A DNA stretch of 34,398 nt. Origin: Candidatus Sulfotelmatobacter sp. (GTDB lineage Bacteria > Eisenbacteria > RBG-16-71-46). Location: the NCBI GenBank assembly GCA_035498555.1, contig DATKAB010000166.1, positions 1 through 34,398 on the forward strand. Reading direction: 5' to 3'. Shown piece by piece: positions 1 through 34,398 of this stretch; within the stretch, counting starts at the first letter, position 1, and each line of letters opens with the position of its first letter. The position numbers were made by a program, and so were the translations under genes. The notes below the pieces were generated by a model. That model saw only the letters and a program-made list of their open reading frames with translations, was not told the DNA's origin and made no database searches.

Positions 1-145
1 CAGCGCCAGCCGATCCCGCTAGTGCGGTGGTGGCAACAGGATGGGTTGGGGCAGAATGGGGGCGAGAAGCGACCCGCTGGCGACATGCAGGGTCAGTCCC
101 TGCACGTCCTGCACCATCACCAATCTTCGGAGCATGACCGAAGGC
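1..145. other. non-coding upstream region of the cbs operon
   Basis: I see no convincing gene here. Short open frames lack a ribosome site and look like chance in GC-rich DNA. An imperfect hairpin is visible at 84-107, with a seven-base stem (TGCAGGG against CCCTGCA) and a five-base loop. No T tract follows it, so it is not a clear terminator. The end of an upstream gene may lie left of the window. Confidence 0.5.
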
Positions 146-174
146 TTGACGATCTCCGAGGCGCTGCCTAACCT
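146..174 (+). promoter_or_regulatory. candidate sigma70-type promoter of the cbs operon
   Basis: TTGACG at 146-151 is followed after exactly 17 bases by TAACCT at 169-174. The start of transcription would fall near 181, giving a leader of about 48 bases that holds the ribosome site GAAGGAG at 212-218. The -35 box matches the classical hexamer at five of six positions and the -10 box is weaker. The 17-base spacing recurs at other candidate promoters in the window. Confidence 0.45.
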
Positions 175-228
175 CCCCAGCGCCTCGTTTCATTCCATCC
201 GCCCTCGCCCCGAAGGAGTGGGTTCCCC

Positions 229-1620
229 GTGAGCAGCGTTCTCGACGGTCTCGAGTACCACGAGACGGTGCTGAGCCTCGTTGGGCGCACGCCCCTGGTC
301 CGCATTCGCAAGCTCGCGGCAGACTGTCCGGCGCCGGTGCTCGCCAAGCTCGAATACTTCAATCCCGGCGGGAGCGTGAAGGACCGGATTGGCCTGGCGA
401 TGGTGGAGGCGGCGGTGCGCGAGGGGCGACTCCTGCCCGGCGGCACGATCGTCGAGTGCACGTCGGGAAACACCGGGCTTGGCCTCGCGATGGTGGCGGC
501 GGTGCTCGGATATCGCGCCGTGTTCTGCATGCCGGACAAGGTGTCGAGCGAAAAGGTCAACCTGCTCAAGGCGTTCGGCGCCGAGGTGCTCCTGAGCCCG
601 ACCGCGGTGGCGCCAGATTCTCCCGAGTCCTACTACTCGGTCGCGAAGCGAGTGGCGGCCGAGCGCACCGGCGCCTGCCTCATGAACCAGTACTACAATC
701 CCGCCAACCCCCTTGCGCACTACCAGTCGACGGGTCCCGAGATCTGGGAGCAGACCCGTGGCCGCGTCACGCACTTCGTGGCGGGAATGGGAACGGGCGG
801 CACGATCTCGGGCACCGGCAGGTACCTGAAAGAAAAGAACGCCGGTGTGCAGGTGGTGGGCGCCGATCCGGTGGGGTCGATCCTCAGGCACTACAAGGAG
901 ACCGGCAAGATCACTGAGGCCCACCCCTACAAGATCGAGGGGGTCGGCGAGGACTTCATTCCCGGCGCGACCGACTTCAAGGTCGTGGATCGAATCCTCT
1001 CGTGCAGCGACCGCGACGGCCTGAACACCGCGCGCCGGCTGGCGCGGGAGGAGGCGATCTTCGTCGGCGGTTCCTCGGGCATGGCGGCCTGGGTCGCCTT
1101 CCAGGTCGCGCGCGCGCTGACACCCAACGATCTGGTGGTGGTGCTGCTCCCCGACACCGGTGAGCGCTACCTGACCAAGGTCCACAGCGACGAGTGGATG
1201 CGCGACAACCACCTGCTCGATCCCGAGATCACGCGGGTTCACGAGGTGCTCGGGACCAAGGGACGGAAGCTGCCGAGGCTGCTCTCGGTGGAAGCCGACG
1301 AGCCGGTGCGGCGCGCGCTCCAGCTGGTCGAGCAGCACGACATCACCCAGATTCCGGTGTTTCGAAAGGGGCAGCTGGTGGGCACGGTATTCGACAACGA
1401 GCTGCTGAAACGTGTCCTCGAGAACTCGCAGGTGCTCGATCAGCAGGTGGCAACGCTGATGGGCGAGCCGCTACCGGTGGTGGACGCCGGCGAGCCGGTC
1501 AGCCACGTGACCAACCTGCTCACCTCGCGTACGCCGGCGGTGCTGATTCGCGAGGACGGCCATGTCAAAGGCATTCTGACCCGCTTCGACATGCTCCAGT
1601 TCATCGCGGGGAACGAGTAA
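229..1620 (+). CDS. cbs: cystathionine beta-synthase (PLP enzyme with C-terminal CBS domain pair)
   Basis: This 463-residue cytoplasmic enzyme is predicted to condense serine with homocysteine to cystathionine, the first step of reverse transsulfuration. The fold-type II PLP core occupies roughly residues 8-330. The PLP lysine is K51 in NPGGSVKDR, TSGNTGLGLAM follows near residue 78, and the phosphate loop GTGGTISGTGRY is near 188. Two CBS domains fill about residues 345-463 and may bind an adenosyl ligand such as SAM. The heme-binding N-terminus of the human enzyme is absent. I chose the GTG start because GAAGGAG lies ten bases upstream. The stop overlaps the next start by one base (TAATG), so the two genes are very probably co-translated. 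An O-acetylserine-dependent cysteine synthase is the main alternative, but the CBS pair and the partner gene argue for cystathionine synthesis. Confidence 0.9.
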   Translation: MSSVLDGLEYHETVLSLVGRTPLVRIRKLAADCPAPVLAKLEYFNPGGSVKDRIGLAMVEAAVREGRLLPGGTIVECTSGNTGLGLAMVAAVLGYRAVFCMPDKVSSEKVNLLKAFGAEVLLSPTAVAPDSPESYYSVAKRVAAERTGACLMNQYYNPANPLAHYQSTGPEIWEQTRGRVTHFVAGMGTGGTISGTGRYLKEKNAGVQVVGADPVGSILRHYKETGKITEAHPYKIEGVGEDFIPGATDFKVVDRILSCSDRDGLNTARRLAREEAIFVGGSSGMAAWVAFQVARALTPNDLVVVLLPDTGERYLTKVHSDEWMRDNHLLDPEITRVHEVLGTKGRKLPRLLSVEADEPVRRALQLVEQHDITQIPVFRKGQLVGTVFDNELLKRVLENSQVLDQQVATLMGEPLPVVDAGEPVSHVTNLLTSRTPAVLIREDGHVKGILTRFDMLQFIAGNE

Positions 1621-2795
1621 TGGGCGGCGAACGCTCGCTGTCGCCCAATGCCGGCATCGGCACCCGCGCGATTCACGCCGGCCAGGAACCCGATCCGACC
1701 ACCGGCGCGGTGACGGTGCCGATCTACCAGACCTCGACCTACGCTCAGGAAGCGCTGGGCAAGAACAAGGGCTTCGAATACGCGCGCGGGCACAACGCCA
1801 CGCGCTTCGCGCTCGAGCGGAATCTCGCCTCCCTGGAAGGCGGCCGCCACGGACTGTGCTTCTCGTCGGGCCTCGGCGCCACCAACACGCTCATGCAGAC
1901 GCTCTCTTCGGGCGACCACGTGGTGGCGGGGAACAATCTCTACGGTGGCACCTATCGCATGTTCGAACGGGTGTTCCGCCGCTTCGGCCTCGAGTTCACC
2001 TACGTGAACGGCGCCCGGGCCGAGGAAGTCGAGCAGGCCTTCACGCCTCGCACGCGGCTGGTGTTCGTCGAGACGCCCACCAATCCGATGATGGCGCTGA
2101 CCGACATCGCGGCGGTCGCCGCGATCGCGCACCGCCATGGCGCGAAGCTGGTGGTCGACAACACGTTCATGACGCCGTTCTTCCAGCGGCCGCTCGAGCT
2201 GGGGGCCGATGTGGTGATGCATTCGGTCACCAAGTATCTGAACGGGCACAGCGACATGATCGGGGGGGCGCTGATCACCAATGACGAGGCCCTCCACGAG
2301 CAGCTCCGCTTCCTGCAGAACGCGTCGGGAGCGGTGCCGGGGCCGATGGACTCCTGGCTCGCTCTGCGCGGCACCAAGACCCTGGCGGTTCGCATGAAGC
2401 GCCACGAGGAAAACGCTCGCGAGCTGGCCGAGTTCATGACCACGCAGAAAGCGGTCAGCGCCGTGTTCTATCCGGGACTCCGCTCGCACCCCCAGTATGA
2501 GCTGGCCCGAAGGCAGGCCTCGGGGTTCGGCGGCATGATCTCCTTCATCGCCGGCGACGGCTCACTCGAGTCGGGCCGGCGGGTCTTCGATCGGTTCACG
2601 CTCTTCACGCGCGCCGAGAGTCTCGGGGGCGTGGAGAGCTTGGTGTGCCACCCGGCCTCGATGACGCACGCCTCTGTGCCGCGCGAGACCCGGCTGGCGA
2701 TGGGCTTCGCGGACGGCCTGCTGAGGCTTTCGGTGGGTATCGAGGACCTCGTCGATCTCAGGGCCGACCTGGATCATGCGCTCCAATGCGTTTGA
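1620..2795 (+). CDS. cystathionine gamma-lyase / gamma-synthase family PLP enzyme
   Basis: This 391-residue fold-type I enzyme belongs to the Cys/Met metabolism family. Paired with cystathionine beta-synthase it most likely cleaves cystathionine to cysteine, 2-oxobutyrate and ammonia. Visible family marks are Y54 and R56 of YARGHNAT (contacts to the neighbouring subunit's PLP phosphate), the NLYGGTYRMF segment near 105, D180 in VVDNTF (pyridine nitrogen contact), the Schiff-base lysine K205 in HSVTKYLNGHSD, and the C-terminal SLGGVESLVCHPASMTH block. The ATG overlaps the TAA of the upstream gene by one base. The open frame extends further upstream, but that part is antisense-like shadow of cbs. 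Sequence alone does not separate lyase from synthase; the operon partner favours lyase. Confidence 0.9.
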   Translation: MGGERSLSPNAGIGTRAIHAGQEPDPTTGAVTVPIYQTSTYAQEALGKNKGFEYARGHNATRFALERNLASLEGGRHGLCFSSGLGATNTLMQTLSSGDHVVAGNNLYGGTYRMFERVFRRFGLEFTYVNGARAEEVEQAFTPRTRLVFVETPTNPMMALTDIAAVAAIAHRHGAKLVVDNTFMTPFFQRPLELGADVVMHSVTKYLNGHSDMIGGALITNDEALHEQLRFLQNASGAVPGPMDSWLALRGTKTLAVRMKRHEENARELAEFMTTQKAVSAVFYPGLRSHPQYELARRQASGFGGMISFIAGDGSLESGRRVFDRFTLFTRAESLGGVESLVCHPASMTHASVPRETRLAMGFADGLLRLSVGIEDLVDLRADLDHALQCV

Positions 2796-2847
2796 TTCCT
2801 TGGGCTTGCGAGTGCTGACCCAGCTCCGCTCGGGACCCCGATGCGGG

Positions 2848-2876
2848 TTGACAAGCCGGGGAGGCATCCCTAGTCT
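2848..2876 (+). promoter_or_regulatory. candidate sigma70-type promoter, TTGACA-N17-TAGTCT
   Basis: A perfect TTGACA at 2848-2853 is followed after 17 bases by TAGTCT at 2871-2876. Transcription would start near 2883, about 50 bases after the end of the gamma-lyase gene and outside any gene. It would drive the structured RNA that ends at the terminator 2985-3011, and with read-through the lipoprotein gene beyond. Confidence 0.5.
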
Positions 2877-2882
2877 TCCGGC

Positions 2883-3011
2883 GCTTCGACTGTGAGTACT
2901 CCCGATCCTCCGGCGCGAAGCCACCGTGGGGGCTTTGAGTATTCAACCCTTCCGTTCGACATGAGCAGGGACGCTGCCGGCCCCAACACCGCTCCTGAGT
3001 GGTGTTTTTTT
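2883..3011 (+). ncRNA. candidate structured RNA (small RNA or leader with terminator)
   Basis: About 129 bases lie between a good promoter and a strong intrinsic terminator, and I see no coding frame in them. GAGTACTC at 2894-2901 can pair with GAGTATTC at 2937-2944 (eight pairs, one G-U). AAGCC at 2918-2922 pairs with GGCTT at 2931-2935 inside it, and GCAG/CTGC around 2965-2977 may form a small hairpin before the terminator. The element could be a stand-alone small RNA, the structured tail of the cbs operon, or a transcription-attenuation leader for the lipoprotein gene 90 bases downstream. It does not match a riboswitch class I can recognise by eye; I compared it mentally with c-di-GMP-I, fluoride and SAM types. 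Confidence 0.4.
2985..3011 (+). terminator. intrinsic terminator
   Basis: AACACCGCT at 2985-2993 pairs with AGTGGTGTT at 2999-3005 and beyond (nine pairs, one G-U) around a CCTG loop. The 3' arm runs into a stretch of T bases at about 3005-3011. In this GC-rich sequence it is the clearest Rho-independent terminator of the window. It would end the cbs operon read-through and the candidate RNA. Confidence 0.8.
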
Positions 3012-3040
3012 CTGTCATCGAGTCCACATCAATGAATCGG

Positions 3041-3077
3041 GTCGCCTGGGAACGACTACTTAAGATTCCCGGGCGGC
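3041..3077 (+). promoter_or_regulatory. 12-bp hairpin in the lipoprotein leader
   Basis: GTCGCCTGGGAA at 3041-3052 pairs with TTCCCGGGCGGC at 3066-3077, giving twelve pairs with two G-U, around a 13-base AT-richer loop. The hairpin ends ten bases before the strong ribosome site AGGAGG at 3087-3092. No T tract follows, so it is not an intrinsic terminator on this strand. It may act on translation or mRNA stability. The loop also holds TAAGAT-like bases, so a promoter overlapping this site is possible. Confidence 0.45.
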
Positions 3078-3097
3078 GTGACCGAGAGGAGGTGAAT

Positions 3098-3292
3098 GTG
3101 AAAGACATGCGCAAGATGTCCGCTCTGGTGATGGCCTCCCTGTTGGCCCTCGCCCTCGCCTTCATGGTCGCGAGTTGCGGCAAGAAGGCCGAACAGACGC
3201 CGGCTACCTCGGAGTCCTCGACGAGCTCAATGCCGTCCGACAGCACGATGCACTCCGACTCGGCTATGGCCGACACTTCCATGCATCACTGA
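3098..3292 (+). CDS. small Met/His-rich lipoprotein, function unknown
   Basis: This 64-residue protein has a basic N-terminus (MKDMRKM), a hydrophobic stretch (about residues 8-23) and a lipobox VASC ending at C27. It should be exported and lipid-anchored. The mature part is only 38 residues, rich in Ser, and its last twenty contain repeated Met and His (MPSDSTMHSDSA, then TSMHH). Met/His-rich tails can bind copper or other soft metals, but that is inference. The start is set by AGGAGG at 3087-3092, five bases before this GTG. A GTG at 3092 and an ATG at 3107 are in the same frame. It is preceded by a terminator and a long hairpin, and followed by its own hairpin, so it looks monocistronic. 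I do not recognise a named family. Confidence 0.7.
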   Translation: MKDMRKMSALVMASLLALALAFMVASCGKKAEQTPATSESSTSSMPSDSTMHSDSAMADTSMHH

Positions 3293-3329
3293 TCGACGGC
3301 CGGGGCGACCTGGACGTGTGTCATCGGGA

Positions 3330-3356
3330 GGGGAGCGCCTGCAAAGGACGCTCCCC
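3330..3356 (+). terminator. hairpin after the lipoprotein gene, probable terminator
   Basis: GGGGAGCG at 3330-3337 pairs with CGCTCCCC at 3349-3356. CCT and AGG extend the stem past a bulged A around a GCAA tetraloop. The following bases are GTCCTGTTT, a poor T tract. It lies 40 bases after the lipoprotein stop and before the ribosome site of the next gene. Confidence 0.5.
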
Positions 3357-3458
3357 GTCCTGTTTGAGCCGATTCGCTCAGCTTCGATTTTGGCCGGATC
3401 GCGCAACCCCAGGCGCCTGGTTGCCGTAAGGGGAGGCAGCCCAGGGAGGACGGAGCCG

Positions 3459-4532
3459 GTGTTTGGAATCACGCGAATTCTGCCCCTCATGCTGCTGTTG
3501 GCGAGCGCCCCGAGCGCGGCGCTGGCCGGCGATCTGCGCGAGCAGAGTTCGCTGGACGTTGGCACCGCCGGGCTGACCGCGGTCCGAGTCCTCAATGCGC
3601 GCGGTCAGGTGGTGCTCTCGCCGAGCAACGACGGGCGGCTCCATCTCACCGCCCTGAAGCTGGTTCGCGGCAATTCGAAGTCCGAAATGGCGCGCCTGGC
3701 GGACCAGATGCGGGTGGACACCCGCACGGACAACGGTCAGTTCGTGGTCGAAGTCCACTATCCTTCGTCCCAATCGATTCGAATCGGTTTCTGGGACCTG
3801 TTCTCCGACTTCGAGATTCCGAGCGCGGAGATTCGCCTCGGGCTGGAGGTGCCGGCGAGCCTCGAGGTACAGGTGCGCTGCGCGAGCGGCGACATCTCCT
3901 CGCGAGAACTCGGGAGCCGGCAGACGCTCGAGAGCACCAGCGGGGACATCCAGGTGGATGCTCCGGGCGCCGCCGTGGCCCTCACCAGCACCAGTGGCGA
4001 CGTCACCGGCGATGATCTGAGAGCGTCGAAGATTCGCACCGTGAGCGGCGACGTCCAGATCCGCGGCATTCGCGGGCCGCTCGATGCGCATTCGACCAGC
4101 GGCGACATCTCGGTGCGTGACGCCGCTGACTCGATCCTGATCGGCACCGTGAGCGGCGACGTCGACGTGAACCAGGCGCCGCGAGGCCTCGAGGTCGGCA
4201 CCACCACCGGACACGTGGTGGCGGATCGCGTAGCCTCTCGCGCCACGGTCGCGGCCTCGAGCGGCGACGTCGAGCTCACCCTGGCCGCGCCGCTCTCGCG
4301 GGCCCAGGTCACGACCAGCAGCGGCGACATCCACGTGGCGCTGGGTCCGGGGGTCGGCGGTCAGATCGAGCTTCGCACCTCGAACGGCTCGCTCGAGACG
4401 CGCGCCGAAATCCAGGCCGGGTCGCTCTCGCGCCGCGTCATCACCGGACGCGTCGGGCAGGGCTCGGCCGTCATTCAGCTTCGCAGCGCTTCAGGCGATA
4501 TCCATCTCTCCACGGGAGGCCGAGAATCATGA
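3459..4532 (+). CDS. exported DUF4097-type beta-repeat protein
   Basis: This 357-residue protein starts with a signal peptide (hydrophobic ILPLMLLLASAP, then AALAGD as likely cleavage area). From about residue 142 to 350 it holds a solenoid of short beta repeats. The motif SGD followed by I or V occurs nine times, roughly every 18-25 residues, with two degenerate copies (TTGHV, TSNGS). This is the pattern of DUF4097, a family without an agreed function, often next to envelope-stress or sigma-factor genes. None of those genes is seen here. The GTG start is chosen because GGGAGGA at 3444-3450 sits eight bases upstream and the signal peptide begins there. The frame is open back to 3318 without a signal. 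The stop overlaps the next ATG (ATGA), so it is coupled to the bactofilin-like gene. Confidence 0.8.
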   Translation: MFGITRILPLMLLLASAPSAALAGDLREQSSLDVGTAGLTAVRVLNARGQVVLSPSNDGRLHLTALKLVRGNSKSEMARLADQMRVDTRTDNGQFVVEVHYPSSQSIRIGFWDLFSDFEIPSAEIRLGLEVPASLEVQVRCASGDISSRELGSRQTLESTSGDIQVDAPGAAVALTSTSGDVTGDDLRASKIRTVSGDVQIRGIRGPLDAHSTSGDISVRDAADSILIGTVSGDVDVNQAPRGLEVGTTTGHVVADRVASRATVAASSGDVELTLAAPLSRAQVTTSSGDIHVALGPGVGGQIELRTSNGSLETRAEIQAGSLSRRVITGRVGQGSAVIQLRSASGDIHLSTGGRES

Positions 4533-5953
4533 GAGCACGCGCCACGCAAGTCCTGCTGGGCGTCACCTGCCTGTTGGGGGCCGCTGCGGCGGCCTTCGAG
4601 GGTTCGGCCCAGATGCGGGCGGCGTCCCTCGACCGGCTGACCCGGGCCCTGGTCGCGGTTCAGGAGTGGGTTGCCTCTCCGGCCCGGGCCGACGAGATGA
4701 AGTTCACGCCGCTGCCCCCCGAGAGTTCCTCTTCGCTCGAGCACTCCGGCCGCCGCGCGAGCCGCGGACACGCTTCGAGCGGCGAGGCCGCACCGGTGCC
4801 GCCGACTGCGCCGGCTCCGCCGACTCCTCCCAGCCCGCCCACCGTCATCGTCGGAAAGTCCGGCGACATCATGCGGGTGGGCTCCGACATCGAGATCGGG
4901 CGCGATGAGGTGGTCACCGGCGACGTGCTGGCGGTGGGCGGCGATCTTCGCGTGCAGGGACATGTCGAGGGCAACGCGGTGTCGGTGGGGGGAGACATCT
5001 ATCTCGACTCCACCGCGCGCGTGGACGGCGACGTCGTCTGCATGGGCGGCGAGCTGCACGAGGACCCGGGCGCGGTGGTGAGCGGCAAGCGCGTGGTCGG
5101 GCTCGGCCGCAATCGCGAGCGCATTCTCTCCGCGCCCCTGCGGCATCGCACTTTCGACGTGGACGTCGAGCGCGGCAATCGCGTCGCCCGTTCGCTGGCG
5201 TGGCTGCTGATCTGGCTGCTGCTGGGCTGGGTCGTGGTCAAGATCACGCCGGGGCGCACTCAGGCGGCGGTGGATTCGTTCCGGCAGTCGGGCGGAGGCG
5301 CGTTCCTGGTGGGCTGGCTGGCGGTCGTGCTGCTGATCCCGGGTCTGATCGCGGTAGCGCTGCTGACGGCGCTGCTCTGCATCACCATCATCGGCATCCC
5401 GCTCGGCATCGCGCTGCTGTTCGCCTACTTCCTGCTGGTCGCCGTGTTCGGCGTCTGGGGCGGAGTGGTGGGTGCCGCGGTGCTCGGCGAGCGCCTGGCG
5501 GTGCGACAGGGGCAGATGCATCCGACGCTGATGCGCGCGACCATGATCGGCGTCCTCTCGCTCGGCGGCGCCCTGTTCGTCGCCTCGGTCATGAAGGCGA
5601 TCCATTTCATCCCGCTGTTCTCGGGATTCGGGCAGCTGTTCCACGTACTGCTGATCGTCTTCACCATTCTGGTGGGCGTCACGGGCTGGGGCGCGCTGCT
5701 TCGCTCCGAATTCACGACCGGCCCGATCGCCCGCTGGTGGCATGGCCGCCGCGGCCCCGCGGTCGGTCCAGGGCCCGGCTCGCCGGCGCCCGCGCCCCCC
5801 GGTCCCTACGCGCCTCCACCCGGTCCGGCCGGCACGGTGGTGACGACGCTCGATACGGCGCCGCCGCCACCCCCGCCGCCGCCATCGCCGCCTGAATCCT
5901 TCATGCCTCCCCGGCCGCCGCGCGAGCCGGAGCCGCCGGCTCCCGCGATCTAG
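4529..5953 (+). CDS. bactofilin-like polymer-forming domain fused to a multi-pass membrane protein
   Basis: The 474-residue product begins with a signal-like segment (TQVLLGVTCLLGAAAAAF). A Pro/Ser-rich linker leads to a short right-handed beta-helix-like region at about residues 108-190, built from GDV/GGD turns (TGDVLAVGGDLRVQG, SVGGDIYLD, DGDVVCMGGEL). This resembles the polymer-forming (bactofilin-type) domain. It is followed by four to five hydrophobic helices between about 222 and 390, the first being ARSLAWLLIWLLLGWVVV. The C-terminal 80 residues are almost all Pro, Gly and Ala and probably disordered. It overlaps the DUF4097 gene by four bases, so both beta-repeat proteins should be made together, one free in the periplasm and one in the membrane. 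An envelope scaffold or stress-sensing role is inference. Confidence 0.75.
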   Translation: MRARATQVLLGVTCLLGAAAAAFEGSAQMRAASLDRLTRALVAVQEWVASPARADEMKFTPLPPESSSSLEHSGRRASRGHASSGEAAPVPPTAPAPPTPPSPPTVIVGKSGDIMRVGSDIEIGRDEVVTGDVLAVGGDLRVQGHVEGNAVSVGGDIYLDSTARVDGDVVCMGGELHEDPGAVVSGKRVVGLGRNRERILSAPLRHRTFDVDVERGNRVARSLAWLLIWLLLGWVVVKITPGRTQAAVDSFRQSGGGAFLVGWLAVVLLIPGLIAVALLTALLCITIIGIPLGIALLFAYFLLVAVFGVWGGVVGAAVLGERLAVRQGQMHPTLMRATMIGVLSLGGALFVASVMKAIHFIPLFSGFGQLFHVLLIVFTILVGVTGWGALLRSEFTTGPIARWWHGRRGPAVGPGPGSPAPAPPGPYAPPPGPAGTVVTTLDTAPPPPPPPPSPPESFMPPRPPREPEPPAPAI

Positions 5954-5987
5954 CTCCGGCTCGGGAGCTCCGAGCGCTGGTAGGATG

Positions 5988-6016
5988 CGGCGCCCTCATT
6001 CGAGACGAGGGCGCCG
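5988..6016 (+). terminator. perfect 10-bp hairpin at the end of the DUF4097/bactofilin operon
   Basis: CGGCGCCCTC at 5988-5997 pairs without mismatch with GAGGGCGCCG at 6007-6016 around a nine-base loop. There is no T tract. It follows the stop at 5953 by 35 bases and precedes the VTT-like gene. It ends on the first base of an in-frame GTG at 6016, which makes that codon an unlikely start. TAGGAT at 5981-5986, preceded by TG and one base, is an extended -10 lookalike. Confidence 0.45.
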
Positions 6017-6039
6017 TGATCTCTTCGGAGAGGATCCGC

Positions 6040-6582
6040 GTGTCCGTCGACAGCCTGTGGATGCTGTGCCTCTTGCTGTTCGTGGACGGCGCCACGTTCG
6101 CATTCGCCACCACGCCGCTCCTGCTCGAGTACGGCAAGCGACAACCGGCCTGGACGGTGGCGACTTTCGGCGGGCTCGCCAGCGCCGCGGGGAGCACGGT
6201 CCAGCTGCTGATCCTGCGCTGGATCCTGCACGAGAGCCAGCCGTGGATGCGGCGCTTCGCCCCGTCCAGGGAAAAGCTCGACGCCGCGCTCGCCCGGTAT
6301 CCCTCCACGATGTTCCTGGCGTTGTTCTGGGCGCGGCTGACGCCGCTGCCCGACGCGCCGCTCAAGCTGGTGGCGGCCGCGATCGGCTACCCGGCGCTGC
6401 GTTACGGTCTGGCCGTCTATCTCGGCGCGATTCCCTACTACTTCGCGCTCGCTCTGGTCGGCCGGGCGGTGAAGATTCCGGGCTGGGTGCTGCTGGTCGC
6501 CGGGATCGCGCTCGGGCTCGGGGTGCTGGTGGACCGTCTGCGCAAGCGGCGGGCTCCTCCGGCGTCGCCGCCACCGGCATGA
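6040..6582 (+). CDS. VTT/DedA-like small integral membrane protein
   Basis: This roughly 180-residue protein is mostly hydrophobic. Helices are visible at about residues 6-28, 42-64, 90-110, 120-150 and 155-170. The segment ARLTPLPDAPLKLVAAAIGY resembles the re-entrant loop region of VTT (SNARE-associated, DedA) proteins, which move lipids across membranes. The match is by shape and I cannot name the substrate. I prefer the GTG at 6040 because GGAGAGGA at 6027-6034 is five bases upstream. The in-frame GTG at 6016 lies on a hairpin stem. The tail is Arg/Pro-rich (RLRKRRAPPASPPPA). Its stop overlaps the hyuA start (ATGA), which is an odd partner for hydantoinase genes. Confidence 0.65.
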   Translation: MSVDSLWMLCLLLFVDGATFAFATTPLLLEYGKRQPAWTVATFGGLASAAGSTVQLLILRWILHESQPWMRRFAPSREKLDAALARYPSTMFLALFWARLTPLPDAPLKLVAAAIGYPALRYGLAVYLGAIPYYFALALVGRAVKIPGWVLLVAGIALGLGVLVDRLRKRRAPPASPPPA

Positions 6583-8588
6583 AGCCGCGCCGCACGCGCC
6601 GCCCGAAGCGCGCGGGGCCGGTGATCGCCGCCGGCGCGCGCGCACCCGAATGGATCGGCGTCGATACCGGCGGCACGTTCACCGATTTCGTTGCGCGAGT
6701 GGGCGGCCTGTGGCGCGCGCTCAAGCTGCCCTCCACCCCCGCGGCTCCGGAGCGTGCCGTGCTCGAGGGGCTCCTCCGCCTGGGCGCCGGATCGGGCACC
6801 CGCATTCGCCACGGTTCGACCGTGGCGACCAACACGCTGCTCGAGCGAAAGGGCGCGCGCGTCACCTTCGTCACCACCCGGGGATTCGAGGATCTGCTCG
6901 AGATCGGCCGCCAGGATCGGCCGCAGCTCTATGCGCTGCAGCCGCGCCGGGTCGCGCCGCTGGTCCCGGCCGAGCGCCGGATCGGCGCGCGTGAGCGCCT
7001 CGACCCCGCGGGCCGCGCGAAGCTCGCCCTCGGCCCGGCCGAGGCGCGGCGGGTGGCGCGAAGCGTGCGCCGGACGCGCCCCGAGGCGGTGGCGGTCGGG
7101 CTGCTCCACGCCTACGCCAGCGACCGGCACGAGCGGCGTCTCGCGCGCGCGCTCGAAACGCTCGGCCTGCCGGTGACGTATTCGGCGGCGCTCTGCCCCG
7201 AATTCCGCGAGTACGAGCGGTTCGCCACCACCGTCACCAACGCCTATCTGCTGCCGCGACTGTCGGGATACCTCGAGGCGCTGGCCCGCGGGACGCGGGC
7301 CGAGCTGGAGATCGTGCTCTCGCACGGCGGCACCGCGCCGCCGGCGGAGGCCGCGCGCGAACCGGTGCGGCAACTGCTCTCGGGACCGGCCGGCGGGCTC
7401 GCGGCGGCCGCGGTCGCGGCGCGGGACGCCGGCTTCGCGCGCGCGCTCACGCTCGACGTGGGAGGCACCTCCACCGACGTTGCCTATGTCGAGGGCGACG
7501 AGTTGCCGCGGCGGCGCTCGCGCGAGGTGGCTGGCTTCCCGGTGTTGCTGCCCATGCTCGACGTGCACACCGTGGGAGCGGGCGGCGGATCGATCGCGTC
7601 GGTGGACGCCGGTGGCCTGCCACGCGTCGGCCCGGAGAGCGCCGGCGCCGCCCCGGGCCCGGCGTGCTACGGGCGCGGCGGGCCGGCGACGGTCACCGAC
7701 GCGCTGCTGATGCTGGGACGGATTCCGCTCCGCGCGCTCGGCGGCGGGGCGCTGCCGCTCGATCGCGAGGCCGCCGCTCGCGCGATCTCGCGATTCGGTC
7801 GAAGCATCGCGCGACCGCGTCGCGAGGAGGCGGCCTCGGCGATCCTCTCGCTCGCCGAAGCGCGCATGGCGGCGGCGCTCCGCGCGGTCTCGGTGGAGCG
7901 CGGGCACGATCCGCGCGGCGCGGCGCTGGTGGCCTTCGGCGGCGCGGGCGGACTCCATGCCTGCGCGCTGGCCGAGGCGCTCGAATGCGAGGCGGTGGTG
8001 TTCCCCGCGCACGCCGGCGTGCTCTCGGCGCTCGGCGCGCTGCTCGGCGGCTCGCGACGCGAGCGGAGCCGCAGCGTGCTGCTCGATGCGCGCGACCGTT
8101 CCGGGATCGCGCGCGAACTGCGGCGACTGCGCGGGCGGGTGCTCGGCGAGCTGCTGCGTCCCGATCGGCCGAGCGCGCGGGTCAGCGAATGGGCCGAAGT
8201 GCGGTATCGCGGCCAGTCGCACGAACTGACCCTGCCGGTCACCGGCGACCTGGTCGAGCGCTTTCATCGCGCGCACCAGCGGCGGTTTGGTTTCGCGGCG
8301 CGGCATCAGAGCGTCGAGGTGGTGACGCTCGAGGTGCGCGCGGCGGTGCCGGCGCGGCTCGGCGCGATTCGAAGCGCGAAGGGCGCGCCCGCGGGGCCGG
8401 CGAGCACGCATGCCTGGATCGGCGGCCGGGCGATCGTCGTGCCGGTGCACGATTTCGAGCGGCTTCCCCGGCGGCTGCGGGGGCCCTGCGTGGTGCTGCA
8501 GGAGGGTGCGACGCTGTGGGTGGCGCCGGCCTGGAGCGGCGAGCGACACCGGGCGGGCGCGCTGGTGCTGAGGCGAGGACGCCGATGA
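6579..8588 (+). CDS. hyuA: hydantoinase/oxoprolinase subunit A (HyuA family)
   Basis: This 669-residue cytoplasmic protein belongs to the HyuA family, the ATP-using subunit of N-methylhydantoinases, 5-oxoprolinases and acetone carboxylases. The actin-like fold shows the first phosphate loop GVDTGGTFTD at residues 27-36 and the second, LDVGGTSTDVAY, near 290. GAGGGSI (near 330), PGPACYGRGG (near 361) and FGGAGGLHACALAEAL (near 454) are typical family blocks. Length fits the family (about 650-700). It overlaps the membrane protein upstream and hyuB downstream, each by four bases. The true substrate cannot be read from sequence. Cleavage of a cyclic amide such as 5-oxoproline, giving glutamate, is the commonest role of lone HyuAB pairs. 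Confidence 0.9.
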   Translation: MKPRRTRRPKRAGPVIAAGARAPEWIGVDTGGTFTDFVARVGGLWRALKLPSTPAAPERAVLEGLLRLGAGSGTRIRHGSTVATNTLLERKGARVTFVTTRGFEDLLEIGRQDRPQLYALQPRRVAPLVPAERRIGARERLDPAGRAKLALGPAEARRVARSVRRTRPEAVAVGLLHAYASDRHERRLARALETLGLPVTYSAALCPEFREYERFATTVTNAYLLPRLSGYLEALARGTRAELEIVLSHGGTAPPAEAAREPVRQLLSGPAGGLAAAAVAARDAGFARALTLDVGGTSTDVAYVEGDELPRRRSREVAGFPVLLPMLDVHTVGAGGGSIASVDAGGLPRVGPESAGAAPGPACYGRGGPATVTDALLMLGRIPLRALGGGALPLDREAAARAISRFGRSIARPRREEAASAILSLAEARMAAALRAVSVERGHDPRGAALVAFGGAGGLHACALAEALECEAVVFPAHAGVLSALGALLGGSRRERSRSVLLDARDRSGIARELRRLRGRVLGELLRPDRPSARVSEWAEVRYRGQSHELTLPVTGDLVERFHRAHQRRFGFAARHQSVEVVTLEVRAAVPARLGAIRSAKGAPAGPASTHAWIGGRAIVVPVHDFERLPRRLRGPCVVLQEGATLWVAPAWSGERHRAGALVLRRGRR

Positions 8589-10186
8589 GGCACGATCCGG
8601 TTTCGCTCGCCCTCGACGCCGCGCTGTTCGCCGCCTGCGCGGACGAAATGGGGCTGGTGCTCCAGCGCTCGGCGCACTCTCCCAACATCAAGGAGCGGCT
8701 CGATTTCTCGTGCGCGGTGTTCGACGGCGCGGGCCGGCTGGTGGCCCAGGCCGCTCACATTCCCGTCCATCTCGGCAGCATGCCGACCGCGGCGCGCGCG
8801 GCGCTGGCGCTCGAGGGGCTTGGCGAGGGCGACACCGTGGTGCTCAACGATCCCTACGCCGGCGGCACGCACCTTCCGGACATCACGCTGGTGAGCCCGG
8901 TATTCCTCGGCGGGACTCGCCCCGAGTTCGTGGTGGCGAGCCGCGCGCATCACGCCGACGTGGGCGGCGCGGCGCCCGGGTCGATGCCGCTCGCGCGCGA
9001 GATCTACGAGGAAGGCCTCAGGATTCCGCCGCTGCGGCTCGAGCGCGGCGGCCGGCGGGTCGAGGAGGTATGGCGCCTGCTGCTCGCCAACGTGCGCACG
9101 CCGCATGAGCGCGCCGCCGATCTCGCTGCGCAACTCGGGGCGCAGCGCGCCGGAGCGCGGCGGCTCGCGGCCTTCGCCGCCGCGCGCGGCCGTACCGGCG
9201 TGGTGCGCGCCGCCGCCGCGGTGATGGATCACGGCGAGCGCGCCGCCGGGGCGGCGCTCGCGCGCCTGCCGCGCGGAACCTTCCGCTTCGAGGATGCGCT
9301 CGACGACGACGGGCTCGGGAATGGTCCGATCCGCATCGCGCTCGCACTGCGCCTCGACGGCTCGACGGCGCGCTTCGATTACCGCGGCTCGGCGCCGCAG
9401 ACGCGGGGACCGGTCAACGCCGTGCTCCCGGTGACGCTGGCCGCCTCGACCTACGCGCTGCGTTGCGCGATCGGCGGCGAGCTCCCGGTGAACGACGGCC
9501 TGTTCCGCCGGATCGCGCTGGATGCGCCGCCTGGCTCGGTGGTGAACGCGCGACTGCCGGCCGCGGTCAGCGCCGGCAACGTCGAAACCTCGCAGCGCAT
9601 CGTCGACGTGGCGCTGGGCGCGTTCGCGCGCGCGCTGCCCGACCGGATGCCGGCGGCGAGCAGCGGCACCATGAACAACCTGCTGATCGGCGGCTTCGAC
9701 CCGCGGCGCGGCGTGCCGTTCGCCTACTACGAGACGCTGGGCGGCGGGCACGGCGGCGGACCGGCCGGACCGGGCGAGAGCGCGATGCAGGCGCACATGA
9801 CCAACACGCGGAACACCCCGGTGGAAGCTCTCGAGCACGAATATCCGTTCGAGGTGGAGTGGACGCGCATTCGTCGCCGAAGTGGGGGCGCTGGTCGCTT
9901 CGCCGGAGGCGATGGGATCCATCGCGCAATCCGAGTGCGGGTTCCGGCGCGCGTCACGGTGATCTCCGAGCGGCGGGTCCGCGGCCCGTACGGCCTAGCC
10001 GGCGGCCAGCGGGGAGCGCCGGGCGAGAATCAGCTGTTCGATCCGGCGCAACCGCGCAGGCCGCGTCGAATGCCGGGCAAGTTCCAGATTGACGTTCCGG
10101 CGGGCGCGGTGCTAGCGGTGGCGAGTCCTGGGGGCGGAGGCTTCGGCCGGCCGCGTTCGATTCGGCGGAGGAAGCGCGCGAAATGA
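8585..10186 (+). CDS. hyuB: hydantoinase/oxoprolinase subunit B (HyuB family)
   Basis: The 533-residue product is the HyuB partner that completes the ATP-dependent amidohydrolase with HyuA. Conserved family segments are clear: HSPNIKERLDFSCAVFD near residue 26, LNDPYAGGTHLPDITL near 87, SRAHHADVGGAAPGSMP near 119 (likely metal site), SAGNVETSQRIVD near 328, and YETLGGGHGGGPAGPGESAM near 381. The length is normal. The ATG overlaps the hyuA stop (ATGA) and GCGAGGA lies upstream, so the subunits are translationally coupled. The gene is followed after 59 bases by the cytochrome-barrel gene, possibly in the same transcript. Confidence 0.9.
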   Translation: MRHDPVSLALDAALFAACADEMGLVLQRSAHSPNIKERLDFSCAVFDGAGRLVAQAAHIPVHLGSMPTAARAALALEGLGEGDTVVLNDPYAGGTHLPDITLVSPVFLGGTRPEFVVASRAHHADVGGAAPGSMPLAREIYEEGLRIPPLRLERGGRRVEEVWRLLLANVRTPHERAADLAAQLGAQRAGARRLAAFAAARGRTGVVRAAAAVMDHGERAAGAALARLPRGTFRFEDALDDDGLGNGPIRIALALRLDGSTARFDYRGSAPQTRGPVNAVLPVTLAASTYALRCAIGGELPVNDGLFRRIALDAPPGSVVNARLPAAVSAGNVETSQRIVDVALGAFARALPDRMPAASSGTMNNLLIGGFDPRRGVPFAYYETLGGGHGGGPAGPGESAMQAHMTNTRNTPVEALEHEYPFEVEWTRIRRRSGGAGRFAGGDGIHRAIRVRVPARVTVISERRVRGPYGLAGGQRGAPGENQLFDPAQPRRPRRMPGKFQIDVPAGAVLAVASPGGGGFGRPRSIRRRKRAK

Positions 10187-10245
10187 GCGGTTCATCGCGA
10201 ATGCCCGGCGCGCCTCCCCGCAACAGTTCGGTTGGGGAGGAGCCC

Positions 10246-11535
10246 ATGCGTCGTCCGATTCGCGCCGTTCCGCTGGTGCTGCTGATCGTGTCGGTGGTCG
10301 CGTTGCTCTCGACGCGCGGCGGGGAGAGCGTGCCGCTTTACGCGGCGCGCACCGGCCTGCTCTGCCAGAACTGTCATTTCGATCCCAACGGCGGCGGACC
10401 ACGCAACGAATTCGGCTTCGCCTTCGCGAAGAATCGGCACTCGCTCGACGCCGACACCAGCGGGATGTGGAAAGATCTCTCGCTGGTCAATCGCGTCGGC
10501 GACAACTTCCCGCTCTATCTGGGGCTCAATCAGCGCTTCATGCTGATCGCCAACACCACGGTGAAGTCGGACTCGCTCGACCGCGCCGGGTTCTTCGACA
10601 TGGAGAACGCCTTCTACCTGACCTTCGTGCCGCACGCGCGCCTGTCGCTGGTCTACTCGCGCGACGGCTTCGACGCCGGCTCGAGCACCAAGGACGCGTT
10701 CGGCCTGATCAGCGGTTTTCCGCTCAACGGATATCTCAAGGCCGGCCGCTTCCGTACGCCGTTCGGGCTGCGCCAGGACGATCACACCGTGGCGACACGC
10801 AACGGCTACCTGGACTTCTTCTTTCCTTCAGCGCCCTTCAATTATTCGGGGTCGGTGGACTCGCTCCGCAGTTCCTTCCTGCCCTACGACCCGCGCCAGC
10901 CGGACATGGGGCTGGAATACGGCGCCGAATGGCGGAGTTTCTTCGCGCGCGCCTCGTGGACCGACGGTGACTCGCATCCGCTTTACGGGCCGAGCTTCTA
11001 CGCCGGCGCGAAGACCCTCAAGCTCGGCTACAACAACGCCTGGTCGCAGAGCGGGGTCTCGATCTACGATGACTTCCGCCGGCTGCCTCCGTCAGGCGGC
11101 GTCACCGAGGTGCAGCGCGCGACCCGCTGGGGCTACTACGGCATCGCTCATCGCCGGAACGTCGCGCTGCTCGGCGAAATCGGCGCGGGCACCGACGAGC
11201 TCACGCCGCCCACGGGGAAGGCCACCGGGCCGAAGCAGAATTCGCTGGCCTGGTACGCCGAAACCGACTACTGGCCGTGGAAGCAGGCGAACTTCCGCGC
11301 CCGCTACGATTACATGAGTCTCGATCGCGGAGCCGCGGACCCCTACATTCGCGATCTCAACACGCATACGCGGTATGCGCTCGAAGCCGATTGGGTGCCG
11401 GTGCCGTTCGCGGAGCTGCGTTTCGCCATGCGCTGGATCCATCACGACGCCGACCGATTCCGCAATTACTTCGGCTCGGCGGTGGCGATCAAGGACGAGA
11501 CGCAGTCGTTCCTTCAGTTCCACTTCTCGTACTGA
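10246..11535 (+). CDS. exported monoheme c-type cytochrome fused to a putative outer-membrane beta-barrel
   Basis: This 429-residue protein has a signal peptide (AVPLVLLIVSVVALL) and directly after it one CXXCH heme site, C40-Q-N-C43-H44. The rest (about residues 70-429) alternates polar and aromatic residues, has many Tyr, Phe and Trp, and ends in FLQFHFSY with a terminal aromatic residue, as outer-membrane barrels do. The combination resembles porin-like proteins with an N-terminal single-heme plug that turn up near electron-transfer or metal-redox genes. I see no partner cytochrome here. A start at 10183, overlapping the hyuB stop, is possible in frame, but GGGGAGGAG at 10235 and the signal peptide favour the ATG at 10246. 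Its role in transport or electron transfer is inference. Confidence 0.7.
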   Translation: MRRPIRAVPLVLLIVSVVALLSTRGGESVPLYAARTGLLCQNCHFDPNGGGPRNEFGFAFAKNRHSLDADTSGMWKDLSLVNRVGDNFPLYLGLNQRFMLIANTTVKSDSLDRAGFFDMENAFYLTFVPHARLSLVYSRDGFDAGSSTKDAFGLISGFPLNGYLKAGRFRTPFGLRQDDHTVATRNGYLDFFFPSAPFNYSGSVDSLRSSFLPYDPRQPDMGLEYGAEWRSFFARASWTDGDSHPLYGPSFYAGAKTLKLGYNNAWSQSGVSIYDDFRRLPPSGGVTEVQRATRWGYYGIAHRRNVALLGEIGAGTDELTPPTGKATGPKQNSLAWYAETDYWPWKQANFRARYDYMSLDRGAADPYIRDLNTHTRYALEADWVPVPFAELRFAMRWIHHDADRFRNYFGSAVAIKDETQSFLQFHFSY

Positions 11536-11579
11536 CGGGTCTGCGCCTGGGCTCGGCCCTCGGGCGCGGCTCCGGGCCC

Positions 11580-13013
11580 TCAGCTCGAGCGACGCAAGCT
11601 CATCAATCGGCGCACCACGACGCGCCGCGTCAGCTCGGTCGCGTCGCTGGCCGAGAGGCGCACCGCGGCCTCGCTCGCCTCGTCGAGGAACGCGTCGTTC
11701 TGAAGCCCGACGATCACCGCCGGTCCGGCGCGCGCGGTGGCGCGGAACCGCTCGATCTCGGCGGGCGCGACCGGCACCCGGCTCGCCACCGCGATCAATT
11801 CGATCGCCGGCGCGCCTGCGTCCGTGGTGATCGGTTCGCGGGCTTCGCTCAACAGCTCGCGCAGCGTCGGCCCGCGCGCGAACTCGGGCTCGCGGACGCG
11901 CCACGGCAGCGAACGTGCCGGGTCGCGCAAGGCGCCGCGGACGATCAATCCGCGCTCGATCACGCCCTCGAGCCGTTCCCTCCAGTCGGGCGGCGTCAGC
12001 GATTCGAGTGGCCGGGAGAGCTCCTCGGCGCCGGGTTCCGGATGCGCGGCGTCGAAGCGCGCCAACCGTGGCCGGGCCGCGTCGAAGCCGGCGCGGTCGA
12101 TGGCGCCGTCCACCAGCGCGTCGGCGAGCTCGAGTCGCGCGCGCCGTACGCCCTCGTCGTGGAACGCGAACAGCAACAGATCGCAGCCGGCGCCGAGCGC
12201 CAGTCGCCCGGCCTCGGCGGGCGTGTGGTTCTGTGACGCACCCTTCATCTCCAGCGCATCGGTGATGCACACCCCCTGAAAGCCGAGCCGCTCGCGCAGC
12301 AGCCGGGTGACCACGGCCGGCGAGAAGGTGCCGGGGGACTCGGCGTCGAGCGCCGGATAGACGACGTGGGCGGTCATGACGGCGTCGGCTTCGAGGTGGG
12401 CCCGGAACGGCGCCAGCTCGCGCGCCTCGAGGGTGGCGAGGTCGGCGCGGCAGAAGGGGAGCGCCAGGTGGGAATCCACCTCGGTGTCGCCGTGGCCGGG
12501 GAAATGCTTCAGACAGGAGGCGAGGCCGCCTTCGCGGAATCCCCGGAGCGCCTCGCCCACCGCCCGGGCGACGTCCTCGGGCCCCGAGCCGAACGCCCGC
12601 GCGCCGATCACGGGATTGCGCGGCTGGGAGTGTACGTCGGCGACCGGCGCGAAGTCCCAATCCACTCCCAGGGCGCGTAATCGGCGGGCGGTGACGGCGT
12701 GAACCTCGGCGATATCACCATCCCTCGCGCCGCGGGCGAGGAGGGCGGCGTTGGGAGGCACGAGCAGATGACCGTCGAGCTGCGAGACCCAGCCGCCTTC
12801 TTCGTCGATGCCGATCAGCAGCCGGCGCGGTCGGGCCAATCCGCGCAATCGTGTGGTGAGCCGGCGCAGGTCGTCGAGGTCGCGGAAGTCGCGGCGGAAC
12901 ACGATCACGCCCGCGGGAGGGAATGCCGAGAAGTCTCGCTCCCATCCCGGGGAGAGGCCGCCTTCCGGCAGGCCGATCACCATGCGGCGCGCGATGCCGC
13001 GCTGACCGTCCAT
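11580..13013 (-). CDS. glycoside hydrolase family 3, NagZ-like beta-N-acetylhexosaminidase
   Basis: This 477-residue protein has the NagZ-type single-domain GH3 core (about residues 8-300) and about 175 further residues. Diagnostic marks are IDEEGGWVSQLD near 69, FAPVADVHSQPRNPVIGARAF near 121, the catalytic Asp-His dyad loop KHFPGHGDTEVDSH at 169-182, and the nucleophile D252 in CITDALEMKG. Such enzymes remove N-acetylglucosamine from cell-wall muropeptides during peptidoglycan recycling. No signal peptide is visible, so it is likely cytoplasmic. The C-terminal extension lacks recognisable motifs and may be a degenerate second GH3 domain. No ribosome site precedes the ATG, and a TTGACA lies only 32 bases upstream, so the mRNA may be leaderless. 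Other GH3 specificities remain possible. Confidence 0.85.
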   Translation of the reverse strand: MDGQRGIARRMVIGLPEGGLSPGWERDFSAFPPAGVIVFRRDFRDLDDLRRLTTRLRGLARPRRLLIGIDEEGGWVSQLDGHLLVPPNAALLARGARDGDIAEVHAVTARRLRALGVDWDFAPVADVHSQPRNPVIGARAFGSGPEDVARAVGEALRGFREGGLASCLKHFPGHGDTEVDSHLALPFCRADLATLEARELAPFRAHLEADAVMTAHVVYPALDAESPGTFSPAVVTRLLRERLGFQGVCITDALEMKGASQNHTPAEAGRLALGAGCDLLLFAFHDEGVRRARLELADALVDGAIDRAGFDAARPRLARFDAAHPEPGAEELSRPLESLTPPDWRERLEGVIERGLIVRGALRDPARSLPWRVREPEFARGPTLRELLSEAREPITTDAGAPAIELIAVASRVPVAPAEIERFRATARAGPAVIVGLQNDAFLDEASEAAVRLSASDATELTRRVVVRRLMSLRRSS

Positions 13014-13021
13014 GGCGCGCG

Positions 13022-13050
13022 AAGTTCCGACAGCCCGCCGGAAGTGTCAA
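13022..13050 (-). promoter_or_regulatory. candidate promoter of the GH3 gene
   Basis: On the minus strand a perfect TTGACA (complement of 13045-13050) is followed after 17 bases by GAACTT (complement of 13022-13027), a weak -10 box. The ATG is at 13013, so transcription would begin at or next to it. The -35 is good, the -10 poor. Confidence 0.3.
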
Positions 13051-13142
13051 AGCGCGGCGCCCGCGCGCCGGGTCCGGACCGCGCCGGGAGCGCCCGATCC
13101 CGCGCGGGTCGGCGGCGGCGCCGCGGGCGTGCAAAACGCCCG

Positions 13143-13171
13143 TTGGGACGAGCGGCCGGGCGGGGTAGACT
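13143..13171 (+). promoter_or_regulatory. candidate promoter giving a near-leaderless aminotransferase mRNA
   Basis: TTGGGA at 13143-13148 and TAGACT at 13166-13171 are separated by 17 bases. The ATG of the aminotransferase is at 13182, only ten bases after the -10 box, so the transcript would begin within a few bases of the start codon. No Shine-Dalgarno sequence is present between them. Confidence 0.45.
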
Positions 13172-13181
13172 CGATTCCCTC

Positions 13182-14357
13182 ATGCGCGAACTCGTGTCCG
13201 AACGCAGCACGCGCTTCACCGAATCCGTGATCCGCGAGATGACCCGGCTCTGCCACCAGCACTCGGGGGTCAACCTGGCGCAGGGCTTCCCGGATTTCGC
13301 GGCGCCCGAGGCGCTCAAGCAGGCGGCGGCCGCGGCCCTTCACGCCGACGTCAATCAGTACGCGATCACCTGGGGGGCCAAGCGTCTGCGCGACGCGCTG
13401 GTGGCGAAGACCGAGCGCTTCACCGGGCTCCGCTACGAGCCCGAGACCGAAGTCACCATCTGCTGCGGCGCCACCGAGTGCATGGCCTCGACGATGCTCG
13501 CGCTCGTCAACCCGGGCGAAGAGGTGATCGTCTTCGAGCCGTTCTACGAGAACTACGGGCCGGACGCGATTCTGTGCGGCGCGTCCCCTCGCTTCGTGCG
13601 CCTGCGCGAGCCGGACTGGAGCTTCGACGGGGACGAGCTGGCGAAGGCGTTCTCCGATCGCACCAAAGCCATCATCATCAACACCCCCAACAACCCGACC
13701 GGCAAGGTGTTCACCCGTCCGGAGCTCGAGTTCATCGCCGCGCTCTGCCGGAAGTGGGACGTGATCGCCATCACCGACGAGATCTACGAGCACATCCTCT
13801 ACGACGGCGCGCGGCACGTGAGCCTGGCGAGCCTGGAGGGGATGCGCGAGCGGACCGTGGTGATCAGCGGGGCGTCCAAGACCTACAGCGTCACCGGCTG
13901 GCGGCTCGGCTGGTGCCTGGCCCCGCCGGCATTGACCGGGGCGATCCGCAAGGTTCACGACTTCCTGACCGTCGGCGCCCCCGCGCCGCTTCAGGAGGCG
14001 GCCGCGGTCGCGCTAGAATTCCCTCACGCTTACTACGACGAGCTGGCGGCGGGCTACGTGAAGCGCCGGGACTACCTGGTGCCGGCGCTCGAGGCCGCCG
14101 GTTTCGCCGTGTTCCGGCCGCGCGGGGCCTACTACGTGATGACCGACATCTCGGGCTTCGGATTCCCGGACGACGTGGCCTTCGCGCGACACCTGGTCGC
14201 CGAAATCGGCGTCGCCGCGGTGCCCGGCTCGAGTTTCTATGCCGACCCGATCGCGGGCCGGCAGCGTCTAAGGTTTCAGTTCGCGCGGCGTCGGGAGACC
14301 CTCGAAGCCGCGGTCGAGCGGTTGAGCCGCATCAAGGCCCGCACTCTGGCGGGCTAG
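13182..14357 (+). CDS. class I/II PLP aminotransferase (methionine/kynurenine/aromatic type)
   Basis: This 391-residue cytoplasmic transaminase carries LAQGFPDF near residue 30, NQYAITWGAKRLRDAL near 56, NTPNNPTGKVF near 167, ITDEIYEHILYDG near 198, and the PLP lysine in SGASKTYSVTGWRLGW near 233. The GFPDF and YEHILYDG blocks resemble the subgroup containing glutamine transaminase K, kynurenine transaminase and bacterial methionine aminotransferases, rather than aspartate transaminase proper. A methionine or 2-oxo-acid salvage role would fit the other sulfur genes, but substrate cannot be assigned. The ATG at 13182 lacks a ribosome site and sits just behind a promoter-like pair. A GTG four codons later has none either. 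The protease gene follows 21 bases downstream, probably in the same operon. Confidence 0.85.
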   Translation: MRELVSERSTRFTESVIREMTRLCHQHSGVNLAQGFPDFAAPEALKQAAAAALHADVNQYAITWGAKRLRDALVAKTERFTGLRYEPETEVTICCGATECMASTMLALVNPGEEVIVFEPFYENYGPDAILCGASPRFVRLREPDWSFDGDELAKAFSDRTKAIIINTPNNPTGKVFTRPELEFIAALCRKWDVIAITDEIYEHILYDGARHVSLASLEGMRERTVVISGASKTYSVTGWRLGWCLAPPALTGAIRKVHDFLTVGAPAPLQEAAAVALEFPHAYYDELAAGYVKRRDYLVPALEAAGFAVFRPRGAYYVMTDISGFGFPDDVAFARHLVAEIGVAAVPGSSFYADPIAGRQRLRFQFARRRETLEAAVERLSRIKARTLAG

Positions 14358-14378
14358 GACCTTCACCCGGGGATTTCC

Positions 14379-16049
14379 ATGTCGTTCCTCCGTCGCACCA
14401 AGTTCGGACCGCCGCTGCTGGCCATGGCTCTCGCCCTTGCCCTGGGTTTTGGTCTCGCCCGCGCCCCTCAGGCGCGCGACGCCTTGCGCAACGCCGATGT
14501 CGCGGCTCCCGGGAACGATCTCAGCAGCCAGCTCGATCTGTTCCAGAACGTGCTGTACCTGGTCCAGAACCAGTACGTGGACGCCCCCGACAACGAGAAG
14601 CTCATCCGCGGCGCGATCGACGGCATGCTCAAGACCCTCGATCCGCACTCGCTCTACCTGCCGCCGCAGCGCGCCGAGCGCATGGACGAGGAGTTCCACG
14701 GCGAGTACAACGGGATCGGCGTTCAGTTCGAGATTCGCGACGGTCAGATCGTGGTGATCTCGCCGATGGAGGGCACCCCGTCCTATCGCCTCGGCATCCG
14801 GGCCGGCGACAAGATCGTCGAGATCGACGGCAAGCCGGTGCCCAAGACCGTCACCACCGACGACGTGTTCAAGGAGCTGCGCGGACCGGCCGGGAGCACC
14901 GTTCAGGTCTCGATCGATCGCGAGGGCGAGAGCGAGCTGCTCAAGTACACGATCGAGCGCGCCAAGATTCCGATCGAGAGCATTCCCTACTCGTTCATGA
15001 TCCGTCCGGGCGTTGGCTACGTGCGTCCGATCCGCTTCGCGCAGACCACCGGCGAGGAGCTGGAAGACGCGATGATGAAGCTCAGGGCCCAGGGCATGAA
15101 GGAGCTGCTGATCGACCTGCGCTCGAATTCGGGCGGGCTGCTCTCGCAGGCGGTGGACGTGCTCGATCAGCTGGTGCCGCGTGACCGGCTGCTGGTCTAC
15201 ACCCGCGGGCGCACGCCCTCGGCCAACGCCGACTACCGCAGCAGCGGCCGCTACAAGAATTCCGACATGCCGGTGGTGGTGCTGATCGACCACGGCAGCG
15301 CCTCGGCGTCCGAGATCGTGGCCGGGGCGATCCAGGATCTGGATCGCGGTCTGGTCGCCGGCACCAACTCGTTCGGCAAGGGGCTGGTGCAGAACCAGTT
15401 CAAGCTCTCGGACGGCTCCAAGCTGCTGCTCACCATCGCGCACTACTACACACCCAGCGGGCGGCTGATCCAGCGCGACTACACCAAGTACGGCGACCGC
15501 GACGAGTACGCGCTCGATGCGCTCAAGGACGACGTGCCGTCCGACTCGGTGCTGGCGACGCGGCCGAAGTTCAAGACCGCGGCCGGACGCACGGTGTACG
15601 GCGGCGGCGGCATCTATCCGGACGTGGTGATCCACGATCCGCCGCTGCTCACGCGCCCGCAGGCCGACATGATCCAGAAGCGCGTGTTCTTCGAGTACGC
15701 CACCCACTACGTCTCGCAGCACAAGGATCAGAAGTGGAATGCCGATTCGTTCGGCAAGGACTTCAAGCTGAGCGACGACGAGTGGGGATCGCTCCACAAG
15801 ATCATGGACAACCGCAAGGTCGCGCTCACCGATTCGATCTGGACCGCGGACCGCCCGTTCATGCTGTGGCAGGTGCGCTCGGAGCTGGCCAGCGCGGCGC
15901 TCGGCCCGCAGGAGCGCTACCGCGTGATCTGCGAGCAGGACGACCAGCTCACCTCGGCGCTCGATCTGTTCCCGCGCGCCAGCAAGCTGCTGAGCCAGGC
16001 GGTGGAGACGCCGGCGGCGGCGGCGACCACGAAGAAGGCGCATCCCTAG
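14379..16049 (+). CDS. ctpA: S41 carboxyl-terminal processing protease with PDZ domain
   Basis: The 556-residue protein has an N-terminal membrane anchor or signal (LLAMALALALGFGLA). An N-terminal cap with LDPHSLYLPP near residue 87 leads to a PDZ domain at about 108-195 (GIGVQFEIRDG, LGIRAGDKIVEIDGK). The S41 protease core follows (LIDLRSNSGGLLSQAVD near 244). The catalytic Ser is S309 in GSASASEI and the Lys is K334 in SFGKGLVQ. Their 25-residue separation equals that known for E. coli Prc (S430, K455). It should act in the periplasm, trimming C-termini of envelope proteins or regulating cell-wall hydrolases. The 120-residue C-terminal tail (about 430-556) is Lys- and charge-rich and longer than the core family needs. 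It lies 21 bases behind the aminotransferase and ends at a shared convergent hairpin. Confidence 0.9.
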   Translation: MSFLRRTKFGPPLLAMALALALGFGLARAPQARDALRNADVAAPGNDLSSQLDLFQNVLYLVQNQYVDAPDNEKLIRGAIDGMLKTLDPHSLYLPPQRAERMDEEFHGEYNGIGVQFEIRDGQIVVISPMEGTPSYRLGIRAGDKIVEIDGKPVPKTVTTDDVFKELRGPAGSTVQVSIDREGESELLKYTIERAKIPIESIPYSFMIRPGVGYVRPIRFAQTTGEELEDAMMKLRAQGMKELLIDLRSNSGGLLSQAVDVLDQLVPRDRLLVYTRGRTPSANADYRSSGRYKNSDMPVVVLIDHGSASASEIVAGAIQDLDRGLVAGTNSFGKGLVQNQFKLSDGSKLLLTIAHYYTPSGRLIQRDYTKYGDRDEYALDALKDDVPSDSVLATRPKFKTAAGRTVYGGGGIYPDVVIHDPPLLTRPQADMIQKRVFFEYATHYVSQHKDQKWNADSFGKDFKLSDDEWGSLHKIMDNRKVALTDSIWTADRPFMLWQVRSELASAALGPQERYRVICEQDDQLTSALDLFPRASKLLSQAVETPAAAATTKKAHP

Positions 16050-16057
16050 GAAATGAG

Positions 16058-16094
16058 CCGGGTGCTCCGTGCCCAGAGAGGCCGGGGCACCCGG
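16058..16094. terminator. bidirectional hairpin between convergent genes
   Basis: CCGGGTGCTCCG at 16058-16069 pairs with CGGGGCACCCGG at 16083-16094, twelve pairs with one G-U, around a 13-base loop. It fills the 56-base gap between the convergent protease and SAM-hydrolase genes. No T tract is present on either side, so efficiency is uncertain. Confidence 0.55.
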
Positions 16095-16105
16095 GACTTC
16101 GGGGT

Positions 16106-16915
16106 CTAGGCGCTCGAGCCGGCGCGCGTGATCAGCACCGGATCGCCGGTGCCCGCCCCCAGCCGCGATGCGGCGTGGCCGCTCACCTGCGCCACCTCGA
16201 GCCTCCCACTGGAACCGATCAGCGCCACCAGCGACCCCACCGGCGAATCGCCGTAGGAGCGACTCAGCCCGCGCAGGCGGCGACCACACAGCTCGATCTC
16301 CAGCTGGGTGTCCGGCACGCCGGGAAACGCGCCGGCGATCAGCTCGGCGCTCACGTTGGTGAGCGCGTTGCCGAAACGATCCACGCGCATGACCTGGCCG
16401 CGAATCCCTCCGGCCTCGAGCCGCGGCGCGGGGCGCGCGATCCGCACCGGATCGGCGACCGGAGGTCCCAGCGAATCGAACGTGGCGCCGCTCGCCAGGT
16501 GGGCGGCGACCGGGCCGAACACGTCCCGGCCGTGAAAGGTGCGGCTCACCGGCTCGCGAAAGAAACGTCGCTCGGCGAGCGAGCGGATTTCGGCCGCGGG
16601 ATCCGAGAGCGCCCAGTCGAGCACGCCGTTGTCGGGGCCGACGAAGCACTGTCCGCGCGCGCGCGCGGCGAGCCCGCGGCGCGCGGTCCCCACGCCGGGA
16701 TCCACCACCGCCACGTGAATGGTGCCGGGCGCGAAGTCGGGCGCCGCGGCTTCGAGCACGAACGAGGCGCGCGCCACGTCGCCCGGGGGGATCGCGTGCG
16801 TCAGATCCACCACGCGCGCTTCGGGGCAGACCTCGAGGATCGCCCCGTGCACGGCGCCCACGAACCAGTCCTCGAGCCCGAAGTCCGAGAGGAAGGTGAT
16901 GATCGGAACCTTCAC
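16106..16915 (-). CDS. SAM hydrolase (SAM hydroxide adenosyltransferase, DUF62 family)
   Basis: This 269-residue protein belongs to the family that splits S-adenosylmethionine with water into adenosine and methionine, related to fluorinase and chlorinase. It starts with PIITFLSDFG. The known catalytic residues are in place: D72 and R79 in VDPGVGTARR, and H128 in FHGRDVF, matching D68, R75 and H127 of the archaeal PH0463 enzyme. GPDNGVLDWAL near 93 and RVDRFGNALTN complete the signature. The halogenase-specific loop was not seen. The GTG start overlaps the TGA of the upstream glycosyltransferase (GTGA), which I used to place it. The open frame upstream is shadow. The physiological purpose of SAM hydrolysis in bacteria is unsettled. 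Confidence 0.9.
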   Translation of the reverse strand: MKVPIITFLSDFGLEDWFVGAVHGAILEVCPEARVVDLTHAIPPGDVARASFVLEAAAPDFAPGTIHVAVVDPGVGTARRGLAARARGQCFVGPDNGVLDWALSDPAAEIRSLAERRFFREPVSRTFHGRDVFGPVAAHLASGATFDSLGPPVADPVRIARPAPRLEAGGIRGQVMRVDRFGNALTNVSAELIAGAFPGVPDTQLEIELCGRRLRGLSRSYGDSPVGSLVALIGSSGRLEVAQVSGHAASRLGAGTGDPVLITRAGSSA

Positions 16916-18093
16916 CTTCGTCCGCCCGCCGCCTTGATCGGTTTTCCCGTCGCGCGGGCGGGCGGCGAAAGCGCCGGCACCTCGACGTGCCCGTCGAGCA
17001 TCGCCGAAAGGATTTCCCAGGCGCCGCTGGGCGACAGGCGGCGAAGGCAGCGCAGGTCGCTGCACAGGTCGCGATCGCACGGACTGCATTCGACGCGCGC
17101 GTAGTAGGCGCGATGTCCCGCGGATTCGGCGTAGGGAAAGAACATCGCCGGCCGATTGCGCGACAGGATTCCCAGCGTCGGCGTGCCGGCGGCGACCGCG
17201 GTGTGCAGCGGGCCGCTGTCGCCGCTGACGAACGCCCGGCACAGCGACTGGAGCGCCACCACTCGCGCCAGCGGCCAGCCGGTGATGGCGCGGGCGCGCG
17301 GGCCCAGGGCATGGGCCAGCTCGAGCGCCTCGCGCTCGTCGCTCGGCCCGGCGGTGATCAGCGCGAAGCCGCGCTCGTGCGCGGACAGGAACGCGCCGGC
17401 CAGCTCCGCGTAGTTGGCGGGTCCCCAGCGCCGGGTCGGCCAGCGCGCCCCGGGATGGAAGCCGACCTTCATGGTGTCGTCCGGCACTCCCAGTTCGCGC
17501 AACGCGGCGCGAGCCTCGTCGCGGCGCGCTTCGCTCACCATCAGGCGCGGCGCTGGCGCCGGCGCGCTCACCGCGCGCCCGCTCGACCAGGGCGCCTCGG
17601 GAGCGCCCCATCCCAGCGCTTCGAGCGAGGCGAGATGGAAGCCGATCGCCGAGAGCGTGCGTGGCTGGGAGAAGTGGGTGTAGAGCGAGGAGCGCCAGCC
17701 CTTGTGGGCATACCCGACGCGAACCCGCCCTCCCGAGAGCCACGACCACAGCGCCGTGCGCGGGTTGCAGAACAGATCGAGCACCACCTCGGGCGCGAAT
17801 CGCCGCAGCCGGCGCACCAGGCCGGCGGTCTCGATCAGGCTCGGGGATCGGCGCACGACGATCAGTTCGTCCACGCGCGAATCGCCTTCCAGCAGCGGCG
17901 CCGATTCGCGCTCGACGAGGTAGGCGATCTGCGACTGCGGGCAAGCGTTGCGCACCGCGTCCAGCAGCGGCAGCGTGAGGCAGACGTCGCCGATGAAGCG
18001 CGGTCTCAGCAGCAGCACGCGGCGCACGGCCTGCGCGTCCACAGCGCGGATCGGCGTCGTGGTCGGGGCGGAGTTAGAATGCTCGTGTGGCAT
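16912..18093 (-). CDS. glycosyltransferase family 9, heptosyltransferase-like
   Basis: The 393-residue protein resembles ADP-heptose:LPS heptosyltransferases (WaaC/WaaF type). The N-terminal Rossmann half shows VLLLRPRFIGDVCLTLPLL at about residue 26. The C-terminal half shows VGFHPGARWPTRRWGPANYAEL near 215, LITAGPSDE and the nucleotide-sugar site FVSGDSGPLHTAVAAGTPTLGIL near 312. A four-cysteine segment, CSPCDRDLCSDLRC, near 353 is frequent in this family and might bind a metal. It would extend the LPS core or another surface glycan from the cytoplasmic face. It is translationally coupled to the SAM hydrolase and divergent from the PLP enzyme at 18157. The ATG lies inside an inverted repeat. 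Confidence 0.85.
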   Translation of the reverse strand: MPHEHSNSAPTTTPIRAVDAQAVRRVLLLRPRFIGDVCLTLPLLDAVRNACPQSQIAYLVERESAPLLEGDSRVDELIVVRRSPSLIETAGLVRRLRRFAPEVVLDLFCNPRTALWSWLSGGRVRVGYAHKGWRSSLYTHFSQPRTLSAIGFHLASLEALGWGAPEAPWSSGRAVSAPAPAPRLMVSEARRDEARAALRELGVPDDTMKVGFHPGARWPTRRWGPANYAELAGAFLSAHERGFALITAGPSDEREALELAHALGPRARAITGWPLARVVALQSLCRAFVSGDSGPLHTAVAAGTPTLGILSRNRPAMFFPYAESAGHRAYYARVECSPCDRDLCSDLRCLRRLSPSGAWEILSAMLDGHVEVPALSPPARATGKPIKAAGGRR

Positions 18094-18096
18094 TCT
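18076..18096. repeat. 7-bp inverted repeat over the glycosyltransferase start
   Basis: AGAATGC at 18076-18082 and GCATTCT at 18090-18096 are perfect inverted copies separated by seven bases. The right arm contains the start codon of the minus-strand glycosyltransferase. The left arm overlaps TAGAAT (18075-18080), a plausible plus-strand -10 box for the PLP enzyme gene at 18157, although no -35 box stands at the usual distance. It could be an operator for the divergent pair or chance. Confidence 0.35.
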
Positions 18097-18156
18097 CGAG
18101 CAGCCTAGAGCAGCCGGAGCGCCCTGCCAACCGGATCCAATCGCGAGGGACCGAAC

Positions 18157-19362
18157 GTGACCGCCGAATCCCGCAATCGCCCGCCGAAAGGGACCAACTC
18201 ACGCGCCGTCCACGGCCCGCATCACACTCCGGCGGGCCCGATGAGCTCGCCGATCGTGCATTCGGCGACCTTCAGCTTCGCTTCGACCGAAGCCATGCTG
18301 TCGGAGCGCGAGCGCGGGCCGGCCGGGGCCTTCTACCAGCGCGAGGGACACCCGACGCTGCGCGCCTGCGAGGAGCGGCTGGCTCAGCTCGAGGGGGCCG
18401 AGGAGGCGCTGCTGTTCTCGTCGGGCATGGCGGCGCTGTGGTGCCTGTTCCTGTCGGCCCTGGAGGCCGGCGACCACATCGTGGCGGTCGAGCAGTGCTA
18501 TGGCGGCACGCACACCCTGCTCGAGTGGGGCGCCGAGCGCCTCGGCTGGACCTACGATCTGGTCGACGTCCGGAAGCCCGAAAGCTGGGTGGACGCCTTC
18601 CGTGACCGCACGCGCCTCTTCCATGTCGAGACGCCCACCAATCCGACCCTTCAGATCGTGGATCTGCAGCAGGCCGCCGAGCTCGCGCACCAGCACGGCG
18701 CGAAGCTGACCGTGGACGGCACGGTCGCTTCGCCGGTCGGCCAGCACCCGCTCGCGCACGGCGCGGATTTCGTGATGCACAGCGCGACCAAGGCGATCGG
18801 TGGTCACAGCGATCTGCTGGCCGGCGTGGTGATGGGCCCGGCGCTGGCGATGAAGAAGGTGTGGGAGGTGCGCAAGGTGTTCGGACCGGTGCCCGACCCC
18901 GGCATGGCGTGGCTGATCGAGCGCAGCCTGAAGACCCTGCCGTTGCGACTCGAGGCCATGAACGGCGGCGCGCTCGAGATCGCGGTGCGGCTGGAGACCC
19001 ACCCGGCGGTGGCGCGCGTGTTCTATCCCGGGCTCATCCATCACCCGCACCACGAGGTGGCGCGGCGTCAGATGGTGCTCGGCTTCGGCCCGCTGGTCTC
19101 GTTCGACGTGCGCGGCGGACTCGAGGCCGCGCGGACCGTGGCCCAGGGGCTCCGCCTGTTCCGCCTCGGCCCGAGCCTCGGCGGCGTCGAATCGCTGGCC
19201 TCGATGCCGGCCGACACGTCCCACCGGCAACTCAGTCCCGGAGCTCGCGCCAGCGCCGGAATCCCCGAGGGCTGCGTGCGGCTTTCGATCGGGCTCGAAG
19301 AGGTCGAGGACCTGTGGGCGGATCTCGAAGCGGCATTGAGCCAGGTGAGCTCGAGGGTCTAG
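18157..19362 (+). CDS. second Cys/Met-metabolism PLP enzyme (transsulfuration type)
   Basis: This 401-residue fold-type I enzyme is a paralogue of the one at 1620. It keeps Y60 and R62 in FYQREGHPTLRACE, FSSGMAAL near 88, CYGGTHTLLEW near 114, D187 in LTVDGTVASP, and the Schiff-base lysine K212 in HSATKAIGGHSDLLAGVV. The C-terminal SLGGVESLASMPADTSH is also typical. The usual GNPT after the Tyr/Arg pair is GHPT here, and the aromatic residues after VDG differ from classical lyases. Candidates are cystathionine synthase, methionine gamma-lyase or O-acyl-homoserine sulfhydrylase. The GTG start follows GCGAGGGA at 18143-18150. It is divergent from the glycosyltransferase and SAM hydrolase pair, whose product methionine could feed it; that link is inference. 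Confidence 0.85.
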   Translation: MTAESRNRPPKGTNSRAVHGPHHTPAGPMSSPIVHSATFSFASTEAMLSERERGPAGAFYQREGHPTLRACEERLAQLEGAEEALLFSSGMAALWCLFLSALEAGDHIVAVEQCYGGTHTLLEWGAERLGWTYDLVDVRKPESWVDAFRDRTRLFHVETPTNPTLQIVDLQQAAELAHQHGAKLTVDGTVASPVGQHPLAHGADFVMHSATKAIGGHSDLLAGVVMGPALAMKKVWEVRKVFGPVPDPGMAWLIERSLKTLPLRLEAMNGGALEIAVRLETHPAVARVFYPGLIHHPHHEVARRQMVLGFGPLVSFDVRGGLEAARTVAQGLRLFRLGPSLGGVESLASMPADTSHRQLSPGARASAGIPEGCVRLSIGLEEVEDLWADLEAALSQVSSRV

Positions 19363-19393
19363 GCGAGACTGCGGATTCCGCCTGACCGAGCGC

Positions 19394-19424
19394 TTACATG
19401 CCGCCCGCCCGGCCGTGCTATCCT
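19394..19424 (+). promoter_or_regulatory. candidate extended -10 promoter of the TPR gene
   Basis: TGCTATCCT at 19416-19424 fits the extended -10 form (TG, one base, TATNNT). TTACAT at 19394-19399 is a poor -35 at a long 19-base distance. Transcription would start near 19431, about 37 bases before the ATG, leaving room for the GAGGAGGG ribosome site. Confidence 0.4.
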
Positions 19425-19467
19425 CACCGGCCGTTTGAACATCGAGGCATTCGAGGAGGGTTACGTG

Positions 19468-20121
19468 ATGCGTCGCGCTTCGCTTCCCGCGCTGTTCATC
19501 CCGCTGTTCGTCCTGACCCTGAGCGCCGGGCTCGCCGGGGCCGCGAAGGCGCCGGCCGGCGGCTCGAACCCGCCCCCCGGACAGACGCCGGCGGTGGTCG
19601 ACAGCCTGGGTCTGCTCGAGCGCGCGGTGGCGAAGGACTCCTCCAAGTTCGACAATCTCTACAAGCTCGGCGTGATGTACCTCGACCGCGACAAGTCGGT
19701 CGAGGCGGTGAAGGTGTTCACCAAGGCGGTGACGCTGCGCCCCCATGACGTGAAGGCCCTGGTCAACCTCGGCGCGGCGCAGGACGCCGCCGGGCACGCC
19801 GAGATGGCGCAGGGCTACTACCGTCAGGCCCTGAAGTCGGCGCCTGGCGACTCGGTGGCGATGTGCCGGCTGGCCTCGTCGCTATACGCCTCGGCCAAGA
19901 CCGCCGAGGCGGTAGACCTGCTTCGGCAGGTCATCAAGAACAAGCCCAACTCCTACTGCGCCTACTTCACGCTGGGCGTGGCGTTCGCCGACGCCGGCAT
20001 CTATCGCGACGCGATTCGCATGTGGAGGAAGGTGATCGCGCTCGCGCCGCAGTCGCCCGAGGCGGTGAGCGCGACCGAGAGCATCGAGGTCCTCGAGCGC
20101 TACGTGAAGTCCACGCAGTGA
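19468..20121 (+). CDS. exported TPR-repeat protein
   Basis: The 217-residue protein has a signal peptide (ALFIPLFVLTLSAGLAGAA) followed by a Pro/Gly linker and about four tetratricopeptide repeats from residue 54 to 205. Repeat signatures include NLYKLGVMYLDRDKSVEAVK, ALVNLGAAQDAAGHAEMAQ and AYFTLGVAFADAGIYRDAI. Such proteins act as scaffolds for periplasmic or membrane complexes, and no partner is evident. The ATG at 19468 is preferred because GAGGAGGG at 19453-19460 is seven bases upstream. A GTG one codon earlier is equally in frame. The desulfurase follows after 51 bases, with a 16-base palindrome in the gap, so co-transcription is possible but not certain. Confidence 0.8.
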   Translation: MRRASLPALFIPLFVLTLSAGLAGAAKAPAGGSNPPPGQTPAVVDSLGLLERAVAKDSSKFDNLYKLGVMYLDRDKSVEAVKVFTKAVTLRPHDVKALVNLGAAQDAAGHAEMAQGYYRQALKSAPGDSVAMCRLASSLYASAKTAEAVDLLRQVIKNKPNSYCAYFTLGVAFADAGIYRDAIRMWRKVIALAPQSPEAVSATESIEVLERYVKSTQ

Positions 20122-20146
20122 AGCGGCGACCGCCGAGCGCCTGAGG

Positions 20147-20162
20147 CGCGCGGCGCCGCGCG
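20147..20162. repeat. 16-bp perfect palindrome before the desulfurase
   Basis: CGCGCGGC at 20147-20154 is followed directly by its reverse complement GCCGCGCG at 20155-20162, eleven bases before the desulfurase ATG. No Shine-Dalgarno sequence is visible there. It may be an operator or mRNA structure, but in such GC-rich DNA chance cannot be excluded. Confidence 0.3.
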
Positions 20163-20172
20163 GTCCTTCTCC

Positions 20173-21327
20173 ATGATCTACTTCGATCACAACGCCTCGA
20201 CTCCGGTCCGGCCCGAGGCGCGCGACGCGATGGGCGTCGCGCTCGCCGAGCTGCACGCCAATCCTTCCAGCCTGCATCACGAGGGCCAGCGCGCGCGCGC
20301 CGCGATCGAGCGGGCGCGCGAGCAGGTGGCGTTGCTGGTGCATGCGCGCCCCGACGAGGTGATCTTCGTCTCGGGCGGCACCGAGGGCGATCACGCCGGG
20401 CTGATTGGCCTCGCGCTGGCGGCGAGCGCGAAGGGCCGGCGCGTGGCGTTCGGCGCGCTCGAGCACCACGCCGTGCACGGTGCAGCCGAAGTGCTGGAAG
20501 GGCTGGGCTTCGAGAGCTCGCATCTGCCGGTGGATGCCCGCGGGGTGCTGCGGCTCGACGGACTCGAGGAGCTGCCGGGCGATGCGACCGTGCTGGCGCT
20601 GATGCTGGCCAACAACGAGACCGGCGTGCTGCAGCCGGTGCGCGAGGCGGGGGAGATCGCGCGGCGCAACGGCTGGACGATTCATTGCGATGCGGTGCAG
20701 GCCGCCGGCAAGGTGCCGGTGGACTTCGAGGCGCTGGGAGTGGACGCGCTGGTGATTTCGGCCCACAAGCTCGGGGGCCCGAAGGGCGCGGGCGCGCTGA
20801 TCCTCAGGCGCGGCACGCCGTGGAAGCCCCTGTTCCGCGGCAGCGCGCACGAGCGCGGCCGGCGGGGCGGCACCGAGAACCTTCCCGGGATCGTCGGCTT
20901 CGGGGTCGCCGCCGAGCTGGCGGCGAGCGAGCTCGCCAGCGAACCCGCGCGGCTCCTGGCGCTGCGCCGGCGATTCGAGGACGGCCTGCGCGGGATCGCG
21001 CCCGACGTGGTGATCCATGGGCGTGACGCCGAGCGGCTGCCCAACACCGTCAACGCGTCGTTCCCGGGAGCGCGCAGCGACCATCTGCTGATGGCGCTCG
21101 ATGCGCGCGGGGTCGCGGTTTCGGCCGGCGCGGCGTGCGCGAGCGGCGCGGTCGAGCCCTCGCCGGTGCTCGCGGCGATGGGAGTGCCACGCGAGATCGC
21201 GGTGTGCGCGCTGCGTTTCTCGATGGGCCGCACCACCACTGCCGCCGAAGTTGGCGCGGTGCTCGCGGCGCTGGCGGAGAGCGTTCCGGCGGCACGTTCG
21301 GCGTCGCTCTCGGGAGCCCGGTCGTGA
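20173..21327 (+). CDS. cysteine desulfurase (NifS/IscS family)
   Basis: This 384-residue PLP enzyme takes sulfur from cysteine as a persulfide, leaving alanine. Visible residues are YFDHNASTPVRPEA at the N-terminus, H98 in ALEHHAV, NNETGVLQPV near 147, D173 in HCDAVQAAGK, the PLP lysine K199 in ISAHKLGGPKG, RGGTENLPGI near 231, and the catalytic C322 in SAGAACASGAVEPS. The short active-site loop after C322 fits the class with a Ser/Gly-containing loop and direct sulfur hand-over. Its stop overlaps the start of mnmA (GTGA), so its immediate job is very likely to feed sulfur to tRNA thiolation, with iron-sulfur assembly as a further possible role. No iscU or iscR homologue is in the window. No ribosome site precedes the ATG. 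Confidence 0.9.
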   Translation: MIYFDHNASTPVRPEARDAMGVALAELHANPSSLHHEGQRARAAIERAREQVALLVHARPDEVIFVSGGTEGDHAGLIGLALAASAKGRRVAFGALEHHAVHGAAEVLEGLGFESSHLPVDARGVLRLDGLEELPGDATVLALMLANNETGVLQPVREAGEIARRNGWTIHCDAVQAAGKVPVDFEALGVDALVISAHKLGGPKGAGALILRRGTPWKPLFRGSAHERGRRGGTENLPGIVGFGVAAELAASELASEPARLLALRRRFEDGLRGIAPDVVIHGRDAERLPNTVNASFPGARSDHLLMALDARGVAVSAGAACASGAVEPSPVLAAMGVPREIAVCALRFSMGRTTTAAEVGAVLAALAESVPAARSASLSGARS

Positions 21328-22412
21328 AGGTGCTCGCCGCGATGAGCGGCGGCGTGGACTCGGGGGTGGCTGCGGCGTTGCTCGCCGAGCGAGGCGACGC
21401 GGTGACCGGCGTGACGCTCAAGCTGTGGTGCTACGGCAGCTCGCCGGTGAGCCCGCGCGCCTGCTGCACGCTGGACGCGATCGACGACGCGCGCGCGGTC
21501 GCCCGCACCATGGGCTTTCCGCACTTCGTGGTCGAGGCCGAGGACATCTTTCGCTCGCGGGTGCTGCAGCCCTTCCTCGACGACTACGCGCACGGGCGTA
21601 CGCCCTATCCGTGCGCGCTCTGCAACCAGCACCTCAAGTTCGGCGACCTGGTGACGCGCATGGAGCTGATTGGCGCCGAGCGCCTCGCCACCGGCCACTA
21701 CGCGCGCGTGCGGCGCATGGAGGACGGCGAGTGGGCCCTGCTCCGCTCCCGCGATCGCGACAAGGATCAGTCCTACGCGCTGGCGCTGATCCCGTACCCG
21801 GTGCTGTCGCGGGTCGAGTTCCCGCTCGGCGAGCTCGAGAAGTCCGAGGTCCGCGAGCACGGCCGCCGGCTCCATCTCCGCTTGTGGGACAAGCCCGAGA
21901 GCCAGGACCTGTGCTTCGTTCCCGACGGCGACTACGCCGGCTTCGCGACCGCGAAACTGGGTGAGAGGCGCGGCACCACGCCGGGCGCGTTCGTGGACGC
22001 CGGCGGGCGCAAGCGCGGCGAACACCGCGGCATCTTCCACTACACGGTCGGCCAGCGGCGCGGCCTCGGACTGTCGGACGCCGAGCCGCTCTACGTGATC
22101 GGCATCGATGCCGCGGCCAACACCGTGACCGTGGGTCCACGGCGCGAGCTGCTCGCGGACGGTCTGATCACCGCGCCGGCCAACTGGCTGATGCCGCGCC
22201 CGCCGCGGCCGGGGACGCGCGCCGAGGTCCGGATCCGCTACCACCACGAGCCGGCCTGGGGGTCGCTCGAGCCGCTCGCCGACGGACGCGTGCGCGTATG
22301 CTTCGATCAGCCGCAGAGCGCGGTCGCGCCCGGCCAGCTGGCGGTGTTCTACGCCGGCGATCGGGTGCTGGGCGGCGCGCCGATCGAGCGCTCCGGGCTC
22401 GCCGCGGCGTGA
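21324..22412 (+). CDS. mnmA: tRNA-specific 2-thiouridylase MnmA
   Basis: This 362-residue enzyme puts sulfur on U34 of tRNA-Glu, -Gln and -Lys. The ATP PP-loop AAMSGGVDSGVAAA covers residues 5-18. The catalytic cysteine is C100 in PCALCNQHLKFG, and the persulfide-carrying one is C197 in PESQDLCFVPDG. GHYAR near 124, KDQSYAL near 147 and HYTVGQRRGLGL near 240 complete the family pattern. The segment RACCTLDAIDDARAVA near 45 has the extra cysteine pair of one MnmA subgroup. The GTG start overlaps the desulfurase stop, and GGGAG is eight bases upstream. It also overlaps the following methyltransferase start. This desulfurase-thiolase pairing suggests direct sulfur transfer without a Tus-type relay, which is inference. 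Confidence 0.93.
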   Translation: MKVLAAMSGGVDSGVAAALLAERGDAVTGVTLKLWCYGSSPVSPRACCTLDAIDDARAVARTMGFPHFVVEAEDIFRSRVLQPFLDDYAHGRTPYPCALCNQHLKFGDLVTRMELIGAERLATGHYARVRRMEDGEWALLRSRDRDKDQSYALALIPYPVLSRVEFPLGELEKSEVREHGRRLHLRLWDKPESQDLCFVPDGDYAGFATAKLGERRGTTPGAFVDAGGRKRGEHRGIFHYTVGQRRGLGLSDAEPLYVIGIDAAANTVTVGPRRELLADGLITAPANWLMPRPPRPGTRAEVRIRYHHEPAWGSLEPLADGRVRVCFDQPQSAVAPGQLAVFYAGDRVLGGAPIERSGLAAA

Positions 22413-23329
22413 GCGGCGCGCTCCCGACCCGCACGCTCGATCGCTGCCTGGTGTGCGGGAGCGGCGAATTCGCTCCGCTGCCACTGGTGTACGAGTTTCG
22501 CGGCCGTTTCCCGCTGGTCGAATGCCGCGGTTGCGGGATGCGCTTCCTGCGCGTGCAACCCGTGGGCGAGGGGCTGGCCGAGCTGTACGCCCCGCAATAC
22601 TTCGAGCGCGACTTCCGCTGTGGCCGCAGCGCCGCGGCGGCCACCGATCGAGACGCGTTCCGCGCCGAGAACCGCGCGCTGCTCGAGGAATTCGAGCGGC
22701 TGGTGCCCGGTCGCGCCGTTCCGCGCCGGCTGCTCGAGATCGGCTCGGCCGCCGGCTGGTTGCTGCTCGAGGCGCGCGAGCGCGGTTGGAGTGCGCGCGG
22801 CGTGGAACTGTCGGCCGACGCCGTCGCGCGCGCGCGCGCGCTCGAACTCGACGTCATTCACGGCGATGTGACCGCAGCTCGGCTGCCGGACGAATCGGCG
22901 GATCTCGTCTACATGGGAGACGTGCTGGAGCACGTTCCCGATTGCCGGGCCGTGCTCGAGGAAGCGTGGCGCGTGCTGGCGCCGGGCGGATTCCTCTACC
23001 TGCGCGGGCCGATCACCACCCATTCGCTCGGGCGCGCGTTCGCGTTGCGCTTCTGCCGCATCACCGGCCGTGAGCTGACGCTCCGCGAGCCGCCCTATCA
23101 CCTGTGGGAATTCACCCCAGGCACGCTGGAGGGGTTGCTCGAGCGGGTCGGATTCGCGAGAGTTTCGGCGCGCCAGACCAAGATCCCGCCCGGCCGGCCC
23201 CATGGTTGCAAGTCGTTGCCGGAACGCGCGGCGCTGCTGGCCTTCGATCTCGTGAACTGGCCGATCACCCGGGTCTTCAACGCCCGCGGCGACCGGATCC
23301 AGCTGGTCGCTCGCCGCCCGGCCCGCTGA
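22409..23329 (+). CDS. class I SAM-dependent methyltransferase with N-terminal zinc-ribbon motif
   Basis: The 306-residue protein has a short N-terminal CXXC pair (CLVCG near residue 13, CRGCGM near 41) that may bind zinc. A class I methyltransferase domain covers about residues 100-240: SAM motif I LLEIGSAAGWLLLEA, GVELSADAVARARA for motif II, and ADLVYMGDVLEHVPD for motif IV. This layout is common in methyltransferases of polysaccharide, lipid or small-molecule pathways, and the substrate cannot be named. The last 80 residues (PYHLWEFTPGTLEGLLERVGF) also match that group. The GTG start overlaps the mnmA stop by four bases. The coupling does not prove tRNA as substrate. Confidence 0.8.
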   Translation: MSGALPTRTLDRCLVCGSGEFAPLPLVYEFRGRFPLVECRGCGMRFLRVQPVGEGLAELYAPQYFERDFRCGRSAAAATDRDAFRAENRALLEEFERLVPGRAVPRRLLEIGSAAGWLLLEARERGWSARGVELSADAVARARALELDVIHGDVTAARLPDESADLVYMGDVLEHVPDCRAVLEEAWRVLAPGGFLYLRGPITTHSLGRAFALRFCRITGRELTLREPPYHLWEFTPGTLEGLLERVGFARVSARQTKIPPGRPHGCKSLPERAALLAFDLVNWPITRVFNARGDRIQLVARRPAR

Positions 23330-23443
23330 TCCGGCAACCCTGCGGGCTCAAGGCCTCGCCGCCAGGTCCCGATAACCCTCCCGGATATCCCCGACCCCCA
23401 GGGTGGCGCCTGCCATGCCCGGGCGCGGGTCCGGAGGCATTTC

Positions 23444-23911
23444 ATGAAAGTCGATCGTCTGCTCGAGCGCCTCGAGAAGCTGCGGGCCCAGAACGTCGGT
23501 CTGGATGTGCTGCTCGAAGCCGCGGTGCGCGGAGTCAACGAGCTGAGTCCGCGATTCCACTGGACGGGGATCTACGAACTCTTCCCGGACGACGTGCTGA
23601 GACTCGGGCCGTTCGTCGGGCCTCCCACCGACCACGTCTTCATCTGCGTCGGACGCGGCGTGTGCGGCACGGCGGTGGCCGAGAAACGGAACATGAACAT
23701 CCCCGACGTGCGCCGCATCGCCAACTACCTCGCCTGCAGCGCCACCACGCGATCGGAGCTGGTGGTGTTGATCCGCACCGGCGACACGATCCACGCCCAG
23801 ATCGACATCGACAGCAACGAAGTGGCGGCGTTCGACGACGACGCGGTGACCCAGGTCCAGCGCATCGCCGACTGGCTGGCCGAGTTGTACCAGGCTCGCC
23901 GGGCCGCCTGA
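23444..23911 (+). CDS. GAF-domain protein resembling free methionine-(R)-sulfoxide reductase
   Basis: This 155-residue protein is a single GAF domain. The segments FHWTGIYEL, CVGRGVCGTAVAEKRNMNIPDV and NYLACSATTRSELVVLI align with the active-site region of fRMsr (MsrC), which reduces free methionine-R-sulfoxide. Cysteines equivalent to the catalytic (GVCGTA) and resolving (YLACS) positions of MsrC are present. A third cysteine lies just before VGRG, shifted from its usual place. It may thus be a reductase or a redox-sensing relative. It ends ten bases before the hybrid kinase, so the two probably form an operon, and the GAF protein may serve as a partner sensor. The 114-base gap upstream holds only a weak GG-N10-GC element. 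Confidence 0.65.
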   Translation: MKVDRLLERLEKLRAQNVGLDVLLEAAVRGVNELSPRFHWTGIYELFPDDVLRLGPFVGPPTDHVFICVGRGVCGTAVAEKRNMNIPDVRRIANYLACSATTRSELVVLIRTGDTIHAQIDIDSNEVAAFDDDAVTQVQRIADWLAELYQARRAA

Positions 23912-23921
23912 GTCCGCGTCC

Positions 23922-26726
23922 GTGGATTCCACTCGTGCGTCCCGGGAGCTGGCCGAGGCGCTCGAGCGTCTCGAGCCCGCGCTCACCGCGCTGACGGTTC
24001 CCGAGGCGCTGTCGAACGGCGCCGCCGCGGTCGCGCAGTGGGTCGGGGTGCCGACCTGCGCCGTCTTCCTGCTCGAAGAGGATCAGGTGATCGCCGAAGG
24101 CTGGTATCCCGTCGGCGCCGACCTGGTGGCCGGGCGCCGCGGCGCATGCCGGCAGGCGGCGGCGGCCGCGATCGCCGCGGCGCGCGATTTCGAGGAGCGC
24201 CTCGACGAGGGTGATCCGCGCGCCATCGTCTTCCCGGCCGGGCCATCGCTGCGTGGGGTGGCGTGTCTCACGCGCGGGGAGGAGCCGCTGCCCGACTCGA
24301 TCCGCACCGACCTGCTCGACGCGCCGCTGCGCGTGTTCGGATTGCGCCTGCACGCCCTCCACATGTCCACTGCCGCGAGCAGCACCCGCGGCCAGTACGA
24401 GCACTGGTTCCGCACGCTCGACGAACAGGTCCGCGTGCTCGACCGCGAGCGCCAGAAGTTCGCGGCCATCGTGCAGCAGTCCGACGCTTCGGTATTCGTG
24501 GCGGATCAGGATCGCACCGTGCGCTGGACCAACCCCACCATGCTGCATCGCGGCGTCGGCGGCGGCGAGGCCAAGCTGTGGATCGGCAAGCCGTGCAGCG
24601 CGGTGTGCGCGCGCATGGGCGAGGACCCCGAACGGGGCTGCGCCGAGTGCCCGCTCGCCAGGTCCTTCGGCGAAAACCAGGTGGTGCACCGCGAATTTCG
24701 CTGGAGCCGCCAGGGCGAGACCTTTCACCACTACATGACGGTGCTGCCGATTCGCGGCGCCGATGGGCGTCCCCAGGAAATGATGGTGATGATCCAGGAC
24801 CTGGGCGGCCTCGAGACGCTGCGCAAGTCGGAATCGCGCTACCGGCTGCTGTTCGAGCGCAGCACGCGCGCGATCCTGCTGGTGGATCCGAAGACCTGCG
24901 GCATCCTTCAGGCCAATCCCATGGCGGTTCGCATGACGGGCTATGCCGCCGACAAGCTCGCCGGCATGCAGCTGCGCGAGCTCCATACGCCGCAAGAATG
25001 GGAGCGTCTCGAGAGCTACTACCGGCAGGGCTTCGGCCAGCGCTCGCTCGAACCGCGCGAATGCCGGATCCGCGCTCGTGAGGGCGCCGAGCGCATCGCG
25101 ATGGTGGCCGGCATGCGCTACGACCTCGGCGATCAGGAAGTGGTGATGCTCGACTTCCAGGACGTGACCGAGCGCCGCCGAGTCGAGGAGGCCCTGCGCA
25201 AGGCCGAGGCGTCGTTGCGCACCGTGGTGTCGCACGTCCCGATCGTGTTGTTCTCGCTTGACCGCGACGGCATCTTCACCATGTCGGAAGGGCGCGGACT
25301 CGAGTCGCTCGGATTGCGGCCCGGCGAAGTCGTGGGGCGCTCGGTCTTCGACATGTACGAGGGCGTTCCCGAGCTGCTGGAATACATTCGCAAGGCCCTC
25401 GCCGGCCACGAATTCACCGCCACCGTGGACGTCGCCGGGCTCACGTTCGAAACCCGCTACACGCCGTTGCGCGACGCGCGCGGCGCGGTGGTCGGAGTGA
25501 TCGGCGTCGCGATCGACGTTTCCGAACGCCGGCGACTTGAGGACCAGCTCCTGCAGGCTCAGAAGATGGAGGCGATCGGCCGACTGGCGGGCGGCGTCGC
25601 CCACGATTTCAACAACTTGCTCGCCGCGATCCTCGGGCATTCGGAACTCATGTTGCGCCGACTGCCGGAACGCGACGCGCTGCGGCTCGGAATCGAGGAG
25701 ATCCACAAGGCCGGCGGCCGCGGCGCCCTGCTGACGCGCCAGCTGCTGGCCTTCAGCCGGCGCGACGTGCCCTCGCCGCAGCCGCTCGACCTCAACGTGG
25801 TGGTGGGCGAGATGGACGGCATGCTGCGCCGCCTGATCGGCGAGGACATCGAGCTGGCGACCGAGCTGTCGCCCGACCCGCTGGTGGTGCGCGCCGACCG
25901 TGCCCAGGTGGAGCAGGTGGTGCTCAATCTCGCGGTCAACGCGCGCGACGCCCTGCCCGAAGGCGGGCGCATCACGCTCGAGGTGCGAGGCGTCGAACTG
26001 AACGAGGAAGGGATCCCGCGTGAACCGCGCGACCATACGAGCTCCCATGTCCTGATCGCGGTGCGCGACAACGGCTGCGGCATGGACGAGGAAACCCTCA
26101 CCCACGTTTTCGAACCCTTCTACACCACCAAGAGCCACGGCAAGGGCACCGGCCTCGGGCTCTCCACCGTGTACGGGATCGTCGAGCGATCGGGCGGGCA
26201 CGTCCGCGTCGAGAGCACGCCGGGCTGCGGTTCGAGCTTCTTCGTCTACCTGCCGCGCGTACCGCAGGAGCAGGCGCCCGAGCGCGAAGTGACGGGCGGC
26301 GAGATGCCGCGCGGCGACGAGACCGTGCTGCTGGTCGAGGACGAGAACGCGGTGCGCGATCTGGTGCGCGAGGCGCTCACGCTCCAGGGCTACCACGTGC
26401 TGACCGCGCCGGGCGGGCCCGAGGCGCTGCAGATCGCGGGCGCCTTCCGCGGCGACATCCACCTGATGCTCACCGACGTGGTCATGCCGAGAATGGGCGG
26501 CGCCGAGCTGGCGCGAATGCTCTCGCAGAGCCGGCCGGGCACGCGCGTGCTCTACATGTCGGGCTACACCGACGACGCGGTGGTGCGCCATGGCGTGCTC
26601 GAGGCCCGCGTCGCGTTCCTTCAGAAGCCCTTCACTCTCGACGCGCTGGCGCGGCGGGTACGCGAGGTGCTCGACGCGCCCGAGAGCGAGGCGGCCCCAC
26701 CCGTGCGCGAGACCCGGGCCGCCTGA
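23922..26726 (+). CDS. hybrid sensor histidine kinase (GAF-PAS-PAS-PAS-HisKA-HATPase-REC)
   Basis: This soluble 934-residue kinase has no membrane helix. In order: a degenerate GAF domain (about 15-145), three PAS domains (about 180-295, 303-420, 430-535), HisKA with H561 in GGVAHDFNNLLAAILGH, an HATPase with N-box NLAVNARDAL, DNGCGMD, EPFYTTK and GKGTGLGLSTVYGI, and a receiver domain (800-920) with D852 in MLTDVVMPRMGG and Lys in FLQKPF. The first PAS carries C225, C229, C240 and C243, a spacing seen in other PAS domains and a possible metal or redox site. The H-box type fits hybrid kinases that pass phosphate internally and then to a remote output protein, none of which is nearby. The GTG start is ten bases after the GAF gene. 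Signal unknown; a redox or oxygen cue is inference. Confidence 0.88.
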   Translation: MDSTRASRELAEALERLEPALTALTVPEALSNGAAAVAQWVGVPTCAVFLLEEDQVIAEGWYPVGADLVAGRRGACRQAAAAAIAAARDFEERLDEGDPRAIVFPAGPSLRGVACLTRGEEPLPDSIRTDLLDAPLRVFGLRLHALHMSTAASSTRGQYEHWFRTLDEQVRVLDRERQKFAAIVQQSDASVFVADQDRTVRWTNPTMLHRGVGGGEAKLWIGKPCSAVCARMGEDPERGCAECPLARSFGENQVVHREFRWSRQGETFHHYMTVLPIRGADGRPQEMMVMIQDLGGLETLRKSESRYRLLFERSTRAILLVDPKTCGILQANPMAVRMTGYAADKLAGMQLRELHTPQEWERLESYYRQGFGQRSLEPRECRIRAREGAERIAMVAGMRYDLGDQEVVMLDFQDVTERRRVEEALRKAEASLRTVVSHVPIVLFSLDRDGIFTMSEGRGLESLGLRPGEVVGRSVFDMYEGVPELLEYIRKALAGHEFTATVDVAGLTFETRYTPLRDARGAVVGVIGVAIDVSERRRLEDQLLQAQKMEAIGRLAGGVAHDFNNLLAAILGHSELMLRRLPERDALRLGIEEIHKAGGRGALLTRQLLAFSRRDVPSPQPLDLNVVVGEMDGMLRRLIGEDIELATELSPDPLVVRADRAQVEQVVLNLAVNARDALPEGGRITLEVRGVELNEEGIPREPRDHTSSHVLIAVRDNGCGMDEETLTHVFEPFYTTKSHGKGTGLGLSTVYGIVERSGGHVRVESTPGCGSSFFVYLPRVPQEQAPEREVTGGEMPRGDETVLLVEDENAVRDLVREALTLQGYHVLTAPGGPEALQIAGAFRGDIHLMLTDVVMPRMGGAELARMLSQSRPGTRVLYMSGYTDDAVVRHGVLEARVAFLQKPFTLDALARRVREVLDAPESEAAPPVRETRAA

Positions 26727-26727
26727 C

Positions 26728-26744
26728 GGGCCCGATCCGGGCCC
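26728..26744 (+). terminator. short hairpin after the hybrid kinase
   Basis: GGGCCCG at 26728-26734 pairs with CGGGCCC at 26738-26744 across a three-base loop, directly after the kinase stop. No T tract follows. It is a possible GC-rich terminator. Confidence 0.35.
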
Positions 26745-26756
26745 CCGATTCTGGGG

Positions 26757-26762
26757 TATCAT
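26757..26762 (+). promoter_or_regulatory. candidate -10 box of the subtilase gene
   Basis: TATCAT at 26757-26762 matches the -10 hexamer at five of six positions in a very GC-rich gap. No -35 box stands 16-18 bases upstream. A start near 26769 would give a leader of about 59 bases with GGAGGT at 26818-26823. Confidence 0.3.
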
Positions 26763-26827
26763 CTTCTCCGTCGCGCGCGACCTCGCCATCCGTCGAGGCC
26801 GGCCGCTCCGCCCCCACGGAGGTCCGT

Positions 26828-28570
26828 ATGCTCCCCCAGCGCACCGGTCTCTTCCGGCTCATGCCCTTGCTGTTGGCCGCGCTCGCGTCATCCGCGCCCC
26901 GCGCGCATGCGATGCCCGTACGAGTCCCGGCGCATCTCGACTTCGTTCCAGGTGAACTCGTGGTCGCGCTTCCCGAGGGGCAGGGCTTCCCGCGCGGCGC
27001 TCAGGGTGAGGCGCTGGTTCCCGACGCGAAGATCGCCGGCCTGTTCGCCCGACTCGGCCTCGCGCCGGTGCGCGCGCTTGGCGGCGCGCCGGGCGCGAAC
27101 GCCGAAGCCGGCTCGCGCTACGCGCTGCTGCGCAGCCCGGATCCGGGCTTCGACCCGATCACGGCCGCGGCCGCGCTGCGCGCCAGCGGCCGGTTCGGTG
27201 CGGTCTCGCCCAACTACCGCTTTCGACTGCTTTCCACGTTGCCGGACGACACCTATCTCGGGGATCAGTGGTACGTGCAGGGCTCCGCCGGAGAGGACAT
27301 CCATCTACCCCAGGCCTGGGACGTGGCCAAGGGCGACACCTCGGTGGTGATCGCGCTGCTCGACACCGGCGTGGACCTCGGGCACGAGGATCTCGCGGGT
27401 CAGATCTGGACCAACCGCGGCGAGATTCCCGGGAACGGCGTGGACGACGATCACGACGGCTTCATCGACGACGTCCACGGCTGGGACTTCGGCGACGGCG
27501 ACAACGACCCCGACCCGGCGCCCATGTTCGACGACATCGGTCTCGACGAGGGTTTCCACGGCACCTTCTGCGCCGGGATCGCTTCGGCCGCCACCAACAA
27601 CGCCGCCGGCATCGCCGGCGCCGGCTGGAACTGCCGCATTTTGCCGCTGCGGATCTTCGACTCGACCGGCAACGCCACCAGCGCCAGCATCTCGGACGCG
27701 TTCGGCTACGCGATCGCCCACGGCGCCGGCGTGATCTCGATGAGCTTCGGGGGACCCGGCGACCCCGGCGTTCCGGAATTCTTCCAGGCGCTGCTGGACG
27801 ACGCGCGCGCGGCCGGCATCGTGTGCGTGGCGGCGGCCGGCAACGACGGCGATAGCACGCGCGTCTATCCGGCCGGCTGCGATCACGTGATCTCGGTGGC
27901 GGCGACCACCATGGACAACGTGCGCGCTGACTTCTCGAACTTCGGGTCGTGGGTGGACGTGGCCGCACCGGGAGAGACCATGTGGTCGTCGATCTGCCGC
28001 AACTACGTGATCGACGATTTGAGCCAGATCTTCTACATCTATTTCTTCGGCTGGGACGGCGAGAACCCCTACATGTTCGGCGACGGCACCTCGTTCGCCT
28101 GTCCGCTGGTGGCCGGGGTGTGCGGGCTGATGCGCGCGCGCGCTCCGTCCCTTACACCCGACCAGATCGCTGCGCAGCTCATCTCGACCGGGGACGTCGT
28201 GGCCTACGACGAGCCGATCGGTCCCAAGGTGAACGCGTACCGCGCGGTGACCACAGGCATCACGGCGGTGGACGTGGTCCCGGTCTTCGCCGGGCTCTCG
28301 CTCGACGCCCCGGCGCCCAATCCATCCACCGGGCCCGCCCGACTCAGCTTCGCGCTGCCGGCCGCCGGCTCGGCCGAACTCGCGGTCTTCGACGCGGCCG
28401 GACGCCGCGTGCGCATCATCGCCTCGGGGCGCTTCACCCCCGGCGATCATCTCGCGAGCTGGGATGGCGCGGACGAGAGCGGCGCGCGAGCGCCGGCCGG
28501 CCTCTACTTCGCGAGGCTTTCGCACGCCGGCCGCAGCCGCACGGTGCGGATCGTGCGACTGGGCCGGTAG
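26828..28570 (+). CDS. secreted subtilisin-like serine protease (S8) with C-terminal FlgD-like Ig domain
   Basis: The 580-residue exoprotease has a signal peptide (LMPLLLAALASSAPRAHA) and a pro-region up to about 150. The S8 domain shows D179 in LLDTGVDLGHED, H244 in GFHGTFCAGI, the oxyanion N339 in AAAGNDGD, and S422 in GDGTSFACPLVAGV. An Asp-rich loop (DDDHDGFIDD, GDNDPDP) probably binds calcium. After residue 490 comes a FlgD-like Ig domain: SLDAPAPNPSTGPARLSF, then VFDAAGRRVR, then WDGADESGARAPAGLYFARL. These domains act as C-terminal tails of exported proteins in FCB-type bacteria and resemble type IX sorting domains. That supports secretion through the outer membrane, but no secretion genes are here. 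GGAGGT sets the start. It is convergent with the aminopeptidase. Confidence 0.92.
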   Translation: MLPQRTGLFRLMPLLLAALASSAPRAHAMPVRVPAHLDFVPGELVVALPEGQGFPRGAQGEALVPDAKIAGLFARLGLAPVRALGGAPGANAEAGSRYALLRSPDPGFDPITAAAALRASGRFGAVSPNYRFRLLSTLPDDTYLGDQWYVQGSAGEDIHLPQAWDVAKGDTSVVIALLDTGVDLGHEDLAGQIWTNRGEIPGNGVDDDHDGFIDDVHGWDFGDGDNDPDPAPMFDDIGLDEGFHGTFCAGIASAATNNAAGIAGAGWNCRILPLRIFDSTGNATSASISDAFGYAIAHGAGVISMSFGGPGDPGVPEFFQALLDDARAAGIVCVAAAGNDGDSTRVYPAGCDHVISVAATTMDNVRADFSNFGSWVDVAAPGETMWSSICRNYVIDDLSQIFYIYFFGWDGENPYMFGDGTSFACPLVAGVCGLMRARAPSLTPDQIAAQLISTGDVVAYDEPIGPKVNAYRAVTTGITAVDVVPVFAGLSLDAPAPNPSTGPARLSFALPAAGSAELAVFDAAGRRVRIIASGRFTPGDHLASWDGADESGARAPAGLYFARLSHAGRSRTVRIVRLGR

Positions 28571-28589
28571 GCGATTCGTCGACCGCCTA
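28568..28589. terminator. hairpin joining two convergent stop codons
   Basis: TAGGCG at 28568-28573 pairs with CGCCTA at 28584-28589 around ten bases. The left arm begins with the subtilase stop TAG, and the right arm ends with the complement of the aminopeptidase stop TAG. Only 16 bases separate the genes. The six-pair stem is short and no T tract follows, so terminator function is uncertain. Confidence 0.3.
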
Positions 28590-31226
28590 GGGGCGGCCGG
28601 CCACGCTCTTGAGGTAGGCCCCGAAGCGCGCGCCGTCGCGCTGCGACATGCGCACGCAATCATCGGTGCCATCGGCGATCCGCGAGAGCGTGAACTTTTC
28701 GCCCGGGAAGCTGTGCGCGGGCTCGGCGAAGAACTGCTCCGCGGATTGCACGCGCTCGGACGAGCAGCCTCGGATCACCGGCACCAGGCGCGTCACCATG
28801 TGGCGCGGAATGCGCGTCACCACCGAGTCGTAGTTGGACGACATCCAGCGGTAGATGCGGTCGCGACTCGGCGGCCAGGCCGAGAGCCCCTCGGGCAGCG
28901 TGATCACCTCCTGCGGCCGCAGCGGTCCGGTGAGCACGTACTTCAGCTCCTGATCGACGAGCGAGGGTTCGCGCACGCTGCTCATCGCCGTCAGGTACTG
29001 CGCGCGATCGGTCGGAATCGCCGCGCTCTCGAAGCGCGAGGTGAGCTTCGCGAGCAGCGCGGCGTTGCCGGTCTCGGCGGCGAGCGGCAGCGCGGCTTCC
29101 GCCAGCGAGGGATCGACCGTCGCGCCGCCGAGGATCTTGTCGGTGGTGGCGTTGGCCCAGGCGCGTACTTCGGTGTCGCGCCCCATGTCGCCGAGCGCGC
29201 GCAGCAGCCGCGGGCGCATCAGCGTGATCGCCGGAATCTCGGCGGGTCTGGGATCGATGCCAATCCGTTCGAGGCACGGGCGCAGCTGCGATCGGACCTG
29301 CTGGCCGAAGGCTTCCTCGACGTCCGCCGACACGAGCGGCTCGCGAATCGCCTCGAGGCCGGCGATCACCGAGGCGGTCACCTCGGGCTCGGTGTCGTCG
29401 CGGAACGCGGCGAGCAACGGCAGGAAACTCTCGGGCGCCAGCATTCCGGCGCGCAGCAGCGGCGTGAGATTGCGGATGAAGCCGATGCGTTCTTCGGGCG
29501 TGAGCTTTTCCCGGTCGGCGGCCATGCGCGTGAGCATCTCGGACGGAACCGACCACTGGTAGTAGCCGCTGGTGCCGGCGTTGGGAAGGATCCAGTCGGG
29601 CCTGGCGCCGCCGTCCAGCGCGACGGTGGCGGCCGAGTCGGTGAGCCACACGCGCTGCTGGTGCATGGTCGCGCCGGTCGGGTAGCTCATCACCACCGGG
29701 ATACGCCACAGCGTCGTGGACGTGCCGGTCGCGCCCGAGGAGAAGAAGCGGCGCTGGCGTAGCCGCACCCTGCCGTCGGCGAGCGGCTGGACCGAGACTA
29801 GCGGCACTCCGGCCTGATCCAGGAAGCTCGACATGGCCGCGTTGATGTCGTCGCCCGAGGCGTGCGAAATCGCGGTCCACAGATCGGTGCCGACCGCGTT
29901 CTTCCACTCGTGCGCCTTCAGGTACTCGGCGACGCCGGCGCGGAACCTTTCCTCGCCGAGCCAGCCTTCAAACATGGTGAGCACCGCCTGGCCCTTGTTG
30001 TAGGTGAGTTCGTTGGCGTTGGCGCTCAGGTTGTCCTCGGATTCGATCGGGCGGCGCATCGCGCCGGTGGAAGGCCGCGCGTCGGTCTCCATCGCGCGGA
30101 AGGCGCCCTCGAGAGAGTTCTGGCCCGATCGGTACTCGGGGAACACGCGATCTACGGTCTTGGCGGCCATCCAGTTCGCGAACGATTCGTTGAGCCACAG
30201 ATCGTCCCACCAGCTCATGGTGACCAGATCGCCGAACCACATGTGCGCCATCTCGTGCGCGATTACGCCGCGCAGCGCGCGGCGGTCGGTGGCGCTCGCG
30301 CCGTGCGGATCGAGCAGCAGCCGCCGGTCCGCGAAGACGATGGCGCCGGCGTTTTCCATCGCGCCGTAGAGGAATTCGGGCGCGGCGATGAGGTCGAGCT
30401 TGTCATAGGGATACGGCCGTCCGAAATACTTCTCGTGCCCGGTGAGGAGCGGCCCCGCGACACTCGCGGCCTCGGCGGCCAGCGCCGAGCTGCCCTTCAC
30501 GCACACGATGTTCCCCGGCACCGACATGCCATGGATCGGCACCAGATCGAACGGCCCGACCGCGATGGCGATCAGGTAGGAGGGGAGCGGTTTGGTCCTG
30601 GCGAAGGTCACGATGCGGCTCGCGCCCTTCGGCTCCTCCTTCTCGATGGGCGTGTTGCTCACCGCCACGTAGGCGGACGGCACGGTCAGTGAAATCTGCC
30701 ACGGGAACTTGAACGACGGCTCATCCCAGCACGGGAACGCCTCGCGTGCCTCGGTGGCCTCGAACTGGGTGAACAGGTAGGAGTGCCCGCCGGCCTTCAC
30801 GCGATAGAGCGCGGCCGCGCGCACGCTGTAGTTGTTGGTGAACTCGAGGGTGAGCGTGTAGTGGCCTGGCGCGAGCGGCCTGGCCGGCGTGAGCGCGATC
30901 TGATCCGGCGGCAGCACCTCGATCTTCGCCGCGGCGCTTCCGCCGGGTCCCGAGATCGTCGCCTTCTGCACCGTCAACTCGCGCGCGTGCATGCGGAACT
31001 TGTCGACCTTGCCGGCCACGTCGAACTCGGCTTTCACCGTGCCCTTGTAATTCGGCTGATCGGGGTTGGCTTCGAGCCAGACCGATTCGAAGGTCGGTTT
31101 GACGTCGGTGCCGAGCCGGGGATTGGGGCCGGCGGCTATCGTGGCGGCGGCAAGCAGCGGGGAAAGGATCAGGGCGGCGAGCAGCGGGCGAAGCCCGAGA
31201 CGATCTGCAGGGGAAGAGCGTCGCAA
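28587..31226 (-). CDS. M1-family zinc aminopeptidase, exported
   Basis: This roughly 879-residue metallopeptidase removes N-terminal amino acids from peptides. The N-terminal beta domain is followed by GAMEN at residues 288-292, the zinc ligands H324, H328 in HEMAHMWFGD, and E347 in LWLNESFANW, which is the exact HEXXH-X18-E spacing. A helical ERAP1-type C-terminal domain fills about 520-870. A signal peptide (LLAALILSPLLAAATIAAG) indicates export to the periplasm or beyond. The start is a TTG, chosen because GGAGGT (complement of 31231-31236) lies five bases upstream. A GTG at 31244 and an ATG at 31316 are in frame but lack such a site. It is convergent with the secreted protease, and the two may jointly feed on extracellular protein. 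Confidence 0.9.
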   Translation of the reverse strand: MRRSSPADRLGLRPLLAALILSPLLAAATIAAGPNPRLGTDVKPTFESVWLEANPDQPNYKGTVKAEFDVAGKVDKFRMHARELTVQKATISGPGGSAAAKIEVLPPDQIALTPARPLAPGHYTLTLEFTNNYSVRAAALYRVKAGGHSYLFTQFEATEAREAFPCWDEPSFKFPWQISLTVPSAYVAVSNTPIEKEEPKGASRIVTFARTKPLPSYLIAIAVGPFDLVPIHGMSVPGNIVCVKGSSALAAEAASVAGPLLTGHEKYFGRPYPYDKLDLIAAPEFLYGAMENAGAIVFADRRLLLDPHGASATDRRALRGVIAHEMAHMWFGDLVTMSWWDDLWLNESFANWMAAKTVDRVFPEYRSGQNSLEGAFRAMETDARPSTGAMRRPIESEDNLSANANELTYNKGQAVLTMFEGWLGEERFRAGVAEYLKAHEWKNAVGTDLWTAISHASGDDINAAMSSFLDQAGVPLVSVQPLADGRVRLRQRRFFSSGATGTSTTLWRIPVVMSYPTGATMHQQRVWLTDSAATVALDGGARPDWILPNAGTSGYYQWSVPSEMLTRMAADREKLTPEERIGFIRNLTPLLRAGMLAPESFLPLLAAFRDDTEPEVTASVIAGLEAIREPLVSADVEEAFGQQVRSQLRPCLERIGIDPRPAEIPAITLMRPRLLRALGDMGRDTEVRAWANATTDKILGGATVDPSLAEAALPLAAETGNAALLAKLTSRFESAAIPTDRAQYLTAMSSVREPSLVDQELKYVLTGPLRPQEVITLPEGLSAWPPSRDRIYRWMSSNYDSVVTRIPRHMVTRLVPVIRGCSSERVQSAEQFFAEPAHSFPGEKFTLSRIADGTDDCVRMSQRDGARFGAYLKSVAGRP

Positions 31227-31230
31227 GGGG

Positions 31231-31236
31231 ACCTCC
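31231..31236 (-). promoter_or_regulatory. ribosome site deciding the TTG start of the aminopeptidase
   Basis: GGAGGT on the minus strand lies four bases before TTG at 31226-31224. It is the only good Shine-Dalgarno sequence near the 5' end of this open frame, and it places the start directly before the signal peptide. Confidence 0.6.
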
Positions 31237-31286
31237 AGGGGCACGAGAGGCGGGGACGAGGCGACAGCGCGGGCCGAGTCGCGAAG

Positions 31287-31316
31287 ATTGCACGAGTTTC
31301 GCGCCTCGCGCCACAA
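31287..31316 (-). promoter_or_regulatory. weak candidate promoter of the aminopeptidase gene
   Basis: On the minus strand TTGTGG (complement of 31311-31316) and TGCAAT (complement of 31287-31292) are 18 bases apart. Each matches the classical hexamer at about four positions. The leader would be around 55 bases. Confidence 0.3.
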
Positions 31317-31358
31317 TTTCCCGCCGGTCGTACGGACAGAGGCGTGCGAGCCGTGGAC

Positions 31359-31387
31359 TTGCGCGCCCGAATGGCGCGGGGTAATGT
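31359..31387 (+). promoter_or_regulatory. candidate promoter of the tRNA cluster
   Basis: TTGCGC at 31359-31364 and TAATGT at 31382-31387 are 17 bases apart. Transcription would start near 31394, 23 bases before the first tRNA. It is divergent from the aminopeptidase. Confidence 0.45.
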
Positions 31388-31416
31388 CCCCGACCGCTCA
31401 CACTCGGCGGTCTCGC

Positions 31417-31502
31417 GGAGGGATGGCCGAGTGGTTTAAGGCGCCGGTCTTGAAAACCGGAGAGCGAAAGCTCCGTGGGTTCGAATCCTACTCCCTCCGC
31501 CA
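31417..31502 (+). tRNA. tRNA-Ser (anticodon TGA)
   Basis: The acceptor arm GGAGGGA at 31417-31423 pairs with TCCCTCC at 31492-31498. The anticodon loop CTTGAAA is flanked by CCGGT and ACCGG and gives TGA, reading UCA-type serine codons. A long variable arm (GAGCGAAAGCTC) and GGTTCGAATCC confirm a class II serine tRNA. The CCA end at 31500-31502 is encoded. Confidence 0.95.
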
Positions 31503-31511
31503 GAGCATTTT

Positions 31512-31603
31512 GGAGAGGTGGCCGAGTGGCTGAAGGCAGCCGCCTGCTAAGCGGTTGATCGGGTAAAACCGATCCGGAGGTTCGAATCCTCTCCTCTCCG
31601 CCA
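31512..31603 (+). tRNA. tRNA-Ser (anticodon GCT)
   Basis: GGAGAGG at 31512-31518 pairs with CCTCTCC at 31593-31599. The loop CTGCTAA between CCGC and GCGG gives anticodon GCT for AGC/AGU serine codons. A long variable arm (GATCGGGTAAAACCGATC) marks the class II fold. CCA is encoded at 31601-31603. It lies nine bases after the first tRNA. Confidence 0.95.
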
Positions 31604-31625
31604 GTCCCCGCCGCGGAATCTGGGT

Positions 31626-31702
<77 letters not shown>

Positions 31703-31802
31703 ACTTACGCGGGTGCCGACTCGCGATGTGGCTGGACGTGAGGCGGATCACGCCTGCTCCTCGCCCCGTGTCAGATCTTGAACGGCGTTGCTGAGGTCGG
31801 CC

Positions 31803-33632
31803 CTATTTCATGAACATGATGCTCAGTTGCTTGTTGTCAGCTACGGCGACCAGATGACCGCGCTCGTTGAGTCGCGGGCTCGACGCGAGCCAGCCATCCC
31901 AATCTGCGCGTGCCTGCCGGGACGCCGCCGTCCATGCTTCCGGATCAGCAGAGGCGCTCCGCGCGAGCTCGCGAGTGGCCTGTTGTCCCGCGCCGAGCGC
32001 GGCGTTCAACACGCCCACCCATCGACAGTCGTCGCAATCCCGGTCGAACTCCACGAGCGCGAGATACGGGAGGCACGCGACTCCCCCCGGGCGCGCCTCG
32101 GCCCCCTTGAATTCCGCGGCTCGCCCGACGAGCGAGACGTTGATCTGCATGCACGCGGCCCAGGGTGCCTGAAGGCGCGAGGGTTCAACGCGAACCCAGC
32201 CTTGCGTCGGGGTCCACGCTTCGACGATGACGTGGACTTCATGGGGGCCCGCCCAGGTAGCGATACCGCTCAGCATTCGCGCGGGTATGCCGTTGGCACG
32301 GAGCAGAGCAACCATGAGATTCGCGCGGCTGACGCACGAGCCCTGGTAGGTCAAGGCTGCCACGGCGTCGAAGGTCGCGACGCCGGACAGAAGATTCGCC
32401 TGGCGACCATAGAGGGTGGTTAGTGTTCTCTGGATGATATCCGCGACATCGCTTGATCCGGACCGAATGGCCCGTGCGATCCTGACGATCTGCGAATCCG
32501 CGGACTGCGCGCACGGCGTGGGCTCGAGCCATTGTCGAGTCTGTTCGGGCCACGCCGCAGGCAGATTCGCGTGCGCGAGGGGGGTCAGCCTTTCCGGAAG
32601 AACCAGGACACGTGCGTTCCAGTGGAGTAGCACCCCTCGTCCGAGCCCGGCGGGCATGTCCCGTGCGCCGTCTCGCGCATCGATCGCGAGTTCCGCGACG
32701 GCATTGCCAAGCGTATCCCGGCGAATGCGCGCCGAACGGAGGCTGGAGGCTGGCTCGGTCCAGAGATCGAGGCCAATGGGGATCTGGTGAGAATCGGACA
32801 GGGGCAATGCTACTTGGAGCCGGACGAGGTCATCGCCGGCGCCAGCCGCCGAGGGTTTCCCGACCTGGCTGACGCTTTGAACATCGAACACATATGCGCT
32901 GTCTCCGGCCGCGTACCCGGCGAGTTCGGGCATGCGTGCCGTCCGCTCCTCGAGCGACAATTCGGCAAGCGGCACGAGCGAGAAGTCGTCGAGCCAAACC
33001 GACCCTCCGCCCAGCAGCATGGCGACCAGGTCGATTCGCGCGCTTCCTTCGACGATGTCGACCGTTCCCTGGAGCTGCGTCCAACCGAATGACCCCGTCA
33101 AGCCCGATCGGCGTTCCGTCGAGCCAAACGACACCGGTGTGCCCGTCGCCGACAGGACGCGGACCCCGAGCACTGGTTCGGCGGTGCAACTTTCGCCTCG
33201 GACCCAGGCGCGGAACCGAAGCCGGGAGCCGACTGGAATCTCCCTGACGCGGAATGCCCAGCCAGGAGAATTGGAGTAATCGCGGGAGCTGTCGCGAGAC
33301 GGCGAACTCAGGAACAGTCCAGCTGTTCCATTCCGCCCGAGACCAGCCGACCACCGCGCGACCCCCCCTCGCGGCCCCGAATGGCAGCGCCACCCGGACG
33401 TGTCGGAGTCGACCGAGCCATTTGTGATCAGTTCGCGAGTGAGATTGCTACCTGTGACCTCGGCCCGAGCGGTTGGGGGGGAGGTGGAGGAGGCGAAGCT
33501 CGCGGTAGTGACGCACAAGACTACTGCCAGCGGGAGCCAACATCGGCATCGGCTCCTTGCTCGTTCTCGAAGCGCAGCCAGCGCGTCGCGGGCCGTATCC
33601 GCAGCACTGAGGATGTGCGTCCGCTCAGGCAT
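31803..33632 (-). CDS. exported transglutaminase-like protein with jelly-roll domain
   Basis: This roughly 609-residue protein has a signal-like segment (CWLPLAVVLCVTTASFA, about 31-47). A carbohydrate-binding-type jelly roll spans about 65-218 (LITNGSVDSDTSGWRC to VWLDDFSLVPL). A transglutaminase-like core lies at about 400-490. The core has C433 in YQGSCVSRANLMVALLRANG and H467 in VHVIVEAW. Where relatives have Asp (WVPVDPS) it has E483 in WVRVEPS, so activity is doubtful or altered. The start is uncertain: the ATG at 33632 has no ribosome site, and a GTG at 33647 and an ATG at 33752 are in frame. Codon choice looks less GC-extreme than in the neighbouring genes, and it sits between the tRNA cluster and decayed DNA, so recent acquisition is possible. 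Confidence 0.7.
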   Translation of the reverse strand: MPERTHILSAADTARDALAALRERARSRCRCWLPLAVVLCVTTASFASSTSPPTARAEVTGSNLTRELITNGSVDSDTSGWRCHSGPRGGVARWSAGLGRNGTAGLFLSSPSRDSSRDYSNSPGWAFRVREIPVGSRLRFRAWVRGESCTAEPVLGVRVLSATGTPVSFGSTERRSGLTGSFGWTQLQGTVDIVEGSARIDLVAMLLGGGSVWLDDFSLVPLAELSLEERTARMPELAGYAAGDSAYVFDVQSVSQVGKPSAAGAGDDLVRLQVALPLSDSHQIPIGLDLWTEPASSLRSARIRRDTLGNAVAELAIDARDGARDMPAGLGRGVLLHWNARVLVLPERLTPLAHANLPAAWPEQTRQWLEPTPCAQSADSQIVRIARAIRSGSSDVADIIQRTLTTLYGRQANLLSGVATFDAVAALTYQGSCVSRANLMVALLRANGIPARMLSGIATWAGPHEVHVIVEAWTPTQGWVRVEPSRLQAPWAACMQINVSLVGRAAEFKGAEARPGGVACLPYLALVEFDRDCDDCRWVGVLNAALGAGQQATRELARSASADPEAWTAASRQARADWDGWLASSPRLNERGHLVAVADNKQLSIMFMK

Positions 33633-33930
33633 GGATTGCAGAGACACTCTAGCCGGCCTTATTCGTGAACGCGCCGATGGCGAGATCGGAGCAGCGTGAA
33701 CGAGTCTTGAGAATCGCGGCGGAGCTTGCGTGAGGATGGTCGTGGACCGCAAGGGCCGATCGGGGAGTGCGAACGGTGGCGTCTGGGCATGGCCGCGCCC
33801 GGCGAGATCGCGACGGCGAGGTGAAGCGACCGATCTCAGCCGGGGTCGCGCCGCTGCGCATCGCGATGGTTTGCCAGGCGTCGCGGAACGGGAACGCCGC
33901 CGGCAGGCGACGCGCGAGCCGGCGCGCCGA
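33633..33930. other. non-coding stretch upstream of the transglutaminase-like gene
   Basis: No frame here shows protein-like composition on either strand. Fragments such as AGVAPLRIAMV (near 33838) and PPAGDARAGA (near 33896) lie in two other frames than the FlgD remnant that follows. They could be frameshifted parts of the same domain, but this is weak. No clear promoter for the minus-strand gene was found. Confidence 0.4.
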
Positions 33931-34116
33931 GGCGATTATCTGGGCACCGGGCGCCTCGTCAGACGTCTCGTCGATGCACCCTTTGCGGCAGGGCGTTGGT
34001 CGGCTGAATGGGATGGGTCATCAGAACAGACCGGGCGTTCGCTTCCCGGTGTCCACTTCTATCGGATTCAGGCCCGCTTGAACCACAGCCAACGGTGGCT
34101 CGTACTCCTTCCCTAA
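33931..34116 (+). pseudogene. remnant of a FlgD-like Ig domain (C-terminal tail of a lost exoprotein)
   Basis: The frame reads GTGRLVRRLVDAPFAAGRW, then WDGSSEQTGRSLPGVHFYRI, and ends in WLVLLP and TAA at 34114-34116. This is the second half of the FlgD-like domain also present at the end of the subtilase (GRRVR, WDG, GLYFARL). Upstream in the same frame the sequence is Arg-rich and unlike any protein domain, and there is no signal peptide or catalytic domain. It therefore looks like the 3' end of a decayed or truncated secreted-protein gene. The start given is where similarity becomes visible. Confidence 0.6.
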
Positions 34117-34294
34117 GTAGCGACATCCGGCGGGGAGCACCGCGGTTGTCCTGCTGAGGCCGCGGTATTCCTCATCTACCATTCCTGGATCCGTCGCGCA
34201 CTGCTTTTCGCGCTTCTGCCCGCCACCCCGCGAATCGCTGACGCCGCCAGAGCGGGAATTCACGGCCAGCTCCTCGTCTGTCGAACCCAGTCGG
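34117..34294. other. gap without a visible gene
   Basis: This stretch between the FlgD remnant and the stop of the edge gene shows no convincing gene. An open frame on the minus strand across 34021-34263 has no protein-like features. Confidence 0.4.
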
Positions 34295-34398
34295 TTACGG
34301 GGCCGTGTGGATCCAGGCCTGTTTGACCGCCACGCCTCCCTTGCCGTCTAGTGCGTCGCACTCCACCCACGCTGAGTCGTAGGTCCCAACATCGCCGT
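34295..34398 (-). CDS. C-terminal end of an unidentified gene, truncated by the window edge
   Basis: On the minus strand the last 34 codons before a TAA at 34297-34295 read as ordinary protein (GTYDSAWVECDALDGKGG, then VAVKQAWIHTAP). They prefer G or C at third positions, like genes in the rest of the window. The 5' part lies beyond the right end. I do not recognise the family. It would be codirectional with the transglutaminase-like gene and convergent with the FlgD remnant. Confidence 0.45.
   Translation of the reverse strand, partial: GDVGTYDSAWVECDALDGKGGVAVKQAWIHTAP

Follow-up and report, generated by a model that had tools for sequence, protein, structure and literature searches.

Which mechanism governs the short intergenic region that precedes a tiny lipoprotein gene in the window (the whole stretch of 34,398 nucleotides analysed, contig C166 of the 3.8-Mb draft genome G000)? 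The gene (3107–3292, + strand) encodes a lipoprotein of 61 amino acids with a signal peptide, the lipobox VASC and a tail rich in S, T, D and M. The alignment of orthologues at MRK makes the ATG at 3107 a more likely start codon than the GTG at 3098. Searches of the protein against Pfam and NCBIfam gave nothing over the cut-off, the PG1828 family lipoprotein of NCBIfam being a weak match below it. On the upstream side lies a cystathionine gamma-synthase/lyase-like gene (metB, 1620–2795, PF01053), itself preceded by a cysteine-synthase-like gene with PALP/CBS domains; on the downstream side are found a DUF4097 gene and one for a bactofilin-like membrane protein. Farther away, the window carries a cluster of tRNAs for Ser(TGA), Ser(GCT) and Arg(ACG) (31417–31702). 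A preliminary description of the region had listed a promoter, several stems, an intrinsic terminator, a 12-bp hairpin and a ribosome-binding site ahead of the lipoprotein gene, all of which are present where it had placed them. Their significance was assessed against 20 genomes from the family of the window genome (f1) and against other families of its class, including f5. The lipoprotein or its leader is present in every one of the 20 f1 genomes and, more weakly, in several other families.

The promoter (2848–2876, + strand) consists of a -35 element TTGACA (2848–2853), a 17-nucleotide spacer containing GGGG..CCC, and a -10 element TAGTCT (2871–2876). Sequence upstream of the leader exists for 19 of the 20 f1 genomes, the exception being G012, where the contig ends. 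All 19 have the arrangement TTGACA-N17-TAG(C/T)CT, with GTGACA once, or in its general form [T/G]TGACA-N17/18-TAnnnT; the -10 element is mostly TAGCCT and never TATAAT. The same plan is shared by all five f5 genomes and the promoter is also carried by other families of the class, a conservation that exceeds chance and bears out the promoter originally proposed. Judging from its position, transcription would start near 2883, about 7 nucleotides past the -10 element, which defines a putative 5′ leader of the lipoprotein mRNA (2883–3106, + strand) of similar length in all genomes: the distance from the predicted start site to the ATG is 181–224 nucleotides in f1 and 169–186 in the five f5 genomes. 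In G010 and G011 a gene for a heme-motif protein replaces metB upstream and the promoter is retained, which indicates that the element belongs to the lipoprotein and not to metB. The leader unit always precedes the lipoprotein gene, also where metB is absent, so that the conserved synteny anticipated at the outset does exist. In a DNA search of 59 relatives, the best matches were the promoter, the segment from GCAGGG to the terminator, and the Shine-Dalgarno region.

Two further observations concern promoters of this type. The spacer between the -35 and -10 elements (2854–2870) contains GGG..CCC in 12 of 16 f1 genomes, against 0.7 expected on shuffling, and this feature is possibly an operator or a property of GC-rich promoters. 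In addition, TTGACA-N17-TAGCCT recurs as a second promoter elsewhere, with a spacer that resembles this one and mostly reads TTGACAGA..CCTGA..CGCCTAGCCT (G013:C81, G001:C15, G016:C433, G018:C135, G019:C826, G015:C311 and G017:C232), where it probably belongs to another conserved gene.

The leader contains an intrinsic terminator (2985–3011, + strand) formed by a 9-bp stem, a loop of four nucleotides and a T run, with the sequence AACACCGCT-CCTG-AGTGGTGTT. It is the better of only two terminator-like matches in 8 kb. The preliminary description had considered it the best of the window, and the comparison adds that its stem is above chance, present in a single copy and conserved as far as f5: the stem energy reaches z values of -2.3 to -4.6 in 13 of 18 f1 genomes and in 5 of 5 f5 genomes. 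The string CACCGCT-loop-AGTGGTG followed by five T occurs once per genome in six f1 genomes, at this locus alone. Variants with an intact stem include AGCGGTG in G008, GGTGGTG in G006 and CGCCGCT in G004, while in G005 (CACCGGT/ACTGGTG) both sides are changed and the pair is kept. Changes consistent with pairing, of the kind that had been asked of the relatives, are seen in this stem, from C-G to G-C in G005 and from U-A to G-C in G009. In f5 the terminator is mostly CACCGCTG/CAGTGGTG, after which stands TTTTGCTTT or a sequence close to it. The arms CACCGCT/AGTGGTG are near-invariant in f1 and f5, the G-U wobble included, a comparison that rests on hairpins taken genome by genome. The hairpins that follow the same lipoprotein gene, by contrast, vary freely: in the window a terminator-like hairpin is formed by GGGGAGCG/CGCTCCCC (3330–3356, + strand), and the relatives have similar G-rich hairpins of variable sequence at this place.

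As a dispersed DNA operator, CACCGCT..AGTGGTG was rejected, with 12 occurrences in the 20 genomes, 10 of them here, a number below that of a reversed-pattern control. A GTDB-wide scan for the pattern returned two matches in Eisenbacteria at this locus and one (L075) in an unrelated context; the others, mostly in Brevibacillus, are presumably unrelated terminators.

Between the terminator and the gene, a 12-bp hairpin (3041–3077, arms 3041–3052 and 3066–3077, + strand) precedes the Shine-Dalgarno sequence AGGAGGTGA (3087–3095, + strand), whose GAGGTG is kept in all f1 members but one. In each of the 18 f1 genomes examined, the 55 nucleotides before the Shine-Dalgarno sequence have a fold more stable than the average dinucleotide shuffle (mean z -1.9, with a Stouffer value of -7.9 that is not a probability given that the genomes are related), and the stems differ clearly in sequence from one genome to another. 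The 12-pair hairpin of the preliminary description exceeds chance in f1. When the pairing is evaluated cell by cell, 76% of the cells pair, against 33–45% when the partner is slid; covariation by pair counts is weak, in alignments that put some of the stems in the wrong place. For the same reason, as MAFFT misplaces stems, a covariance model built on the RNAalifold structure (R1) was useless, with 3 pairs. A second model in which the stem was supplied (R2) finds the site in 18 of the 20 f1 genomes at E<3e-4, and fails to realign the long-loop stem of the window genome. Among these 18 is G019, a genome outside its training set; the promoter, CAGGGACG and the terminator stem were then all recognised upstream of the site detected there. 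The best match of R2 outside f1 lies in f5 (E 0.0015); the folding test did not show the hairpin in that family.

The upstream part of the leader behaves differently. Folded alone, the leader of the window genome is unremarkable (z -1.5 and -0.8), so that comparative evidence is needed to separate real structure from chance. The eight-pair long-range stem of the preliminary description, in which GAGTACTC (2894–2901) pairs with GAGTATTC (2937–2944), is present, but it does not survive this evaluation: 146 of 500 shuffles contain an equal or longer stem and the region has a z of +0.58. Across 23 genomes, the fold of the region from the start site to the terminator is no more stable than that of shuffles (z -1.5 to +2.0), the region contains no conserved helices, and no segment of the leader pairs consistently with either terminator arm beyond shuffles, as an antiterminator would. 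A protein-mediated switch of the terminator would be compatible with this result. A leader peptide was also considered and, judged by eye, rejected, since the 47-codon frame at 2892 crosses the terminator and lacks a Shine-Dalgarno sequence, and inspection of the relatives by eye revealed no shared start codon. The leaders of G002 and G010 share an extra conserved block, GGCGCTCCTGCC..CG.CA.GGAAGTGC.TCGC, together with a second CANGGAAG site.

It had been proposed that a promoter of the lipoprotein gene located after 3011 would speak against control by the leader. Downstream of the terminator and before the start codon, no promoter-like site beats shuffles in any of 23 genomes, and for this reason read-through is the most likely source of lipoprotein expression. 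Moreover, about 8 of the 19 f1 genomes have a degraded U-tract (G001, G002, G003, G009, G010, G013, G016 and G018), and these genomes retain both the promoter and the lipoprotein gene. Because of these two observations, the reading that we favour, with reasonable though incomplete confidence, is that of an attenuated mRNA leader of a monocistronic lipoprotein gene, in which the terminator sets the output. The locus has the layout of an attenuator, with a promoter and then, in the untranslated leader, a GC-containing hairpin and a U-tract. Transcription would begin near 2883, and a fraction of the polymerases would halt at the terminator, probably giving a leader RNA of about 125 nucleotides, as the positions of these signals suggest. 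The polymerases that read through would produce the lipoprotein mRNA; there, the hairpin at 3041–3077 would shield the segment immediately upstream of the strong Shine-Dalgarno sequence. The terminator would act in this way as the attenuator that fixes lipoprotein output, and in this family a CsrA/RsmA-type protein may bind CANGGANG ahead of it and modulate termination, decay or translation. The anatomy, its conservation and its tie to the lipoprotein are observed; the start site, the termination and its efficiency, the dependence on read-through, the binding of CsrA and the high abundance of the lipoprotein are inferences. The preliminary description had left the choice between a small RNA and an attenuation leader or riboswitch; attenuation is the part that is favoured, a separate small RNA gene is not indicated, and a riboswitch finds no counterpart in a conserved fold or an antiterminator.

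The same signals might simply be the constitutive equipment of an abundant lipoprotein, namely a promoter, a stabilising 5′ hairpin and a perfect Shine-Dalgarno sequence, the terminator-like hairpin being a leaky or neutral relic or serving to end read-through from metB. The Shine-Dalgarno sequence and the promoter are indeed the most conserved parts, metB is usually located upstream, and the loss of the U-tract in so many f1 genomes is a point in favour of this reading and also one against an attenuator. However, the terminator arms are near-identical between f1 and f5 even though the two families cannot be aligned over the remainder of the leader, and G011 has the terminator without metB upstream; we regard this explanation as unlikely. 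The main structural rival is a stand-alone small RNA (2883–3011) acting on other targets, with the lipoprotein expressed separately from a cryptic promoter. A promoter and a terminator do enclose about 125 nucleotides, and the arms of the terminator are far more constant than needed while the hairpins after the gene vary, which suggests a sequence-specific partner. Nonetheless, a second promoter for the lipoprotein was not found, the element always precedes this gene, across genera the RNA body shows neither conservation nor structure, and several lineages that lost the U-tract keep the promoter, so that the small RNA appears slightly less probable still. Finally, a new class of metabolite riboswitch, to which the long leader with its terminator, the adjoining sulfur amino-acid genes and the lack of an Rfam match might point, is very improbable given a pre-terminator region that folds like shuffles without conserved helices, the absence of any alternative partner that pairs consistently with the arms of the terminator and a long-range stem at chance level. 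Concerning Rfam, covariance models at the gathering threshold detected only the three tRNAs across the window, and a permissive search (E up to 10) of positions 2700–3450 yielded nothing meaningful, in agreement with the first reading of the RNA, which had recognised no family.

For the attenuated leader, a candidate ligand is suggested by a conserved segment, GCAGGGACGCTGCC (2965–2978, + strand), whose core CAGGGACG (2966–2973) fits the CsrA/RsmA consensus CANGGANG. This consensus is present in 13 of 19 f1 leaders, and in the shuffle test in 12 of 18 against about 0.6 expected, a count that measures conservation and not 12 independent events, the sites being orthologous. It lies 19–26 nucleotides before the terminator arm, and its two N positions vary, as CsrA tolerates; count, spacing and this variability alone constitute the evidence, the other positions being fixed by the search. 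The strict consensus is absent from G003 (a near miss), G004, G006, G008, G015, G017 and f5. The SELEX consensus is RUACARGGAUGU, and ANGGAN hexaloops have been described as the structural motif (PMC7652899). In local folds of many of the genomes, GGA falls in or beside a small loop, but its predicted unpaired probability in the full leader ranges from 0 to 1, a mixed picture of its accessibility. The csrA gene (PF02599) is found in 18 of the 20 f1 genomes; it was not found in the drafts G005 and G010, both of which have CANGGANG. The window genome has two csrA copies of canonical sequence. These two near-identical genes (L091, 2166–2417; L092, 2699–2947) are each located near a histidine-kinase-like gene. 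On these grounds, a CsrA-type protein as the ligand of the leader is a tentative proposal, for which the odds are a little less than even. It is a good deal more speculative that such a protein, beside the intrinsic terminator, gates lipoprotein read-through with the invariant arms as a second recognition element.

This type of control is familiar and the example is new. With the 5′-UTR intrinsic attenuators, or premature-termination leaders, mapped in E. coli (PMC7815308) the locus shares the plan of a promoter, an untranslated leader, an intrinsic terminator and the gene, and a terminated leader RNA is expected. The present case differs in coming from an uncultured phylum, in having no detected antiterminator and in the unusual constancy of the arms. 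A second likeness is to the leaders bound by CsrA/RsmA, of the glgC, pgaA and hcnA type (PMC7652899; PMC3791407), since CANGGANG lies in the leader here too, local folding could in many genomes place its GGA in the loop of a short hairpin, the AGGAGG of the downstream Shine-Dalgarno sequence offers a possible second GGA, and a canonical CsrA is encoded. Unlike those targets, the leader usually has one clear candidate site, about 120 nucleotides from the Shine-Dalgarno sequence and beside an intrinsic terminator; the case of CsrA and termination covered in a review, pgaA, is Rho-dependent (PMC7652899). As for the gene product, the signal peptide, the lipobox, the short low-complexity tail, the strong Shine-Dalgarno sequence and the gene's own downstream hairpin recall Lpp in the logic of expression. 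Lpp is a small and abundant lipoprotein of the outer envelope; the present protein differs in matching no family over the cut-off, and its abundance would follow from these signals.

The leader is a conserved regulatory element absent from Rfam that can be followed across genera and families, in a phylum, the Eisenbacteria, that is to our knowledge known from environmental genomes alone. The near-invariant arms of its terminator are a puzzle, as their constancy goes beyond the needs of a terminator. Through this leader the cell can probably throttle the amount of the lipoprotein, and the element suggests a link from CsrA to a lipoprotein of the cell surface that can be put to the test.
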